From the IMG/VR virus record IMGVR_UViG_3300008117_000011, positions 124,001-188,000 of that record: DNA of 64,000 nt; one strand, written 5' to 3'. Source of the DNA: a virus. This document shows, piece by piece, positions 1-64,000 of this stretch; position 1 is the first letter of the stretch; each line of letters opens with the position of its first letter. The translations under genes and the position numbers were made by a program. Below the pieces are notes generated by a model. The model did not search any database, was not told the origin of the DNA, and saw nothing but the letters and a program-made list of their open reading frames with translations.

Positions 1-556
1 GTGTTCCGCCAGTTATAGTTAAAAGTGCTGTCCCATCAAAAGTATCAACACCAGATGGGTGAATCACATTACAAAACACATCCATAGGAAATATTGTAAG
101 AACATCACATTCATTTCTAGGTTTAATAGTAATTGGTTTTTTGGGACAAGCATTATTAATACATTTACCACCATTACTAACAACAATACTTCCTTCATAA
201 TCAAAATATGGTTTTGTTTTTGCACAAAAATTAAATGTCTGACCTGTTGGTAAGATACCATCAAATAAAACATTGTTACAATTTACATATTGTGTTGTTA
301 TTGGTTCTGATGGTGTTTTAAATGTGTAACAATTACAATCACAATCACAACTACCACTATAATCTATTGTAAATGTTGTTGTACTAACACAAGTTCCTGA
401 ACTATAGTAGTTTACATAAAAACATTCACCACTTAAGACTTCTGTGTTTGTGATATCTAAAACGACATAATTATTTACAAAACCAGACAGATTTGGTTCG
501 TTACTATAAAATGGTGTAAGAGTTCCATTACAAGGATATAGTTTATAACATGCCAT
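1..556 (-). CDS. Cysteine-rich putative tail-fibre protein (C-terminus beyond window edge)
   Basis: An open frame starts with ATG at 556-554 and runs off the left edge, giving 185 codons. It begins MACYKLYPCNGTLTPF and is rich in Thr, Ser, Asn and Cys, with a dense cluster SGSCDCDCNCYTF near residues 69-81. I do not recognise a family. The composition matches the other virion proteins to its right, and it is the last visible member of the leftward distal-tail block, just downstream of the glycosyltransferase, so a fibre or tip role is the best inference. The clustered cysteines could bind metal or form disulfides. A TATTTATT element lies 10 nt before the start. The reading frame is well supported; the function is not. 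Confidence 0.7.
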   Translation of the reverse strand, partial: MACYKLYPCNGTLTPFYSNEPNLSGFVNNYVVLDITNTEVLSGECFYVNYYSSGTCVSTTTFTIDYSGSCDCDCNCYTFKTPSEPITTQYVNCNNVLFDGILPTGQTFNFCAKTKPYFDYEGSIVVSNGGKCINNACPKKPITIKPRNECDVLTIFPMDVFCNVIHPSGVDTFDGTALLTITGGT

Positions 557-566
557 TCTTTTTAAT

Positions 567-574
567 AATAAATA
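567..574 (-). promoter_or_regulatory. Late-promoter-like TATTTATT element
   Basis: The sense-strand core TATTTATT is followed by 10 nt of A-rich leader before the start at 556. It is a weaker member of the element family found before many virion genes in this window, and it lies in the short gap after the glycosyltransferase, overlapping that gene's last few bases at most. Confidence 0.3.
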
Positions 575-575
575 A

Positions 576-1556
576 TTACTTTTTTGTTTTTTGAATAAAT
601 GATTTCATTAATTCAATATACTTTATTGTTGATGAATTTTTATCAATATAATCAAAATGATTTTCATTTTTAATTAGACATTCAATTGGGTCAATATTTA
701 TGTATTCACCTTTATAGAATTTTGTTGATTTTAAGTCGTCGGTTACTCCTGCCATATGAAGTATTGGGCACTTTTCATATTTTTCAATGTTATCAGTTGC
801 CCAAGAAAAATTAAGATCCTTAATAACACTTGTTTTGTTTCCATTAAGCCAAAGGTTCCAAAGAAGCGACCACATTTCTGCAGTCCAAAATTGTATCTGC
901 CCTGGATTGATCGGGAACCTTTTTTGATATGAGTGCATTTGAAAATACAATGGTGTTGAGTCTTCGTATATTTTATACCACAACTTGGAGTCAGTATTTT
1001 TTACAATATATTGGCCACCCCCAGAATTTTCTTGATTTTCTTTTATCACATTTACATCAATTCCAATAACATCAGCCATTTCACTTAATAGTTGTCCTTT
1101 CTTAGAATTTTTATGTTGCCTTTCATATCTATCACAACAGTCAATAATGTAATTATATCCAATGTATCCTATGGTGTCTGAAAGGTATGATATATCATCT
1201 TTTAATAATGTTTCAAAATCTGGTAATTCTCTAAAAATAATATCAGCATCGTGAAGAAAAAATGATTTACCAAATTGTGGATATTCTTCAAGCCATCTTG
1301 AAATTAAATATGGTTTTATACTTGGTATATATGTTTTTTTTCTTCTACTATCTTCATAGAAATGTATATTAACCCCAAGATTTAAAAGTTCTTTAGCACC
1401 TTCGGATGGTTCTTTTGCTCCGTGGACCATTGCTAGTATTACGTGAATATTTTTTGGGTTAATTCCTTTTTCAATAAAATTATGAACATATAACTTTATT
1501 TGCCAATGAAAATAAGAAACATCTGGTTGTGCGGATACAAAAACTAAATCTTGCAT
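576..1556 (-). CDS. Putative GT-A type glycosyltransferase
   Basis: This is a 326-residue protein. It opens with a beta-strand-like MQDLVFVSAQPDVSYFHWQ, followed by an alternating alpha/beta region and FLHDADIIFRELPDF at about residues 100-114. The acidic D-A-D at 103-105, after a hydrophobic strand, matches the DxD metal and nucleotide-sugar binding motif of GT-A fold glycosyltransferases. The segment YIPSIKPYLISRWL (77-90) resembles the region just before the DxD motif in that class. No signal peptide or membrane segment is visible, so it would act in the host cytoplasm. It lies directly downstream of the tail-fibre gene, so sugar modification of fibres or a change to the host surface are both possible. 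Donor and acceptor are unknown. Confidence 0.6.
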   Translation of the reverse strand: MQDLVFVSAQPDVSYFHWQIKLYVHNFIEKGINPKNIHVILAMVHGAKEPSEGAKELLNLGVNIHFYEDSRRKKTYIPSIKPYLISRWLEEYPQFGKSFFLHDADIIFRELPDFETLLKDDISYLSDTIGYIGYNYIIDCCDRYERQHKNSKKGQLLSEMADVIGIDVNVIKENQENSGGGQYIVKNTDSKLWYKIYEDSTPLYFQMHSYQKRFPINPGQIQFWTAEMWSLLWNLWLNGNKTSVIKDLNFSWATDNIEKYEKCPILHMAGVTDDLKSTKFYKGEYINIDPIECLIKNENHFDYIDKNSSTIKYIELMKSFIQKTKK

Positions 1557-1615
1557 TTATAATTTACTTTAAAATAAATTTAAATGAAATAGTAAAATAC
1601 TGAATAGATTATGTT

Positions 1616-4600
1616 TTAGTTATTTAAATTCTCAAGAGCCGATATTCTATTTTTTAACTCATCTATTACTACTTGTTGTTCTTTTATAGCTTCAACAAGT
1701 AATGGTATCATAGCGTCAGTATGAACACCTTTGTACTGATCAACTTTATTTGTAAATGATAATCTAGGTTCAACAGATTCAACTTGTTGTGCGATAAATC
1801 CAAATCTTTCATCATTTCCACCAGCTTTTCTATCTTTCCATTGATATGTAACACCACTTAGTTGTAATATTGTATCTAAACCACCAGTTATTGGTTTTAT
1901 ATTTTCTTTTAGTCTTTCATCTGATGTATTTGTTGTTAACTTACCTGTTGCATCTATTCTAATGTCATTAACAAAAGCTGAAGTACCCACACTTCTTAAT
2001 GCAATATTTTCAGCTTCTAAGTAATTAACAACATATACCACAGGTTCATTTGTCCCACTAAAAACTGAAGTTGTATCACCAGATGGTAACAAATATAATG
2101 TGTCATCAGTACCACTTGTTCTAAAAATAATTGGACCATCAGATTCATTAACAATAAATAAAGTAGCGTTTGTTGACCCAGTACTAAAATTAGCTTCAAG
2201 AGCTGAGTAGTTACTATATTGAGTTAGTCTAGTATTTAAACTTGGTGATGTTGTACCATTATATAACCTAATATTTGATCCTGCTGACCCAGTTCTTAAC
2301 TGAATATTATTTTCAATTGACGCTGTTTCTGAGTAAATACCAAGTTCATTATTTGGTCCAACTGATAAACCTGGTATAAGACTACTATAAGTGTTATTTG
2401 GTCCTCCAATTCTTACATTTCCGGTTATTCTTGTGTTACCACTAACGTGTAATTTTTCACTTGGTGTTTCCAATCCAAGTCCAATAAAGCCTTTGCTACT
2501 ACCATTACCATCAATAAACATATGTGCGGTAGATAAATCTGGTGTTGTTCCAGCATAAAATCTTATATTATCAAGTGGAACCGATCCAGATGGTGCGTTT
2601 ATAATATTTAAGTTTCTTGTATTTGCTCCGGCATATAAAAACATATCACCATTACCACCATAACCCGGGAATATGGTATCAGTCCAACTTCTCATTCCAA
2701 CGCTACCTCCAGTTGCTGGTTGGACAAAACTATTAAAGGCTATGGTGACATCAAATCTTGGTATTCCAGTACTTGAGAAAATATTAAACCTTCCTCCTGT
2801 TGATGTTGGATCATAGTAAAATTCACTATTTGTTCCGACAACTTGTAAGGGATATTGTGGTGAGTCGGTACCAACACCCAATCTTTCATTTGCTAAGTCA
2901 ACTGTAATCCCACTATTGGACCCAAAATAAACATTTCCTTCATCTAAAGGATTTATATTTAATGGAGAACAAGAATGAATATTATAAACATATAAATCAT
3001 CAACACAATCTGTCGGTGACCCAATTGTTGTCGCAGATATTGTTGTTGCTGATAATCCACCAGTAAACGTTGTTGTTCCAGTTACAATACCACCACTAAA
3101 ACCACCGGTTGTTCCAGTAACAACAAATCCATTTACATCAATTCCTAAATTATTAATTGATGTACCAGTTCCAAGTAAAGATATGTTTAGATATGGTACA
3201 TAAACGGTATCGTCTGTTGTACCAGTTATATTTTGACCACCAATAACCACAGACCTATTACCAGATACAAGTGAATCGCTTGAGTGTATAAATGATCTAC
3301 TACCATTTGCAATTGATTGGTAACCACCAGCGTGTGAAGCATTTCCAGATGCTATTGTAAAATATCCTTCTGTATGTGAAAATGATCCATTCGCTATTGT
3401 TGCATAACCCTCAGCATGTGAAGCACCCCCGCTTGCGAGTGTTGTAATACCCTCTGCGTGTGCCCAAGTAGTTGTCGCACTTGTTTGTTGACCTTCTGAA
3501 TGTGAATAATCACCAGAGGCTGTTGTTTGATAACCTTCTGAATGTGAATAATTACCGGATGCTGTTGTTTGATAACCTTCTGCGTGTGATGTAATACCAT
3601 TGGCAATTGTTAAACCACCTTCTGCGTGTGAACCAAGTCCGGCTGCGGTACCACCACTTATAATATTAAAACCATCATAATAACCACCTTCAGCGTGAGC
3701 TCCTTGATTTGCAGCCAAAGAATAATACCCTTCAGCGTGTGAACGAAGAGTACTGGCAATTGTTGAGTCTCCTTCTGTGTGTGTATAATCACCAAGGGCT
3801 TGGGTAAAAAATCCTTCAGCATGTGAATAATCTCCTTGTGCAATTGTTGAGAGTCCCTCTGCATGTGAAGCGATACCAGTTGCTGTTGTAAGTTGTCCTT
3901 CGGCATGTGAATTATCTCCAGTGGCTATTGTTCCAGCTCCTTCGGCGTGTGACCCAATTCCGGTTGCCGACCCACCACTAAAATAAAAAAATCCATTAAA
4001 ATATCCACCTTCGGCGTGTGATGCAAAACCTCCGGCGATTGACTGGTATCCTTCAGCATGTGATGTGTCACCGCTAGCTATTGTTGAGTCACCTTGTGAG
4101 TGTGAAGCGACACCAATGCTTGTTGTACTAACTCCTTCTGCGTGTGATGTAGCACCATTGGCAATTGTATTATACCCCTCGGTGTGTGATCTTAAACCAA
4201 ACGCACTTGTAGATTCACCTTCGGCGTGTGAAAAATCACCTCCCGCAATAGTTGAATACCCCTCGGCGTGTGCGCTATCACCACTAGTTGTTGTAGAACT
4301 ACCTTCCGCATGTGATGAGGCACCACTAGTTGTTGTAGAACTACCTTCCGCATGTGAAGCAAATCCGGTGGCGTTTGTTTGAATTCCCTCAGCATGCGAA
4401 TAATTACCTTGTGCTATTGTATTGGCTCCTTCAGCATGACTTATTATCCCTAATGCATATGATGTATCACCCTCAGCGTGACTACCTTGTAAAGCTATTG
4501 TTAAAACACCCTCAGCGTGTGAATAATCACTAGCTTGTGTTTGATAACCCTCAGTATGTGAATAATCACCAGCTACAGTCTGAAACCCTTCGGCGTGTGA

Positions 4601-4918
4601 AGTAAGCCCGCTAGCAATTGACCCATCGCCACTTGCTGTTGAGTTATTACCTGATGCTAATGTTTGGTTTCCCCAAGCAACAGCCCTATCACCAGTGGCA
4701 TCAAGTCCGGTTGGGTTTACAGCTTTTATTGAGTCTACACCAGTAGATCCTGATGTCCAATAATCGGTTGGGAATATGACATTACTCAAAACTTGGCCGA
4801 TGCTTGCTTTATATGATGAGCCAGCTGGATTTTGTGATGTATCACCAGTTATGACAATGTGAATTAAATCATTTAATGTTACGCCAGTAGCTAAAGTCCT
4901 ATCGGTAAGAAATGCCAT
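1616..4918 (-). CDS. Tail fibre: YadA-like head repeats plus C-terminal S74 chaperone domain
   Basis: This 1100-residue protein has three parts. Residues about 1-105 are an N-terminal attachment region. Residues about 108-540 contain some 30 copies of a 14-residue SHAEGxxTxAxGxx repeat, typical of the left-handed beta-roll heads of trimeric YadA-like adhesins. After a beta-rich shaft, the last ~103 residues form a peptidase S74 intramolecular chaperone domain with TSDERLKENI at 998-1007, FGFIAQQVE and a terminal coiled coil ending ALENLNN. In this family the domain helps the trimer fold and then cuts itself off, using the Ser-Lys pair of the S-D-x-R-x-K motif; cleavage here would fall between S999 and D1000. 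It is very likely a receptor-binding fibre. A TATTTATAAATA element precedes the start. Confidence 0.9.
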   Translation of the reverse strand: MAFLTDRTLATGVTLNDLIHIVITGDTSQNPAGSSYKASIGQVLSNVIFPTDYWTSGSTGVDSIKAVNPTGLDATGDRAVAWGNQTLASGNNSTASGDGSIASGLTSHAEGFQTVAGDYSHTEGYQTQASDYSHAEGVLTIALQGSHAEGDTSYALGIISHAEGANTIAQGNYSHAEGIQTNATGFASHAEGSSTTTSGASSHAEGSSTTTSGDSAHAEGYSTIAGGDFSHAEGESTSAFGLRSHTEGYNTIANGATSHAEGVSTTSIGVASHSQGDSTIASGDTSHAEGYQSIAGGFASHAEGGYFNGFFYFSGGSATGIGSHAEGAGTIATGDNSHAEGQLTTATGIASHAEGLSTIAQGDYSHAEGFFTQALGDYTHTEGDSTIASTLRSHAEGYYSLAANQGAHAEGGYYDGFNIISGGTAAGLGSHAEGGLTIANGITSHAEGYQTTASGNYSHSEGYQTTASGDYSHSEGQQTSATTTWAHAEGITTLASGGASHAEGYATIANGSFSHTEGYFTIASGNASHAGGYQSIANGSRSFIHSSDSLVSGNRSVVIGGQNITGTTDDTVYVPYLNISLLGTGTSINNLGIDVNGFVVTGTTGGFSGGIVTGTTTFTGGLSATTISATTIGSPTDCVDDLYVYNIHSCSPLNINPLDEGNVYFGSNSGITVDLANERLGVGTDSPQYPLQVVGTNSEFYYDPTSTGGRFNIFSSTGIPRFDVTIAFNSFVQPATGGSVGMRSWTDTIFPGYGGNGDMFLYAGANTRNLNIINAPSGSVPLDNIRFYAGTTPDLSTAHMFIDGNGSSKGFIGLGLETPSEKLHVSGNTRITGNVRIGGPNNTYSSLIPGLSVGPNNELGIYSETASIENNIQLRTGSAGSNIRLYNGTTSPSLNTRLTQYSNYSALEANFSTGSTNATLFIVNESDGPIIFRTSGTDDTLYLLPSGDTTSVFSGTNEPVVYVVNYLEAENIALRSVGTSAFVNDIRIDATGKLTTNTSDERLKENIKPITGGLDTILQLSGVTYQWKDRKAGGNDERFGFIAQQVESVEPRLSFTNKVDQYKGVHTDAMIPLLVEAIKEQQVVIDELKNRISALENLNN
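3295..4600 (-). repeat. In-frame 42-bp repeat array coding for SHAEG repeats
   Basis: About 30 imperfect 42-bp units code for the 14-residue YadA-head repeat of the tail fibre. Two units are interrupted by a longer insertion with a GGSATGIG or GGTAAGLG turn. Two adjacent units are identical over 37 nt (4279-4315 and 4321-4357), which points to a recent unit duplication. All visible unit changes keep the frame. Confidence 0.9.
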
Positions 4919-4929
4919 ATTTTTTTATT

Positions 4930-4937
4930 TATAAATA
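4930..4937 (-). promoter_or_regulatory. Late-promoter-like TATTTATA element before the tail fibre
   Basis: The sense core TATTTATA lies inside the palindrome TATTTATAAATA (4926-4937), 11 nt upstream of the fibre start at 4918. The gap to the preceding gene is only about 30 bp, so the element may start a separate fibre transcript. Confidence 0.45.
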
Positions 4938-4949
4938 CAATAAAATTTA

Positions 4950-5252
4950 TTATTGGAACTGGAATATCTCCCAATCCATAAAATAAAAATCATCCCCGTC
5001 TTGGAATTGTTTTTCTTCTGGTGGAATATCTATACAAGGAAGTACTCCGAATTTTTCACAACCAGTACTATCAATTAGTTTAAAGCCAATGGCCGGAGCC
5101 ATATTAAATGCTGGTGGTAAAGTAATTGTGACTGGTGTTGTAGTTATTTGCCCAACATATACACACCCTACATTATAAACCGTACACACATATCCACTAA
5201 ATGGTGGTACTAATGTTCCGGTTGTAATATTATTAATTATTAGTTGTGTCAT
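4950..5252 (-). CDS. Small unrecognised tail-associated protein
   Basis: This 100-residue protein starts MTQLIINNITTGTLVPPF and ends with the aromatic, acidic tail DDFYFMDWEIFQFQ. It has four cysteines and a Thr/Ile/Val-rich centre that suggests beta strands. No family is recognised. It lies between the SprB-repeat protein and the large fibre, all on the same strand, so it may be an adaptor or tip protein. It is almost contiguous with the gene before it (12-nt gap). Confidence 0.65.
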   Translation of the reverse strand: MTQLIINNITTGTLVPPFSGYVCTVYNVGCVYVGQITTTPVTITLPPAFNMAPAIGFKLIDSTGCEKFGVLPCIDIPPEEKQFQDGDDFYFMDWEIFQFQ

Positions 5253-5264
5253 TATTTTTATGTA

Positions 5265-7469
5265 TTAGGTACATGCGACACAGGCAATATTATAATCTAT
5301 TATTAGATTTAATTTTATATTTTCATCATTTAATAAATTATATTTTTGTGTTGAGCAATTTTTTTGTATTTCTTCACAATCATTTGTTAGTTTGATTGTA
5401 TTGTTTTCAAAATCAATAATTATATCACCAATTCCGTTAAATTGATTAAATAAAGATTTTACAGTTTCGGACCATAAATAATCTGTTGGGTAATCATTAA
5501 GTGCTGTTGATGTGTAGAACAATTCTTCTTTAATCTCGGATCCAACAACTGCCTGAGCTGTAAATGTAGCACCGGTTACAATACAATTTGTATCACCACT
5601 AGTTAAATCATAAAACCCTTCGCTATACATTTGAAGTATTCCTCTTTTTGCTAGTGCTTTGGTGTTTTCAAAATAACTTTCACATATATTGAAAATCTCG
5701 TAACTTGAGAACAGCTTTGTCCCATTTAATAAAATGGACGTTGTTTTAAAGCACCCACCACCATCTGTTATTGTAAGTTCATATGTTCCAGATGTAAGTC
5801 CTGTCACTGTTGTTCCAGTTTGTCCGGTTATTACTGGATTCCAACTAATTGTAAATGGTGGTGTACCATCTGTTATATAAATATCAATCCTACCATCATT
5901 ACCTAATGCTGGACTTATTGTTGTGTATATATAATCAACACAACTTGATGGTGCAATAAATAAAGTTTTTGTTTGTGTACAAGGAAGTAAATCATTATCG
6001 GTAACCTCTAGTGTGTAAGTCCCAGGGGCTAGATTTTGGAAATATCCAATGTTTTGAGTTACGTTTACAAGTGATGGTGATGGTCCTGTAAGTTTATATG
6101 AAACTGGGAGTGTTGCCCCAGTTGATATTGATGTACTTATTTCTCCATTATTTAAACCAAATGTTGTGTCAATTGTAATCGCACTTATTGTAAACTTATC
6201 AACATTGTTTACCGATGTTGTTCCACTATAAACACACCCACCTTTATCTATTGTAATAATGTAATTACCGCTTGATACATTTAAAAATGTTTCAGATAAA
6301 CTACCATTTGGTATCATACTAAAACTTCCATTTGATCCTGATAATGTATATGAATATGTTCCTGGGGTTCCTGCACCAATATTAACCCCTATACTACCAT
6401 TGTTGTTACTACAATTTGAATTTGTTGTTGATATTGTAACATTATTAAATGAGTTTGGCGTTACAAGTGTTGTTGATTTAGTGTCGGTACATAGTCCGGC
6501 GTCAGTTATTGTGACTTCAAAAAATCCACCAGAAAGACCTGTAAAAGTGTAAGATGTTGCAAAATCAACATATGATGCTCCGTTTGACCCATAGTAAAAA
6601 TATGGTGCCGTTCCACCGGTTACTATAACGGTGACCTCTCCGTCACCTAAAAAACAAGATGGTGGTTGTGTTACAAGTAGTGACCCAATACCAACATTTG
6701 GTACTTTATTTACTTGGAATGCTTTTGTAACTTCACATCCATTTGTGTTTGTAACTTTAACGGAATACAATCCTTGTGTTAAACCAGTAATTGTCGTTCC
6801 GGTTTGACCATTTACATTACTTAACCAATCTATTGTGTAGGCACTTGTAGGTGTTGTAAGTCCGGTTATAAAAATTTTACCCTGACCTTCAGTTGATATA
6901 CAACTTGAGTCGTTTACAATATAGGCACCATAGTCAAAAGTTGTTGACGATTTTACAATTACAGAAGCACTTTTACCAGAGCAACCACCTCCATCATCAC
7001 CAATTATATAATATGTATTTGGCAATAAGTTAGTGAAAACATAACTATTTTCACCAGGAATTACTGGCCCTACAGATATGAGATTATCTGAAAAATCATA
7101 TAAATTAAGTGTTATAGCACCATATGAACTTGGTGTTGTTCCAGTTATTGACCCGTTTGTTAGATTACAAGTTGTACCTTCAGCATCAATACTTACTGAG
7201 GTTCCTGATGATATATAAAATGGTACAACAATATCATAAGTTGAGGCGTCAACTATAGTTAAAAAATATTCACCAGGTGGTAATCCACTGGTTTGATAAA
7301 GAGTATAATCAGTTGATGTATATGCTGAAGAAGGTAATAATCCAGTTGTTGTTGGTCCTTCATAAACCGCCCACCCAGGTGTATTACCGGTAAATAAAAG
7401 GTCAATCGCACCGCTACTCGTAAAAGAGCAATCCCCAGTTAATGATATGTTTATTAAAGTAATTGACAT
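5265..7469 (-). CDS. SprB-repeat tail protein
   Basis: This 734-residue protein has about seven consecutive modules of 65-80 residues. Each starts near a Cys, carries a G-x-I strand, a (G)GTxPY- or GTPP-like turn and an L-x-x-G-x-Y segment, and ends in TITDGGGC- or VTNTNGC-like sequence. This is the pattern of SprB repeats, best known from giant surface adhesins of gliding Bacteroidota. Clear modules begin near SSCISTEGQGKIFITG, PSCFLGDGEVTVIVTGG and SNCSNNNGSIGVNIG. The last ~150 residues (from about NGTKLFSSYEIFNICE) form a different, mixed domain. There is no secretion signal, in keeping with a virion protein. It overlaps the stop of the preceding gene by 1 nt, implying coupled translation, and is probably a fibre or baseplate-attached adhesin. 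Confidence 0.8.
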   Translation of the reverse strand: MSITLINISLTGDCSFTSSGAIDLLFTGNTPGWAVYEGPTTTGLLPSSAYTSTDYTLYQTSGLPPGEYFLTIVDASTYDIVVPFYISSGTSVSIDAEGTTCNLTNGSITGTTPSSYGAITLNLYDFSDNLISVGPVIPGENSYVFTNLLPNTYYIIGDDGGGCSGKSASVIVKSSTTFDYGAYIVNDSSCISTEGQGKIFITGLTTPTSAYTIDWLSNVNGQTGTTITGLTQGLYSVKVTNTNGCEVTKAFQVNKVPNVGIGSLLVTQPPSCFLGDGEVTVIVTGGTAPYFYYGSNGASYVDFATSYTFTGLSGGFFEVTITDAGLCTDTKSTTLVTPNSFNNVTISTTNSNCSNNNGSIGVNIGAGTPGTYSYTLSGSNGSFSMIPNGSLSETFLNVSSGNYIITIDKGGCVYSGTTSVNNVDKFTISAITIDTTFGLNNGEISTSISTGATLPVSYKLTGPSPSLVNVTQNIGYFQNLAPGTYTLEVTDNDLLPCTQTKTLFIAPSSCVDYIYTTISPALGNDGRIDIYITDGTPPFTISWNPVITGQTGTTVTGLTSGTYELTITDGGGCFKTTSILLNGTKLFSSYEIFNICESYFENTKALAKRGILQMYSEGFYDLTSGDTNCIVTGATFTAQAVVGSEIKEELFYTSTALNDYPTDYLWSETVKSLFNQFNGIGDIIIDFENNTIKLTNDCEEIQKNCSTQKYNLLNDENIKLNLIIDYNIACVACT

Positions 7470-10468
7470 TATTGATTACACAAAATATTAAAGTTTATTC
7501 CAAGATTTATTTCAAAAACATCAAATTTATCATATGGGACACAATTATTATTATAAATTGTAACAACTTCACGATCTAAATCAATAAAATAATAAATCCC
7601 ACTTGTTTCTAAATTATCAAGTGCTGTTGATATTGCTATAATCCACTCTTCGTTTGTTGGTTGACTGGTATATCCAAATGTATTTGTAACAAACTCTGTT
7701 GTAAGTGTTACACCATTTAATTTTATTTCTGCATACCAATTAACATCAAGTGTATTTAATAAACAAACATCTGGTGGTATACTATTTGATTCTAAATAAT
7801 TATTTAAAACAACAGCCAAGGCCCCGCCAAACGATTCAACCATAGCATTTGATGAATTCCAAGGATAAAGACCGCAATTTAATTCTTGTAAAGGACAATC
7901 GTAAGCGAATAACTGTGTTGTAAGTTCACAAGGGTTACAAGGAACCGGAACAATTTTACAACCAAATTGTCTACGCCAAACAAATTTTTGTCTATGAAAT
8001 ATTGAATTTTCAAGTCGTACTCCTGTGTTCCAGATTGTTGTTGCTGGAACCATTTGTTCAATAAGTCTTACCCAATATGTTCCAAGACCATTTACATAGT
8101 CAATCATTGTCTGATATGTAAAATTATCATTTGGTACATTTATTGCTTGTCCCGACTCAAGGTACTTCCAATATATTGATTGTAATGTTGGGTATCCACC
8201 GGTTTTTCCATCTGTGATAAATTGTCTATTTCTTACATTTATCATATTTCTCCAAAAAGTCTGTGCAAATTCAAAAAATGTCTTTTCTTTTGGTTTTGGG
8301 TTAATTTCTGTCCAATCAATCCCTCCTCTTCTTGGGTAGTTACTTATTGGGTCTGGATTACAATAAGTTGGTTGTACGTAGTTAAGTCCCTCATTTGGAA
8401 TTGGGTAATTATATGTTCTTGACATTGTATAAACATCATATAATAACCCAAAACTAGGATTTAACATTACGTCAACATTTTTAACATTTAGAACTAAACA
8501 TTCTTCACCAACATAGTAGTAAGCATTGAATCCTCCATCAGAATTTACTCTTAAATTCTTTTCAGTATCGGTCCAGCTTTTGTTGTTATCAATTGTTCTT
8601 CTTAATCTGAAACCAAGATCCATATATGGGAAGTTTCTATATCTGTCAAGATATTCTTCACCATAATTAAATGGAAGTAATGTTGTCTGATAGTCTGGAT
8701 TTGACCCAGTAAAGACACTTGTTGTAATGTCAACTTGTTCAGGCATTCTATGTTGAGGTGTTGATTCAAACCAACCCCCTCCAATTTGGAAGTAGTATGA
8801 CTCGCTGTCAACTGGTGTACTAGGACATCCAATATTATCAATTGGGTACTCACTTTCCGTAATGCTAATATCAGTTGTTGTTGTACTATATGTCACACCA
8901 CTATATTGAACCCCCATAATTGAGTAAACATCTGCCGAATCTAACACTGGTGTTTGTTGGACATAGGTTCCTCCAGATATCTGAACGTATTGTCTACCAA
9001 AATCCGCTAAATTAATTCTTTGGTCTGCGGTATATATATACTCATTAAAATCAACTAAAAAATCTGGAGCTCCAATAAGTCTTAAAAGAATTTCAATAGA
9101 TTTTCTTGTTCCTTTTGATTTAAATAGAAACGCCGAATTCAAAACCAAATTTCTATAATATTGGTAATTCAATTCTTCTGGTGTTTGTCCAACTGGAACG
9201 CCACTAAAATCACTTTTTGCCGGTTTAAAAATTGTATCTAATAATTCGGTTTCAGTGATTGGTGAGATATTTGTACTCCACCCAAGTGTCTGTGCTAAAT
9301 TTTTTAATAATTGTGATGGAATGTCGTTTTGTACATTATAATTTACAGAATTCATCATACTTAACGCATCAATGAATTTTTTTGTATTATCAAAACTTCT
9401 TCCGTAGATTTGTAACATTTTTTCCACCTTCTTGTCAAGAACATCAAATTCTTTTAATGATGGTGTTGTTAAAAACCTTGAAATCAAATTAGTTTTATAC
9501 TCATCAAAATTTACGGTAAACTTATTTATTTCCGCAAGATATAAATCAAATGCTGAAGTTCTTATATCAAGATTCCAAACACCATCTATTGGGAATGTAA
9601 CTGTTGTATATTTGAATTTATATGTCCCATCTTCTTGTAGTTCCGGTACTTCAAAATATGCAGTATATTTTGGTCTTATAGATCTATTAAGGAGAAAATT
9701 TTCAATGTTATCAAAATTATCATTAAAAACTTTATTAACATTTATTTCGTTTGGTCTTACAATAAAATTAACATCAGTTGTTGATAACCCAGAAAATGGA
9801 TTTCCAGCAACATATACTTTTAATATAGTGCTTGATGGTGTTGTTGGTACAATATCATTTATTGGGTATTCAACCTCGTTTAAATAAATTGAGTAATAGT
9901 TATAATTTTTTTTCATATTCCTCAAGTCTGAAACGTATATTTCAGATGCTTGAGTATTTTTATCAGCGTTTGTTGTAAAGTCAATTCCAAAAGGATTACT
10001 AATAGCGTCTAGTAGAATTTCAAGTTCTGTTTCATTATCTACTGAATCGTATATAATATTTTGTGCTGTGTTACCCTCAACATAACCAGGTCTAAATTTA
10101 TTAACCTCTAATGCCGCTGGAAAATAATTAATTATCCTTTGTATTGAGTTTGAGAATCTTAATTTAAGCGACCCATAAATTGTTGTGTTTGTAATTTCAC
10201 TTAAATCATAATTTGGGTATATCTGAAAATTATTTGCAACAATCATTCTTGACTGCAAATCATTTGATAGATTCATTGTGTCAAGTGAGATTGGGTCCGA
10301 GAATGAACCTATTTCAAAGTTTCTATCTTGTTTTTCAGATAATGAAGATGTGAACTGAAAATTTCCTTGTGTAAAACCTCCTCCATCAACTAATTGAAAG
10401 CCGACTAAGTTATCAGAAAATGAGCCTTGACCTGATGCTTGTGGTGGACAAGTAAATTTATTTGACAT
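7469..10468 (-). CDS. Large baseplate protein with tail protein I-like region
   Basis: This 999-residue protein starts MSNKFTCPPQASGQGSF. The middle (about residues 330-480) is helical and contains LTTPSLKEFDVLDKKVEKML and, further on, KSKGTRKSIEILLRLIGAP. This KGTxxxIxxLLxLxGxP signature resembles P2 gpI / phage tail protein I modules, which connect the wedge protein (gpJ, T4 gp6) to the fibres. The later part is rich in Trp, Tyr and Asn, and ends with a Cys-rich segment containing VPCNPCELTTQ. Its position after gp6 and before the fibre genes fits that role. The gene overlaps its left neighbour by 1 nt and its right neighbour by 1 nt. The baseplate assignment is inference from this motif and gene order. 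Confidence 0.55.
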   Translation of the reverse strand: MSNKFTCPPQASGQGSFSDNLVGFQLVDGGGFTQGNFQFTSSLSEKQDRNFEIGSFSDPISLDTMNLSNDLQSRMIVANNFQIYPNYDLSEITNTTIYGSLKLRFSNSIQRIINYFPAALEVNKFRPGYVEGNTAQNIIYDSVDNETELEILLDAISNPFGIDFTTNADKNTQASEIYVSDLRNMKKNYNYYSIYLNEVEYPINDIVPTTPSSTILKVYVAGNPFSGLSTTDVNFIVRPNEINVNKVFNDNFDNIENFLLNRSIRPKYTAYFEVPELQEDGTYKFKYTTVTFPIDGVWNLDIRTSAFDLYLAEINKFTVNFDEYKTNLISRFLTTPSLKEFDVLDKKVEKMLQIYGRSFDNTKKFIDALSMMNSVNYNVQNDIPSQLLKNLAQTLGWSTNISPITETELLDTIFKPAKSDFSGVPVGQTPEELNYQYYRNLVLNSAFLFKSKGTRKSIEILLRLIGAPDFLVDFNEYIYTADQRINLADFGRQYVQISGGTYVQQTPVLDSADVYSIMGVQYSGVTYSTTTTDISITESEYPIDNIGCPSTPVDSESYYFQIGGGWFESTPQHRMPEQVDITTSVFTGSNPDYQTTLLPFNYGEEYLDRYRNFPYMDLGFRLRRTIDNNKSWTDTEKNLRVNSDGGFNAYYYVGEECLVLNVKNVDVMLNPSFGLLYDVYTMSRTYNYPIPNEGLNYVQPTYCNPDPISNYPRRGGIDWTEINPKPKEKTFFEFAQTFWRNMINVRNRQFITDGKTGGYPTLQSIYWKYLESGQAINVPNDNFTYQTMIDYVNGLGTYWVRLIEQMVPATTIWNTGVRLENSIFHRQKFVWRRQFGCKIVPVPCNPCELTTQLFAYDCPLQELNCGLYPWNSSNAMVESFGGALAVVLNNYLESNSIPPDVCLLNTLDVNWYAEIKLNGVTLTTEFVTNTFGYTSQPTNEEWIIAISTALDNLETSGIYYFIDLDREVVTIYNNNCVPYDKFDVFEINLGINFNILCNQ

Positions 10469-11376
10469 TATCCAGTAATATTATTAAAAGCTTTACTAAA
10501 ATCTATATTTGTTCCACGATCCTGTCTAACCTCATAAAGAAGTGAATTAAATTGATCACGAATTTCATATAAATTGTATTGTTTATATATGTTATTTTGT
10601 GTATCGTAGATTGTATAAATACCATCATCAATTGACTTGGTTTGATTACCATAAAGTGCAATTGCAAGTGTTGAGATATCTTGATCAACTATTTCAATCT
10701 CCGTTGTTATTGGATTGAAGAATGTGTTTGTTATTATGATATTCTGGTTTGGTTGTCCAATAAATGGTGTTGCGCTTGGTTTGTTTGTTGGTGATGTTGA
10801 TGGTGATAATGTACAAAAAATTAAATTTGTTGCGTTTTCAACATATCTATATCTAATAACTTTTTGTGATGTATTTGTTAAATTTTGATAAATTGGTTCA
10901 CAATAAAATGATGAGGTAATTAATCTAAAGAAATTAGGAATTTTTGTACCATTATCATTTAAATACTCAACTCTAAAACCAACAAGTCCCTGGTTAACGA
11001 ATTTATTTTTAAATTGTGTTGGTACATTTGTAATATCAATTACAATTCCTTTAACATTTGGTAGTGCTGATAAAACACCACAATCTGTAATTTTTGTTCT
11101 AATTTCTGCCGGTCTAATATAAAGTGTATATATTCCAAGTTTATTAAAAACATCAGCGGGTAATTTTAAATTATATAAACCACCAAGAATTTCAACACCA
11201 TTGTTTCCTCCGGTATTTGTATTATGGAAATATGGTCTTAGCACATTTTTTGCGTCAAGTTTTGTTAACAAAAAATTATTTGTATCGTCTCTTGATGGTG
11301 TATAATTTAGTATTATATCAACATCTTCTGGTGATACATCTGCTGGTCTTATGGTTCCATATGTTCCCGTGGCCAT
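10468..11376 (-). CDS. Putative baseplate or tail structural protein
   Basis: This 302-residue protein starts MATGTYGTIRPADVSPEDVD. The N-terminal half looks beta-rich (LGGLYNLKLPADVF, YTLYIRPAEIRTKI). A short Ser/Thr/Pro-rich linker SPSTSPTNKPSATPF at about residue 190 leads to a C-terminal domain ending in YEIRDQFNSLLYEVRQDRG. No family is recognised. It is translationally coupled to the following tail protein I-like gene (1-nt overlap), so it probably belongs to the same baseplate assembly. Confidence 0.6.
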   Translation of the reverse strand: MATGTYGTIRPADVSPEDVDIILNYTPSRDDTNNFLLTKLDAKNVLRPYFHNTNTGGNNGVEILGGLYNLKLPADVFNKLGIYTLYIRPAEIRTKITDCGVLSALPNVKGIVIDITNVPTQFKNKFVNQGLVGFRVEYLNDNGTKIPNFFRLITSSFYCEPIYQNLTNTSQKVIRYRYVENATNLIFCTLSPSTSPTNKPSATPFIGQPNQNIIITNTFFNPITTEIEIVDQDISTLAIALYGNQTKSIDDGIYTIYDTQNNIYKQYNLYEIRDQFNSLLYEVRQDRGTNIDFSKAFNNITG

Positions 11377-11407
11377 ATTGTTTAGTTTTTACTTTTGTTT
11401 ATCTTTT

Positions 11408-11415
11408 TATAAATA
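11408..11415 (-). promoter_or_regulatory. Late-promoter-like TATTTATA element (long-leader class)
   Basis: The sense core TATTTATA lies 31 nt upstream of the start at 11376, in the 45-bp gap after the 390-residue gene. The leader between them is A-rich. The spacing groups with the sheath, tube and gp25 elements (30-34 nt). Confidence 0.45.
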
Positions 11416-11421
11416 GTGTAG

Positions 11422-12594
11422 TTAATCTTTTTTAACTTTAAAGTATCCATATCCATATTTACTTATATCCCCCAAATTATCTACTTCACCAAGTCTTTGT
11501 ATTGACTCAAGTCCGGATATCTTACCTCTTTCCATAAATAAATTTGATTGTATTTGTGGTTCGTCAATAACATTAAGTAACGCTTCGTTTTTAGTAATTG
11601 CCGTCAAAATATAATCACTACTCACAAGCCCATATGATTGTACAGAATATACCGTTGTTCCGTCATTGAAGTCAAGGTATAGAATGTCATTAATTGTATA
11701 TGCAGTATATGTGTTTGTGGGATCTGGGCCAATTACCATTCCTTGAACCCCGGTACCCCCAGTTACTGGAACATTTAATTTAAATTTACCACCAAATAAG
11801 TTAATCTTTGGTCCGTATTGTTTTAAATCATTTATTGAACTTTTTGTATATCCCGTTACGGTGAATGGTGTTGTTGTATACCCACTTGAGTCATAGTCTG
11901 TAATGGTCGTATTTGAATCTCCAGTAAATATATAATCATAACTTATTGGTGTTCCAGTCCAGTTACAACCAACCGGTGTAAAATAAGCAGTTCCATTTGG
12001 GTTTGATATTGTAATACCAGTGTATGGAAGGGTTATTTCTTTTTTAACAATTGATACACCCCAAGGTGAATAACTTGTTAATGTAATTTCATACGAACTA
12101 TTTTGTGTTGGGTATATGTGAGTTAGTGGTCCGGAAGTAGAAACATTTTGTGTTGGGCTACCATCGCCCCAATCAAGGACAAACACATTAAACGATAAAA
12201 ATTTTAAATACTCAGTTTCTGATGTGTTAAGAAATATCACATCGTATGGATTTAAAGTGTTTGCCGAATAAATAAAATTTGTCATAACATCCTTTTGATA
12301 TATTGCACCATCAAAAGGTGTGTAATAACCTAAATCATTTATATTTTCAGTAAATAATAGAGGAACTGTAAGACAAGAAAGTAGAGATTCACCATTTGTA
12401 CCACCACTTAAAACTACGGACATTGGTAAGTAAACCCCAGTTGTTCCTGTTATTTGATTTATAGTTGTTGATGTTATTGGACAACAAGGATCTATCAGAA
12501 CAGAAATATCTGTCTGTCCTGTATATGGAAAACTAACAAGGTCACCTATAATGTTCTCTGGTGATATTTTAAAATAGTATCGTTGGTCTTGCAT
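11422..12594 (-). CDS. Tail structural protein with a PKD-like domain
   Basis: This 390-residue protein starts MQDQRYYFKISPENIIGDLV. Around residues 138-180 it has VLDWGDGSPTQNVSTSG followed by LTHIYPTQNSSYEITLT. The WGDG...HxY pattern is the hallmark of PKD (polycystic kidney disease) beta-sandwich domains, common in secreted proteins. The rest is Thr/Gly/Tyr-rich, with repeated TGxT turns. The C-terminus (from about residue 345, LFMERGKISGLESIQRLG) is more helical and may dock to the baseplate. It overlaps the 270-residue gene by 1 nt. Confidence 0.6.
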   Translation of the reverse strand: MQDQRYYFKISPENIIGDLVSFPYTGQTDISVLIDPCCPITSTTINQITGTTGVYLPMSVVLSGGTNGESLLSCLTVPLLFTENINDLGYYTPFDGAIYQKDVMTNFIYSANTLNPYDVIFLNTSETEYLKFLSFNVFVLDWGDGSPTQNVSTSGPLTHIYPTQNSSYEITLTSYSPWGVSIVKKEITLPYTGITISNPNGTAYFTPVGCNWTGTPISYDYIFTGDSNTTITDYDSSGYTTTPFTVTGYTKSSINDLKQYGPKINLFGGKFKLNVPVTGGTGVQGMVIGPDPTNTYTAYTINDILYLDFNDGTTVYSVQSYGLVSSDYILTAITKNEALLNVIDEPQIQSNLFMERGKISGLESIQRLGEVDNLGDISKYGYGYFKVKKD

Positions 12595-13406
12595 TACGGA
12601 TTTACATATTCATACCAAAGTATTGGGTTTATATCTGTCCCAACTCTATCTCCGGTTGAGGTTGATAAGATTTCATAATTTCTACTAGTGTAATCTAATT
12701 TTACTTTGTAATAAAAATAATCTTCACTATTAAATGTATAGTAATTACCAGCTAAAGTTGACTGTGGGACATTCATCATTCTAATAAAACTTCCTTGTCT
12801 AGCATTAAAAAACTTTGCACTCATATAAAATTCATCCAAATCTATATAGTCAGTTTCTCTAAGCCAATAAATGAAAAATCCCTCTTTATCCCCAACGTAA
12901 TCAAGTCCATATTTTGGTTTCCTTATTTTAACATTTGTTAAAAATGTTGATATTGTTACAGTATCAAAATCACCTTGTTGTACTGGTAATATTATTGTAA
13001 AATAGTTTTTTTGTGATGTTTCACTTCTTGTATCATAAAAATCTAGTTTAAAAAAAGATTTAGTGAAAGGTTTTATGTAACTATAGATTTCTTTTTCTGT
13101 AAATCCAGCATATTCGTAACTATTATACCAGGATGTTGTATTTGCTATTGTGTCTCCGGTATCAAAAAAATAAAACTCATAATTTACTTTAGTAAGAAAT
13201 GAATTAGTAATATTTGAATAATACTCTTGATGTGGGAATCTAGTTAACTCAAAATCAACAGGGGGTCCAATAACATCTTCAAGAACCGTCTGTTGATATT
13301 GGTCAATTGCTTGATCTCGTTCAAGAAAATCCCATTTCATTTCAATTGGGATGTCTAGTTCCTTGTCAAGGCTGTTTAGTCTTATTTTATATTTACTCAC
13401 ACTCAT
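12594..13406 (-). CDS. Putative baseplate structural protein
   Basis: This 270-residue protein starts MSVSKYKIRLNSLDKELDIPI and is rich in Tyr, Phe and Asp. It has no signal peptide or membrane segment, and I recognise no domain. Its start lies inside the end of the 587-residue gene (14-nt overlap) and its own stop overlaps the next start by 1 nt, so it sits in a translationally coupled run of baseplate and tail genes. Confidence 0.6.
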   Translation of the reverse strand: MSVSKYKIRLNSLDKELDIPIEMKWDFLERDQAIDQYQQTVLEDVIGPPVDFELTRFPHQEYYSNITNSFLTKVNYEFYFFDTGDTIANTTSWYNSYEYAGFTEKEIYSYIKPFTKSFFKLDFYDTRSETSQKNYFTIILPVQQGDFDTVTISTFLTNVKIRKPKYGLDYVGDKEGFFIYWLRETDYIDLDEFYMSAKFFNARQGSFIRMMNVPQSTLAGNYYTFNSEDYFYYKVKLDYTSRNYEILSTSTGDRVGTDINPILWYEYVNP

Positions 13407-15156
13407 CTGTCGTAGGATCTACAATTAAATCGCCTAGATTTTGTCCGATACCTTGATAGTTGTCCGGAAATAATCTAAAAATTATATTATCATATGGATA
13501 ATGTTTACCATTTGTGAATGGATAATCAACACCAACATTTTCATTATCAATATACCCAAATGGATAAATATCCCTCCATCTAAAACTATTTGATGCATTA
13601 GAGAAAAAGGCATAGTTTGGTATACCAACAATATTTACATCTGCCGGCCCCTCTTCAACGTATGGTGAAAATGTCTTTATTGTTATTGAGTTATGTGGAT
13701 AGTAGTAATAACCAAATGTATTTGTTGGTGATGTGTCTAAATTTTGTGTAAAATAAGTTTGATTAAATGTGATTTTATGTACCTGTTTTGAAATTACTCT
13801 TTCGGTTTGCTCGTAATCGTTCCACTCACAAAAATCACCGTCAATTGTATCACCACTAGTTAAATCTGAAATATATGTGAAAGGTCCAATCCCAATATTT
13901 GAGTTGTATTGTTGTGTTGGTATATTGGTATCTGAAAATGTATTACTCAAGTCCCACCAAACACTTGGTAATCCAAATATTTGTTTTGTATTAAAATAAT
14001 ATCCTTGTTTTAATTTATTTGTCCAGCCCCAATATCCTTTCCAAATACTTGTAAAGAAAAGTTCAGTTATTGGCCTTTTTTGATTATCAATAAGGTTTGT
14101 AGTATCTATGTCAACATTAAATGATAGTGTATACGTTTGACTACCTTCTAATATTGATGTTCTAGGTAGACTTGTTGGTGTTGCAAGTGTTGGTGGATTA
14201 CCATAATAAATTGGTTTTTCGTATTGTGTTTTTAAATTAAAAACATTGTTTTCAAAAGCTGTCTTTACAAGAACTGCGTCTTCTGGGTTTGTAATTATTT
14301 TATTTCGTCTTACATAATATTTTGATGTTGTCTCACCAGAACTGTCTGGATTTAAAACTCTTTTTAGATATCCGATGTTTCCAACATTAAAAGTTGTTCC
14401 CAAATATCCAACATTGTATACGTTAAAATAATTACCTTCACTTCCTGCTGTTCCATTACCAAGTGAATTAATTGCGAAAATATTTTCACCATTATAAGTA
14501 AGTGATAATTGTACATACTCACCATTATTTAATCCGTGAGGCATTGGACATCTAAATTCTATAATACTATTAGAATTTGATGTTATAACAAATGGAATAC
14601 CGTCTTGTGCAATCCAATTCCAGCTAGCAAACGTTTTATCATCTTCAGCAAACATATTTTTGTTTGGATCATTTTCAAATGGATAACTAACATAATGTTT
14701 CCAGTTGTATGTTGTAGCACTTTTATTTACAAATTGTTGATGATTTGGACTGCCAGTGGTGTAGCCATTTTTATCATTATCATTTCTAATAAAATCAAAT
14801 TCTGTATATTGCGGGAATCCACTCCAAGATACTGAAGATGTTGCGCCACAAGCAATTTGTTCCACTGTTTGGTCTAAATTTAAGTAATATAAATAATCAA
14901 TATATGGTTGATATTGTGTGACTCCAGGAAACGAGTTTTTAAATAAAAAAACATATTTACTTACAGGTCTAAAAATATTTGAAGCTTGTCTTTCATCATC
15001 AAATACTTGAAACAGGTTTACGTCAATGGTTCTTTCGTATTCAACAACTTCTTTAGTAGTTTGATATAATGGTAGCTTTTCTGATGAATCAACATCAACT
15101 GCGTTTTGAAATCTTTTACTCCCAAGAACTATTTTTGTGCTATCGTCAATACCCAT
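13393..15156 (-). CDS. Large tail/baseplate protein, unrecognised
   Basis: This 587-residue protein starts MGIDDSTKIVLGSKRFQNAV. It is rich in Asn, Tyr, Trp and Phe, with many short beta-prone segments (YYYYPHNSITIKTFSPYV; NVYNVGYLGTTFNVGNIGYL) and few cysteines. The composition matches the 2005-residue protein just upstream, with which it is nearly contiguous (2-nt gap). The two may be partners in the outer baseplate. No known family is recognised. Confidence 0.6.
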   Translation of the reverse strand: MGIDDSTKIVLGSKRFQNAVDVDSSEKLPLYQTTKEVVEYERTIDVNLFQVFDDERQASNIFRPVSKYVFLFKNSFPGVTQYQPYIDYLYYLNLDQTVEQIACGATSSVSWSGFPQYTEFDFIRNDNDKNGYTTGSPNHQQFVNKSATTYNWKHYVSYPFENDPNKNMFAEDDKTFASWNWIAQDGIPFVITSNSNSIIEFRCPMPHGLNNGEYVQLSLTYNGENIFAINSLGNGTAGSEGNYFNVYNVGYLGTTFNVGNIGYLKRVLNPDSSGETTSKYYVRRNKIITNPEDAVLVKTAFENNVFNLKTQYEKPIYYGNPPTLATPTSLPRTSILEGSQTYTLSFNVDIDTTNLIDNQKRPITELFFTSIWKGYWGWTNKLKQGYYFNTKQIFGLPSVWWDLSNTFSDTNIPTQQYNSNIGIGPFTYISDLTSGDTIDGDFCEWNDYEQTERVISKQVHKITFNQTYFTQNLDTSPTNTFGYYYYPHNSITIKTFSPYVEEGPADVNIVGIPNYAFFSNASNSFRWRDIYPFGYIDNENVGVDYPFTNGKHYPYDNIIFRLFPDNYQGIGQNLGDLIVDPTTDECE

Positions 15157-15158
15157 TT

Positions 15159-18100
15159 TTAGTCTGTTGTTTCAATATATAATTTAATGAACTTATCAAG
15201 TGCTGTAAAACCATTATTTAAACCAAAATAGAAGTAGAATGGTGCTCCCACCAATACTTTTTCACCTTCAAGTCCGTTTGTTACTCCGGCATATGTTGGT
15301 TCTGGATCTCCATTTGAATCAAAGTTTGTTATAAACCCAAGGTTATTTGGTGTTGTTGTTGTAAAATATTGATTTGGTGCATCAAAATTTAAATTTTGAT
15401 ATTCATTCTTATAAAACCCTGGAGCACTAAGTGTGTCCCAATTATTATTTTCAGTACCAAAGATAAAATTAGTTTGATCTCCTTGTGGTGCCAACCTCCA
15501 CTTATAATGTGGAACAACTTGATCTTTTGGGTAGCCAAAATCATTAAATACCCCACCACAATTAAGACTATAATATTCATAACCAGGTGTTAATTTTCTT
15601 CTGTAAGAATAATCCTCAGTTGATGATGAGAAAAATATACCGAACAATGGTCTGCTTGGACTTGTTGAATCCCCAATGAATAATGCATTATCTGGATAAT
15701 TCTCACCTAAATATGGTATAACTTTCCATTCGGAATTTATGGCTAAAGCTTGTGCGATATCACCGTCAATTCTATCACCCTTTCTTTCACTATTAAAAAA
15801 TTGTATGATACCTTTACCTTCACTACTATTTCCTGCTGGGTCACCAACCGGAAGTAATTGTTGTATGAACGTTTGATTTAATAGTCTAGAAATGAAACCC
15901 ATTTGTATTAAATCTGAATTATCCTTATAAGATGTTGCTCTCATTTGATCAACTAAATAACCATTAAATTCACTATCACTACAAATTTGGGAAATAAATT
16001 TTTCTCTTGGCCCTAAGTCCATAATTGTTGTAGGAAACTGAATCCTTCTAGTATTATAACCTAAACCTGGATAGTCGTTAAGTAAATAAGCTGGAGCATT
16101 TGGTGGTGTGGGACTTGCAGAGCCAACAAATTGGTTTGTTGTTTTGTTCCAAGGTGAACTTCTGTAAAAGAAACTGTTAGTAATTTCATTAAATATAATA
16201 GTGTCCTGACAATAAACATATCTTGGTTCGTCTGGTTGATCTAATTCATAAAATGTTGATTTATTAAATGAGAACATATATAGAACACCATTAATCCAAT
16301 TGTTTTGGAACGTCTGAGCAAAAACTCCTTTACAAGCAGCAAATGTAACTAGGAATCTTGTTTTCCACTCAAGGAATAATCTTGCATCATCTTTAAATGC
16401 TCCTTGTATTAAGTACAATTTTTTAAAGAATTTATTATCCGATTCTTTATAGTTTAATAAACAATAACAACCTCTGTACACTCTATTATCTGGTACCGAG
16501 CAATTAGGGTTAATTTCAATGCTTGCGCCTGTTCCCACATAACATTGTAATGATTTCATATTTTCACAACTAAGTGTTGAGGTTAAACTCTGAACTAATG
16601 CACTTTCATCATAAACACCTTGACCACCATTAATGTCTGGTTCAAAACCATACACTTCGCCAGATTCAACCCCAGCTTTATAAACCCTAAAATTATTGTT
16701 TTGATGTAAACCATAACTTGTCGTTCCATAATTTTCTTCAACCCCAGTTGAGGTTGGGACTCTATCACTTCTCATTACCATATATTGCGGTTGTCCTGGT
16801 GTTTGGTCAACATTAAAGGTTACTGAAGGTATTGAATATCTATAATAAGCTGGTGAATAAACAGAAAACAGTCTAGGTGCTGTACTTTTCCAATAATCAT
16901 TTTCTCTATCTTGATCTTGTCCTAAGTCACCATACATAACAGTAGAGCTATTACCTACATTTGACATTGTAAATGACCCACCAGCAAAATAATATAAACT
17001 AGTGTTATTGTTTTGCCCAAGTATTGGTGGTGGTGTTAATCCGTTGTCAATTGGTAATAAAAATCCTCGCCAGTTAGGACCACCATAACCTATTGTGTCG
17101 TATCCACCACCATTTGGTGACCCTACCTGGTTTACGGTAGGAAATCCAGCGTCTGGTGTGTAACTATTAAAAGGTGCTACCCCTTCATCAATTGATGAAT
17201 AATAGTGTGGTAATCTTGACTGGAATGTTGTAAATTTATTGTAATCAACACCCCCAATAGTATATGATTCACCAAGTTTAAAATTAAATGGTTCAAAGAA
17301 CAACTCAGTTGCCGTATCATTACTTATAACGTTGTGTGTTGTGGGTCTATTACCAACACCTGTTAGACCTTGTATTGGTATATTGAGATAATAATCACCT
17401 TCAATAACCACCGAGTTATTTGTTGTTGTTTGACCAAATATTACCGATAAATCATAGCGATTTTTTTGTTTTGGTGAATGTGGGTCAACACCTCTTGTAA
17501 TTACAATAATTTCATATTCTTGATAACCTTCAGCCTGAAATATTACAGTTGATTTTTGTTGTGTCAATGGGTCTAAATGTGTCGTATTTTCAATTCCCTT
17601 GAAAGTTTTGATTGTGTTGTATAAATCAGAAAGATATGGGAAACTATTTGACCCATTTGCATATATAAACCCAGCTTTATGGTGTAGATATTTTTGAGGA
17701 AAAAATCCAAGTGTACTACCATTGTACCCAGTATTTGCGATAAATTCATTATAGGTAAAACCTGTTATAACTTGGAAGTACTCAATGTCTACTGGGTATT
17801 TTAAATAGTTCTCCGTAGTATCTCCAGTAATAACATAAGGGACCGAACCATTTCCACCATACGATGTTGCATATGTAACTACTTTAGTGAGTGCCGAATA
17901 AGAAGTACCAGTAACACTATTATTATTAAATTGATTTGTTGTTGCGCTAAAAAATGTAGCACCTGTTAAGTTTTGATTACATTGTGAAAGATTTGGGTCT
18001 TGAAAGGTAAAAATTTCACCGATACCTAAATTTTGTAATGTACCCGGTTTTGCTAAAATAACAAGTGGTTGATCGTAATGTTCTTGAGATGAAGCTGTAT

Positions 18101-21100
18101 TTGTGGGATAATTAAATTTAACTTTTATTTTATTAACACCATCAAAAAATTTAGACCTATAATTAAATTCATTTAATTTTTGAGAATACGCTTCAGATGT
18201 TGGGTGTGCTAAAAATCTGAAACTTTCAGCGGTATCATTATTTTTAGCTCTTCTTTGCGGTGCAAAAACAAATGGTTGTGGTGCGTGAAGTCGTCTAGAA
18301 CCAGGAATTCCGGTTGTATAATTTTGAGGTGATGCAGGATCTAAAGATTCACTCCCAGTTAAAAGCCTTAGAAATCCTAATCCGGCTGGAATACCAATTT
18401 GACCATTAACTCTTTGTTCTGACGCTTGATTAAGAAATGATTTATATTGTGTCCCGTCTCCGTCGGCACCGCAATTGTTATCGGTACCTGGAAACCAAAA
18501 ATTACCAAAACAACGTTCTGGTTCATCATCATCATTTAATGGTTGATTAATGTTTGGGTGTTCAAGATTTACAAAAGTTGATAAGTTATTTATTGGTGCA
18601 AAAATTGAAGTTTGTTTTGATATTTGATTTGGGATTCCTTGTGGCAATTCAACATCAGCGTTTGCACTACCCTCTTCTTCAATTGCCGAATTAATTGAGT
18701 CTGAATCAAAATCGTCAGACATTGGTGCTTCACCACAAGCACAATCACAAGTAGAACAATCTGGATAAGTTATCATTGGAAGTCCTATTCTTGGGAACCC
18801 TTTTACTTTGAGTGCCGCAAATATTGCTAATGCTAGAAAGGCTAATGATAAACCAACAATAAAAATGGCTTTTATTACTAAAACAACAACCTTTAAAGCT
18901 AATCTTAAAGCTTCAAGTAGGTTTGTCAAATTAAATACAGCTCCAGCACCAAAACTAAACAAACCTGCAATTTCATTAACAATTGCGGCAATTTCAGTTG
19001 CTGTTTCATATACTGCAGACCCTGCTTGGACAACAAAGTATAATCCAAGTGCAATTAATAACCATTTAAGTATTGGCCAAATAAGTGCAATTAAATGGGC
19101 AATAAATAATAAGACAAGAATTGGAAATTGTAATATATTAAAAAGTAGGTTGGTTATAAAAAATATAAAATCAAAGTTTCTTATTACATCATTTACTGGA
19201 AAAGTATTGACTGTTGATTTACAAGTTCTATTGTCAATCTCTTTAATACCTAAATGTTTTGCCCTACCAATACCATTTTTATACCTATCTATAAATGCGG
19301 CTGTCGTATAAACTTTATTGTAATGGAATTCATAGAAAGTGTCCTCACAATCAATTGCAGATTGTGGATCAACATAGTCATCCCAATCCAAACTAAAAGT
19401 ATATGACCTTAATAAGTCAAAATAATTTTCAGAATATAATGTATATATTACCTCTGCTTGAGTTAATGGGTCAGTAAAAACCGGAGTAATTGTAACTATA
19501 TCCCCAGGATTTGTGGGTATTACTTGAGTGTCCCCAAAATATGGGATACCATTTATTTCAACACTATATGAACTAACATTTATAACCTCATCAAAAACTA
19601 AACCACCACCATTAGGTCCAATAGTGATTGTATCACTTATCTGATTTCCAAGAATTGAAAAGGTTGTGTTTGGACACCCCCCAACACCTGTAAATGATAC
19701 TGATGATGGTAATGTTGGGTCTGTTTGAACAAATTGAATCAATATACCATTTGTTGTTGTAAGACCTGTTATACCATTTGATAGATTCCCATAATATGGT
19801 TGTAATCCAGATAGAGTTCCGGTTGATGATACATAAACTTGATATGAATCAACGTTTGTAAGAACTGGATTTATAAGTGATCCTGGTCCTGGTACCGATT
19901 GAAAGGTTGAGTTTACTTGTGCTGGAATTATAAATGGTACAGTTTGTGATTGCCCAATCTTAAGTGGGTCATTATTATATGAAACATTTGCTGTGTCCCA
20001 CCCAAATTCCTTTATGTTTGGTACAAGAAAATTAGCTCTTAAAAATTCATTCTGAAGTCCACCCTCATTTTCCCATTTAAATTTAAATCTATATCTTGCT
20101 TTTGTTGGTATACCAATTGTTGGGTCTGTAGATAATGTTTGTTCACCAAATTCATTTGTAAAAACATAATCTAAATTCATTGGTAAATTAACAAGATAAG
20201 CCCCATCCCCATCAATTACTTTTCCGTTGTTATCTAAATTAAATTGTTCAAGTATTGGTAATCCATCGTCATCAACATTTATCGTTTGTCTTATTGATAA
20301 TATTTGTCCAGGACCAGAAACTAATTCACAAAGATTTCCGGTGTTATTTTTTGGTCTACAGCTTGCTCTTAAAGCGTCATCATCTGTTGTTGAGATGATT
20401 GACCCCATAAAAACAGCGGTTGGTTCAATTGATATGTTTGCCTCAGCTGTTAAATCAAAGTCAGCTCTTGTTATTCCTAATTGACAAATTTCTGGTTCAC
20501 CCCAAAGTGGTGAGATATCAATAATTTTATTTAAAGTTTTTACTTGTGGTAATTCATTTAAATTTGTTGAGGATTTAAATTTTGATCCGTTTACTTGTGA
20601 TTCAACCGCTTGACCTGCTTGTATTAAATCTTGTGGTGCCAGTGAGAAACAACCAATGTCAGATAAATCAACATCCATAAAAATAGTTTGACTTCCAAGT
20701 GGGACGCCAAAAATCATATAGTCACCACTATCATTTGTTCTAGTTGTAAACTTATAATATTTGTCGTATACTTCTATGTAAGATTCATCAAGAAGAGCAT
20801 CACTTCTATCCGGAAATGTTCCTGTTGCTGCGTGACCGTCATATGATGGGTTTTTAGGTAATAAGTTATATCTATAACCATCCGCATCCAAATCTGAAAG
20901 TGAGGTATAAGGATATAGCTCAGTAATAATTGGATTTAATGAGTCTTCATTTGATATAGGAATGAAAACTGAAACCCTAGCGTTTGCTAACCCAAAACCA
21001 CCATTCACGAATACTCTACCAACAACAACGCCGTAGTCAGAACATTGTCTATTGTAGATGTCACTTTTTAAAATTTTGAGTGATAGAATGTTGAGTGTTT

Positions 21101-21176
21101 CAAAGTCCTGATCCAATTGGACTTGAATGGCTTTGTCAACCCCAACTTGGGTTCTTATTCTTTGTGATTTCGGCAT
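15159..21176 (-). CDS. Giant 2005-residue baseplate protein with a hydrophobic membrane-like block
   Basis: The protein starts MPKSQRIRTQVGVDKAIQVQ. Residues about 45-190 resemble a carboxypeptidase-regulatory-like beta-sandwich (VVVGRVFVNGGFGLANARVS, then TRTNDSGDYMIFGVPLGSQT). Residues about 665-795 hold several long hydrophobic segments, including FPILVLLFIAHLIALIWPIL and VVVLVIKAIFIVGLSLAFLA, which look like transmembrane helices. Directly after comes a cysteine cluster, CSTCDCACGE (about 805-815), and then an acidic Ser/Asp-rich stretch. The remaining ~1150 residues are Tyr/Asn/Gly-rich structural sequence. It follows gp6, the place of gp7 in T4, and is about twice the size of T4 gp7. 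The hydrophobic block is very unusual for a baseplate protein and could enter the host membrane or lie buried in the virion. Confidence 0.7.
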   Translation of the reverse strand: MPKSQRIRTQVGVDKAIQVQLDQDFETLNILSLKILKSDIYNRQCSDYGVVVGRVFVNGGFGLANARVSVFIPISNEDSLNPIITELYPYTSLSDLDADGYRYNLLPKNPSYDGHAATGTFPDRSDALLDESYIEVYDKYYKFTTRTNDSGDYMIFGVPLGSQTIFMDVDLSDIGCFSLAPQDLIQAGQAVESQVNGSKFKSSTNLNELPQVKTLNKIIDISPLWGEPEICQLGITRADFDLTAEANISIEPTAVFMGSIISTTDDDALRASCRPKNNTGNLCELVSGPGQILSIRQTINVDDDGLPILEQFNLDNNGKVIDGDGAYLVNLPMNLDYVFTNEFGEQTLSTDPTIGIPTKARYRFKFKWENEGGLQNEFLRANFLVPNIKEFGWDTANVSYNNDPLKIGQSQTVPFIIPAQVNSTFQSVPGPGSLINPVLTNVDSYQVYVSSTGTLSGLQPYYGNLSNGITGLTTTNGILIQFVQTDPTLPSSVSFTGVGGCPNTTFSILGNQISDTITIGPNGGGLVFDEVINVSSYSVEINGIPYFGDTQVIPTNPGDIVTITPVFTDPLTQAEVIYTLYSENYFDLLRSYTFSLDWDDYVDPQSAIDCEDTFYEFHYNKVYTTAAFIDRYKNGIGRAKHLGIKEIDNRTCKSTVNTFPVNDVIRNFDFIFFITNLLFNILQFPILVLLFIAHLIALIWPILKWLLIALGLYFVVQAGSAVYETATEIAAIVNEIAGLFSFGAGAVFNLTNLLEALRLALKVVVLVIKAIFIVGLSLAFLALAIFAALKVKGFPRIGLPMITYPDCSTCDCACGEAPMSDDFDSDSINSAIEEEGSANADVELPQGIPNQISKQTSIFAPINNLSTFVNLEHPNINQPLNDDDEPERCFGNFWFPGTDNNCGADGDGTQYKSFLNQASEQRVNGQIGIPAGLGFLRLLTGSESLDPASPQNYTTGIPGSRRLHAPQPFVFAPQRRAKNNDTAESFRFLAHPTSEAYSQKLNEFNYRSKFFDGVNKIKVKFNYPTNTASSQEHYDQPLVILAKPGTLQNLGIGEIFTFQDPNLSQCNQNLTGATFFSATTNQFNNNSVTGTSYSALTKVVTYATSYGGNGSVPYVITGDTTENYLKYPVDIEYFQVITGFTYNEFIANTGYNGSTLGFFPQKYLHHKAGFIYANGSNSFPYLSDLYNTIKTFKGIENTTHLDPLTQQKSTVIFQAEGYQEYEIIVITRGVDPHSPKQKNRYDLSVIFGQTTTNNSVVIEGDYYLNIPIQGLTGVGNRPTTHNVISNDTATELFFEPFNFKLGESYTIGGVDYNKFTTFQSRLPHYYSSIDEGVAPFNSYTPDAGFPTVNQVGSPNGGGYDTIGYGGPNWRGFLLPIDNGLTPPPILGQNNNTSLYYFAGGSFTMSNVGNSSTVMYGDLGQDQDRENDYWKSTAPRLFSVYSPAYYRYSIPSVTFNVDQTPGQPQYMVMRSDRVPTSTGVEENYGTTSYGLHQNNNFRVYKAGVESGEVYGFEPDINGGQGVYDESALVQSLTSTLSCENMKSLQCYVGTGASIEINPNCSVPDNRVYRGCYCLLNYKESDNKFFKKLYLIQGAFKDDARLFLEWKTRFLVTFAACKGVFAQTFQNNWINGVLYMFSFNKSTFYELDQPDEPRYVYCQDTIIFNEITNSFFYRSSPWNKTTNQFVGSASPTPPNAPAYLLNDYPGLGYNTRRIQFPTTIMDLGPREKFISQICSDSEFNGYLVDQMRATSYKDNSDLIQMGFISRLLNQTFIQQLLPVGDPAGNSSEGKGIIQFFNSERKGDRIDGDIAQALAINSEWKVIPYLGENYPDNALFIGDSTSPSRPLFGIFFSSSTEDYSYRRKLTPGYEYYSLNCGGVFNDFGYPKDQVVPHYKWRLAPQGDQTNFIFGTENNNWDTLSAPGFYKNEYQNLNFDAPNQYFTTTTPNNLGFITNFDSNGDPEPTYAGVTNGLEGEKVLVGAPFYFYFGLNNGFTALDKFIKLYIETTD

Positions 21177-21189
21177 TAAATGTTTTTTT

Positions 21190-21197
21190 GATAAATA
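21190..21197 (-). promoter_or_regulatory. Late-promoter-like TATTTATC element before the 2005-residue gene
   Basis: The sense core TATTTATC is followed by exactly 13 nt before the ATG at 21176. It sits in the 72-bp A/T-rich gap after gp6, which contains no other gene. Confidence 0.5.
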
Positions 21198-21248
21198 GTT
21201 TATTTCCTATTTTCAAAAAAATAATCTCTTTTTAAAAAAAATAAATCG

Positions 21249-23000
21249 TCAAGAGAATGTTGTCCCACCGAAATTCAGAACTCTTACATTAATATCCTTA
21301 TTTGGGAATCTTATTTGATACATTTGTGTTGGTTCAGCAAAGATTGTGTCGGCAATTAATTCAATTTGTTTTGTCTCAGGGTCTGAATATTTTTGTGATG
21401 TTTGAGATGACGAGTATTGACCCCCAACTTTATTAAAGAATAAGATATCAGATATACTCACAATACCATCTTCTTGTTGTATTAATCTTCTTATTTCTGA
21501 CACATTAACATTTTGTCCTAGTTGTCTATTTCCGGGTGAAAAATATTGTGTTATAATGTCAATTATTTTTGTAACTAGCGCTCCTTGATTCTGAGTCCCA
21601 TCTAATATAACATCAACTGTTACCCCAAGGTCAATAACATTTGCATTTTCAACAGAAATATAATCATTAATCATTCTGTAATTTGATAAATAATTTGCAA
21701 TATTTTGTTTTAATGTATTTGAGTTTGTTTCACTTAACTTACCGTCATTATCGTATGACAACATTTTTATTTTAATTTTGTTATTCTCCTCAGTAATTGT
21801 TACTTTTGCTGGTGCACCAAATTGTGATGGCATTGTTCTTATTATTGATTCATAATCATTAATTGTTACAGCTCTGTTCTGTGCTGCAAAGTTAAATGAA
21901 ACCATATTCCTAACTTCTTCAACTGTTGGTGTGTTAGCGCCGCCAACTGCCGCTGTAACGTTATTACATTTAAGTGAGTTGATAGTCGTTCTATTTGTTG
22001 TCTCTGATGGACCATTAACCGCAAATGAAAGTTTAAGGGCACTTCCAAGTGCTATATTATTTGAATATTTTGCAAGATTTAAATCAAACCCATTTCTTGC
22101 AAATTCTCTCACTTGATCCTCCGCTGATGTGTTACCACCACCAAAAGTCATTTTTAAAAATCCTTGTGAAGTAAATTCAGAAATAAATTTATCTGATGTT
22201 GTGATATATCTCCCAACTTTAATTCCGGGATTATCAGATACTTTTGTTGGGTCCTCAATAAAAACTCTATCTTCAGCAAGGGCTTTTACTTCATACCATC
22301 TATTATTAAACCCTAAAAATTCTTGTGGTTGTGGAACCGTTGTATATTGGGTTCCTTCTTTAACTAAAACACTTGTTATCCCCAAAACATTTTTTTCTGG
22401 TAAAAATAATTCAAAGAATGGTTTAACATCATTTGGTGTTATAACTCTTTTGAATACTTTTGTTACACCATTAACAACAACTTCTCTTTTTGTTATTGTA
22501 TAATTAAGTAATCTACCACTAGAATCAAAGTTTGGTATTTTAATTCTATTTGGGAACCCTTCAGCATTTACCGCAGATGAAAAATCAATATCGTAAACTG
22601 TTTCAAATGGTTGTCCGGCACCCAAAACTTGTGCACCTCTTCTTAATAAACCACAATATCTTAAATCTTCTTTATCACCAAATGCTGGAACAATAATTGA
22701 AAAATCAACAAGTGACACAGATGGTCTTTGTCCTGGTATCTTTAACCCATAAGTTCTTGCAATATTATATATTGAAGATCTTTGTTGTGCAAATTGTAAT
22801 ACCGTTTCTTGTAAACTTCTATCAATGTGAAAATGTAAGTTGTCGGTTACCGCAGCATTTAAATCAACAAATACAGAAAAAATTCCTGCATCGTTAAAGT
22901 TCTGGATTAACTCTGGGTAATATTGTCTAGTAAAATTTATAAGTTCGGTTCTTACCGCCTGAAAATCTCTAGTTGTATACGATATTTTTTTCTCTGCCAT
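21249..23000 (-). CDS. gp6: Baseplate wedge protein gp6 (baseplate J family)
   Basis: This 583-residue protein starts MAEKKISYTTRDFQAVRTEL, with NDAGIFSVFVDLNAAVTDNL and QRSSIYNIARTYGLKIPGQ in its first 110 residues. This is the typical N-terminus of T4 gp6 and baseplate J proteins, which form the ring of the wedge. The middle contains the expected RNMVSFNFAAQNRAVTINDY segment, and the end has the NVSEIRRLIQQEDGIVSI pattern. Length is close to T4 gp6 (660). It follows gp25 by 9 nt, the usual order for contractile tails (gp25/gpW before gp6/gpJ), and an A-rich leader precedes the start. Confidence 0.93.
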   Translation of the reverse strand: MAEKKISYTTRDFQAVRTELINFTRQYYPELIQNFNDAGIFSVFVDLNAAVTDNLHFHIDRSLQETVLQFAQQRSSIYNIARTYGLKIPGQRPSVSLVDFSIIVPAFGDKEDLRYCGLLRRGAQVLGAGQPFETVYDIDFSSAVNAEGFPNRIKIPNFDSSGRLLNYTITKREVVVNGVTKVFKRVITPNDVKPFFELFLPEKNVLGITSVLVKEGTQYTTVPQPQEFLGFNNRWYEVKALAEDRVFIEDPTKVSDNPGIKVGRYITTSDKFISEFTSQGFLKMTFGGGNTSAEDQVREFARNGFDLNLAKYSNNIALGSALKLSFAVNGPSETTNRTTINSLKCNNVTAAVGGANTPTVEEVRNMVSFNFAAQNRAVTINDYESIIRTMPSQFGAPAKVTITEENNKIKIKMLSYDNDGKLSETNSNTLKQNIANYLSNYRMINDYISVENANVIDLGVTVDVILDGTQNQGALVTKIIDIITQYFSPGNRQLGQNVNVSEIRRLIQQEDGIVSISDILFFNKVGGQYSSSQTSQKYSDPETKQIELIADTIFAEPTQMYQIRFPNKDINVRVLNFGGTTFS

Positions 23001-23009
23001 ATCTTTTTA

Positions 23010-23471
23010 TTAAATATTTATAATAAGAAAATCAGATGATTCAAAAGCACTTGCTGTAATCTTATAATCAATTTTTACTTTTGCGGTATATTCTTTTTGC
23101 GCTAATCCAGGAACTCTAAATTCTCTTTGTCCTTCTGAATTAATATAAGTAGCTCCGGCGTTATCAATATCATTCGTAGCTTCAGTTATTGTAATATTTG
23201 TGACGGTAATTCCAGGAAGATATTTTCCAACACTATCTCTAATTTCACTCTCAATTTCAGAAAAGGTAGGACCATCAAGTGGTTCAAAAATATATTCATA
23301 TAGTCTTGTTCCAAAATCCGGAAGAAAGTATCTTGTTCCCTTTCTTGTTAGTAATAAATGAATTAAATCAGATCTAACCTCATCATCACTTGTTTCGGTC
23401 GCACCTAAATACTTACCTTCGTATGATTGTGTAAAAGGAAATTTTAATCCATATGTTACTCCGTTTGCCAT
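23010..23471 (-). CDS. gp25: Baseplate wedge protein gp25 (GPW/gp25 family)
   Basis: This 153-residue protein contains SDLIHLLLTRKGTRYFLPDF and then GTRLYEYIFEPLDGPTFSEI, the signature of the gp25 wedge protein that triggers sheath assembly and interacts with gp6. The family usually has 110-150 residues, so this one is complete. The C-terminus (KIDYKITASAFESSDFLIINI is its end) reaches to within 9 nt of gp6. A TATTTATA element lies 30 nt upstream of the start. Confidence 0.93.
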   Translation of the reverse strand: MANGVTYGLKFPFTQSYEGKYLGATETSDDEVRSDLIHLLLTRKGTRYFLPDFGTRLYEYIFEPLDGPTFSEIESEIRDSVGKYLPGITVTNITITEATNDIDNAGATYINSEGQREFRVPGLAQKEYTAKVKIDYKITASAFESSDFLIINI

Positions 23472-23501
23472 ATGTAATAAATATAATGTTGTGATATTTT
23501 A

Positions 23502-23509
23502 TATAAATA
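23502..23509 (-). promoter_or_regulatory. Late-promoter-like TATTTATA element before gp25
   Basis: The sense core TATTTATA lies 30 nt before the gp25 start (23471) and partly overlaps the T-run of the terminator of the preceding small gene. It would start a gp25-gp6 transcript separately from the genes to the right. Confidence 0.45.
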
Positions 23510-23536
23510 AAAAAAATCACTGATTTCTCAGTGATT
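23508..23536 (-). terminator. Hairpin terminator overlapping the end of the DUF5522-like gene
   Basis: A 9-bp perfect stem, AATCACTGA (23515-23523) and TCAGTGATT (23528-23536) with a 4-nt loop, is followed in the leftward direction by a run of Ts (23508-23516). The stem includes the stop codon of the small gene. It separates that gene from gp25. Confidence 0.7.
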
Positions 23537-23747
23537 CTTTTAAGTTTGTTGTTCCTTTTTCATAAAGTGGTTCATAAGGACAATGTCTACATTTTGACCC
23601 ACAACACCTTCCTCTTTTAATATGAAACGATTCGGTCATAACCATATTTCCATTTTTGTCCTTATAAAAGTTAGGTTCAGGAGATTTTTTAGTTGTCTCC
23701 TGAACATATAACTGTTGTATCCAATCTTTTGATGCGTTTACATTCAT
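23517..23747 (-). CDS. Small DUF5522-like cysteine protein
   Basis: This 76-residue protein has the core MTESFHIKRGRCCGSKCRHC followed by PYEPLYEK. The RGxCCGxxCRHCPY motif, with cysteines at 48, 49, 53 and 56, matches the DUF5522 family of short proteins common in Bacteroidota; its function is not known to me. Four clustered cysteines suggest metal binding. The gene lies alone between the HNH endonuclease and the baseplate block and has its own terminator, so it looks like a cargo gene picked up from a host-like source. Confidence 0.65.
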   Translation of the reverse strand: MNVNASKDWIQQLYVQETTKKSPEPNFYKDKNGNMVMTESFHIKRGRCCGSKCRHCPYEPLYEKGTTNLKESLRNQ

Positions 23748-23806
23748 TTTAATTATTTTTTCTTAAGTTATAAAATGCCAACAACACTTGATATGTTAAT
23801 GTTACA

Positions 23807-24418
23807 TTATTTCCCCATTGTACTTTCATAATATTTTGTATTTAAACCCCATTTAAAATCGTCAATTTTTTTAACATTAAAATCAACTAATTCATTATTT
23901 TTAGTTACTTGATTACATAGAAAAATAAACATATCTTGATTAAAGGTGTTTTTCATCACGTTTATATGTTTATGCACCCATTGTACATTCCCAATAACAT
24001 AACCATTTTTACTATCTATTCTATCTAATGATACAGTGTAACTTTTATCATTCCAACTAATAGGTAATGTGATATCAATTCCAGATAAGTTACATTTGCC
24101 ATTTTGTTTTACATATAAGTCGTAAAGATACTCCTTTGTTAAATTAAAATCTAAATTTCTTCTATTTGACCTTTTAGATGTTTTATATTTAGTTATATTA
24201 TACCATAAATTTCCGGTTATCCCCCCGTCTTTATTTATTTTATTCTTACAACCACAAGAAACTATACCGCCACTACGTAAATGTGTTCCAAAAACTTCTG
24301 TCATATTACCACATTCACATTCACATCCATATCTTATGTGACCATTTTTATTCTTTTTTAGTTCTTCAACCACTTTAAGTTTTCCAAAAACTTTACCAAT
24401 CATTTCAATTTTTTTCAT
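23807..24418 (-). CDS. Free-standing HNH-type homing endonuclease
   Basis: This 203-residue protein has an N-terminal IGKVFGKLKVVEEL segment followed by a cysteine pattern (YGCECECGN, then SCGCKNK) seen at the front of many phage HNH proteins. The HNH core is YVKQNGKCNLSGIDI, then VSLDRIDSKNGYVIGNVQWV and HKHINVMKN. It lacks the second CxxC pair sometimes present. It probably makes a site-specific DNA break and spreads by homing. It stands just downstream of the ribonucleotide reductase terminator. The two arms of a 9-bp inverted repeat flank its leader, one arm ending at the start codon. Confidence 0.85.
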   Translation of the reverse strand: MKKIEMIGKVFGKLKVVEELKKNKNGHIRYGCECECGNMTEVFGTHLRSGGIVSCGCKNKINKDGGITGNLWYNITKYKTSKRSNRRNLDFNLTKEYLYDLYVKQNGKCNLSGIDITLPISWNDKSYTVSLDRIDSKNGYVIGNVQWVHKHINVMKNTFNQDMFIFLCNQVTKNNELVDFNVKKIDDFKWGLNTKYYESTMGK

Positions 24419-24461
24419 ATTTCACAAGTATTTGTTATTATATATAAATATATTGTGAAAT
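24419..24461. promoter_or_regulatory. Inverted repeat at the start of the HNH gene
   Basis: ATTTCACAA (24419-24427) and TTGTGAAAT (24453-24461) are perfect inverted arms 25 nt apart. One arm abuts the HNH start codon. A TATTTATA core (24443-24450, sense strand) lies in the loop, 24 nt before the start. It could be an operator or an RNA stem that masks the start codon in read-through transcripts, as is known for some T4 homing-endonuclease genes. Confidence 0.45.
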
Positions 24462-24499
24462 AAAAAAAGTAAGGAACTTTTAATAAATTCCTTACTTTT
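24462..24499. terminator. Strong bidirectional terminator after nrdJ
   Basis: A perfect 12-bp stem, AAAAGTAAGGAA (24465-24476) and TTCCTTACTTTT (24488-24499), has an 11-nt loop and further Ts in both directions. It lies 6 bp beyond the nrdJ stop and closes the replication operon. Confidence 0.85.
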
Positions 24500-24505
24500 C
24501 TATTA

Positions 24506-26365
24506 TTAGATTATCTCGCAAGATCCGTTCGCACAAGCCAATTCTCCTCGTAGGTCGGTATTATCTTGTAATTCAATAACTTTTGTTAAATCAACATCAG
24601 ATAATGTTTTAACAAGTTTTTCAAATTCATCTTGTGTACAATCGGTAAATGGGGCCTGTGTATATGTTCCTCCATTATATGGTAGTACTGATAAACCATT
24701 ATAGAACTTACGATTTTTCCACATCCAATCACCAACTAAGTCCCACTCATCCTCTTTTATTGAAACTGTCGCTGACACGTTGTGTGTGTTTTGACCACTT
24801 CTATGACCAAATTTAATCCACTCTTGAGAAACTTTTTTAACTCTTTCAAGCATCTGGAATACAGATTCGTATCGTAGAATTGATCCTTCAGGTGCTTTTT
24901 GTGGTATTGTGATTACAGCGGTATCGTGTGGTCGGAAGTATTCATCTTCAACTAGTTCTGGGTGATTAATTGCAAGATAACTATAAATTGCTTCATTCTT
25001 TCCAACACGAATCCTTCTCAAATAATAATCATTATGCCAAGCGTGAATTCCAGAGGATGTTCCCAATACAAGAGATGAGGTTCCAGATGGCTTAACAGTT
25101 GTAGTTCTAGCGGCCTTGTTAATTCCAATAAGATTTGCAACTCTTTCGTTTTCTTGTTTTACTGCTTCAGCCGCTGCTTTCATATCATAACCCAAAACAA
25201 CACCGGAACCAATTCCTGTCATACCAATACCAATTAGTGCGTCTTTTTCTGTTGTTCTTTTCCAAACGTCACGTAGATAATGGAAATCTGTATAACCAGC
25301 CTGTAGTGTTCCAATAAATGTCGCTGCTTTAACTCGTTGTTCAAAATCTTCTTGCGATTCAATATCTGATGCATTAACTTCACAAAGATTACAGAATTGA
25401 TAAGGGCGAAGTCCAATTTCACAACAAGGATTTGTCCCCCAATCTTTGTCGTTAGACAAGTAAATTCCTGGTTCTCCAGCTCCGGAAAGTTCAATTCTTT
25501 TCCAAAGATCCATAAAATAATCTTGTGTTACTTTGTGACGAAGAAGAACCGCAGAGTTATTTGCTCTACCTCTTTGTGGGTTTGATTCCCACCAGTTTCC
25601 TGATTTACAAGAAATCATTTCATCATCGTCAGCTGAAAACAAACTAATAAGTGCTGCTCTTCTGATACCTCCGGCTAATACTGCGTCAGCAATATGACAA
25701 ACGATGTCGTGTGTTTCAATCGGTGAAAGTTTATCACCATTTTCTTTTGCGTCAAGGACTTTTGTGATATTGTGAATACAATCCTTTAATGGTTGTGGTC
25801 CTGGAGCTTTTCCTCCTGATGTAACAAGAAGGGCCCCTTTGTGACGGATATCTGAATAATCAAATACCGGTGTTGATGATTTTGACCCCATATATGATTC
25901 AATAAGAACTTTAATTGCGTCAGCCCACCCTTCAATTGAATCCCCAATCAAATATCTTCTTGTTCTTGTTGGGTTTGGTTTTTTAATCTCCGGAAGTTTA
26001 TCTACGTGATGTTTTTGTACTGAGAACCCAACTCCAGTCCCACCCAAAAGTAAAAACATTGTTTCAGAAAATGCATCAGTATGATCAATTGGTAAATAAG
26101 CACAATTGTATACTCTATTTGGTGAGATTTCAATTGGTTTACCACCAAACTGAAGTGATCTCATAGATGGAAGTATTTTTTTATCGTAAACCATTTTATA
26201 CACCTCTTCAATTTCATCCTTGATTTGCGGATACTTTTTTTGGTGCATTTCTTTATTTCTTGTTACCAATTCTTCCCAAGTCTCTCTTCTGTTTAGTTCC
26301 GGGATAAACTTTGCGTACTTCATATGTACAGTTATGTCACTTAAAATTTTTTGTGAAATATCCAT
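24506..26365 (-). CDS. nrdJ: Class II (adenosylcobalamin-dependent) ribonucleotide reductase
   Basis: This 619-residue enzyme reduces ribonucleotides to deoxyribonucleotides for phage DNA synthesis. It has the N-terminal ILPSMRSLQFGGKPI region, the glycine-rich FLLLGGTGVGFSVQ segment, the active-site stretch NPCCEIGLRPYQFCNLCEV near residue 313 (N-x-C-x-E), the TVKPSGTSSLVLGTSSGIH segment, and a C-terminal redox pair in CANGSCEII (C611, C616). This layout matches the monomeric B12-dependent type, related to Lactobacillus leichmannii RTPR, which needs no NrdB partner; none is present here. Use of B12 is a family inference. It is the last gene of the replication operon, 21 nt after the helicase. 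Confidence 0.92.
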   Translation of the reverse strand: MDISQKILSDITVHMKYAKFIPELNRRETWEELVTRNKEMHQKKYPQIKDEIEEVYKMVYDKKILPSMRSLQFGGKPIEISPNRVYNCAYLPIDHTDAFSETMFLLLGGTGVGFSVQKHHVDKLPEIKKPNPTRTRRYLIGDSIEGWADAIKVLIESYMGSKSSTPVFDYSDIRHKGALLVTSGGKAPGPQPLKDCIHNITKVLDAKENGDKLSPIETHDIVCHIADAVLAGGIRRAALISLFSADDDEMISCKSGNWWESNPQRGRANNSAVLLRHKVTQDYFMDLWKRIELSGAGEPGIYLSNDKDWGTNPCCEIGLRPYQFCNLCEVNASDIESQEDFEQRVKAATFIGTLQAGYTDFHYLRDVWKRTTEKDALIGIGMTGIGSGVVLGYDMKAAAEAVKQENERVANLIGINKAARTTTVKPSGTSSLVLGTSSGIHAWHNDYYLRRIRVGKNEAIYSYLAINHPELVEDEYFRPHDTAVITIPQKAPEGSILRYESVFQMLERVKKVSQEWIKFGHRSGQNTHNVSATVSIKEDEWDLVGDWMWKNRKFYNGLSVLPYNGGTYTQAPFTDCTQDEFEKLVKTLSDVDLTKVIELQDNTDLRGELACANGSCEII

Positions 26366-26386
26366 ATTTTTAAAATTTAATTATTT

Positions 26387-27772
26387 TTATTTTTTGTTTT
26401 CTGATTCTCGTTGTTGTCTTTTCTCCAACAATTCTTTAACACGTTGTCTTTGTCTTTCTTCTTTCTGTTCCTCAATACCTAGGAATGTTGTTGTTGATTC
26501 AGTATCAATCTCAAGCATAGAATTGTCAAATTTACAATTTTCAAACACCACACCATCATCTCCAATACGAGATTTGGTAATTGCAATTGTGGCTAGTTTT
26601 AATTCTTTCTGCTGTAACGTTTTTGCTACAGAGATAATGACGTGTCCTACCTGTGCTTTTTTAATTGACCCACCCATCTGGTCTGTTGTCACGACTTCTG
26701 ATGATATTGATGCTCTGTTTCCTTGTGTCGCTGTCCATCCTACAATATTCATTTCGTGACACATAGCTTCAAAAGCTCTCATTACCGATCCTTCACTCTT
26801 CCATTCATCCCCCAGGTTTTTGTCCGGTACAACACAATCAATGTAATCCAAAACAATCATATCAATTTTAGTCCCATCTGCAACCATCTTTCTGATTTCA
26901 TTCTTAATCTGTAACATTGTTTTTGTGTCAGATGGTAACTTTTTTAATATTAATTCATTTGGCATTGTTGTTTTTACCTCTCTTACCTTGGTCATTACCT
27001 CATCTTTTCTTTCTGACAATTCGTCAGGATGGATTTTAGTCCAAAGTGTAAAGTGTTTCCTTTGAATGACTTTTGGATTGTCCTCAAAAAATACTTGAAG
27101 TACATTAAATCCTAGGTTAAATGCGTGGTTTGAAATCTTTGTTAGTAATGTTGATTTCCCGACACCGGTTGGGGCAAGTATTACACCTATCTCCCCTTTG
27201 GCAAGACCACCTTTTAGTAGTCGGTCAATACCTGGAATCCCCATTGGGATTGGATGTCTATAATCGTCCTCTAATACCTGCTCTAGGTCAGAAAACACAT
27301 CCATCATACTTGTATCCTTTGAACCAACAAGTAAGGCCTCTCTTACCATCTCTTCAAGGGTGTCGTAATTCTCAAATTCACCACCATCAATGATTTTTTG
27401 AGCTTTTGTCATAACCTTCTGTAATTCTTGTTGTTTACAGAACTTAAGAGCTTTCTCTTGCACAAAATCCGCTCCGTCTATGGATGCATCTTTAATTTTT
27501 TTAATTGTGTCAAAAACTACTTTAAGTGCTGTTTCCTGTTGAATCTCAGATTTTGTGACCTGTTCTAGGGTGTCAAATGAAGGTGTGTGATCATACTTCT
27601 TATAATACTCCCGAATCATCTGGATTATTATTTTAAAGTATTTGTTCTCAAAATAACTACCCTCAATAACGTCAATAATTGAGTGTGAAAAATCTTTGTC
27701 TACAATGATTTGGTTAAGTAATTGAATTTGAAAGTTGTTGCCGAGATATCCAAAATTTTTATTTGTCGCCAT
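26387..27772 (-). CDS. gp41: DnaB-type replicative helicase (gp41-like)
   Basis: This 461-residue protein has an N-terminal helical domain (1-150) that includes YFENKYFKIIIQMIREYYKK, and a RecA-like motor with Walker A APTGVGKST (200-208), Walker B IDMIVLDYIDCV and the late GNRASISSEVVTTDQMGGS segment of DnaB-type helicases. It would unwind DNA ahead of the phage polymerase and recruit primase. Length agrees with T4 gp41 (475). The C-terminus is highly charged (EEQKEERQRQRVKELLEKRQ). A TATTTATC element at 27795-27802 and an AAAGGA purine stretch lie upstream. No primase gene is in the window. Confidence 0.9.
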   Translation of the reverse strand: MATNKNFGYLGNNFQIQLLNQIIVDKDFSHSIIDVIEGSYFENKYFKIIIQMIREYYKKYDHTPSFDTLEQVTKSEIQQETALKVVFDTIKKIKDASIDGADFVQEKALKFCKQQELQKVMTKAQKIIDGGEFENYDTLEEMVREALLVGSKDTSMMDVFSDLEQVLEDDYRHPIPMGIPGIDRLLKGGLAKGEIGVILAPTGVGKSTLLTKISNHAFNLGFNVLQVFFEDNPKVIQRKHFTLWTKIHPDELSERKDEVMTKVREVKTTMPNELILKKLPSDTKTMLQIKNEIRKMVADGTKIDMIVLDYIDCVVPDKNLGDEWKSEGSVMRAFEAMCHEMNIVGWTATQGNRASISSEVVTTDQMGGSIKKAQVGHVIISVAKTLQQKELKLATIAITKSRIGDDGVVFENCKFDNSMLEIDTESTTTFLGIEEQKEERQRQRVKELLEKRQQRESENKK

Positions 27773-27811
27773 AATTTTTTATTCCTTTAGTAAAGATAAA
27801 TACTACGTGGA

Positions 27812-28255
27812 TTAGATAAATTGTGGATAAAAATAATTAAAATTTTTCCCGGAAAAAATGTCAGTAAGTTCTCCAAGTATCCCTTTCAGCTTTGGACGTA
27901 GGTCTACAGTGTATCTGACTTTAGGTGGGTAAGGTTTTGCATCAAATGTTCTATGACAAATTGTCATATTTTCTACTTTAATGTAAAGGTTAAAACTTTC
28001 AGGATTATTCGTAATTGATGTGTTTAGTATCTCCGGATTCTCAGTAATTTCATACTGATTGTCCAACATATAAACAACTGATTTCATTTTCAAATCATAC
28101 TGAAGTTCATTACAAAATCTTTTAATGTAATCATAAAACTCCTCAGATTTGTGAGCTTTGTTATTAAAGCCTTTAACATTAAAAAATCTTTGTACTACAA
28201 TGTTGTCATTACACATTAGTAAAAACTCCACTTTAGTTGCTTCTTGTTCTTTCAT
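27812..28255 (-). CDS. Unrecognised small protein in the replication operon
   Basis: This 147-residue protein starts MKEQEATKVEFLLMCNDNI and ends GKNFNYFYPQFI. It has two Cys and an alternating charged/hydrophobic pattern, with no recognised domain. It overlaps the RNase H gene by 4 nt and precedes the helicase by 39 nt, so it is probably co-made with the replication proteins. A helicase loader or other replication accessory is possible from position alone. Confidence 0.65.
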   Translation of the reverse strand: MKEQEATKVEFLLMCNDNIVVQRFFNVKGFNNKAHKSEEFYDYIKRFCNELQYDLKMKSVVYMLDNQYEITENPEILNTSITNNPESFNLYIKVENMTICHRTFDAKPYPPKVRYTVDLRPKLKGILGELTDIFSGKNFNYFYPQFI

Positions 28256-29277
28256 TTGTTTGTTTTTTTTGACTTGTTTCTAAAATTTGTTTTTTCTTTT
28301 CTTGATAACTTTAAAAATGGTTTTAAAAAATTAACCCAGGCTTCATCCCCTTTGGGTAAAAATTTAAAAAGTCCATCTTCCATCATCATTTTAATTAGGT
28401 TTCTATGTCCCCTTCCGTCTGGATCCAATGACTCTGAGTAGTATAACCTAACTAATTCTCTACCTTCTTCTGAAATTAGTGGGTTTGCAAGGTCCACTAT
28501 TTTTTCATTGATAACAAAGAATTCATCTCCAAATATCCCCTCTTTGGTTTTTCCGCTGAGTAGATTTTTTAAGGCAACATTTTCTTTTTGTTCTTTAAGT
28601 AGTGTCTCAGCCTTTGTTAAAATATCGGTATATTTTAATTCGGTATCAAGTATTTCCGGGAAAAACTTAACAAAAGTTTTTTCTCCTAAATAGAAAATCC
28701 CATCAATATTATCTGACATATCACCAGATACTATTTTAAATGTTTTAACATTATAATGTGGAATTTCAATATCGTACATTTTAATCATATCACCTAGTTT
28801 GTAATACTTTTTTTGTTGTGGTGAATAGATTGTTACTTTTTCTGAAATTAATTGTGTTAAATCCCGGTCAGATGAAAAAATTGTTTTTTCCTCATCCTCC
28901 GAGATTTGACAGTAGTAAGCAATTAAATCGTCAGCTTCAGATTGTTGAACTTCTAATTGTCTAACAAACATTTCCTCAAGATATTCCTTAACTCTTTGTT
29001 TTTGTTTTAGAAATGACTGTTCTTTAAAGTCTTCGTCTGTTTTTTGTTTACGATTTAGTTTGTATTTTGGGTATATAATTCTTCTTTGTGAAGATCCGGT
29101 TTCACTATCCCAACAAACAACAATTTTATTGTAATTGTTTTCTTCTAAAAATCTTCTTAAGGTGTTTAAAAAGTGCCAGATACCTCCAACATGCTCGCCT
29201 TTGTTAAAGAAGTCTCTGACACCAAAAAATCCTATTTTAAGAAGGTTGTTACCATCAACCAGTAAGGTCTTAGTCAT
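28252..29277 (-). CDS. rnh: RNase H / FEN-type 5'-3' exonuclease
   Basis: This 341-residue protein shows the acidic site residues of T4 RNase H and FEN nucleases: LLVDGNNLL (D8), QSEADDLIAYY (E114, D116, D117), FSSDRDLTQL (D137, D139) and SGDMSDNIDGI (D186, D189), followed by the helix-hairpin-helix-like YLGEKTFVKFFPEI. It would remove RNA primers and flaps from the lagging strand. The T4 protein has 305 residues. It overlaps the methyltransferase gene by 8 nt and the following gene by 4 nt, in a coupled run. Confidence 0.9.
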   Translation of the reverse strand: MTKTLLVDGNNLLKIGFFGVRDFFNKGEHVGGIWHFLNTLRRFLEENNYNKIVVCWDSETGSSQRRIIYPKYKLNRKQKTDEDFKEQSFLKQKQRVKEYLEEMFVRQLEVQQSEADDLIAYYCQISEDEEKTIFSSDRDLTQLISEKVTIYSPQQKKYYKLGDMIKMYDIEIPHYNVKTFKIVSGDMSDNIDGIFYLGEKTFVKFFPEILDTELKYTDILTKAETLLKEQKENVALKNLLSGKTKEGIFGDEFFVINEKIVDLANPLISEEGRELVRLYYSESLDPDGRGHRNLIKMMMEDGLFKFLPKGDEAWVNFLKPFLKLSRKEKTNFRNKSKKTNK

Positions 29278-30292
29278 TTAAAATTTCATTTACTGGGTTT
29301 GACAATACCGGTTCTTTTTCTGTTATATAGTCAGTTAAAAACTCACTAAAGATTGCTTTCATAACTGGAATACAAATTGAGTTTCCTGCTAATGCTACGT
29401 GTGCTGTGTTTGAAAGTGAGGTTGTTAACATTTTATCTATATCTTCTTCCTGGACACCCATAAATCTATAACCCTCTCTTGCTGTAATTGTTCTTATTCT
29501 ACCATCTCTTGTCATAATTTGTGGTGAACCACTTGTTGTTAAACAAGGGGAACAGGCTTCAATTGAGTATATTCTTCTAGCTTGATCATATTTAACATCA
29601 TCTCTTCTTGCAACAAGTTTACAAATAGAATTTACTTTAGGTGTGTTAGGTGTTGTTGGACAATTAATATATAATGAAGGGTCAACAGTGTCTTCAATGT
29701 ATGGTTCCATTGGGACTCTAGTTTTTTTATAGTTGTCAACATTTAACATTTTTTGTTTTACAACTTCTCTATCTTCATTAAGTACTGAAATCATAAAAAC
29801 CCTTTCTCTGTTTTGTGGACATCCAAAGTCTGCACCATTTAATAATCTCCAATATGATGTATATCCAAGACCTCGTAAAAAATAGATATGTTTTTTAAAA
29901 TTTTCGTAATGGTTTTTTGATACTAGGTTTTTAACATTTTCCATTAACAAATATTTTGGTCTATTTGCCGACAATAGTCTTTCAACATCAAATAATAATC
30001 CACTTCTTGTACCTTCTTTAATCCCTCTTTGAACACCGGAAATTGAAATGTCTTGACAAGGAAATGAATATGTTAATAAATCACACTCTGGAAAGGTATT
30101 CTCGTCAACCTTTGTAATGTCACCCAAGTTACCATTAAGTGTTGTGTGCAACGCGTCATAACACTCATTTGCTTGTTTAAAATTATCACAATTTGCAATT
30201 ACTTCGTGGTCTACACCAATATATTTAAGTGCAAGTTCTTGAGTTCCGTAACCGGAAAATAGAGATACAACTTTTAATTTATTCTTATTCAT
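29270..30292 (-). CDS. DNA (cytosine-5) methyltransferase
   Basis: This 340-residue enzyme has the C5-MTase motifs in order: I, VVSLFSGYGTQELAL (FSGxG near 12-16); IV, YSFPCQDISISG with the catalytic Cys (C79); VI, LLMENVKNLV (ENV); VIII, CPQNRERVFMISV; and late motifs with VALAGNSICIPVMKAI. The target-recognition region lies at about 185-265. All key residues are present, so it is likely active, protecting phage DNA or altering host DNA; the recognition site cannot be read from sequence. It overlaps both uvsX and rnh by 8 nt, so it is built into the replication operon rather than sitting in a separate cargo region. No partner restriction enzyme is visible nearby. Confidence 0.9.
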   Translation of the reverse strand: MNKNKLKVVSLFSGYGTQELALKYIGVDHEVIANCDNFKQANECYDALHTTLNGNLGDITKVDENTFPECDLLTYSFPCQDISISGVQRGIKEGTRSGLLFDVERLLSANRPKYLLMENVKNLVSKNHYENFKKHIYFLRGLGYTSYWRLLNGADFGCPQNRERVFMISVLNEDREVVKQKMLNVDNYKKTRVPMEPYIEDTVDPSLYINCPTTPNTPKVNSICKLVARRDDVKYDQARRIYSIEACSPCLTTSGSPQIMTRDGRIRTITAREGYRFMGVQEEDIDKMLTTSLSNTAHVALAGNSICIPVMKAIFSEFLTDYITEKEPVLSNPVNEILND

Positions 30293-31289
30293 ATACTTTT
30301 TCTTCTTTTAAATCAAATTCACCATCAGTTCCAATAATAGTTTTCCAATACTCGGCGTGTTCATTTTTGTATTTCTCAATTGATTGTTTTTCTTCTGTCG
30401 CGTCTTTACCCGGTAAAAATCCGTGTGGTGTCACAATAATTTTTCCATCCTCAAATCCAAGTCCATTAATGTGATTTTTCATAACAGATACTTTTGTTCT
30501 TGATGCGAATTTTACAGTTCTCTTATCTTTCGTCGCTGTAATTTTTGTTGTTCCAGCACCTTTTTGATTTCCAAATAAGAATACTAACGATGAGTTTAAC
30601 CAAATTGCTTCACCACCTTTTGCTTTGATTTTTGGTTGACCAAATGGATTATCCGGAAGTTCTACCCAAGGTTGGTTTACAATAATCAAAGTATTTTCAT
30701 ATTTTGATTCAGCTTTTCTTGATCCGGAAATTCTTTGATTAATACCCATACCAATCTTATCTGCAAGAACTGATGCGTTATGTTGTTTACCGCCTTTACC
30801 TTCATATGTCATTTTACAAGGTACTGACCCAACAGAATCCCACATAATACAAAGGGAATAGTCAAGTTCTCCTTTTTCTTGTGCGTCTAACAAATCGTTA
30901 ATATAATCTGTGATTTGTTCTATATAACTAAAGTTATTATTAAAAAGGAAAAAACCATCCCAAGCAAGTTCACCAGTTTCTTCATCAACAACTTCTTCAC
31001 ATTCAAAACCCATAAGTTTTGCGTGATCAAAAGACCATTTCTGTTCAGTAATGATATAAACAGGAAGAATTCCTTTTTTTTGTGCATCAACCGCTGTTTT
31101 AACGAGAGCTGTTGTTTTACCGGTGTCACTATGTCCTAAAAACATATTTAAATGTCCTATTGCCGGACCAGGAAGTCCTACTGCATCCAAAAATGAAGTT
31201 CCTAAATCAAAATACCTTTGTGGTTTATATTTTGCGTCTGAAGAGAATTTTTTCTTAATTGAGCTAAAGTCGTTTTTCTTAATTGCCAT
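30285..31289 (-). CDS. uvsX: UvsX/RecA-type recombinase
   Basis: This 334-residue RecA-like ATPase has Walker A LGHSDTGKTT (51-60), the Walker B region YSLCIMWDSVGSVP, a loop with GKGGKQHNASVLADKIG, and a NTLIIVNQPWVELPDNPFGQ segment typical of phage UvsX proteins. It forms filaments on ssDNA and drives recombination-dependent replication and repair with gp32. It follows gp32 by 41 nt. T4 UvsX has 391 residues; this version has a shorter C-terminus. Confidence 0.9.
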   Translation of the reverse strand: MAIKKNDFSSIKKKFSSDAKYKPQRYFDLGTSFLDAVGLPGPAIGHLNMFLGHSDTGKTTALVKTAVDAQKKGILPVYIITEQKWSFDHAKLMGFECEEVVDEETGELAWDGFFLFNNNFSYIEQITDYINDLLDAQEKGELDYSLCIMWDSVGSVPCKMTYEGKGGKQHNASVLADKIGMGINQRISGSRKAESKYENTLIIVNQPWVELPDNPFGQPKIKAKGGEAIWLNSSLVFLFGNQKGAGTTKITATKDKRTVKFASRTKVSVMKNHINGLGFEDGKIIVTPHGFLPGKDATEEKQSIEKYKNEHAEYWKTIIGTDGEFDLKEEKVYE

Positions 31290-31317
31290 ATTTTCTTTTT
31301 TAAAAAGATAAGAAATT

Positions 31318-31347
31318 ATGGGTATATTGTCTATGCAACATACCCAT
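31318..31347 (-). terminator. Weak hairpin at the end of gp32 (possible attenuator)
   Basis: An 8-bp stem, ATGGGTAT (31318-31325) and ATACCCAT (31340-31347), spans the gp32 stop codon. In the leftward direction it is followed by A/T-rich sequence without an immediate T-run. It may stabilise gp32 mRNA or lower transcription into uvsX, giving more gp32 than the genes downstream. Confidence 0.4.
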
Positions 31348-32149
31348 ATTTATAGTTACCACCAAAAGATTCTTCAGCTTCAGATGAATCACCGTAGACA
31401 TATTTACCAGCGTCAGAATCCCATTTAGGTGTTTCACCTCTGGCGATTGCCTCAAGATATTCTGTTGGTTTTTTAGAGTACACACCTTCCCAAGTAAGTT
31501 CATCATTAATCCATTCTTCCATAATGTCAGAATCTTCGTGAACCGGGGTTGGGTCGTCATACATAACAGTTTGGATTACTGTGTAAAAAGCACCTTTTGG
31601 TGTTTTTGCTTTTGTAAGTTCAAGAATCAAGTCACGACCTTTTTCTCCATCAGCCACATCACCTTTTGCTTTGTAGATAGGAATAATCTTATCAAAGATA
31701 CCCTCTTGTTTGTAGTTGTGTTTAAAACGCCAGAATTTTGGTCCGTCTTGTTCGTTGTCACGATCAATTACTTTTACAATATAAAATTTACGTGCTTTAT
31801 ATTGTTTTGCAAGTTCCTTATCGGAATCTTTACCAGTTGACATAAGTTCTTCATAAACCTCATTCAATGGAGATTTCTCATTGTCATTTTTTCCTGGATC
31901 GTAGAATTTTTGCCACTTACCATCAACTAGGATTTCGTGGAACCACACTTCTTTGAATGGGGAACTTCCGTCTGGTGTAGGAAGGATTCTGATTTTCTTT
32001 TGAGCCTGTTTCTCATTGTCTTTGAGAATTGCAGCAAAATACTTTTTCATTCTTTCTTCTTGAGACATTTTTGAAGTGGAAGAAGAACCACTTTGTTTTG
32101 AGCTTTCATACTGAGCCAAAACTGCATCTAAAACATTGTTTGTCGCCAT
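31331..32149 (-). CDS. gp32: gp32-like single-stranded DNA-binding protein
   Basis: This 272-residue protein has QKKIRILPTPDGSSPFKEVW and KARKFYIVKVIDRDNEQDGP followed by KFWRFKHN, matching the OB-fold core of T4-like gp32. It would coat ssDNA and coordinate replication and recombination. T4 gp32 binds zinc through a Cys3-His cluster, but this protein has no cysteine at all, so that zinc site is absent. The C-terminus ends SSEAEESFGGNYKYGYVA; it is less acidic than in T4. It is the first gene of the replication operon, with a sigma70-like promoter 32-60 nt upstream. Confidence 0.85.
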   Translation of the reverse strand: MATNNVLDAVLAQYESSKQSGSSSTSKMSQEERMKKYFAAILKDNEKQAQKKIRILPTPDGSSPFKEVWFHEILVDGKWQKFYDPGKNDNEKSPLNEVYEELMSTGKDSDKELAKQYKARKFYIVKVIDRDNEQDGPKFWRFKHNYKQEGIFDKIIPIYKAKGDVADGEKGRDLILELTKAKTPKGAFYTVIQTVMYDDPTPVHEDSDIMEEWINDELTWEGVYSKKPTEYLEAIARGETPKWDSDAGKYVYGDSSEAEESFGGNYKYGYVA

Positions 32150-32180
32150 ATATTTGTGTTATTAAAAGTTTACAAGTTAA

Positions 32181-32209
32181 AATATAAAATAAAAAATCGT
32201 CGCAGTCAA
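32181..32209 (-). promoter_or_regulatory. Sigma70-like promoter of the gp32 replication operon
   Basis: In the leftward direction TTGACT (32204-32209) is separated by exactly 17 nt from TATATT (32181-32186). The predicted start lies about 25 nt before the gp32 ATG at 32149. No TATTTATA late-type core is present here, in keeping with earlier expression by unmodified host polymerase. Confidence 0.6.
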
Positions 32210-32214
32210 TAAGT

Positions 32215-32249
32215 CTTAAAAAATTTTGAGAAGGACACGAATGTCCTTC
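32215..32249 (-). terminator. UUCG-loop hairpin terminator after the 223-residue gene
   Basis: A perfect 8-bp stem (GAAGGACA, 32230-32237; TGTCCTTC, 32242-32249) has a TTCG tetraloop on the minus strand and is followed leftward by CTCAAAATTTTTT. It starts 7 nt past the stop of the 223-residue gene and ends just before the gp32 promoter, so it insulates the replication operon from late tail transcription. Confidence 0.8.
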
Positions 32250-32255
32250 CCATAT

Positions 32256-32927
32256 TTACATCATTTCTTCGTCAGTTCCAAAATCATTAAATGTTGTTTT
32301 AATTTCTTCTGGTGAATATTCTTCAACATCATCTGTTGTTAAAACATATTCATTTTTTCCAGATTTTTCCATATCTTCTTGTTTATCCATAAAAAAATCT
32401 GATAGTTTTTGTTTGAATGGTCCAGAATCAAGACTTCTTAACTCAAGTTTTTCTTCTGGAGTTTTTGGTCTGTATTTATCAAACTTAGCTTCAAGATCAT
32501 TGATTTTTGATACTAGTTGGTCCATCTCACCTAATTTTGATTCTAAATTAGAAAGTTGTGAAAATAAATTATTAAAATATTCTTCTTGTTTGTCAGACAT
32601 TGTTTTTTGTGTATCAACAAGGTCTGTAATATCAATTTCTTCTTCACCACCCTCTTCCTCAGTCTCAACTTCTTCAACGTCAGTATCTGCTGCAACATCA
32701 ATTGGTGTTGGTCCTTCCGGTTCGGCCGGAGCTTCTGGTGCTGGTGGCATTCCAGCTTCTACACCTGGTTCTGCTGGTGGTATTTCACCTTCTGGAGCTG
32801 GTGGTAAATCAGCACCTAAATCACCAACTGGAGCTTCACCAGTAGGTGGTACCGGTTGTTCCATAATATAATTGTTGATTTCTTTATATCTTCTAATTTC
32901 TTCAAGTATTTGCTTGTCTATTCCCAT
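32256..32927 (-). CDS. Pro/Glu-rich putative virion or scaffold protein
   Basis: This 223-residue protein starts with a charged amphipathic helix (MGIDKQILEEIRRYKEINNY), then a Pro/Glu/Ala/Gly-rich low-complexity stretch (about 24-75) and an acidic stretch with TDVEEVETEEEGGEEE. A coiled-coil-like segment follows (YFNNLFSQLSNLESKLGEMD), and the C-terminus is acidic. No catalytic motif is seen. The acidic, helical build is what scaffold or core proteins look like, but the gene lies at the end of the tail block, so its role is open. IME-Q near residues 21-24 resembles a T4 prohead-protease site. Confidence 0.6.
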   Translation of the reverse strand: MGIDKQILEEIRRYKEINNYIMEQPVPPTGEAPVGDLGADLPPAPEGEIPPAEPGVEAGMPPAPEAPAEPEGPTPIDVAADTDVEEVETEEEGGEEEIDITDLVDTQKTMSDKQEEYFNNLFSQLSNLESKLGEMDQLVSKINDLEAKFDKYRPKTPEEKLELRSLDSGPFKQKLSDFFMDKQEDMEKSGKNEYVLTTDDVEEYSPEEIKTTFNDFGTDEEMM

Positions 32928-32928
32928 C

Positions 32929-33153
32929 TTATCCGTTTAATAATGTTTTTATACCAGATTTAGTTTCAACCTGAATTTTTTTAAATTGTTTCATTGTATT
33001 ATCAACTCTTTCAATTAGACCATCTTTCATTCTAATTGTATAACAATCTCCAGTATCTAAATCACATACTTGTTTGGTGCCGTCACCATTATCTTTCTCA
33101 CTAACCCTAGTGTTTTTACCAAGATAATTATCTAATATAAGTTTTGTGCTCAT
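32929..33153 (-). CDS. Small unrecognised protein after the hub gene
   Basis: This 74-residue protein starts MSTKLILDNYLGKNTRVSEK and contains QVCDLDTGDCYTIRMKDGLI with two Cys. No family is recognised. It is 1 nt upstream of the 223-residue gene and has a TATTTATA element exactly 13 nt before its ATG, so the pair probably forms a short late transcript. Confidence 0.65.
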   Translation of the reverse strand: MSTKLILDNYLGKNTRVSEKDNGDGTKQVCDLDTGDCYTIRMKDGLIERVDNTMKQFKKIQVETKSGIKTLLNG

Positions 33154-33166
33154 AATTTCTTTTATT

Positions 33167-33174
33167 TATAAATA
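33167..33174 (-). promoter_or_regulatory. Late-promoter-like TATTTATA element
   Basis: The sense core TATTTATA, inside TATTTATAAATA, is followed by 13 nt before the ATG at 33153. It sits in the 39-bp gap after the giant hub gene. Confidence 0.55.
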
Positions 33175-33192
33175 TCATTAAGTTATAAAAAA

Positions 33193-36100
33193 TTATTGAT
33201 AACCCACACTACGTAAGTAATCAATAACATATTTTACTTTATTCTTTATTTTTTCTTTATCATCATCACTTAAGTCAGTATAAATTGTGGTTTCTATGTT
33301 TGATGGCCAAGTTGTAACATAAGCTCTTGATATACTATCTATTACTATATTTTTATCACTAGGATTTTCTCTAATATCTGGTGCTTTGTCTTTATATTTT
33401 GCAATAAAGAAATCAACAAAATTTTCAAAACTACTAAAAGAAACATAAGGAACGTTTATTATACTACCTCTTGATACGCAATAATAATTTGGTTTAAAAT
33501 ATGTATTTGCAGCACCCCCATAAGGATTAATATCCAATCTTACTGCGGCATAGTTATTATCGTAAGAAACAAATTTTTGACCTTTACCAGTTTCAATATA
33601 CATTGTTGACATTATGAAGTCTAATAACTTACCTTTGTTTGTAACACTCATTGATGTTGTTTGATTAATTCTAGTTGCAATAATTTGTGTTGCTTTATCA
33701 AAAGTTATTGTTGTTTCCTGTGGTGTTTGGTTTGTATATTGTGTAAATGATGTGTTTAATTTTTCTTGACAAGCTTGGTTTGCAGTAAGAACGGCTTGTG
33801 TTGTATTAATTTTATTAATAACATCAGATTTTAAGGCAAGTATTGTATTCGTGTCATTTATTACTTTTTCTTTTTCTTCAACTCTTTCTTTTAATGTTGT
33901 TAATATTTGTGTTGTTAAAGATTGTAATAATGTCTCAACAGCTGGAATGCTATAAAAAGGTTGTCTTTGACCTTCAATATAGGTATCAAAACCATTCCTA
34001 CTTATTCTATGTTTAACACTTGTTATCATATATGGGCCACTAAATAATGGAACATTTCTTAAATGGAAATACATCATAGGTTGGATAAGTGCGTTACCCA
34101 TCATATCAATTGAACATCTATAACTTCTGTTCCTATATACATTATATAATGAGACACTCTGTGTTGCTCCCCCTCTATTCCTATATTGATTAGCCATTTG
34201 AGTTAATAATTGTTCAGATTCGGCGGTTGGAAGTCCGGGATCTTGTGCAATGTCAAGTTGTTTAAATACTTGTTGGTTTTGAGGACCAAAATCAACTGTG
34301 AATCCAACAACTTTATTTGACTTATCCCAATTTGTTTTGTCTGTTTGATTTTCAAGAAGTGGATTTTCTGTTGCCCTTCTTAAATCAAAAGCATCGTCTC
34401 TATATCTATAATCAACATTTTCGTTCATTGCCAAATGTTGACTTGGGGCATAGGCGTATATTGAGACATACTTTGTTCTTGTATCTCTATAATCAACATT
34501 TAAAAATGTACCAAATAAACTATTTGCAAACTCAGTTGTTCCCTCCGGTTTTGGTGTTGGTGTTTTACTAGCATCTTGGACATTGTAGAAGTTAGCGTAA
34601 GCCGGCATTATAAAAGATTTAAATCTATTATCTACAAATATTTGTTCTATAACGCCCAGCATTCTATTGTTATAGTTCATAGATGATATCATATTTTGAA
34701 CTTTGAAAATATCAACAAATATTCTGTTTCCAACATCTCTACTTGCTCTATCTAATATTAATATATCCTCAAATAATGTTCTTGATTTTAAATCTGCACC
34801 AGAAATCCATTTATCATTAATTGATTTAAATGAGTCCCACATTTCATATCTTGTGACATCCCCATTATATTCTTTAAATTTAACACCCTCTGATTCCGCT
34901 GTAATTGTAATATTTGGTAATTTAGCTCTTGTCGTTGTAAGTGTTGAGTCAAGGATTATATTCAAATATGTTTCACCATTATTCAAATATGTTGTCATTA
35001 AATCCAAAAACTTACTTTGGTTCATTGTTGAGTCTTTTAACTTTTCTTTTGCGTATATTTTTATAATTGGTGATAAATTCTTAATGTTGTTTACACTAAA
35101 CTCAATATTAAAATCAACAAAAAAGTCTGTGATGTACGAACCATTATTGGTATAGACTAATCCTGTTATGTCTGAAAAACCAACATAGGTTTCTAGCGCT
35201 TTCCATTGATCTGGATATGCTGTTTTAGATTGTATTAATGTAACAGACCCACCATTTGTTGGTAGTGCGTTTGGTGTTTTTTGTTGATATCCTTCCCAAG
35301 TATATTTGTCAATGACTGGTAGATTTGAGAAACTATAAAAAGTTCTTCTGTCAAAATTTGATGGGTTACCATTTTTAAATACAACACTATAACCCATAAA
35401 CAAATCAAGGGTATTTTGTATTTTTGTTTTTTGATTATCTTTAAGTTTATCAATAAGTGCTGTTCCGGTAAGTCCGTCAACTTTTTCAATTTTAAACATT
35501 TCCCTCATTAATCCTTGGAAATTCTCATAGGTTAACTCAGTATTTTCGTCTGGATTTTTTGGTGAAAGATTACTTTCAAAGTTTGAGGCGTTTGAACTAA
35601 ATAATAAAAATTGTTCTTCAAACTTATCTAAAATATCCTTTGAGAAAGTAGTAAATAACTCACTTATATTAGTATATTCATTTGTCCCAAATAATCCAAA
35701 GTTTTGTTGTGTTTCACTATCCGAAAATACATCTCTTATGTATTGATCAGGATTTGGTTTAATTAATTTACTAACATCAAAATAACCATAATTTGGTGCT
35801 TGCCAGAATAATCTAACAGAACCATTATGAACCGCCGGATTATTAGGTACCGATAGTATTTTAGTATTTGTTAATGAAAAGCACTCACTTGAAGTTTGAT
35901 TGACATTGGACCCAAGCGAAGGCATCAAATAAATTGATTGATTATCTTGACTTAAAACATAACAATTCCAAGGTGTTACGTTAATAGCTGTAGTTGGGTT
36001 TGTAATATCGTAACCAAATGGTGCATTTATCACTGTTGGTGGTGATATTAACATTTTAAAGTTGGTGTTAATTGCATTTTGTATATTTTGGTTTGAAAAA

Positions 36101-39100
36101 ACCCCAACCTTTTTATTTGTAACAATAAAATTACCTGGTGTTTGACCTGTTAATATATTTGTTGTTTGACTTGGTGATATTTTGTAAAAACCAGTTGACC
36201 CTGGTACACCGCTTATTTGTGAAACAATTTTTGTACCTAGGTCAAGAGAACTCCCTGAAAGTGTTTCACCTGGTTCTAACGCAATAAAATTTACTGATAG
36301 AACTTCAAGGGTATCTCCACTCACATAATAAGTTCCGGTAATATCATTTAATTCTGAAAAAACTTTAGACCCTTGGAAAAATGTGTTATAATCATTTATT
36401 AATTTCGGATAGAACCCGGTATTTATAATGTCTTTATAATTTGTTCCAATGGTGGCTGTTTCATCCAAAAATATATCGTAGTTTTGTCCATCAACATTTA
36501 CTTGATATTGTGTTGTTGATGCCGAATAAAATGGATCATAGTTATATATGTAATCCGTGTCTTTCCAGACATCGGTTAATATATCAACACCATTTTCAAT
36601 CCAGTTTTTATATCTATACCATATAGAACCATATTTTAAAACCCAAGCATATGGTAATTCGTGTACCGCACCAAATTTTAGTAATGAAGGTAATATATAC
36701 CCTTTAGTTGATACACTACCATCTGAATTATAAAGTTTATATTTATCTCTTAATGTTGCTAATGGTAGACTATTCAAAAATAGATATGCGGCCGTTTTAA
36801 ATGGTGACAAATCATTTTGATCATACGTTGCGTTTTTTACACCTAGTTGTATTGCATTTGAGAATATTGGTGTATTAAAAATTGATGTTGTTTGGTTTGG
36901 TGTTAGTCCACCATCATACCCTTCATATGTAACATTACCCTCCGTTGCAAACTGGTCTTTAATTTGTCTAGTTGTGTAAAATGTATTTAAGTTTGTTAAA
37001 TTTAAAGTCTGATTAAAAACATCTTGTTTATAATTAAAGTTTGTAACAGGTGATAATGTTTTATTTTTTATTAACTTTATTGATGTGTTATATTCAAGTG
37101 TGTCACTTGTTTTAAATGTATCACCCTCTGATTGTATTGCAACACCATTTACTAAATTATCTTTACACCAGGTTAAGTTTGTTAATGGATACAAATCAGT
37201 AAAATCAAATTCATCAACAATATTTTTTTCAAAATATGCAACACTTTCATCATTTTTTGTTAAACCAATACTTGGGAGCGCGGCATTACTTTGGAGGATT
37301 GAACCTTTATATAAAAAGAATGGTACATTAACGTCATTTTTAATATATGATGTATTATACTCTTTTCTTATAAAATTTTGGTAAGATGGTCCCTCACCTT
37401 GATTTGATATTTGTTTTAAGAATGTTTGATAGTTTTGCGCATTAATATCATACTCTTTTAATTTTTTAATTAAAAACGGATTATCATTTCCCAACGCTTT
37501 AACAATATCACTTGATTCAGATTCAGATACAAAAGAATTTATGTTATATTGCTTAACACTATTTCTATTCATTTTTGTATAAAAAGAATTAAGTAACATT
37601 CTTTCGTAAATCTCATAAAAGAATTTAACTTCTTCAGTGTTTTGATACACATCATTACCTATTGTGAACTCAATGGCATTGAAGCTAAATCTATCTGGTT
37701 TATCTAAAAAGTTACCTGTGTCCCCAGCGCTAATGCTAGGACTCTCTCTTTCTGTAAACCCTCTTAGGAACTCCTCAACAAACTGGACCTCTGGCCATAT
37801 TTCTGGGAAATACGCATTTATCTTTGTTGCAATATCGCTATCACCAGGATATTTTAGAACATACTTTTCTTTCCCATCTTCCAATACTTCACCGATAACT
37901 TGGGGCCAAGGATATATTGGTGTATTAATTTCGTTATTTTTATTATCAACACTACTTGTATTTAAAACGGCTTTTCGTCTATTGGGATCATCTCTTAAAT
38001 CCCAAGCTTTAGTGTGAACATCATCTAATAATCTTAAAAATGCTTCACCTTGTGCAAAAAACACAGCCATAACATTTCTAATGGTTGGTTGAAATCCTAA
38101 TCCATTAGTTTTATTTTCAAATTGCGCTTGTATTTCTTTTGTTAAACTTTCCTCAACTTCTTGTTTTTTTGTAACAAATTTTTCTTCAATGTTTTTTATA
38201 ACATCCAAAAACGAGTTGACACCATCAAAAACAATTAATCCCTTATATTTTCCTAAACTTACTCCGTTTATAATTTCATTTGCTATTTGATTTCTAAACT
38301 TTTCATATTCATTAGTTTGGAGTGGAACACCATTTCTTTTTTTATATGTTTTTTCAATATTGATATCATTAATTGTTACTGGTTTGAAAAAAATGCCTGG
38401 TGTAATAGCTACTGGTATGTCTTTTCCTACAACCGGATTTGATGTAAGTTGTGTGTTATATTTGGTTATTTTTGATTCTAGATTTTGTAAAGCCTTTTCT
38501 TGGTTTTCACTATCGTTAATTAAGTCTTTTCTAAATTGATAAAATATAGTTTCATTTGTATTGTTTTGAATAAACACAAGTTCTTGATCACAAAATTCTC
38601 TAGCCCAAGATGTTTGTAATTCGTAATAAACTTTTTTTGTATACTCGGCAATGGTGTCAGTGTAACTTTCAAGTTTATTTATTTTATCTAAATTTGTTTT
38701 TTTAAATTGTTCTTCAATATTTGTAATTAACTTTTCAAGTCTTGTTTTTAATTCAAGAATTGTTATTTCAGGAAAATCATCAGCAATTAAACCTTTTGAT
38801 TTATATTCCGAATAAATTTCTTTCATTTTTTGTAGGCCACCACTACTATGTGTCTGTTCTACAGTTGTTTTAGTATTTGCTGGATTATCAGAATTTATAA
38901 TTTGTTTATCAACTTTAACTCTATACATTGATGGAACAGCCATCATTTGTGCCCAAGTGATATCGGCCATAAGTGTATATTTGTAAGTATAAAACTCACA
39001 CCTTACTCTAAAATTATGTGTTGATGGGTCAAATGAAGCATTAAATGATTGTAACATTAATGGAATTCTAATTGCTTTTCCAAGATATCCTTTAAGTGTT

Positions 39101-39681
39101 AAATAAAATAATGGATAAGGTAAATTAAAAAAGGCGGCATATGGGGAGTTGTTCCCAGCTTCAAATAAAGCTCTACCTTTAACATCCTCAAGGGTAATTT
39201 CAATTACTGGTAAAAAATCAGTACCTATATTTACATTAATATCAACAATACCAAGTAATCCATTATCTACAGCTCCTGGGTCGCCATTTGATTTTATTAT
39301 CTGACTATAGTAATAATCATCAGATAAATCTGGATTTTTTGTAATATTAATTGCTGGTTGATTTACACCTTTACCTTGTAGTGTGTCCTTACCAGTTATT
39401 TCATCACTCCAGGCATTGTCTAAAAATTCTCTAAATCCAGGATTTAAAAAATTAATTTTACCTACAGACACTGTTCTTATGGCTTCGGTTTGTGGGACAC
39501 CAACCGCTAATTTTGTTCTTGGTAAAACAGAACATTCAAGATTTGCATACATAACAAGATTTTCTTGTTGTATAAGTCTATCTTGTACATTACCATCTAA
39601 ATCAACAATTTTGTTTGGGTCTATTAGTGATATATTTTGGTAATCAAATTCAACTAATATATTTTCTGAATTATCTACCAT
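33193..39681 (-). CDS. Giant baseplate hub-like protein with a possible C-terminal murein hydrolase
   Basis: This 2162-residue protein starts MVDNSENILVEFDYQNISLI. Residues about 150-250 contain FNLPYPLFYLTLKGYLGKAI and nearby segments that look like a tail-hub beta domain. Around residues 1860-1910, GNALIQPMMYFHLRNVPLFS and GPYMITSVKHRIS resemble hub and tail-spike-base proteins such as gp27. The last ~150 residues contain FIMSTMYIETGKG (Glu near 2030), NNYAAVRLDINPYG and VSFSSFENFVDFFIAKYKD, a pattern like glucosaminidase or lysozyme-type domains that cut peptidoglycan. A coiled-coil stretch (about 1925-1960) precedes it. It follows gp53 with an 11-nt overlap. The combination suggests a fused counterpart of T4 gp27 and gp5; the enzyme call is tentative. 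Confidence 0.65.
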   Translation of the reverse strand: MVDNSENILVEFDYQNISLIDPNKIVDLDGNVQDRLIQQENLVMYANLECSVLPRTKLAVGVPQTEAIRTVSVGKINFLNPGFREFLDNAWSDEITGKDTLQGKGVNQPAINITKNPDLSDDYYYSQIIKSNGDPGAVDNGLLGIVDINVNIGTDFLPVIEITLEDVKGRALFEAGNNSPYAAFFNLPYPLFYLTLKGYLGKAIRIPLMLQSFNASFDPSTHNFRVRCEFYTYKYTLMADITWAQMMAVPSMYRVKVDKQIINSDNPANTKTTVEQTHSSGGLQKMKEIYSEYKSKGLIADDFPEITILELKTRLEKLITNIEEQFKKTNLDKINKLESYTDTIAEYTKKVYYELQTSWAREFCDQELVFIQNNTNETIFYQFRKDLINDSENQEKALQNLESKITKYNTQLTSNPVVGKDIPVAITPGIFFKPVTINDINIEKTYKKRNGVPLQTNEYEKFRNQIANEIINGVSLGKYKGLIVFDGVNSFLDVIKNIEEKFVTKKQEVEESLTKEIQAQFENKTNGLGFQPTIRNVMAVFFAQGEAFLRLLDDVHTKAWDLRDDPNRRKAVLNTSSVDNKNNEINTPIYPWPQVIGEVLEDGKEKYVLKYPGDSDIATKINAYFPEIWPEVQFVEEFLRGFTERESPSISAGDTGNFLDKPDRFSFNAIEFTIGNDVYQNTEEVKFFYEIYERMLLNSFYTKMNRNSVKQYNINSFVSESESSDIVKALGNDNPFLIKKLKEYDINAQNYQTFLKQISNQGEGPSYQNFIRKEYNTSYIKNDVNVPFFLYKGSILQSNAALPSIGLTKNDESVAYFEKNIVDEFDFTDLYPLTNLTWCKDNLVNGVAIQSEGDTFKTSDTLEYNTSIKLIKNKTLSPVTNFNYKQDVFNQTLNLTNLNTFYTTRQIKDQFATEGNVTYEGYDGGLTPNQTTSIFNTPIFSNAIQLGVKNATYDQNDLSPFKTAAYLFLNSLPLATLRDKYKLYNSDGSVSTKGYILPSLLKFGAVHELPYAWVLKYGSIWYRYKNWIENGVDILTDVWKDTDYIYNYDPFYSASTTQYQVNVDGQNYDIFLDETATIGTNYKDIINTGFYPKLINDYNTFFQGSKVFSELNDITGTYYVSGDTLEVLSVNFIALEPGETLSGSSLDLGTKIVSQISGVPGSTGFYKISPSQTTNILTGQTPGNFIVTNKKVGVFSNQNIQNAINTNFKMLISPPTVINAPFGYDITNPTTAINVTPWNCYVLSQDNQSIYLMPSLGSNVNQTSSECFSLTNTKILSVPNNPAVHNGSVRLFWQAPNYGYFDVSKLIKPNPDQYIRDVFSDSETQQNFGLFGTNEYTNISELFTTFSKDILDKFEEQFLLFSSNASNFESNLSPKNPDENTELTYENFQGLMREMFKIEKVDGLTGTALIDKLKDNQKTKIQNTLDLFMGYSVVFKNGNPSNFDRRTFYSFSNLPVIDKYTWEGYQQKTPNALPTNGGSVTLIQSKTAYPDQWKALETYVGFSDITGLVYTNNGSYITDFFVDFNIEFSVNNIKNLSPIIKIYAKEKLKDSTMNQSKFLDLMTTYLNNGETYLNIILDSTLTTTRAKLPNITITAESEGVKFKEYNGDVTRYEMWDSFKSINDKWISGADLKSRTLFEDILILDRASRDVGNRIFVDIFKVQNMISSMNYNNRMLGVIEQIFVDNRFKSFIMPAYANFYNVQDASKTPTPKPEGTTEFANSLFGTFLNVDYRDTRTKYVSIYAYAPSQHLAMNENVDYRYRDDAFDLRRATENPLLENQTDKTNWDKSNKVVGFTVDFGPQNQQVFKQLDIAQDPGLPTAESEQLLTQMANQYRNRGGATQSVSLYNVYRNRSYRCSIDMMGNALIQPMMYFHLRNVPLFSGPYMITSVKHRISRNGFDTYIEGQRQPFYSIPAVETLLQSLTTQILTTLKERVEEKEKVINDTNTILALKSDVINKINTTQAVLTANQACQEKLNTSFTQYTNQTPQETTITFDKATQIIATRINQTTSMSVTNKGKLLDFIMSTMYIETGKGQKFVSYDNNYAAVRLDINPYGGAANTYFKPNYYCVSRGSIINVPYVSFSSFENFVDFFIAKYKDKAPDIRENPSDKNIVIDSISRAYVTTWPSNIETTIYTDLSDDDKEKIKNKVKYVIDYLRSVGYQ

Positions 39682-39994
39682 AATATAAGAAATAATTATC
39701 TACTTGTAATTTATAATCTTGTAAAGACGTGACTAATGGAAATGGTATTGTAAGGACCGCTCCGTCAGGAATGTTAGATTCAAATCCGGTATATCCAGGA
39801 TTTGCAACCATAATTAACCAACCAAAAAATGGACTATCATAATATTGTTGTGATATTTTATCAAGTCTTGATTTACCCATAATATAGATATACTTCTTAT
39901 CAGTTGGTTTACTTGGTAAGTCAACGTACGGAACAGTTGTTTGTACTCCGTTAAACAAAAATTGATTATATCTATTATAATATTGCAATGCCAT
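39671..39994 (-). CDS. gp53: Baseplate wedge gp53-like protein (LysM-like)
   Basis: This 107-residue protein contains KKYIYIMGKSRLDKISQQYY and then SPFFGWLIMVANPGYTG. This is the LysM-like pattern found in gp53-type wedge proteins and in the tail proteins of P2-type phages. The family joins the wedge to the hub. It is shorter than T4 gp53 (196) but typical for this minimal type. It overlaps the start of the hub gene by 11 nt and follows the tube-initiator-like gene by 2 nt. Confidence 0.75.
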   Translation of the reverse strand: MALQYYNRYNQFLFNGVQTTVPYVDLPSKPTDKKYIYIMGKSRLDKISQQYYDSPFFGWLIMVANPGYTGFESNIPDGAVLTIPFPLVTSLQDYKLQVDNYFLYYGR

Positions 39995-39996
39995 AA

Positions 39997-42900
39997 TTAA
40001 TCAAATGCCACTTTACCGTTGAAGGTGTTTTTCTTTTTATTTGTATTCAAATCACTATACGCTTCTTTGAGTAATTTTTGATTGTCCTTTGTATTGTCGT
40101 TTACCTCTGTTGAGTACTCAAGTTCACTTTCTGGTTTGTCAATTTTAAAATTAACAAATTTTTGATATTCAGGACTTGTTTCAAAATCGGTAAATACCTT
40201 TTTCTCAGCATCAAATTCTTTTATATGTTCTGTTTTAACACTTGCACAAGTTTCTTTTATTGTATTTTCCATTGTTGTGTTAAGTTTTACTCTTTCAGTA
40301 ATAATACTTTCTACAAATGTATTATACTTACTATCATCAGTAAAGATATTTGACATAACAAAGTAAAATCTAAGATCCGCATCATCTAACAATATACCAT
40401 TAACTAATGGTACAAATGTAAAATTACTATCATCTACAAAACTATTATTTAGTATTTTTTTATCATTTATGGTTTTGAAATAATCATTTAAATTTGTTAC
40501 AATTTTATCTGGATAAATTTTTTGTAACTCTTGTTGTTTTGATTGATTTAGAACATTATCTAAATTATAAACTTTATATTTACCTGTCTCTAATTTATAA
40601 CCATCAATTACGTTTCCAATAACAAGATCCAAATCTTTAAATATTTGAACATAATTTTGCTGATAGTTTGTAAGTTCATTAATAAAACCTACGGTATCGT
40701 CAAGTATTTTATTTTCTTGTTCTGAGACAAGTTCAATTAGTTTATTTTTGTATTCTCTTTTTGTTTGTTTAGAATATTCATCAGTTGCAATAGGTCTAAC
40801 TAATGGACAATTATCATCTTCAATATCTTTTATAGTTTGTTTAATTAAACTAGTTACTAAATCTTCATATTGAATCATCTTACCTAGAATTTCAACTTCT
40901 ATTGGTGGTATTGCCTGTTCATTTTCTTTTTCCGGTAAATTACCTTTACTATAATTCCTAGTTTTAGAAAGTATTTGTAGTGTTGGGTAATTTCTAACTT
41001 CGTTTATTGATTTAAGTTGGTTAAATATTGTTGTAAAATACGTATTTGTTGATGTTGATAGATTTTCAAATAATTTAGTATATTCAATATTACCAGTTTG
41101 GTATGCACCATCGTCAAAGTTGCTAGTTGATAGTATGGTACCAATAGTACTTCCACCCTTTTCTGGGATTAAATTTTGTATATCACCATTGTTAACCCCT
41201 AATCCCGGATTGTTATTTAATATTTTTTGAACTAAAGCTTCGTCTTTATCTTTTGTACTTTCTGTTGGGATTGACCTTTCATCATATATTTCTGTATTTG
41301 CATAGAAATTAAATGAAAGTGCGTTTTGTAGTTGTTGGACCGGATTCGCAAGACCCTGTCCACCAATAAAGTCAAAACCTAATGAAATTTTTGCAATCAT
41401 AGGTTGTACACCAATTCCTTCAGGATTTATGTCATATAAAAGTGGTTCATATGATATTTGTAAATCATTTGGTATTATCTTTGAGTGGAAGAAGTCACCA
41501 ATTCTTAGAACTAGCACTGGTGGTGCCCCAAAAGATGTATTTCTAGCATCATTATATTTTGGTTTACCATCCGGACCAATTACTGGAATTGTTTGTCCAG
41601 GTCTTACACATTGTTGTAAGAATGTAAGTCTAGCGTTTAATCCTTCTGGTGTCATTGAATGGAAGGCCGGATTAAAGAATTTTATTTTATCTTTAAAGCT
41701 TGAGTATACCATTGGGTTTGTTTCTTTGATTACCTCAAAATAATCACATTCAGAAAATAATGTTCTTAATACTTGTTTAGAAATACCATCTTTAATTTTT
41801 TTATCAATAGTTGGTTTTGGTGTTGGTGTTGGTTTTGGTGCTTCAATATTTTCTTTACCACAAGCATTACGACAATTTGTTTCACCAGTAAATTGTGCTG
41901 GATCATTTGGTGATGTAACTTCAATACAATTACCATCAACACAATTAAATCTTCTATTGTCAACCGGAACTATAGGATTTACAACTGGTACTTCTACAAC
42001 TTCAATATCTACTGGTGGCGGTGTAAAACTATCAATATTAATTTTAGTTATTGCGACTCTGCGACAAGCCATCGCTGGTACACTATACCATTGTGATAAA
42101 GATGTTACTTTATTTGTACTAGCATCTTGTATGTCCGCGGTACAAACAACATTTGTAATACTAGGGTCACCACTTGTATTAGGTATTACAGTTTCTTCAC
42201 CTAACGAACTAAAAGAAAATTTTACTTGTCCTCCTTCAATCCACTCACTTATTTTTTTATCACCAACAGTTTGATCTTTAAACCAATTTTCAACAACACT
42301 ATTTCTTCTTTGTGATAATTTTTTATTATAAGCTTCTTTTGCTGGCGCCGATGCGGAGCCAGTTAGTTCTATTGTAACTTTTCCTTGATAATCAACAAGT
42401 AGTTCTTTTAGTTTAGGTAGGAATTCAGTTTTTATTGCGTTAAAATTTCCTTCAACAACTTTATTGAAAAATGGTGCAACACCACTAGAGGTGTACTCTT
42501 TCCCAGCGCTGATTACTTTTGCCGGTGCTTTTGACACGTAATCTGTTGATTTTTTACCTATATATTGATCATACCAAAATTGGAAGGATGAATTTAAATT
42601 TGTTTCAAAACTTGTTTGTCCAATTGGGTAGTCATTGTCAAAGTAAAAACCATAACCAATGAATTTGTTTAAATCGTTACCAAATGTATCTTGTGTCACA
42701 TCACTAACTTTAGATGTGAATGTTTCTGTTGTTTGATTATCACCCTTTTTACTACCATCAGATGTACTATTTGATCCATTCGTTCCTTGTCCACCGGTAT
42801 TACCAACAATTTCTTGATTTACCAACTTAATTTCTTCATCGGTTGCACCCGGATTTTGTAATATTTGTTGATAAGTATATAATTTGTCGGTAGGTATTGT

Positions 42901-45108
42901 ATTAAACTTAGCTGCTAGTTCATATAAATCATATTTTACGCAACCAGCAAAAAATGAATCCATTATTGAGTCAATTCTTTCTGGTGGAACGTTTGCTAGT
43001 TGTTTTTCAATAATTGTGTTCATCGCTGATGGGTGGTCAACAATAATTTTCCAACTTATACTTCCACCTCTTGTTGTTTCTTTGTATGTATATATTGGTT
43101 CTGGTCTACCTAAAAATGATGTTGGGTTCCAAGTGGCTCTTGAGGATTCACTAAAACTTAAATCATAAGGTGGGAACCACATAGTTCTACCTCCGTTTGG
43201 TCCTTTTTCACAAGTCGGTAAATCTTGATATGTAAACCCTGGTCTGTCTGATGTTCTCCAAGCTAAGTTTTCAAGTGAGAACATATATTTCTTTACCTTA
43301 CCATCAACAATGTTTGTTGATCCTGGATTTCTTAATGGTGCAATATTTAAATTAAATGTATTATCAAGAACTGAATTATTAAATCTTCTTCCAGCTGTTG
43401 TAATACCATCAGTTTTTTGTAAATCAGCATATGTTAGATATGGTGTATCTTTTTGAAATACTCTACAATATTCAATTCCAGCTTCAGCTCCAGATGTGTT
43501 ATCGGTATATGAAACAACCCTTGACCCTTTTGTCATTTCTTTATACCCATCATTGAAAACTTTTGATACTTGATTAATTGCGTTTCCAACGTGTTGTAAT
43601 CTTCTAATACCAGTTACACTATCAGCAGAGTCTACAAGTCGTTGAGTATTATCAAGTATTGACCCTTGTTTAAACTCAAATCCGGTAGATTCGGTATCAT
43701 CATTAAATTCATTTTTAACTTCAAAAAATTCTTCGTCCTGACTTGTTGGGTCTCCGCCAGGTTTTACTTTAAAGCCTAAGTTATCTTTATATTTTGGTGA
43801 TACCCAAGTAAATTGTCCTGTAATACCCCCTTGGTCAGAATATGATTTACCAGCAAGACCAAATTTTATTTTTGCGTCATTACCTTCATATAGTTTTCCA
43901 AGTTCAGACGGTCCGTAAACTGGTGATGGTTGTTGTTTACCATAAGCGTCAACCGGAATTTCATTATCTGGTGAATCAACTCTTGATGGGTCAGTTTTTT
44001 CGTCTCCAACATAAAATCCACCACCTTGTGTTGTATTGTTACCTAATAAGTTATTAATGGCTGTTGTAGCACCCAAAAGTAATCCTTTGTTATAACTTGG
44101 TCTATATTTGTTATAATCTAAACTTTTAAATAAAACAGATTTTTGTCCGTACCCAGTGTTTGATAAAAATAATTCTGACGGATTTCTATATTTGTTTAAT
44201 ATTGGGCCAAGTAGTCCACCAGTTAAATTATTAACAACATTTAATGCATTTTCTGTTTGTGGTGAAAGAACTTGATTTGTTTCATCAAAGTAATCACCAG
44301 GAATAAAAGATACTGGAAAATAAGTTCCAGTTATTCTATTTAAAAGATTTACACCAGCAAGTAATGGGTTTTCTGGTACAGTAATTTTCCAGTTCTTACC
44401 AATAAGTGGTTGTTGTCCCGTTGCAACAAGACTTGCCTCAAATGGGTCTTGTAGTGAATCTAAATTTACAACACTATTTAAAATTTGTTGCTCTTCATAT
44501 GCAATTCTTTCTTCAAAAGCAAATTTTAAAGAATCAGCACCTATTTTTGCAAGAAATGAATCTTGTGATAAAGGCCCATCTGATCCTTGTGGTGTATTTG
44601 ATGTAATAATTTCAAATGGCGTGTATTGTGAAGGAATAAATACAAGCGGATTTAAATCATAATATGGTAAAAAATATTGGTATCCAGGGGTTACGTCAGT
44701 TACAATTACCAAATCTTTGTAACCAGCTTCTGGTCCAAATGCATTTTTTACATATGCCGCATCAATATAGAATTCATTTATAAGTTCTAAATCACTATCT
44801 TCATATCCATATTCTCCTTGGTTTGACTCAACTGGAAGTGGTGGATTATTTGTGTTTACAATTACACTATAACCACCTTCTGGACCATACTCATTTAACG
44901 GATAAAGTTCATTTGCTTGAACTGCTGTTCCTACTAAGTCATTTGGTGAATCAATTACTGAATTATCAGAAAGTGGCGTTGCTTCATATACAACATCACC
45001 TGCTGGTGCTGTATAAGCTCCGGGAACATTATATGGTGCCAGGTTTCTGGCAATAAGAGTGTTCCTAAACGATGAGGATGATGCAAATGATAATGAGCTT
45101 TCTGACAT
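39997..45108 (-). CDS. Tube-initiator/hub-like protein with an embedded OmpA-like domain
   Basis: This 1703-residue protein starts MSESSLSFASSSSFRNTLIA. Two regions resemble repeated tail-tube initiator or baseplate-cap modules: about 640-720 (WFPPYDLSFSESSRATWNPT, then GRPEPIYTYKETTRGG) and about 1190-1280 (LVLRIGDFFHSKIIPNDLQ, then ISYEPLLYDINPEGIGVQP). Between them (about 905-1000) lies KVTIELTGSASAP, AYNKKLSQRRNSVVENWF and FSSLGEETVIPN, the pattern of the OmpA C-terminal peptidoglycan-binding domain. A Cys-rich stretch with FNCVDGNCIEV and a PTPTPKPT linker follow. The last 350 residues are helical and charged. It sits directly after the tape measure, the place of gp48/gp54 in T4, and a TATTTATA element precedes it. 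Confidence 0.65.
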   Translation of the reverse strand: MSESSLSFASSSSFRNTLIARNLAPYNVPGAYTAPAGDVVYEATPLSDNSVIDSPNDLVGTAVQANELYPLNEYGPEGGYSVIVNTNNPPLPVESNQGEYGYEDSDLELINEFYIDAAYVKNAFGPEAGYKDLVIVTDVTPGYQYFLPYYDLNPLVFIPSQYTPFEIITSNTPQGSDGPLSQDSFLAKIGADSLKFAFEERIAYEEQQILNSVVNLDSLQDPFEASLVATGQQPLIGKNWKITVPENPLLAGVNLLNRITGTYFPVSFIPGDYFDETNQVLSPQTENALNVVNNLTGGLLGPILNKYRNPSELFLSNTGYGQKSVLFKSLDYNKYRPSYNKGLLLGATTAINNLLGNNTTQGGGFYVGDEKTDPSRVDSPDNEIPVDAYGKQQPSPVYGPSELGKLYEGNDAKIKFGLAGKSYSDQGGITGQFTWVSPKYKDNLGFKVKPGGDPTSQDEEFFEVKNEFNDDTESTGFEFKQGSILDNTQRLVDSADSVTGIRRLQHVGNAINQVSKVFNDGYKEMTKGSRVVSYTDNTSGAEAGIEYCRVFQKDTPYLTYADLQKTDGITTAGRRFNNSVLDNTFNLNIAPLRNPGSTNIVDGKVKKYMFSLENLAWRTSDRPGFTYQDLPTCEKGPNGGRTMWFPPYDLSFSESSRATWNPTSFLGRPEPIYTYKETTRGGSISWKIIVDHPSAMNTIIEKQLANVPPERIDSIMDSFFAGCVKYDLYELAAKFNTIPTDKLYTYQQILQNPGATDEEIKLVNQEIVGNTGGQGTNGSNSTSDGSKKGDNQTTETFTSKVSDVTQDTFGNDLNKFIGYGFYFDNDYPIGQTSFETNLNSSFQFWYDQYIGKKSTDYVSKAPAKVISAGKEYTSSGVAPFFNKVVEGNFNAIKTEFLPKLKELLVDYQGKVTIELTGSASAPAKEAYNKKLSQRRNSVVENWFKDQTVGDKKISEWIEGGQVKFSFSSLGEETVIPNTSGDPSITNVVCTADIQDASTNKVTSLSQWYSVPAMACRRVAITKINIDSFTPPPVDIEVVEVPVVNPIVPVDNRRFNCVDGNCIEVTSPNDPAQFTGETNCRNACGKENIEAPKPTPTPKPTIDKKIKDGISKQVLRTLFSECDYFEVIKETNPMVYSSFKDKIKFFNPAFHSMTPEGLNARLTFLQQCVRPGQTIPVIGPDGKPKYNDARNTSFGAPPVLVLRIGDFFHSKIIPNDLQISYEPLLYDINPEGIGVQPMIAKISLGFDFIGGQGLANPVQQLQNALSFNFYANTEIYDERSIPTESTKDKDEALVQKILNNNPGLGVNNGDIQNLIPEKGGSTIGTILSTSNFDDGAYQTGNIEYTKLFENLSTSTNTYFTTIFNQLKSINEVRNYPTLQILSKTRNYSKGNLPEKENEQAIPPIEVEILGKMIQYEDLVTSLIKQTIKDIEDDNCPLVRPIATDEYSKQTKREYKNKLIELVSEQENKILDDTVGFINELTNYQQNYVQIFKDLDLVIGNVIDGYKLETGKYKVYNLDNVLNQSKQQELQKIYPDKIVTNLNDYFKTINDKKILNNSFVDDSNFTFVPLVNGILLDDADLRFYFVMSNIFTDDSKYNTFVESIITERVKLNTTMENTIKETCASVKTEHIKEFDAEKKVFTDFETSPEYQKFVNFKIDKPESELEYSTEVNDNTKDNQKLLKEAYSDLNTNKKKNTFNGKVAFD

Positions 45109-45122
45109 TTATTTCATTTTAA

Positions 45123-45130
45123 TATAAATA
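45123..45130 (-). promoter_or_regulatory. Late-promoter-like TATTTATA element
   Basis: The sense core TATTTATA is followed by 14 nt before the ATG of the 1703-residue gene at 45108, in a 48-bp intergenic gap. Confidence 0.55.
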
Positions 45131-45156
45131 GATTGTTGTTACTTTTTATAAAAATA

Positions 45157-45450
45157 TTAATCTTTATTAGTAAGTCTTGGTCCTGTTAAATTATACCTAT
45201 TTTCAACATCCATAATTCTTGATCTAATCAAATTAATGTTGTTATTACTTTCAGCACCTGTAAACCACTTTTCAACACCTTGTGATATTAATGTTGTTAG
45301 TGCTTGATTTTGTAAATTAGGGTCCATTGTTACATTTACATCAACTTTTATATTTTCATTAATATCAATTGGCTTAAATTCAATCGCATTTAAATTTTGT
45401 GAGATTGATTGACTTGAAATTTTTTGTTCAACTTGAAATTTTTTGTTCAA
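45157..45450 (-). pseudogene. C-terminal part of the tape-measure frame, separated by a frameshift
   Basis: This open frame has no ATG; its only early candidate start is TTG inside a 19-bp tandem repeat. The first residues (VEQKISSQSISQ) repeat the last residues of the tape-measure frame (KVEQKISS). Removing one repeat copy joins the two frames into one 672-residue protein. The remaining sequence (NLNAIEFKPIDINENIKVDV and on) is therefore best read as the C-terminal end of the tape measure. It may be made by frameshifting, lost, or split only by a sequence or assembly error. Confidence 0.65.
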
Positions 45451-45453
45451 CTT
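45412..45453. repeat. 19-bp tandem duplication within the tape-measure gene
   Basis: The unit ACTTGAAATTTTTTGTTCA is present in 2.2 exact copies (period 19, total 42 bp). Because 19 is not a multiple of three, the second copy shifts the frame by +1 and creates a TGA stop at 45428-45430. Confidence 0.95.
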
Positions 45454-47194
45454 TGTTTAATGTTGTATTTGTACCTCCTCCCATTTCTTGAAAATTACTA
45501 TATGGGTCGGTTGTTGATCCACCGATTCCGAACTCTTTTGCTTTTTCGGCAATATAATCATATGTACCACCAAAAATATCTTTAATATTTTTACCTAAAT
45601 TATCTATCATATTTTGTGCTCCAGTAAAATCAAAATTAGTTAAATCAAAACTACTTAAACTTGTCATAACGTTACTTAAGTCTGTCACAAGAGTTTTTGC
45701 CACATTTGCCAAAACTTCAGTACCTTTTTCGCCACCAAATTTCCTCCAGGTTTCAGTTTCGGTGTACATAGGTGTAACAAAACCTTCAGTACCTAATCTT
45801 TTATCACCAAAAAGTTTTTCTCTAGTGGTTGTTGTTGCAAAATCATAACCAGCAAGAACATCTTTTTTTGTTGCAATTCCCATTCCAATTGCTTCAACTA
45901 AAGATTTAAAATTTGCATTTAATTTTGTTTGTTCACTTAATTGGTCAAAGGCAATTTCTTCCATTGATTTGCCTCGTAGTTCTTGATCTTTTTTGATGTT
46001 TTCAAGTTCTTTCACTGTGAGTTGTGAAGCTTCAACTGTTCTATATTCACCAGTTCTATTACCTTCTGCGTCTAATTTTGCAACTTTGATTTCAGCAACA
46101 CCTTGTGCGTTTACTTCAGCTAAAGTTGCGATAAGTTCTCTATCTTCTTTTGATGCAATACTTGATGGGAATCTAATTTGTTTCATTTTCATATCAAGAT
46201 TAGCGGCGTTAAGGGCCATTTTTTGAATTGCCCCATCAGCTAGTCCAAGTTCTTTTCCGATTTCATTTAATCTTCTTTTTTCACCTGGCATAATTTCAAA
46301 TTGGCCTAATTCTTTGTTAAAACGAACAAAATCTTTTGACATATTAACAATTTGATTTTGAAGTTCTGTTGGGTCATTTTGAGATAGATCCATCAATCGT
46401 AATGGGTCTAAAAGAGCGTTTGCTGAAACCCCTAGTCTTTGCATTGCTGCAGCAGTTTCTATAGCACCTTTAGGGTCAAATACTTTATCTACAATTGTAA
46501 ATATTTGTGACATATCAATTCCCAATTTTGAGGCTTGCGCTGACATTTTTGCGAGGCCTTTAACGCCACCCTCAAAATTATAGATATTCATTTTATCTAG
46601 ATTTTTGACGACTTGTTCGGATACTGCCGAAACTGAAACACCTGCCTGTCTTGCGATTTCTGCAACCTGTGTCATATTTTCACCAACTTCTTGAATACTA
46701 ATACCAACACCTCTAAATCCACCAGCTAAATCCTTTGCATTAATATTAGTTACTTTTGCTGTCGCACCAAGTTCAAGTAAATCTTGATCAGATACTGAAA
46801 TATCAGTTTTAAATGTATCAGCTAGAGCTTGATATGTCTTTCCAACGTCAGCAGTCTCAAGACCTATTGATGCAAATTTAGACGCACCATCTGCAATTAA
46901 TTTTTTAAATTCATCAACTTTTTGTGAACCTAAACCAATAAAACCTCTTAATCTAGCTTGTTCATCATCTAAAAATCTAGATGTTTTTAGAATACCAGAA
47001 GTACTAACAAGGGCATTACCAATATCAGCAAAATATTGTGATGCCTCCTTTAAACCATCTCTACCTTTGGCAATATTAGCATAGAAACCTTCAGTAAATG
47101 ATTTTGTTAGTATATCACCTTTTATTCCTGCCGAATCACCGGTACCAGATTTACCTTCAACATCAGAACCTTCTGTACTTTGGAACATTAACAT
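45428..47194 (-). CDS. Tape measure protein (frame truncated by a 19-bp duplication)
   Basis: This 588-residue helical protein contains GRDGLKEASQYFADIGNALV near its start and long stretches typical of tape measures: NMTQVAEIARQAGVSVSAVS, GGVKGLAKMSAQASKLGID and AAAMQRLGVSANALLDP. It sets tail length and is threaded inside the tube. It lies between the assembly chaperone and the tube-initiator-like gene, the standard order. T4 gp29 has 590 residues. The frame stops at TGA 45428-45430 directly within a tandem duplication; without it the protein would have 672 residues. The start ATG at 47194 is followed in frame by a second ATG two codons on. A TATTTATA element lies 9 nt upstream. Confidence 0.85.
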   Translation of the reverse strand: MLMFQSTEGSDVEGKSGTGDSAGIKGDILTKSFTEGFYANIAKGRDGLKEASQYFADIGNALVSTSGILKTSRFLDDEQARLRGFIGLGSQKVDEFKKLIADGASKFASIGLETADVGKTYQALADTFKTDISVSDQDLLELGATAKVTNINAKDLAGGFRGVGISIQEVGENMTQVAEIARQAGVSVSAVSEQVVKNLDKMNIYNFEGGVKGLAKMSAQASKLGIDMSQIFTIVDKVFDPKGAIETAAAMQRLGVSANALLDPLRLMDLSQNDPTELQNQIVNMSKDFVRFNKELGQFEIMPGEKRRLNEIGKELGLADGAIQKMALNAANLDMKMKQIRFPSSIASKEDRELIATLAEVNAQGVAEIKVAKLDAEGNRTGEYRTVEASQLTVKELENIKKDQELRGKSMEEIAFDQLSEQTKLNANFKSLVEAIGMGIATKKDVLAGYDFATTTTREKLFGDKRLGTEGFVTPMYTETETWRKFGGEKGTEVLANVAKTLVTDLSNVMTSLSSFDLTNFDFTGAQNMIDNLGKNIKDIFGGTYDYIAEKAKEFGIGGSTTDPYSNFQEMGGGTNTTLNKVEQKISS

Positions 47195-47203
47195 TTTTTA
47201 TTT

Positions 47204-47211
47204 TATAAATA
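47204..47211 (-). promoter_or_regulatory. Late-promoter-like TATTTATA element before the tape measure
   Basis: The sense core TATTTATA lies 9 nt (15 nt to the second ATG) upstream of the tape-measure start. It lies just after the end of the +1-frame chaperone extension (stop 47220-47222). Confidence 0.45.
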
Positions 47212-47219
47212 CTTTCTTA

Positions 47220-47366
47220 TCATTTTTTATCTTCAAGTAACTTGTCAATGGTATACTTTCTAAAATAGGTGGGCATTATCAAATAATCACTATATGATAG
47301 ATGAAGCATTTTTGCTAAAAAAATGTATTCGTCAATAATAATTTTTCTATACTCAGAAGAAAGGCC
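47220..47366 (-). CDS. +1-frame extension of the tail assembly chaperone
   Basis: This open stretch of 48 codons plus stop lies in the +1 frame relative to the gp26-like gene and reads through its stop. It codes GLSSEYRKIIIDEYIFLAKM, then LHLSYSDYLIMPTYFRKYTI and DKLLEDKK. It has no ATG before residue 20. A TTT-TTT-C sequence at 47373-47367 would let the Phe tRNA slip +1 from TTT to TTC, adding these 48 residues to the first 250 residues of the upstream protein (298 total). Short extensions ending in an MPxxxRxxxxxKL helix, placed just before the tape measure, are typical of the longer form of tail assembly chaperones (lambda G/GT arrangement). Confidence 0.6.
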   Translation of the reverse strand, partial: GLSSEYRKIIIDEYIFLAKMLHLSYSDYLIMPTYFRKYTIDKLLEDKK

Positions 47367-48117
47367 GAAAAAATTCAACCCCAAAAGTAATGTTTACCAT
47401 TACTCTTTCTCCAGACGGGGCTATAACTTCTTTGTTTAAATCTAATCTTGGTTCATTGTTTACCAAAAATGATCTTATATATTTAGAATCCATTATAGGC
47501 ATTGACTCAACAAATTTTCCAATTTCAGATCTGTCTTGTGATCCGTTTATTTCAACAATTTGTTTGGCAAGTCTTAATGTTATAATTGGTGCTGTTCTTC
47601 CTTGAGGGTATGAATCAACAATACTTTCAATTTCAAGCGAATCCCTAAGTGTTAAAAGTTTTAATTTAACAGTCGCCTTACTTCTTGGTAAAGTTGTTGT
47701 AAATGTACCATCAGTATCTGGTTGTGCTTCACATTTTTTGATATCCATCTCATCTAGTAAAATTGATGATTCAAATTTTTTCTCAGTTTTTGGGTCAATA
47801 AGTGTTACTTTATATTCCGGACCAAAAGATGTGTTTCTTAAAAATAAAAGTATTGCTTCAATATCACCATCAAGCAAATCTTCCGGACGAAGATCTGGTT
47901 CGTAAAGTTTATTTCTTAATAGTGGTAATACAATTGTTTCTTTAATTGTTTTATTACCCTCAATATTAAGTAATATATTCTCATCGCTTGCGGTTAAATA
48001 ACCCACTTTAACTGATTTCTTTTTTGATGGGTAAAAAATACCACCTGATGGTAATGGTACAACATCGTGTGGTAAGTTAAAATTCATTTGTCCAGCATCA
48101 TTTACACTTATATCCAT
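47353..48117 (-). CDS. gp26: gp26-like baseplate/tail assembly chaperone protein
   Basis: This 254-residue protein starts MDISVNDAGQMNFNLPHDVV, followed by PLPSGGIFYPSKKKSVKVGY and LTASDENILLNIEG. This resembles the T4 gp26-type family (baseplate hub/assembly protein). It contains IEAILLFLRNTSFGPEYKV and ends VNITFGVEFFRPFF. Its place between the tail tube and tape measure is that of the tail assembly chaperone, and a +1 frameshift near codon 250 would add a 48-residue tail. It is likely an assembly factor rather than a final virion part. The TATTTTTA element 13 nt upstream and a terminator before that make it the start of a new transcript. Confidence 0.7.
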   Translation of the reverse strand: MDISVNDAGQMNFNLPHDVVPLPSGGIFYPSKKKSVKVGYLTASDENILLNIEGNKTIKETIVLPLLRNKLYEPDLRPEDLLDGDIEAILLFLRNTSFGPEYKVTLIDPKTEKKFESSILLDEMDIKKCEAQPDTDGTFTTTLPRSKATVKLKLLTLRDSLEIESIVDSYPQGRTAPIITLRLAKQIVEINGSQDRSEIGKFVESMPIMDSKYIRSFLVNNEPRLDLNKEVIAPSGERVMVNITFGVEFFRPFF

Positions 48118-48130
48118 AACTTTTTTATTA

Positions 48131-48138
48131 TAAAAATA
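48131..48138 (-). promoter_or_regulatory. Late-promoter-like TATTTTTA element
   Basis: The sense core TATTTTTA is followed by 13 nt before the ATG at 48117. One base differs from the usual core, but the spacing is exact. Confidence 0.45.
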
Positions 48139-48161
48139 CTTGACTTATGTTTTTTGTAAAT

Positions 48162-48190
48162 AAAAAATCCCATACTTGAAATATGGGATT
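48162..48190 (-). terminator. Terminator after the tail tube gene
   Basis: A 9-bp stem (AATCCCATA, 48166-48174; TATGGGATT, 48182-48190) with a 7-nt loop is followed leftward by TTTTTTATTT. It lies 23 bp beyond the gp19 stop, so the abundant tube message ends here. Confidence 0.85.
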
Positions 48191-48212
48191 AGTAAAAATA
48201 TGTAAAAAATAA

Positions 48213-48701
48213 TTAGTACACGAGTATACAACGATCCATTCGTAAACCACAAGTAATATCAGCAAGTGCATCTTGACTATAAGATAATGTACCAAAGTTA
48301 GCTGAAGTTAAAAATGTTCCTTCTAGAATCCACTTCTCAACAACAACACCTGTTGGATCTAACATCTCAAGGTCAACATTTTTCTTATATCCTGCAGCAT
48401 AACCCATACGACCAGTTACTGATTCAGCACATAAACGAACCCATTCCATAAGTGCTTGTGAGGCTGATGGTCCAATTGGGTCACGGAATTTAACTGAAAT
48501 TTCATCCCAAGTAAATCTACCTGCAACATATGTTGAGGTGTTTAGGAACTGAATCTCAGTTGGGTTTATTTTTATTGAAGGCCGAGACGCACTTTCTACA
48601 TACCATTCATTTATACCCAAACTTGATGGAAATCTCAAGATAAACCTGTTCTGTCGTTTGGGCTCATACGGAACCGGCATCTTCATTAATAAATCAGCCA
48701 T
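48213..48701 (-). CDS. gp19: Tail tube protein gp19
   Basis: This 162-residue protein contains PYEPKRQNRFILRFPSSLGI and NEWYVESASRPSIKI, then SQALMEWVRLCAESVTGRMG and KKNVDLEMLDPTGVVVEKWI. This matches the T4-like gp19 tube protein, which forms the hexameric inner tube of the contractile tail. T4 gp19 has 163 residues. A TATTTATA element 34 nt upstream and a strong terminator 23 bp downstream give it its own short transcript, as expected for an abundant protein. The HAD gene, not the sheath, is its direct upstream neighbour. Confidence 0.93.
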   Translation of the reverse strand: MADLLMKMPVPYEPKRQNRFILRFPSSLGINEWYVESASRPSIKINPTEIQFLNTSTYVAGRFTWDEISVKFRDPIGPSASQALMEWVRLCAESVTGRMGYAAGYKKNVDLEMLDPTGVVVEKWILEGTFLTSANFGTLSYSQDALADITCGLRMDRCILVY

Positions 48702-48735
48702 AGTTTTTTAATTTTTAATTATGTTTATTTTTTAT

Positions 48736-48743
48736 TATAAATA
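48736..48743 (-). promoter_or_regulatory. Late-promoter-like TATTTATA element before gp19 (long-leader class)
   Basis: The sense core TATTTATA lies 34 nt before the gp19 ATG. The same 34-nt spacing occurs before the sheath gene and the ribbon-helix-helix gene. Confidence 0.5.
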
Positions 48744-48766
48744 TATCCGTAATAAATTTTTTCTAT

Positions 48767-49720
48767 TTACTTTGATTTAATTTTGGATACAATTCTATTA
48801 ATTAAGTTCTCTATTATTATTCCTTCATTTAATTCCTCTTCTTTATTATCAGTTTCTATATGAATTTTTGTATATCCTCCTTCTGAAGTATCTTGAATTA
48901 TAAATTTAACTTCTGGATACATCCTTGATAATTCATTTCTTACAAATTCTATCATAGCTTTAACATTCCTTGGGTCATCGTCTGAAAACCCTAATGAAGC
49001 ACTAACATATTTGCCACTTCTAATTAAGTCGTCATATTTTGAAATAAAGTCCGCGAGGGCCACCTTTTTGTTATGTTCAGGGTTTGCCGCACCACCACTA
49101 ACTTCTAAACCAAATCTTTCTCCAAACTCCGGAGATGAAACCGGGTAGTAATCCCCTTTTTCGTCAAGATATAAATCAAGAATTTGATTTTTATCCAAAT
49201 ACTCTAATTTTTCAATAAAATCATCACTAAATTCATTTTCGTGTTTTAAAGTGTCAATAATATTTTCTAACATTTTTTCTTTTTCTTCTGGTGACAATAC
49301 TAAATGAATAAACATTTTAACACCCTTTTTAAGTACTTCTGGGTTGTGACCTCTAGCTGTAATAATTGAAAATGGATTAGCGTAAATTAAACTTTCTTTA
49401 AATTTGTTAAAACTTGGGGATTTTTTATTTTTAAGTATTGCCTCTTTTGAGTCTCTTAAAAAAGTGTCCGGTAATGTAAAATCAATAAAAGCCTCTTTTG
49501 GGTTGTTATTTCTTACTCTATAATCTGGTTCTGTTCTAATCTCCGCAAATTTTTCAGTTGACACCTCAATTGGTTTCCATCTTTTACCAACTTTTTGATC
49601 CATTTTGATTTTGGTCGGCATTTGTAAAATATTATCGTCCCAGTCAAAAGCATAGAGTCTTAACTTTCTATTGCTTTTCATCTCTAAAAGAATTTCTCTA
49701 ACTAATTTTTTGTGATTCAT
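48767..49720 (-). CDS. HAD-superfamily phosphatase-like protein
   Basis: This 317-residue protein starts MNHKKLVREILLEMKSNRKL. It has LRLYAFDWDDNILQMPT (motif I, D-x-D, about residues 25-27), FSIITARGHN (motif II Thr) and LGFSDDDPRNVKAM (motif IV acidic pair), the order found in HAD hydrolases. The lysine of motif III is probably in the KVALADFI region. Length suggests an inserted cap. The substrate is unknown; nucleotide or polynucleotide 3'-phosphatase activity (as in PseT) is one option. It ends with EELNEGIIIENLINRIVS, where LNE-G resembles a T4 prohead-protease site. It lies between sheath and tube genes and has its own TATTTATA element 14 nt upstream. Confidence 0.65.
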   Translation of the reverse strand: MNHKKLVREILLEMKSNRKLRLYAFDWDDNILQMPTKIKMDQKVGKRWKPIEVSTEKFAEIRTEPDYRVRNNNPKEAFIDFTLPDTFLRDSKEAILKNKKSPSFNKFKESLIYANPFSIITARGHNPEVLKKGVKMFIHLVLSPEEKEKMLENIIDTLKHENEFSDDFIEKLEYLDKNQILDLYLDEKGDYYPVSSPEFGERFGLEVSGGAANPEHNKKVALADFISKYDDLIRSGKYVSASLGFSDDDPRNVKAMIEFVRNELSRMYPEVKFIIQDTSEGGYTKIHIETDNKEEELNEGIIIENLINRIVSKIKSK

Positions 49721-49734
49721 AATAATAAATATTA

Positions 49735-49742
49735 TATAAATA
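49735..49742 (-). promoter_or_regulatory. Late-promoter-like TATTTATA element before the HAD gene
   Basis: The sense core TATTTATA is followed by 14 nt before the ATG at 49720. It overlaps the end of the T-run of the sheath terminator, so termination and re-initiation sites are packed together. Confidence 0.5.
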
Positions 49743-49770
49743 AAAAAAGGGAGAACTTGTCCCCCTTTTT
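49742..49770 (-). terminator. Terminator after the tail sheath gene
   Basis: Read leftward, GGGGGA and TCTCCC pair over 6 bp (one G-U), flanked by pairing A and T runs, and the hairpin is followed by TTTTTTTATTT. It lies about 17 bp beyond the sheath stop. Confidence 0.8.
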
Positions 49771-49786
49771 CCTTATTCTATTTTTA

Positions 49787-52700
49787 TCACACATCCTCAA
49801 ACGAAGCACCTGTTGGTGTGATGTAGAAGGTAATGTCAATAAATTCAAGAGATTTTGTAGGTTTGATATAGATTTTACCAACAAGTTGGTTTTTATCTAA
49901 ATCTTCTGTACTATTAGAAACTGTTACTCTAAAGTCATACAAACCTCTATCTCTTCTAATTGCATCAAGAATTGGGTTAACCGCATTCAAGAAGTCCTGT
50001 CTTACTTGTTGATCATTTTGATCAAACAATAGCCTTACAGAAACCGCAGAAATCAACTTACGAGCTTGTAGTAACAATCTTCTTACGTTAATTCTGTCAA
50101 GAGCAGATTCTCTTACTTGTAGAGTTTTGTTACCCCAGATTACAGTACCAACATCAGAGAAAGTTGCAATTGGGTTAATTCTACCAAGGTAAAGAACATC
50201 TCTATCTTCTTGTGTCAACTTCTTACGAGCTTTAACCGCATTAACAATACCACGAGTATAACCAGCGGCCGCAAACCAAGGGAATGCAATGTTATCAGTT
50301 AACGCCAAGTTTCTTGTAACTTCAGCTGTTGGTGGTATGTAGATTTGTGTATTATTCACAGTATCTCTTGTTAATACCCAAGGATAATAAGTTGCTGTGT
50401 AGTTAGAATCAATTCCTGTTTCTTCTAACAAGTCAACAGCTTCTTGTGGGTAAATTAAACCATCAGATTCAGTTGTTGTTGCTTGGAACATATTAAAGTC
50501 TGGCATTGTTGTTACATAAAGTGAGTCAGCTCTTTCGTTCTCAATCATATCAATTGTACCCTCAACAAGACCGGAGTTATTGTAAAGATCAATACCCGGT
50601 GTTGTAAATACATTGATGTTAACAGCTTCAGGATTTGCAAATGTTCTAATACCTAACATATAAGCATAGTAATCTGTGTTACCGTATTCCACACTACCAT
50701 CACCGATAGATATTTGTTTGAATAGTCCGTTTCCAGTACCATTAGGGTATCTTGTTGATGTGCACGCTCCTTTTAAGAAACCAGATCTACCAAGAGTAAA
50801 CTTATCTGCGTTTGTTCTATATTCTCTATAGATGTCCCATCCGTCAAATCCACCATAAACAAATACTGTGAATTTTCTTGAGTTTAATCTGTAGTAAGGA
50901 TTCTCAGGGTCAGTTGGTTCAGAAGAGAATGATGTATTACCAACCTCAAACGCTGGAGTTCCAGATGATGCGTAAACACTTGAAATTGTTACAGCACTAG
51001 CGAATTGGTCCATATGGTATCCTTTTGTTTGGAAATCCCATTCAACACCTTCACCAGTACAAAGATTAAGAGGTCGTCTTTTTCCTTTATATTGGAAGAA
51101 ATCACTATCGTAACCCCAGAATGATGAAAGTCCAAGATATGTTCTTCTTACGTTATCCCCAGGACTTGTAAATACATCGTCAATTCCGTTAGATAATCCA
51201 AATGGTGGGTTATAAACAACTTCACCAGGTATATCATATTTAGTTTTGTAAACTGGGAATGGAGATGTTACTCCCGGATATTCTCTAAATGTATAACCTC
51301 TAAATCCACAAGGAAGAGCGTCAATTGGTGCGTCCTCATTCATCTCTATTAAAATGTATTTAGAATTCAACACGTATTCACCATCAAGAGTTCCTACTTT
51401 TTTAGCGATGAAATTATTTTCTTGTGGGTTCATAGAACAATTTGTGAACTTTTCAAGAACTGTTGGGTTAGCATCACTATCAAAATAATCTCTAATCAAT
51501 AATGTGAATGTTAAATTATTAAATGAAATATCAGAAATTGACACTTTAATTTCAGTGTTTGCTGAATTACCATCAGAAATGCTATAAACTTTAAATAAGT
51601 TGAATACTTTATTACCTCTAACTTCAGAAACAACCCAAGGTGTTACAGGGGACTGGAATCTATCTAAATACCATCCAATTGTATTAGGGTCATTTGCTTG
51701 AGCTTCTTCTGTTGTTACAAGTTCAGAACTTAATCCTCTAATAAATCCTTTATTCCATCCATAACTTAAAAGAGTTTGGAAATTTTCTTCAACCATAAGT
51801 GGTGTTTGTAATCTTGGTTTACCAAAGTTACTTTTCCCAAATACTTTATTGATATTTTTAGAGTCGTTTGAAGACAATGAAACCTCAAAGTCAAAATCAG
51901 TACCAACTTTATTTGTCGCATTGATTGCAAATTTAGCGAAAGGATTTTTCTTAACTGAAGAATAAACACCTGTCATATCTAAAGTAACATCAGTAACACC
52001 AGTGATTTCGTAAACTGGGTTAACATCAGTACTATAAGTTGAGATACCTCTTGATCTTAAAGTTACAACAACTAAGTCATCATATTCAGTGTATGATGTT
52101 CCAGTGTAATAATAGATAACACCAGTAACATTACCAGAATAGCACTCATTTACAATTGGGGCTGTTGGTGTTGGCGTTGGTGGAACTGGAGTTAAAGTAA
52201 CACAAGGATCTGGTGTTGGTGTTGGCGTTGGTGCCGCACTTGTTGTTGTGGTTGTAACCGGTGTTATATTTGTTAAATCCGTTACTGTTGTAAAGAATGA
52301 ATAACCAGTATAAAGACCTGAACCAACATTGTCCATAAGGGCATAATACCAAGCATCGTTAAGTGGTGATGAAGTGTCTAAAGATTCAAAAGGAATTGAC
52401 TCAACACCAAAAACATTTGTTTCTTGTGTATATCCTGTTGTACTTAAATATGTGTAATCACTTTCTGGTATAGCACCAAAATAGTAAACAACCTCATCTT
52501 CCGCAGTTGATGGGTTACTACTTGTTATCACATCTGAGACCATTAAACTAATTTGGTCATCAAGAGTTGTGATGTCACCATCTAACTCTTCATATTCCTC
52601 AGTCAACATACTTTCAATGTCAGACGGAAAAGCACCTAAGAATAATACGTTAGTTGGATTGAGTGTACAAGCACTAAAAGGAATTGAGAATGACAATTCT

Positions 52701-53122
52701 TTTTTAACAACACATACTGGTTCACAATCAACTGTTACACCACTTAAACAAAAATAATCCAATGTTTTAGGATCTAAGTTAGCTTTAGTTACAATTGACC
52801 AAGATGGACCCGCATCATATCCGGATAATCCTAATATTCTTGTTACAAATAATTGATTTGATTGTTGTAAATATGACTTAGCAATATATGCCGCTTCATA
52901 TTTAGGGATTTGTGTATTTACAAATTTTTCTGGTGAAGTTCCACCGAAATAAACTTGGAATTCGTCGTAGTTCTTAACAAAGATTGGTTCAAATGCTGGA
53001 CCCCTTAAAGTCTCACCGGCAATACCTAATGTGGTAACACCAACACTTTGTGCAACGAAACTCAAATCTACTTCAGAAGTGTACACACCTGGTGATACAA
53101 AAACTTTACTGTTAGTAGCCAT
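49787..53122 (-). CDS. gp18: Tail sheath protein gp18 with large insertion
   Basis: This 1111-residue protein begins KVFVSPGVYTSEVDLSFVAQ and SVGVTTLGIAGETLRGPAFE, the typical sheath N-terminus. Late in the protein are NAVKARKKLTQEDRDVLYLG, IWGNKTLQVRESALDRINVR and a C-terminal IYIKPTKSLEFIDITFYIT strand that links neighbouring subunits. T4 gp18 has 659 residues, so about 450 are extra. Part of the extra sequence is a Pro/Thr-rich linker (about 289-325, APTPTPTPDPC...) joining added beta-rich domains that probably project from the tail surface. A TATTTATT element lies 34 nt upstream and a terminator follows. Confidence 0.92.
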   Translation of the reverse strand: MATNSKVFVSPGVYTSEVDLSFVAQSVGVTTLGIAGETLRGPAFEPIFVKNYDEFQVYFGGTSPEKFVNTQIPKYEAAYIAKSYLQQSNQLFVTRILGLSGYDAGPSWSIVTKANLDPKTLDYFCLSGVTVDCEPVCVVKKELSFSIPFSACTLNPTNVLFLGAFPSDIESMLTEEYEELDGDITTLDDQISLMVSDVITSSNPSTAEDEVVYYFGAIPESDYTYLSTTGYTQETNVFGVESIPFESLDTSSPLNDAWYYALMDNVGSGLYTGYSFFTTVTDLTNITPVTTTTTSAAPTPTPTPDPCVTLTPVPPTPTPTAPIVNECYSGNVTGVIYYYTGTSYTEYDDLVVVTLRSRGISTYSTDVNPVYEITGVTDVTLDMTGVYSSVKKNPFAKFAINATNKVGTDFDFEVSLSSNDSKNINKVFGKSNFGKPRLQTPLMVEENFQTLLSYGWNKGFIRGLSSELVTTEEAQANDPNTIGWYLDRFQSPVTPWVVSEVRGNKVFNLFKVYSISDGNSANTEIKVSISDISFNNLTFTLLIRDYFDSDANPTVLEKFTNCSMNPQENNFIAKKVGTLDGEYVLNSKYILIEMNEDAPIDALPCGFRGYTFREYPGVTSPFPVYKTKYDIPGEVVYNPPFGLSNGIDDVFTSPGDNVRRTYLGLSSFWGYDSDFFQYKGKRRPLNLCTGEGVEWDFQTKGYHMDQFASAVTISSVYASSGTPAFEVGNTSFSSEPTDPENPYYRLNSRKFTVFVYGGFDGWDIYREYRTNADKFTLGRSGFLKGACTSTRYPNGTGNGLFKQISIGDGSVEYGNTDYYAYMLGIRTFANPEAVNINVFTTPGIDLYNNSGLVEGTIDMIENERADSLYVTTMPDFNMFQATTTESDGLIYPQEAVDLLEETGIDSNYTATYYPWVLTRDTVNNTQIYIPPTAEVTRNLALTDNIAFPWFAAAGYTRGIVNAVKARKKLTQEDRDVLYLGRINPIATFSDVGTVIWGNKTLQVRESALDRINVRRLLLQARKLISAVSVRLLFDQNDQQVRQDFLNAVNPILDAIRRDRGLYDFRVTVSNSTEDLDKNQLVGKIYIKPTKSLEFIDITFYITPTGASFEDV

Positions 53123-53156
53123 AGTTTTAAAAATGTTTTATTAATTTATTTTAATA

Positions 53157-53164
53157 ATAAATAT
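53157..53164 (-). promoter_or_regulatory. Late-promoter-like TATTTATT element before gp18
   Basis: The sense core TATTTATT lies 34 nt before the sheath ATG, in a 120-bp divergent intergenic region that also serves the plus-strand small gene. Confidence 0.45.
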
Positions 53165-53200
53165 TAGTAATTTTCGTAAAAACTTTACTTCTTATAAACT

Positions 53201-53208
53201 ATTTATAT
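53201..53208 (+). promoter_or_regulatory. Late-promoter-like TATTTATA element before the RHH-like gene
   Basis: TATTTATA on the plus strand is followed by 34 nt before the ATG at 53243. It is about 37 bp from, and opposite to, the sheath element, making a back-to-back promoter pair. Confidence 0.45.
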
Positions 53209-53242
53209 TTTGGTAAGAATTTTTTCTACCTTTTTTCTACCT

Positions 53243-53407
53243 ATGGAAAATAAGCCAAAAAAGATAAAAAATTTAAAGATTTCTGTTGAAGCTCATAACA
53301 CTCTAAAGAGTTATTGTGATAAACGTGGTATCAAAATGTATAAGTTTTTAGAGAACTTAATCTTTGAGAAATGTAAAGAAAAAAGAGATATCTACGGAGA
53401 GAATTAA
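53243..53407 (+). CDS. Small ribbon-helix-helix-like protein
   Basis: This 54-residue basic protein starts MENKPKKIKNLKISVEAHNT, followed by LKSYCDKRGIKMYKFLENLI. A short beta strand (KNLKISVEAH) followed by two helices fits the ribbon-helix-helix fold of CopG/Arc-type DNA-binding proteins. ATG 53243 was chosen over an in-frame start at 53210 because the extra N-terminal residues are hydrophobic and unlike the family. It is the only plus-strand gene within the tail block, and its stop codon overlaps that of the convergent gp15-like gene by 4 nt (TTAA). It could regulate the neighbouring divergent sheath promoter; this is inference. Confidence 0.6.
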   Translation: MENKPKKIKNLKISVEAHNTLKSYCDKRGIKMYKFLENLIFEKCKEKRDIYGEN

Positions 53408-54441
53408 ATTAGTTGTTGCATGTATGTTATCTTTGCAACCTCAGTAGCATTTACCCTAACAATTTGTAATGATAAAGTATCGTTTGTATTGATTTGTATT
53501 TGACTAAGATTTTCACCATAATAATCACCATTAATATAAACTTGGAATGAACTTACATTTTCAGATGACATAAGTTCTAAATTAAATGTGTAGTTAATTA
53601 ACTCCTCAGTTTCATCGGTTGTTGTTGGGAATACAAATTCAAACACCTGTGGCTCCGGTGGATTTTCTTGTCGTTTCTTTCTTTTCTTATATGGAGTTTC
53701 AGTTTCAAATATTTGAAACGTCCTTGTAATTGCGGGACTTACCTCAAACTGATCCTCGTCAATTAAAAATCCCATCATTGTGAATTCATACTTTTGAATG
53801 TAGTATTTTCTTTTTTCAAGTTCCATCACCGATTCATCAGCAATACTATTAAGTTTTAATGGTATATAATGTCCTTTTATTGTTTGATAAGATTGTAATG
53901 ATGAAAATTTCTCAAGAATAATTTGATTAAATTTATTAATCTCTCTCATTCTATTACAAACAATTGCAACTGTATATGTAATGTCACAAGGAACCGGTTG
54001 TGGTATTTTATAAATGTCATACCCATTTTTATTTCCGTCCCAAGTTGGTACTTTCATATAAAAGTATAATTTTCTATTCGGAATATTATAAACTATCGCC
54101 GGATTATTTCCGTATTTGACCTCCGGAGTTCTAATTACTGTTATGAATGGTGGTTCTGTATTTTTATCAATGTTTTGGAAGTCCCAAGTCTCTGTAAATT
54201 GTGCCCAGTTTTGTGTTGTAATTAAAATATCAATCATTGGAATTGTTTTTCCCTCAACAACACAAGTTAGTTGGTCTCTTACAAAATCTAAAAACCCTCT
54301 ATCAAGATCTGCATGTAGTAAACTTTTAGGAAGAAATGTTCCATCGGCCTCAATCATATCACGAAGTTCTCTTCTTCTAGGTAAAAGAGTTTTTTCCTCC
54401 GTAAGTGGGATATATTTTTTTATTTTTTTAGGTAAAGCCAT
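53404..54441 (-). CDS. gp15: Putative tail terminator / sheath stabiliser (gp15-like)
   Basis: This 345-residue protein starts MALPKKIKKYIPLTEEKTLL. The central region QPVPCDITYTVAIVCNRMRE and INKFNQIILEKFSSLQSY resembles the strand-helix core of T4-like tail terminators, where a beta strand is followed by a helix counting over the oligomer ring. Its place between the gp14-like and sheath genes is the T4 order (13-14-15-18). It is longer than T4 gp15 (272), with a C-terminal ~90-residue beta-rich addition after the basic linker KKRKKRQENPPEPQ. It follows the gp14-like gene by 3 nt. Confidence 0.5.
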   Translation of the reverse strand: MALPKKIKKYIPLTEEKTLLPRRRELRDMIEADGTFLPKSLLHADLDRGFLDFVRDQLTCVVEGKTIPMIDILITTQNWAQFTETWDFQNIDKNTEPPFITVIRTPEVKYGNNPAIVYNIPNRKLYFYMKVPTWDGNKNGYDIYKIPQPVPCDITYTVAIVCNRMREINKFNQIILEKFSSLQSYQTIKGHYIPLKLNSIADESVMELEKRKYYIQKYEFTMMGFLIDEDQFEVSPAITRTFQIFETETPYKKRKKRQENPPEPQVFEFVFPTTTDETEELINYTFNLELMSSENVSSFQVYINGDYYGENLSQIQINTNDTLSLQIVRVNATEVAKITYMQQLI

Positions 54442-54444
54442 TTA

Positions 54445-54957
54445 TTATAATCCTCTAAATTCATTAGGTCCAACAGGAGCCGCAGTGATACTTTTATAGA
54501 ATGGACGAATTCCTCTGTATGTGTGTTTAAAATCAGAAGTTACTCTACCATCATTTACAACAGTATAATATCTTACAAAATTTTCACTATCATAATATCC
54601 TATATAATCACCAAGATCAATATCAATCCCTAAATCTTCTAAAGTTTTTAGATAAACAGATATCGTAATGTTTCCGGGTTCAAGTTGTGCATTTTTTGTT
54701 GTTCCAACCGTTTTATTTTCTGGTGCCAATACTTGGATATACGCATTAAACTCAATTGGTGGCAAAAACTTTATACCATCTGAAACAGTTTCACCATACA
54801 CATCATCTGTTTTTGTTTTTAACCTATCAACTTTATATAACACACAAGTAAAATTTAAATCACCAATTAACCATTCTTGACCCATTTCTATTTCAAGATT
54901 AAAATCGGTATCCCCAAAAAATTTACCAAGTCTTGTTACAGGAATTCTATTTTCCAT
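54445..54957 (-). CDS. gp14: Putative neck / head-tail connector protein (gp14-like)
   Basis: This 170-residue protein contains KTKTDDVYGETVSDGIKFLP followed by IEFNAYIQVL, and later DLGDYIGYYDSENFVRYYTV. The D-x-hydrophobic-GE...IE-x-Y and GDxI-x-hydrophobic-FxxYxV patterns resemble T4-like neck gp14. It lies just before the gp15-like and sheath genes, which supports a connector role. T4 gp14 has 256 residues, so this is a shorter form. A TATTTATC element lies 14 nt upstream of the start. Confidence 0.5.
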   Translation of the reverse strand: MENRIPVTRLGKFFGDTDFNLEIEMGQEWLIGDLNFTCVLYKVDRLKTKTDDVYGETVSDGIKFLPPIEFNAYIQVLAPENKTVGTTKNAQLEPGNITISVYLKTLEDLGIDIDLGDYIGYYDSENFVRYYTVVNDGRVTSDFKHTYRGIRPFYKSITAAPVGPNEFRGL

Positions 54958-54971
54958 ATTGATTATTTATT

Positions 54972-54979
54972 GATAAATA
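54972..54979 (-). promoter_or_regulatory. Late-promoter-like TATTTATC element before the gp14-like gene
   Basis: The sense core TATTTATC is followed by 14 nt before the ATG at 54957, in the short divergent gap shared with the SNF2-type helicase gene. Confidence 0.5.
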
Positions 54980-55016
54980 TTCTTTTTTTGTTTATTTTTA
55001 TATATATTATTTAGTT

Positions 55017-56777
55017 TTGGATTTAAAAAATAATCTAATAGAACACAAAGCTCTTGATTTGTTAGACTCGTATAGTGGTGCTAACAATTATATCCTTTAT
55101 ATGAAATCAAAAAAGGATGTAAATAAAAAGTTCTACCCCACAAGAACTCAGGCTGATTATATTATTAATTATTTTGATGTAAAACCAAAGGTTGCAAGGA
55201 AGTGGGTTGATCTTGATTCTTATTTTGCAAATAAGTTTGCTAAAGATAGATACCTACTTGAAATACCAGAAAAAGTTTATATTGAAAAACTACTTGTTGA
55301 AAAAGATAAGTCCTACCATATTTGGGGTAAGTTCTTTGAGAAGGATAATTTATCAGAATTTTGGGTACCAAAATCATCATTAATAAAATCACATACGATA
55401 GAAAAGGTTGATATTGATTATTCTAAATATGGTCACAGACCACCTTTGTCTCACCAAAAAGAAGCGATAGAAAAACTTGTTGGGTCAAAAAGATTTATAT
55501 TGGCAGACGATATGGGGCTTGGAAAAACAACCTCTACAATTATTGGAGCTCTTGAGACTGGTGCTAAAAAAATTCTAATCATATGTCCAGCGTCACTTAA
55601 AATTAACTGGGAAAGAGAAATAAAAAACTATACCGATAGGAGTGTTTACATTTGTGAAGGAAAAAAATACTCAACAGATGAAGATTTTACAATTGTAAAC
55701 TATGACATATTAAAAAACTTTTACGATCCTAAAGACAAAGAAAATTCTGAACTTGTTAAAACAAAATATGATTTAGTAATTTTAGATGAAGCCCATATGG
55801 TTTCAAACGCTCAAGCTCAAAGAACAAAAATTATTAACAATTTTGTTAAAGATATAAAACAAGTTTGGCTTTTGACTGGAACACCAATGACATCAAGACC
55901 AATCAACTATTATAATCTTCTTAATATTATTGAAAGTCCGGTGGCACAAAACTGGATGGCGTATGCAATTCGTTATTGTCAGGGGTATCAGTTTAGAGCT
56001 GGTAATAGAAAAGTATGGAACGTAACCGGGGCTTCAAATCTTGAAGAACTCCGAGATAGGACATCAAAACAAATTCTTCGTAGATTAAAAGAAGAGGTGT
56101 TAGATTTACCTGAAAAAATAATAACCCCGGTTTATTTAAGAACCTCATCAAGAGAGTATAAAGATTTAATGGGTGAGTACTACGAGTGGTTAAAAAACAA
56201 AAAAGAAGAATCATCATCTCTTACAATTCAGTTCACAAAACTTATGAAAGTAAGAAAGGTAATCGCAAATGAAAAAGTTAAAGACACAATTGAGTTCGCA
56301 CAAAATATTATAGACCAAGGAAAAAAAGTAATCATATTTACAAATTTTACCGATACCCTACAACTAATTCATAATCACTTTGGTAAAGAATCGGTGTATC
56401 TTGATGGTAGTTGTAATAAAGTACAAAGACAATATGCTGTTGATCAATTCCAGGATAATGAAAAAATTAAAGTTTTTGTTGGTAACTTAAAAGCCGCTGG
56501 TGTTGGTCTTACATTAACCTCAGCCGAAGTTGTAATAATGAATGATTTATCTTTTGTTCCTGCGGAACACGCACAAGCTGAAGATAGGGCTTACAGATAT
56601 GGTCAAAAAAATAATGTACTTGTTTATTACCCAATATTTGAAAACACAATAGAAGGTGTTGTGTATGATATTTTAAATACAAAGAAAAAAATAATAGGGA
56701 CTGTAATGGGTGATGAGGTTACAGAATCTTTTGACGTTGTTGAAGAAATCCTAAATCTTATAAACTCAAAAAGGTAG
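55017..56777 (+). CDS. SNF2-type DNA helicase/translocase
   Basis: This 586-residue SF2 protein has LADDMGLGKTTSTIIGALE (Walker A) near residues 161-179, LVILDEAHMVSNAQAQRT (DEAH box), QVWLLTGTPMTS (motif III), VIIFTNFTDTLQLI (motif IV), and the motif VI region EHAQAEDRAYRYGQKNNVLV. The RAYRxGQ signature is typical of SNF2 translocases. It may fill the role of T4 UvsW in fork regression and recombination-dependent replication. The N-terminal 140 residues are a separate module. The first residue is coded by TTG (55017); the first ATG is at codon 28, after sequence that looks coding, so TTG is preferred but not certain. It is divergent from the gp14-like gene. Confidence 0.85.
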   Translation: MDLKNNLIEHKALDLLDSYSGANNYILYMKSKKDVNKKFYPTRTQADYIINYFDVKPKVARKWVDLDSYFANKFAKDRYLLEIPEKVYIEKLLVEKDKSYHIWGKFFEKDNLSEFWVPKSSLIKSHTIEKVDIDYSKYGHRPPLSHQKEAIEKLVGSKRFILADDMGLGKTTSTIIGALETGAKKILIICPASLKINWEREIKNYTDRSVYICEGKKYSTDEDFTIVNYDILKNFYDPKDKENSELVKTKYDLVILDEAHMVSNAQAQRTKIINNFVKDIKQVWLLTGTPMTSRPINYYNLLNIIESPVAQNWMAYAIRYCQGYQFRAGNRKVWNVTGASNLEELRDRTSKQILRRLKEEVLDLPEKIITPVYLRTSSREYKDLMGEYYEWLKNKKEESSSLTIQFTKLMKVRKVIANEKVKDTIEFAQNIIDQGKKVIIFTNFTDTLQLIHNHFGKESVYLDGSCNKVQRQYAVDQFQDNEKIKVFVGNLKAAGVGLTLTSAEVVIMNDLSFVPAEHAQAEDRAYRYGQKNNVLVYYPIFENTIEGVVYDILNTKKKIIGTVMGDEVTESFDVVEEILNLINSKR

Positions 56778-56794
56778 AAATAACCTAATTTGTA

Positions 56795-56802
56795 TATTTA
56801 TT
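56795..56802 (+). promoter_or_regulatory. Late-promoter-like TATTTATT element before the fusion gene
   Basis: GTATATTTATTATATAA precedes the ATG at 56809, leaving 6 nt after the core. It lies in the 31-bp gap after the SNF2-type helicase gene and suggests late expression of the fusion protein. Confidence 0.4.
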
Positions 56803-56808
56803 ATATAA

Positions 56809-58890
56809 ATGAGAGTTAAAGTAAAACACGTAAAATGTGATATGTCTGAAAAGGACAAAGAACTTATGAACGATTTTATTAAGTTCTTACAGAAGAAGTA
56901 TCCTTTAAAGGATGATATTACTATTATTTTTACCGGTGAAAGATATGGTAAAATGTCCACAGGTAGTAGGACACAAGATTCTGAACTTAAGATTTTCACT
57001 AAAGACAGAATGAATAGGGATATTGTAAGAACATTAGCTCACGAATGGATACACGAAAGACAAATTAAAATCCAAGGTAAAAAACCAAAACAAGATATTG
57101 GTGGTCCCCTTGAAGATGAGGCAAACGCAAAAGCTGGTTCTGCAATTAAACAGTTTGAAAAGGAGTTTCCAAAAAAAGAAGAGTTAATGTACGAAGGTAT
57201 AAATAATAAGTTAAATCTGATTAACGAGCAAATCTTATTAAAGGAAAAGGAAAATATTAAAGGTGAGTTTTTAACCGAAATGAAAAAAATCGGTATTGAA
57301 AAATTACCTTATTCATATTCAGCTTTAAAACAATTTGTGGATCCGGAAACAATGGATATTCATTACAACAAACACTATAAAGGTTATGTCAAAAAATTAA
57401 ATGACGCTCTTTCTAATAAAAAAGGTGAAATGGAGCTTGAGGATATTGTAAAAACAATATCAAAGTTTAACACTAAAGTTAGAAACAATGCTGGTGGTGC
57501 TTTTAATCACGCGTTATTTTGGAAAATGTTATCACCAAAAAAACAATTACCAAAAGGTGAGATATTAGAAAAAATTACAAAACAATATGGTAACATCAAA
57601 AAAATGAAAGATGAATTCAATGATGTTGCTAAAGAAAGATTTGGGTCCGGATGGGTTTGGCTTGTTTTAACAAAGACAAATAGACTTAAAATTATGTCAA
57701 CACCAAACCAAGATAATCCACTTATGAATGTTATTAAAGATGGTGGATATCCACTTTTAGGTTTAGATTTATGGGAGCATGCTTATTATTTGAAGTATAG
57801 AAATAAAAGGGATGAATACATTAAAAATTTCTGGAATTCTGTAAACTGGGAATTTGTAAATGAACTTTTTGTTTCAAAGACAACAAAAAAGTTAAATGAA
57901 TCATATATGAAAATTTTATTAGAAAACGAGGATTTACAACCAGATCTGAAAAAAATTATGAGTCGTGAATTACAAAAAATTAGACTTATACCATTAGATG
58001 CTGAGGCAGGAGCCGAAGCAATTAACAACATTACAACAGCTGAAATTTCAAGGGGGAACCTTGACTTTAATAGGACTATAAGTGGACTTATGACTCTTGA
58101 TTTATCAACTGTTTCTGAAAGATCAAAATATAGATTTAATAATTATTTTCAAAGATTTATTAAAAGCAAAACTAGAGGTTTTGACTTTGAGGGTATGGTT
58201 ACCGGATTTCTTGATGGTGAACTAGCAACAAGCTTATCGTCTCCTTATGATATCTCAACATCAGAGGGAGATTTAATTTCTTGTAAAGTAGTTAGAGACA
58301 CTAATGAAAGAATATCACTTAAAAGTATTAGGACTGGGGTTAAAGATTTTGTTGAGAAATACGAAGGGTCAGAAGAAAATAAATATATATTAAGTGGGTT
58401 AACTCAATTTCCAAATTTTTTAGAACTAGTTGTAACACACGAAAATTCAGATATACAAAATCAAGGTGAAGATATTTTAAACAAATTACTTATTGATATT
58501 ACAGGATTACTTGTTGGTGTACCAAACTCACAAAATCTTGGGGTTGATTTATACTACTATGATAAAGCTCGTCTAATTGAACTTGCTAAAACACCAGGAA
58601 TTCTAAAAGCTGGAAGATCAGCTGAAGCTCAAACAATATCCTATTCGGCTAAAATACTTAAAATGGGTACAACCAAAAGTGGGTTTATTCAGTTTCCGAT
58701 TGTTACTCAAGAACAATATGCCGAATTTTTAATTGGTAATGAAAAAACAAAAGAAATTGTAAATATTTTTAACACTATGGGTGAAAAATATGGAGTCCCA
58801 AGATTAGGTGACAATATCCCACAAGATATTATTAGGGATTTATCAAAAAATGAAAGATTCAAATTAGATATTAGAAGAATACTTAAATAA
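56809..58890 (+). CDS. Three-domain fusion: HExxH metallopeptidase-like, Mn-superoxide dismutase, unknown C-terminal domain
   Basis: Residues 1-125 carry RTLAHEWIHERQIK (H78-E79-x-x-H82) and LEDEANAKAG, with E102 or E104 as likely third zinc ligand. Residues about 163-355 form a complete Fe/Mn superoxide dismutase domain: ETMDIHYNKHYKGYV (H185), RNNAGGAFNHALFW (H234), GSGWVWLVL, NQDNPLM (Q301) and LGLDLWEHAYYLKYRNKRDE (D320, H324). Gln in NQDxPLM, and no Gln on the NH-x-x-F-W helix, point to the manganese type; it would convert superoxide to oxygen and hydrogen peroxide. Residues about 366-693 are unrecognised; FEGMV, PYDIST and LISCKVV (460-495) loosely recall a PD-(D/E)xK nuclease. I138-N-E140 and L362-N-E364 lie in the linkers. 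The frame is open throughout and the next gene, 31 bp on, is gp13. Confidence 0.88.
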   Translation: MRVKVKHVKCDMSEKDKELMNDFIKFLQKKYPLKDDITIIFTGERYGKMSTGSRTQDSELKIFTKDRMNRDIVRTLAHEWIHERQIKIQGKKPKQDIGGPLEDEANAKAGSAIKQFEKEFPKKEELMYEGINNKLNLINEQILLKEKENIKGEFLTEMKKIGIEKLPYSYSALKQFVDPETMDIHYNKHYKGYVKKLNDALSNKKGEMELEDIVKTISKFNTKVRNNAGGAFNHALFWKMLSPKKQLPKGEILEKITKQYGNIKKMKDEFNDVAKERFGSGWVWLVLTKTNRLKIMSTPNQDNPLMNVIKDGGYPLLGLDLWEHAYYLKYRNKRDEYIKNFWNSVNWEFVNELFVSKTTKKLNESYMKILLENEDLQPDLKKIMSRELQKIRLIPLDAEAGAEAINNITTAEISRGNLDFNRTISGLMTLDLSTVSERSKYRFNNYFQRFIKSKTRGFDFEGMVTGFLDGELATSLSSPYDISTSEGDLISCKVVRDTNERISLKSIRTGVKDFVEKYEGSEENKYILSGLTQFPNFLELVVTHENSDIQNQGEDILNKLLIDITGLLVGVPNSQNLGVDLYYYDKARLIELAKTPGILKAGRSAEAQTISYSAKILKMGTTKSGFIQFPIVTQEQYAEFLIGNEKTKEIVNIFNTMGEKYGVPRLGDNIPQDIIRDLSKNERFKLDIRRILK

Positions 58891-58900
58891 GATATTAAAG

Positions 58901-58908
58901 TATTTATA
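58901..58908 (+). promoter_or_regulatory. Late-promoter-like TATTTATA element before gp13
   Basis: TATTTATA, preceded by AG and followed by TAATAAAATC, lies 13 nt before the ATG at 58922, in the 31-bp gap after the fusion gene. Confidence 0.55.
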
Positions 58909-58921
58909 TAATAAAATCATT

Positions 58922-60049
58922 ATGGCAATTATTGGTGAACCACAAAGAAGTCAACTATATACTAAAGTAAGACATTTACTTGGTGCCCCACAAAGAAGTG
59001 TGGAATTAGAGGACGAACAAATGGATACATTACTTGAATTCTCAATTGATGAATATTCACAGTATGTCCAAGATTGGTTAATTGAATCTCAATGGACCGC
59101 TCTTAATAACTTAAATCTGGATACGCAATCTTTAAGTAGGGCTTTTACGACTAGAAGTTTGGATTATGAAACAAGATATACTTACGCCTATTCTAAGATA
59201 GTTGGTTTGCAGGCCGGTGGTGAATGGGAATTAAAAAAAGATTATATACAATTAGTACCAAATCAACAGATATATGAAATACCGGCGGGTAGAGAATTAA
59301 ATGAATTATTGTGGTTTACGCCAGCAACAATGAACAATATGTTATTTGATCCTTGGGCTTTTGGGGGTATCGCTGGTGGTGGTATTGCTGGTCCAGCAGG
59401 TTACGCTCAAGTTGGTAACTTATCTGGTAGTTACTTTATGATGCCAGCTTTTGATATGCTTTTAAGGATGCAAGAAATTAATATACAAAGAAGAATTATT
59501 GCTGGTGATTTAACTTATAGAGTAACCGCTCTTCCGGGTGGGAAAAAGGCGGTTCACTTAATGAACACACCAGGTGGTAAATTTGACTTTGGTAACTCAA
59601 CCCTTATGAAGGGTAGAGTTTGGTATTGGTATTATGACACAACTGATGGTGACAAGGATAAGTGTCTGGCCGATAATCCGGATATTATTAAATTACCATC
59701 TGATGTTCCGTTTGACAAAATGAACTGGGATGAGTTAAATAATCCAGCACAAGTTTGGGTTAGAAGATGGTTTATCGCATATTGTAAAGAAACATTATCT
59801 AGAGTTCGTGGAAAATTTAGTGGTAACTTAAAAACTGGTGATGGTGGTGATTTAACAATGGATTATACCTCACTTGCAACTGAAGCCAAAGATGAAAAGT
59901 CAAAATTAATTGAAGAACTAATTGGTGCTGAAGGAAGACTTACAAGATTGAAACCTGAAAAGGTTATGGAAAGGGAGGCTCTTATTGCTGAAAACTTAAA
60001 TAAACAGCTCAAGTTTAGAGCGATGCCGAGACAAATTTATGTAATATAA
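58922..60049 (+). CDS. gp13: Neck protein gp13
   Basis: This 375-residue protein contains LYTKVRHLLGAPQRSVELED at its start, LDYETRYTYAYSKIVGLQAG, and YYDTTDGDKDKCLADNP. Near the end, QVWVRRWFIAYCKETLSRVR and GKFSGNLKTGDGGDLTMDY, followed by an EAKDEKSKLIEELIGAEG helix, fit the T4-like gp13 head-completion/neck protein. T4 gp13 has 309 residues. A Gly/Ala-rich insertion (GGIAGGGIAGPAGYA) at about 150-165 accounts for part of the extra length. It overlaps the next gene by 1 nt and is on the opposite strand to gp14, unlike T4. Confidence 0.8.
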   Translation: MAIIGEPQRSQLYTKVRHLLGAPQRSVELEDEQMDTLLEFSIDEYSQYVQDWLIESQWTALNNLNLDTQSLSRAFTTRSLDYETRYTYAYSKIVGLQAGGEWELKKDYIQLVPNQQIYEIPAGRELNELLWFTPATMNNMLFDPWAFGGIAGGGIAGPAGYAQVGNLSGSYFMMPAFDMLLRMQEINIQRRIIAGDLTYRVTALPGGKKAVHLMNTPGGKFDFGNSTLMKGRVWYWYYDTTDGDKDKCLADNPDIIKLPSDVPFDKMNWDELNNPAQVWVRRWFIAYCKETLSRVRGKFSGNLKTGDGGDLTMDYTSLATEAKDEKSKLIEELIGAEGRLTRLKPEKVMEREALIAENLNKQLKFRAMPRQIYVI

Positions 60050-60423
60050 TGAGTGGATTTAGAGTAGAAAATCTTACACCAAGAAAGAACGTTGTAAGAT
60101 ATCAAACACAAACTATTGTTGAACAACCAAAACCAATTGAGTTGCCAAAAGAAATTCAAAAAATAATATCAGACCCTATTTACACAACTGGTCTAGAAAC
60201 ATTACTTGTTGTTAAGGGTGAAGGTTCTGAAGTGACACTTAACTCAAGTGAGAATGAAAAAATTACAATTAAATCACTTACAACAGTTCTAATTAAATCA
60301 GATGTTGGTGCAATTGATGAAGAATGGGACGAACTCCTTTTAGAAAAAGGTGCTTGTGTTCACTTCCAATTCGTTGAGGGTAACTGGTACATATTAAGTT
60401 CTGACGGTCTGAAGATGAGTTAG
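60049..60423 (+). CDS. Small unrecognised protein coupled to gp13
   Basis: This 124-residue protein starts MSGFRVENLTPRKNVVRYQT. After a Pro-rich linker, the C-terminal ~70 residues look like an all-beta domain (GLETLLVVKGEGSEVTLNSS; CVHFQFVEGNWYILSS), of a type seen in virion decoration proteins. No family is assigned. TAATG overlap with gp13 implies coupled translation, so it is probably a neck or capsid-associated protein. Its stop overlaps that of the convergent polymerase gene. Confidence 0.65.
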   Translation: MSGFRVENLTPRKNVVRYQTQTIVEQPKPIELPKEIQKIISDPIYTTGLETLLVVKGEGSEVTLNSSENEKITIKSLTTVLIKSDVGAIDEEWDELLLEKGACVHFQFVEGNWYILSSDGLKMS

Positions 60424-63380
60424 ATTAATTCTTCCCACCCATCTTCAGCTAATTCATATATGTAATTTGGGTCAATACCTACGTTTTTCCAAAAGTCAAC
60501 TTCACCTTGTTCCATCATAATAAGGTCCTTCTCAATATCATCTTGATCACCATCATCAAATGGAATACCATTGATAAGGTCACATTGGTCTTTGGTGAAG
60601 AATGGTCTTTCTTCTGGATTCTTAACTAGAAGTGAGTCTCTAATTTCTTGTTTAAACACAACAAGTAGTGGTTCAACTCTTTTGTTAAAAGTTACAATTG
60701 CTCTTTGGATATTATACTCACCTGTAAGTCCTGGATTACTTTCTAATTCTTGGGGGTCAATTCTATAACAATTAAGTTGTACAACAGAATCTGAACTAGC
60801 GGCTCTATATGCTACATCTGTAGGTATACCGGTATTTGCTTCTTTGTTTGGTGAATCACTTCTCACCCAGTTATCATCTGACCAGGATTTTTCCCAACCA
60901 TTATTTAATAAGAATTGTTCTTTATTTTTATAGTTTGACTTTTCATTGTTTGAAAAAAATAAACCTATCTGCTCTTCTGTCCATCCTTTCTTTGGTTTAT
61001 TAACTTTCTGAACATCTCCGTGTGATGCTTTTGTTCCGTTGTTTACATAATAGATTACATCACCAAGACTCACATTTAGTTTTTCTTTAATTACAAGTTC
61101 CATATGAGCTTGTCTTGACATTAAACTACCAGCTTTAGTTTTTGTCATACTCCTTTTGATGTAGTCATCAATTGTTTGTTTGACCTTTGCTTTGTTTGCA
61201 ATATCAATAAGAGGGATTCTTTGATCAAATATCTTTTGTAAGTATTCATAATACCACTCAACAAATCCTTGACCATCACCACTAAGAAGTAATTTAATTC
61301 CTTTATCTAAAAATACCTCAATATATTTTGGCATCTTCTTTGATTTAATTGTATTTCCGGTAAGTTTTACTTTACCTCCGTGTTCTAATGTTGCATAGTT
61401 TTTACGAGCAAGGTTAATACAAGAATCCCAAGTACCGTCACAATCAAGACCCATTGTTCCTCTCATAAATCTATCGTTAAATTCTGCAACATCAGCATCA
61501 TAACCATTGTAAACCTTTCCTTCTTTGACAAGCCAGTTTAATCCTCTACCGGTATAAACTCTATCGTCCACACCACCATCTGGTAATGAGAAGTTCATAC
61601 CGTCCGTATCACAAACAAGAGGGGTGTATCCCCTTTTGTTAAAGAATTTTAACATCTGTCTTAGGTATTGTCTACCGGTACAGGTAATCTGTTCCCCCAT
61701 ATCCATATCACCCCAAGGAAATACTTGTGGTGCTGAAAGAGCACCAAATAGTGAGTTGATAAAGATTTTAATCGGTAATTGTTTATTATCAAAAGATTTA
61801 GCTTTTTTACTATCAATTGATTTATATTCTGACGCAAGATTCTTGTACATAATACGAGTATCTCTAAAGTAAGATAATAAACCCTTCATTACACCAGAAA
61901 TGTCTGATTGAGGAAACACATCGTGTGTTAATTGGATTGATGGGTAAAGGGAAGAGTAGTCAAGTTTAAGTACGTCTTTTGAATACCCGGTTTTAAGAAG
62001 TCTTGATAAACCACCAACAAAGTTTCTTTTCTCTTTCTTTGCTGGAATCGCAAGTCCGTGTTTATAAGACCATGCAAGCATTACCATCTTCCAGATTGTT
62101 GCCGTACCCATTGTGGATACTCTTTCGTATGTTGTTGGGAGAAGTGATGCAAGAAGAAAAGACCCTTGATTAAACTCAGCATCTACAAGTAGGGTTTCCT
62201 CAAGGTCATCGTCAAGATACCTCTCAATAATATCATCACCGGTTGTTTTAATGTAGATGTCATTTCTTTTTTCACATACCTTATCCACTTTACTATCAAC
62301 ACCAACCTTTTTGTATTTACCATTTTCGGTATTTAACCAATAATCTTCTTTATCGCGATACATTGAACCAATTTTGTCGTGGTCAACATATACACGATCT
62401 GGTGCTTCAGCGTTAATAAATTTTGTAATATACTTAAGACCGGCCTCTTTAATTGACGAGTTAATTGCTTGTGCTCTACGGACCGAATGTAAAATATCAA
62501 TAATATTATAACCCCACATTTGGGTTTGTGTAAAACTCTCAACTTCGTTACCTAATTTAAGCATTGAGTCTTTTTGTGTGATTTTTCTTTCAGAGTGTAA
62601 TGTCTTTGATATTTTTTTAATATCAAGATTTAAAATTTTACATCTTTCATAAATCCAATACCAGTCAAAGTTTGCTGAGTTATAACCAGAAATAATTGAA
62701 GGTTTTATTTCGTCAATTATATTAAAGAACTCAACAAGTCCCTTTCTTTCCTCATCTTCATTTGTACACTCAATTACTTTCTGAAATCCCTTATTTGTTT
62801 TAAGACCAATCATAAAGATTCTACCATCTTTAGGCTCTAAAGATGTTGTCTCAAGGTCAAATACAAGTCTTGTAATGTCATTATAATCCTCAAATCCTTT
62901 AAACAATCTTTTTTCTTTTGAAACAAGAAACTGCTCAACCGGAGTTAACATTAAGAATTTATCTCTTACTTTTTCACCCCAGGGATCAATTCCACCATCT
63001 CTAAAAAATTGTGATAAAGCTCTATATCCTTTAAGTGATTTAACTAGGAATGTTAATCCATTCTCTAATTGTTCGTTCCCATCAGTACGAAGTTTTTCAA
63101 TTACAATACCATACTTTGACATTGCTTCTTTTTGCATTGCTTTGGACCCCTGATAAAAGTTTAATCCTTTTAGGTCACCAACCCATGCAAATGCGATTAA
63201 ACTATCTCTAACGATAGATTTACCTTTTCCCGGAACTTCTTTGATTTTATATATGTGATCCTTTTGATAGTCAAACTCAACTGAAACGATATGTTCTTCT
63301 GGATCATTTCCTTCTAGGAAGGATTTAATTTCTTCTGCTGTTATCATAATATATTTTTTGAGTGGTGTATTTTCTGTCAT
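60420..63380 (-). CDS. gp43: Family B DNA polymerase (gp43-like)
   Basis: This 986-residue replicative polymerase has the 3'-5' exonuclease motifs LVFDLETTSLEP (Exo I, 172-183) and SGYNSANFDWYWIYE (Exo II), then polymerase motif A LDYSSLYPSIQ (about 473), motif B KIFINSLFGALSAPQVFPW and motif C VCDTDGMNFSLP (about 589). All catalytic acids are present. Motif B has Phe in place of the usual Tyr in the N-S-x-Y-G position. T4 gp43 has 898 residues. The start at 63380 fits the promoter 5' of it; an in-frame ATG at codon 12 (63347) is an alternative. No intein or intron is visible in the polymerase core. It overlaps the convergent small gene by 4 nt. Confidence 0.93.
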   Translation of the reverse strand: MTENTPLKKYIMITAEEIKSFLEGNDPEEHIVSVEFDYQKDHIYKIKEVPGKGKSIVRDSLIAFAWVGDLKGLNFYQGSKAMQKEAMSKYGIVIEKLRTDGNEQLENGLTFLVKSLKGYRALSQFFRDGGIDPWGEKVRDKFLMLTPVEQFLVSKEKRLFKGFEDYNDITRLVFDLETTSLEPKDGRIFMIGLKTNKGFQKVIECTNEDEERKGLVEFFNIIDEIKPSIISGYNSANFDWYWIYERCKILNLDIKKISKTLHSERKITQKDSMLKLGNEVESFTQTQMWGYNIIDILHSVRRAQAINSSIKEAGLKYITKFINAEAPDRVYVDHDKIGSMYRDKEDYWLNTENGKYKKVGVDSKVDKVCEKRNDIYIKTTGDDIIERYLDDDLEETLLVDAEFNQGSFLLASLLPTTYERVSTMGTATIWKMVMLAWSYKHGLAIPAKKEKRNFVGGLSRLLKTGYSKDVLKLDYSSLYPSIQLTHDVFPQSDISGVMKGLLSYFRDTRIMYKNLASEYKSIDSKKAKSFDNKQLPIKIFINSLFGALSAPQVFPWGDMDMGEQITCTGRQYLRQMLKFFNKRGYTPLVCDTDGMNFSLPDGGVDDRVYTGRGLNWLVKEGKVYNGYDADVAEFNDRFMRGTMGLDCDGTWDSCINLARKNYATLEHGGKVKLTGNTIKSKKMPKYIEVFLDKGIKLLLSGDGQGFVEWYYEYLQKIFDQRIPLIDIANKAKVKQTIDDYIKRSMTKTKAGSLMSRQAHMELVIKEKLNVSLGDVIYYVNNGTKASHGDVQKVNKPKKGWTEEQIGLFFSNNEKSNYKNKEQFLLNNGWEKSWSDDNWVRSDSPNKEANTGIPTDVAYRAASSDSVVQLNCYRIDPQELESNPGLTGEYNIQRAIVTFNKRVEPLLVVFKQEIRDSLLVKNPEERPFFTKDQCDLINGIPFDDGDQDDIEKDLIMMEQGEVDFWKNVGIDPNYIYELAEDGWEELI

Positions 63381-63410
63381 ACTAACGATGACATTTACCT
63401 TACATCAATA

Positions 63411-63439
63411 AGTATATTAGTAAATTTGTTTTTTGTCAA
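63411..63439 (-). promoter_or_regulatory. Sigma70-like promoter of DNA polymerase
   Basis: Read leftward, TTGACA (63434-63439) is separated by exactly 17 nt from TATACT (63411-63416). The predicted start is about 24 nt before the polymerase ATG. No TATTTATA core is near, as at the gp32 promoter. Confidence 0.65.
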
Positions 63440-63441
63440 AT

Positions 63442-63475
63442 AAAAAAAGAGGGTTTTTGTGACCCCCTTTTTTTT
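63442..63475. terminator. Terminator between the Asn-rich protein gene and DNA polymerase
   Basis: GGG and CCC arms (63451-63453 and 63463-63465) are extended by A-run/T-run pairing with one A-C mismatch; read leftward, the hairpin is followed by TCTTTTTTT. It lies 16 bp beyond the stop of the Asn-rich gene and abuts the polymerase promoter. Confidence 0.75.
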
Positions 63476-63490
63476 ATCTTAAAAAATAAT

Positions 63491-64000
63491 TTAACTTGCA
63501 ACATCTGTAATTAACAGTGTATCAGTTGAGTCGTAATATGATAGTCTAGGTTGAGCATCACTTCTTAAAAATATAGTACAATTATAGTTAGCATATACGT
63601 GAGTTGATAAACTAAAGTCTACAGAATTTAAACCAAATTTAACTTCGTTTAACTGAAAAGTGCTATTATTAATACTATTGGTACTGAAATCATTGGCAAT
63701 TTGGTTATACCTAAAATCACCCTGAATTGTATTGTTACTAAAACTAAATGCGATATTATTTTTATAAAAATTATATGACCCTAAATTTATTGAGTCACCA
63801 ATCGTGTTGTTACCAAAATAATCACCAATAACATTGTCTTCATAATTACTATACAGTTGGTTATTATTAAAACCATTACCTATTTTATTACCCTGATTAC
63901 TACCAAATGTTCTATTATCATTATAACCATTTCCTATTGTATTTTTATAAAAATCATTATCTAATTTATTATTATTAAATTGATTTCCTATTTGGTTATT
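63491..64000 (-). CDS. C-terminal end of an Asn-rich beta-helix-like fibre or adhesin protein (partial)
   Basis: This open frame enters from the right edge and stops with TAA at 63491-63493 (169 codons). It consists of irregular repeats such as NNQIGNQFNNNKLDNDFYKN, GNKIGNGFNNNQLYSNYED and GDYFGNNTIGDS. Regular I-G-N/D-x-F-x-x-N spacing suggests a beta-helix with stacked Asn and Phe, as in phage fibres or adhesins. The last ~50 residues (THVYANYNCTIFLRSDAQP, YYDSTDTLLITDVAS) are a different capping domain. The protein's start lies outside the window. Confidence 0.8.
   Translation of the reverse strand, partial: NNQIGNQFNNNKLDNDFYKNTIGNGYNDNRTFGSNQGNKIGNGFNNNQLYSNYEDNVIGDYFGNNTIGDSINLGSYNFYKNNIAFSFSNNTIQGDFRYNQIANDFSTNSINNSTFQLNEVKFGLNSVDFSLSTHVYANYNCTIFLRSDAQPRLSYYDSTDTLLITDVAS

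Follow-up and report, generated by a model that had tools for sequence, protein, structure and literature searches.

The window, a stretch of 64,000 nucleotides (positions 124001-188000) from a virus record 223,671 bases long, carries a gene for a 693-residue protein that joins a metallopeptidase-like domain (M), a superoxide dismutase (SOD) domain and a C-terminal domain (C1), with linkers on either side of SOD (Table 1). An initial annotation of this DNA had described one uninterrupted frame coding for all the domains. This was borne out, with exactly the boundaries it had assigned: the open reading frame is intact, has an ATG start and contains zero internal stops.

Table 1. Features of the fusion gene and its upstream region, in window coordinates. 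Slashes mark proposed cuts.
Feature	Coordinates	Strand	Basis
TATTTAT late-promoter-like element	56795..56801	+	7 nt before ATG
M + SOD + C1 gene (putative polyprotein)	56809..58890	+	whole ORF, 693 aa
M domain (residues 1-120), zincin-like, HEWIH and EDEAN	56809..57168	+	AlphaFold model, fold matches, invariant residues
Linker 1 (residues 121-157), proposed prohead-protease sites E129, E140 (LINE/Q) and E157 (LTE/M)	57169..57279	+	conservation
SOD domain (residues 158-364, 207 aa), predicted to be released by the proposed cuts	57280..57900	+	Pfam and PDB matches, invariant ligands
Linker 2 (residues 361-373), KLNE/S (E364) and ILLE/N (E372)	57889..57927	+	(L/I)xE occurrence
C1 domain (residues 374-693), PD-(D/E)XK restriction-endonuclease-like predicted fold	57928..58887	+	AlphaFold, Foldseek, stand-alone homologues

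The upstream neighbour of the fusion codes for a helicase of the SNF2 type (Pfam SNF2, E 3.5e-31). The downstream gene has a weak, partial match to a 'head-tail adaptor' PHROG (E 2.9e-9). The setting between a helicase and a neck gene that was described initially stood on the helicase side, with the neck gene reduced to a putative assignment. The late-type element noted earlier was confirmed: TATTTAT lay 4-7 nt ahead of the start codon at all 42 of the homologous loci with distinct upstream sequences. Among the 78 genes in the record's structural half, 23 had the same element within 40 nt upstream. The short gap between the element and the ATG of the fusion genes, about 5 nt, suggests an almost leaderless late mRNA. 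In many relatives (e.g., L004, L009 and L038), a hairpin and T-run resembling an intrinsic terminator directly precede TATTTAT, and for this reason the fusion gene is probably a separate late transcription unit.

We searched IMG/VR for relatives of the fusion. The scan returned 293 places with relatives, some via the SOD part alone, and the best 80 of these 293 were kept. Residue invariance was counted over 46 non-redundant representative homologues clustered at 95% identity, and domain architectures were counted as distinct complete proteins across all loci fetched. The fusion recurred with 100% identity in three more contigs (L001-L003) from three metagenomes. The possibility of an assembly join, raised in the initial annotation, was excluded by these identical copies from other metagenomes and by many diverged homologues with the same domain order, including 31 complete distinct M-SOD-C1 proteins.

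The SOD domain was complete. Both Pfam SOD domains were present and continuous, with Sod_Fe_N (PF00081) at residues 164-242 (E 1.2e-21) and Sod_Fe_C (PF02777) at residues 248-352 (E 3.6e-39), each over its curated cut-off, giving a full Fe/Mn-SOD at residues 164-352. The best solved SOD structure in the PDB matched over residues 165-352 (E 9e-60). The four metal ligands (H185, H234, D320 and H324) and the Mn-type second-sphere glutamine (Q301) listed in the initial annotation were where it had placed them and were invariant in 46/46 homologues, as were the dimer-interface glutamate E323 and the gateway tyrosine Y193. The domain is predicted to have the dismutase activity of a Mn-type SOD. It is also the domain under the strongest purifying selection, with a median dN/dS of 0.12 compared to 0.36 for M and 0.33 for C1. 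Phages often turn enzymes into structural parts, and the gene adjoins that of a putative head-tail adaptor, so a catalytically dead SOD domain could have been retained as a dimeric building block of the phage head or neck. We regard this as very improbable given the invariance of the ligands, the Mn-type glutamine, the gateway tyrosine and the dimer-interface glutamate, the lowest dN/dS being in SOD, and a C-terminal part that is dispensable and swapped, which is unusual in neck proteins.

On the SOD tree, all phage fusions grouped together (support 89/83), and the nearest cellular rows were Bacteroidota enzymes. The best bacterial matches and closest relatives of the domain were Fe/Mn-SODs of this phylum (Chitinophagaceae, Ferruginibacter), at 50-55% identity. 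These are ordinary single-domain cellular enzymes, in contrast to the multidomain phage fusion. A Bacteroidota host is likely for the phage. The initial annotation had called complete SODs rare in tailed phages. This needed correction, since free-standing ones are already known in a few jumbo phages (the PA5oct/MIJ3 group and Vibrio phage 2.275.O). They share the Fe/Mn-SOD family with the fusion but are ~27-28% identical to it, have a single domain, lie in a metabolic neighbourhood and stand apart on the tree. Our search for published mentions of SOD in phages found solely auxiliary-gene lists and eukaryotic-virus SODs.

The M domain was characterized mainly via its predicted structure, as sequence-profile searches of M and C1 against Pfam, PHROG and the PDB gave no match. 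It carries the motifs HEWIH (H78, E79 and H82) and EDEAN (E102/E104). The HExxH residues had been correctly positioned in the initial annotation, and they and E102/E104 were invariant in 46/46 homologues. The AlphaFold model of M (pLDDT 85) has strands at residues 3-8, 37-42, 52-54 and 59-63 and an N-terminal helix at residues 14-30. A helix at residues 69-87 bears HExxH and another at residues 100-119 bears E102/E104, which corresponds to the zincin plan. The first Foldseek match of the model in the PDB was the Wss1 protease (E 4.5e-3, probability 0.99). In the viral library, M matched IrrE/SprT-like phage proteins, with IrrE-like models down to E 3e-6, and some of the viral matches form part of long phage proteins with several domains, for example an 812-aa 'amidoligase' and a 1143-aa AAA protein. 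The models point to a zincin-like metallopeptidase-type domain.

The C-terminal part of ~330 residues had been left unassigned. This still holds at the level of sequence profiles, but structure prediction for residues 374-693 produced a restriction-endonuclease-like fold (pLDDT 84, pTM 0.81). The ten best PDB matches of this model by Foldseek were all restriction enzymes (such as NhoI, Eco15I and HinP1I), with weak E values of about 0.01-0.16 and probabilities mostly of 0.85-1.00. C1 probably has a PD-(D/E)XK restriction-endonuclease-like fold, judging by the model. Its conserved residues follow the pattern E...D...SCK, with a serine instead of the usual Asp/Glu two positions before the catalytic lysine, which makes the predicted nuclease activity uncertain. 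Stand-alone homologues of C1 were found at three loci (L178, L180 and L183). At a further locus (L094, 6894-8941, on the contig of L169), C1 is broken into 602 and 78 aa with M and SOD intact, as if C1 were dispensable.

The family proved to be modular, with M-SOD as the usual core and interchangeable C-terminal domains. Besides the 31 M-SOD-C1 proteins, there were 22 M-SOD proteins with nothing C-terminal and 11 M-SOD-C2 proteins. The other architectures with M were M-SOD-C5-C2 (three proteins), M-SOD-C5 (three), M-SOD-C4 (two), M-SOD-C3 (one) and M-SOD-C5-C5-C2 (one, 958 aa). Two proteins had the order SOD-C2-C1 without M (L172, 878 aa, and L177, 872 aa), and thus hold two nuclease-like modules in a single chain lacking the metallopeptidase domain. 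About 12 architecture changes occurred on the SOD tree, with C2 alone requiring three. As 22 of the 74 complete M-containing proteins stop directly after SOD, release of a C-terminal cargo is not a constant function of the family. C2 carries a PD-(D/E)xK-like motif (E ... QDFDV ... QVK); a sequence search of the PDB with C2 gave nothing significant, so its assignment follows from the motif. A remote stand-alone relative of C2 is encoded in the genome to which the window belongs (45045-45941, E 1e-8 to 2e-11).

The linkers showed a distinct pattern of conservation. Linker 1 is variable save for E129, E140 and E157, each of which was kept in 46/46 homologues, and P3 was L or I in 46/46 at both E140 and E157. 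The T4 prohead protease gp21 cleaves after L/I-X-E (PMC9026906). This (L/I)xE motif was present in linker 1 of 81/81 homologues and in linker 2 of 59/59 homologues bearing a C-terminal extension. Per residue, its frequency was 0.099 in linker 1 and 0.050 in linker 2, compared to 0.0065 in the M and SOD cores and 0.014 genome-wide. L, I, E and K abound in the linkers, and composition alone lifts the motif count; we therefore shuffled the linkers. Shuffled linker 1 yielded a mean of 85 motifs (maximum 106) versus 159 observed, and shuffled linker 2 a mean of 23 (maximum 37) versus 62 observed. When columns were permuted, two fully conserved sites arose in 23/5000 orders. Cuts at E157 and E364 would give a SOD of normal length (207 residues, 158-364) with the N-terminus MKKIGIEKLPYSY. 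In the lineage without M (L172 and L177), the protein starts with linker 1 (MERAANLLKEIILTKEDILSEAKKIGI), and similar motifs are kept at the junctions.

Capsid and prohead-protease genes were looked for in the window's own 223,671-base record and were not found. As this record is a fragment, longer relatives were used for these genes. Four of them encode a gp21-type Peptidase_S77 (PF03420, E ~1e-23); in one relative, the gene for such a protease lies at about G001:C1:135933-136358. Relatives also encode a gp23-type capsid protein (E ~1e-64), the N-terminal part of which ends FLINE/ATSEG; FLINE/A aligns with the T4 cleavage site FLTE/A. Their scaffold-like protein bears LVKE/SLNE/Q. By capsid protein, Flavobacterium phage immuto and Microcystis phage Mel-JY01 are among the closest isolates, at 41-42%.

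These data bear on whether the protein is kept whole. It might be a late cytoplasmic fusion enzyme whose SOD shields host metabolism and phage assembly against oxidative stress until lysis, the linkers being relics of domain shuffling; a late element does precede the gene, and the free-standing jumbo-phage SODs (PA5oct/MIJ3 and Vibrio 2.275.O) lie among metabolic and protein-quality-control genes. We consider this unlikely, because the linker glutamates stay invariant amid variable neighbouring residues, even where the protein ends after SOD, and because the capsid, scaffold-like and protease proteins are marked by the same (L/I)xE motif. Another explanation is that M itself processes the polyprotein, in the head or post-injection, a role that the survey of polyvalent proteins proposes for their metallopeptidase domains (PMC5512222). 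The HExxH and downstream glutamate in 46/46 homologues and the zincin-like model would suit such a role. The junction motif, however, fits the S77 prohead protease and no known zincin specificity, and the M-less lineage (L172 and L177) retains similar junction motifs, which leaves self-processing with a rather small probability.

A cargo-type N-terminal motif is common in this genome. A total of 34 of the 281 genes of the record open with it (MKIIITESQ, MKKVIRLTES or MNLQESIRRILREE), and 30 of these 34 lie within the first 53 kb (Fisher p 2e-13). TATTTAT was found ≤40 nt upstream of 17/34 motif-bearing genes versus 43/247 others. The motif of linker 2 has the same form as the N-termini of these small proteins (e.g., MNLQESIRRILREE). 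Pfam searches with the motif-bearing proteins of the genome mostly gave no match. Bases 1-53000 of the genome (G000; L108-L110), outside the window, form an island of mostly short genes with the N-termini MKIIITES, MKKVIRLTES or MNLQESIRRILREE. The island genes probably encode dozens of capsid-targeted effectors.

At two loci (L055 and L059), stand-alone C4 proteins with the N-terminus MKIIITESQYKLIKENVSLKEKL flank the fusion, in which the corresponding stretch is KKPLNESISLKEKL. Here, C4 gene copies are arranged in tandem around the SOD fusion (L055, 7491-10972; L059, 7046-10963), each with a MKIIITES-type N-terminus. Our reading is that of a duplication beside a gene that captured one copy. 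Since linker 1 serves as an N-terminus where M is absent, and since C4 and C1 also occur as stand-alone proteins, the fusion gives the impression of cargo genes linked in a row, with the motif kept.

Given the (L/I)xE junctions and the swappable C-termini, the protein is probably a cargo polyprotein from which SOD is cut out, not a mere fused enzyme. We find it fairly probable that the product is a capsid-cargo polyprotein, made late by a T4-like phage from a group of large freshwater phages, and that it is packed, cleaved by the phage's protease and injected together with the DNA. The initial annotation had suggested a virion-borne or late-made enzyme. Late expression and the idea of a virion-borne enzyme are both supported, the latter as a prediction from sequence. 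The picture of a fused enzyme gave way to that of a cargo polyprotein. We infer packaging, cleavage and injection, as well as the targets of M and C1.

Under the cargo reading, the precursor would be made late and would enter the prohead core during head assembly. The gp21-type prohead protease would cut after the glutamate of (L/I)xE at E140, E157, E364 and E372, and possibly at E129. Three separate products would result inside the head: the zincin-like protein, the Mn-type SOD as a free chain of 207 residues, and the restriction-endonuclease-like protein. At infection, the cleaved modules would enter the cell along with the DNA. The injected SOD would then remove superoxide in the first minutes, ahead of phage gene expression, and the other injected modules would act on host proteins or DNA. 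In favor of this reading, modules are swapped at the (L/I)xE motif in about 12 architecture changes. Several points stand against it. The N-terminus of M (MRVKVKHVKC) has neither (L/I)xE nor a short capsid-targeting propeptide, so targeting of the precursor to the core is unexplained, and the capsid and protease genes are extrapolated from relatives, as the window's record is a fragment. The linker composition and the 22 proteins that stop after SOD, both described above, also weigh against it. For the broader claim that a large T4-like clade packs modular polyproteins, from which the prohead protease frees Mn-SOD, zincin and changeable nuclease-like effectors for injection, we see the chances as about even.

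We also compared the fusion to other known systems. In T4, capsid-targeting propeptides direct cargo to the head, and foreign enzymes fused to them are packed and injected (PMC9026906). The T4 internal head proteins (IPI-III and Alt) resemble the proteins studied here in the T4-like head module, the gp21-type protease (in relatives), the (L/I)xE sites, and small cargo with N-terminal LTES/LQES motifs and domains of host-takeover type. The fusion differs from them in that one chain holds several enzymes with sites in between and its cargo includes a complete SOD; it also lacks a short propeptide ahead of M, and its packaging is predicted. Polyvalent proteins (Iyer et al. 2017, PMC5512222) likewise combine unrelated enzymatic domains in one chain, including zincin-like HExxH and nuclease-like domains, and are thought to be injected. 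The fusion has at least two unrelated enzymatic domains per chain (zincin-like, SOD and nuclease-like). It differs in having SOD and in a junction motif that points to the prohead protease and not to self-cleavage; the phrase 'superoxide dismutase' is absent from the main text of the polyvalent-protein survey (PMC5512222). Among eukaryotic viruses, chlorovirus PBCV-1 makes a Cu/Zn-SOD (A245R) from a late gene and packages it in the virion (PMC7019647), and a giant-virus SOD is also found in virions (PMC9405923). Like the fusion, the PBCV-1 enzyme is a viral SOD that is made late and has the presumed role of reducing superoxide at the start of infection. It belongs to an unrelated family, has a single domain and comes from a eukaryotic virus, and its packaging was measured, whereas ours is predicted. 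The PBCV-1 SOD is a functional parallel and not a relative.

To our knowledge, an injected SOD would be the first for a bacterial virus. If the cargo reading is true, an antioxidant enzyme is delivered before any phage gene is read, which would imply that the phage's success is limited by superoxide within minutes of infection. T4-like phages would then build new head cargo by joining domains at cleavage motifs, and the head-maturation protease would release the parts. The genome's dozens of small proteins with the same N-terminal motif would be predicted injected effectors, providing an effector list for testing host-takeover and counter-defence functions.

Some other genes deserve mention. 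In the window, between the tube-like and sheath genes, 48767-49720 (-) encodes a 317-aa protein without a family match, which begins MNHKKLVREILLEMKSNRKLRLYAFDWDDN, with a HAD-like DWDD motif after a cargo-type N-terminus. Elsewhere in G000, positions 45910-50031 (L110) encode six proteins in tandem that look related, each of ~230 aa; they have another N-terminus in common, MKNKLKALFAYFRGF and variants of it. Positions 106210-108793 (L113) hold three similar tandem genes (281-294 aa). Close to their start, the products carry NVLSLFDGxSCGQIALNRxGI, a motif typical of DNA cytosine methyltransferases.
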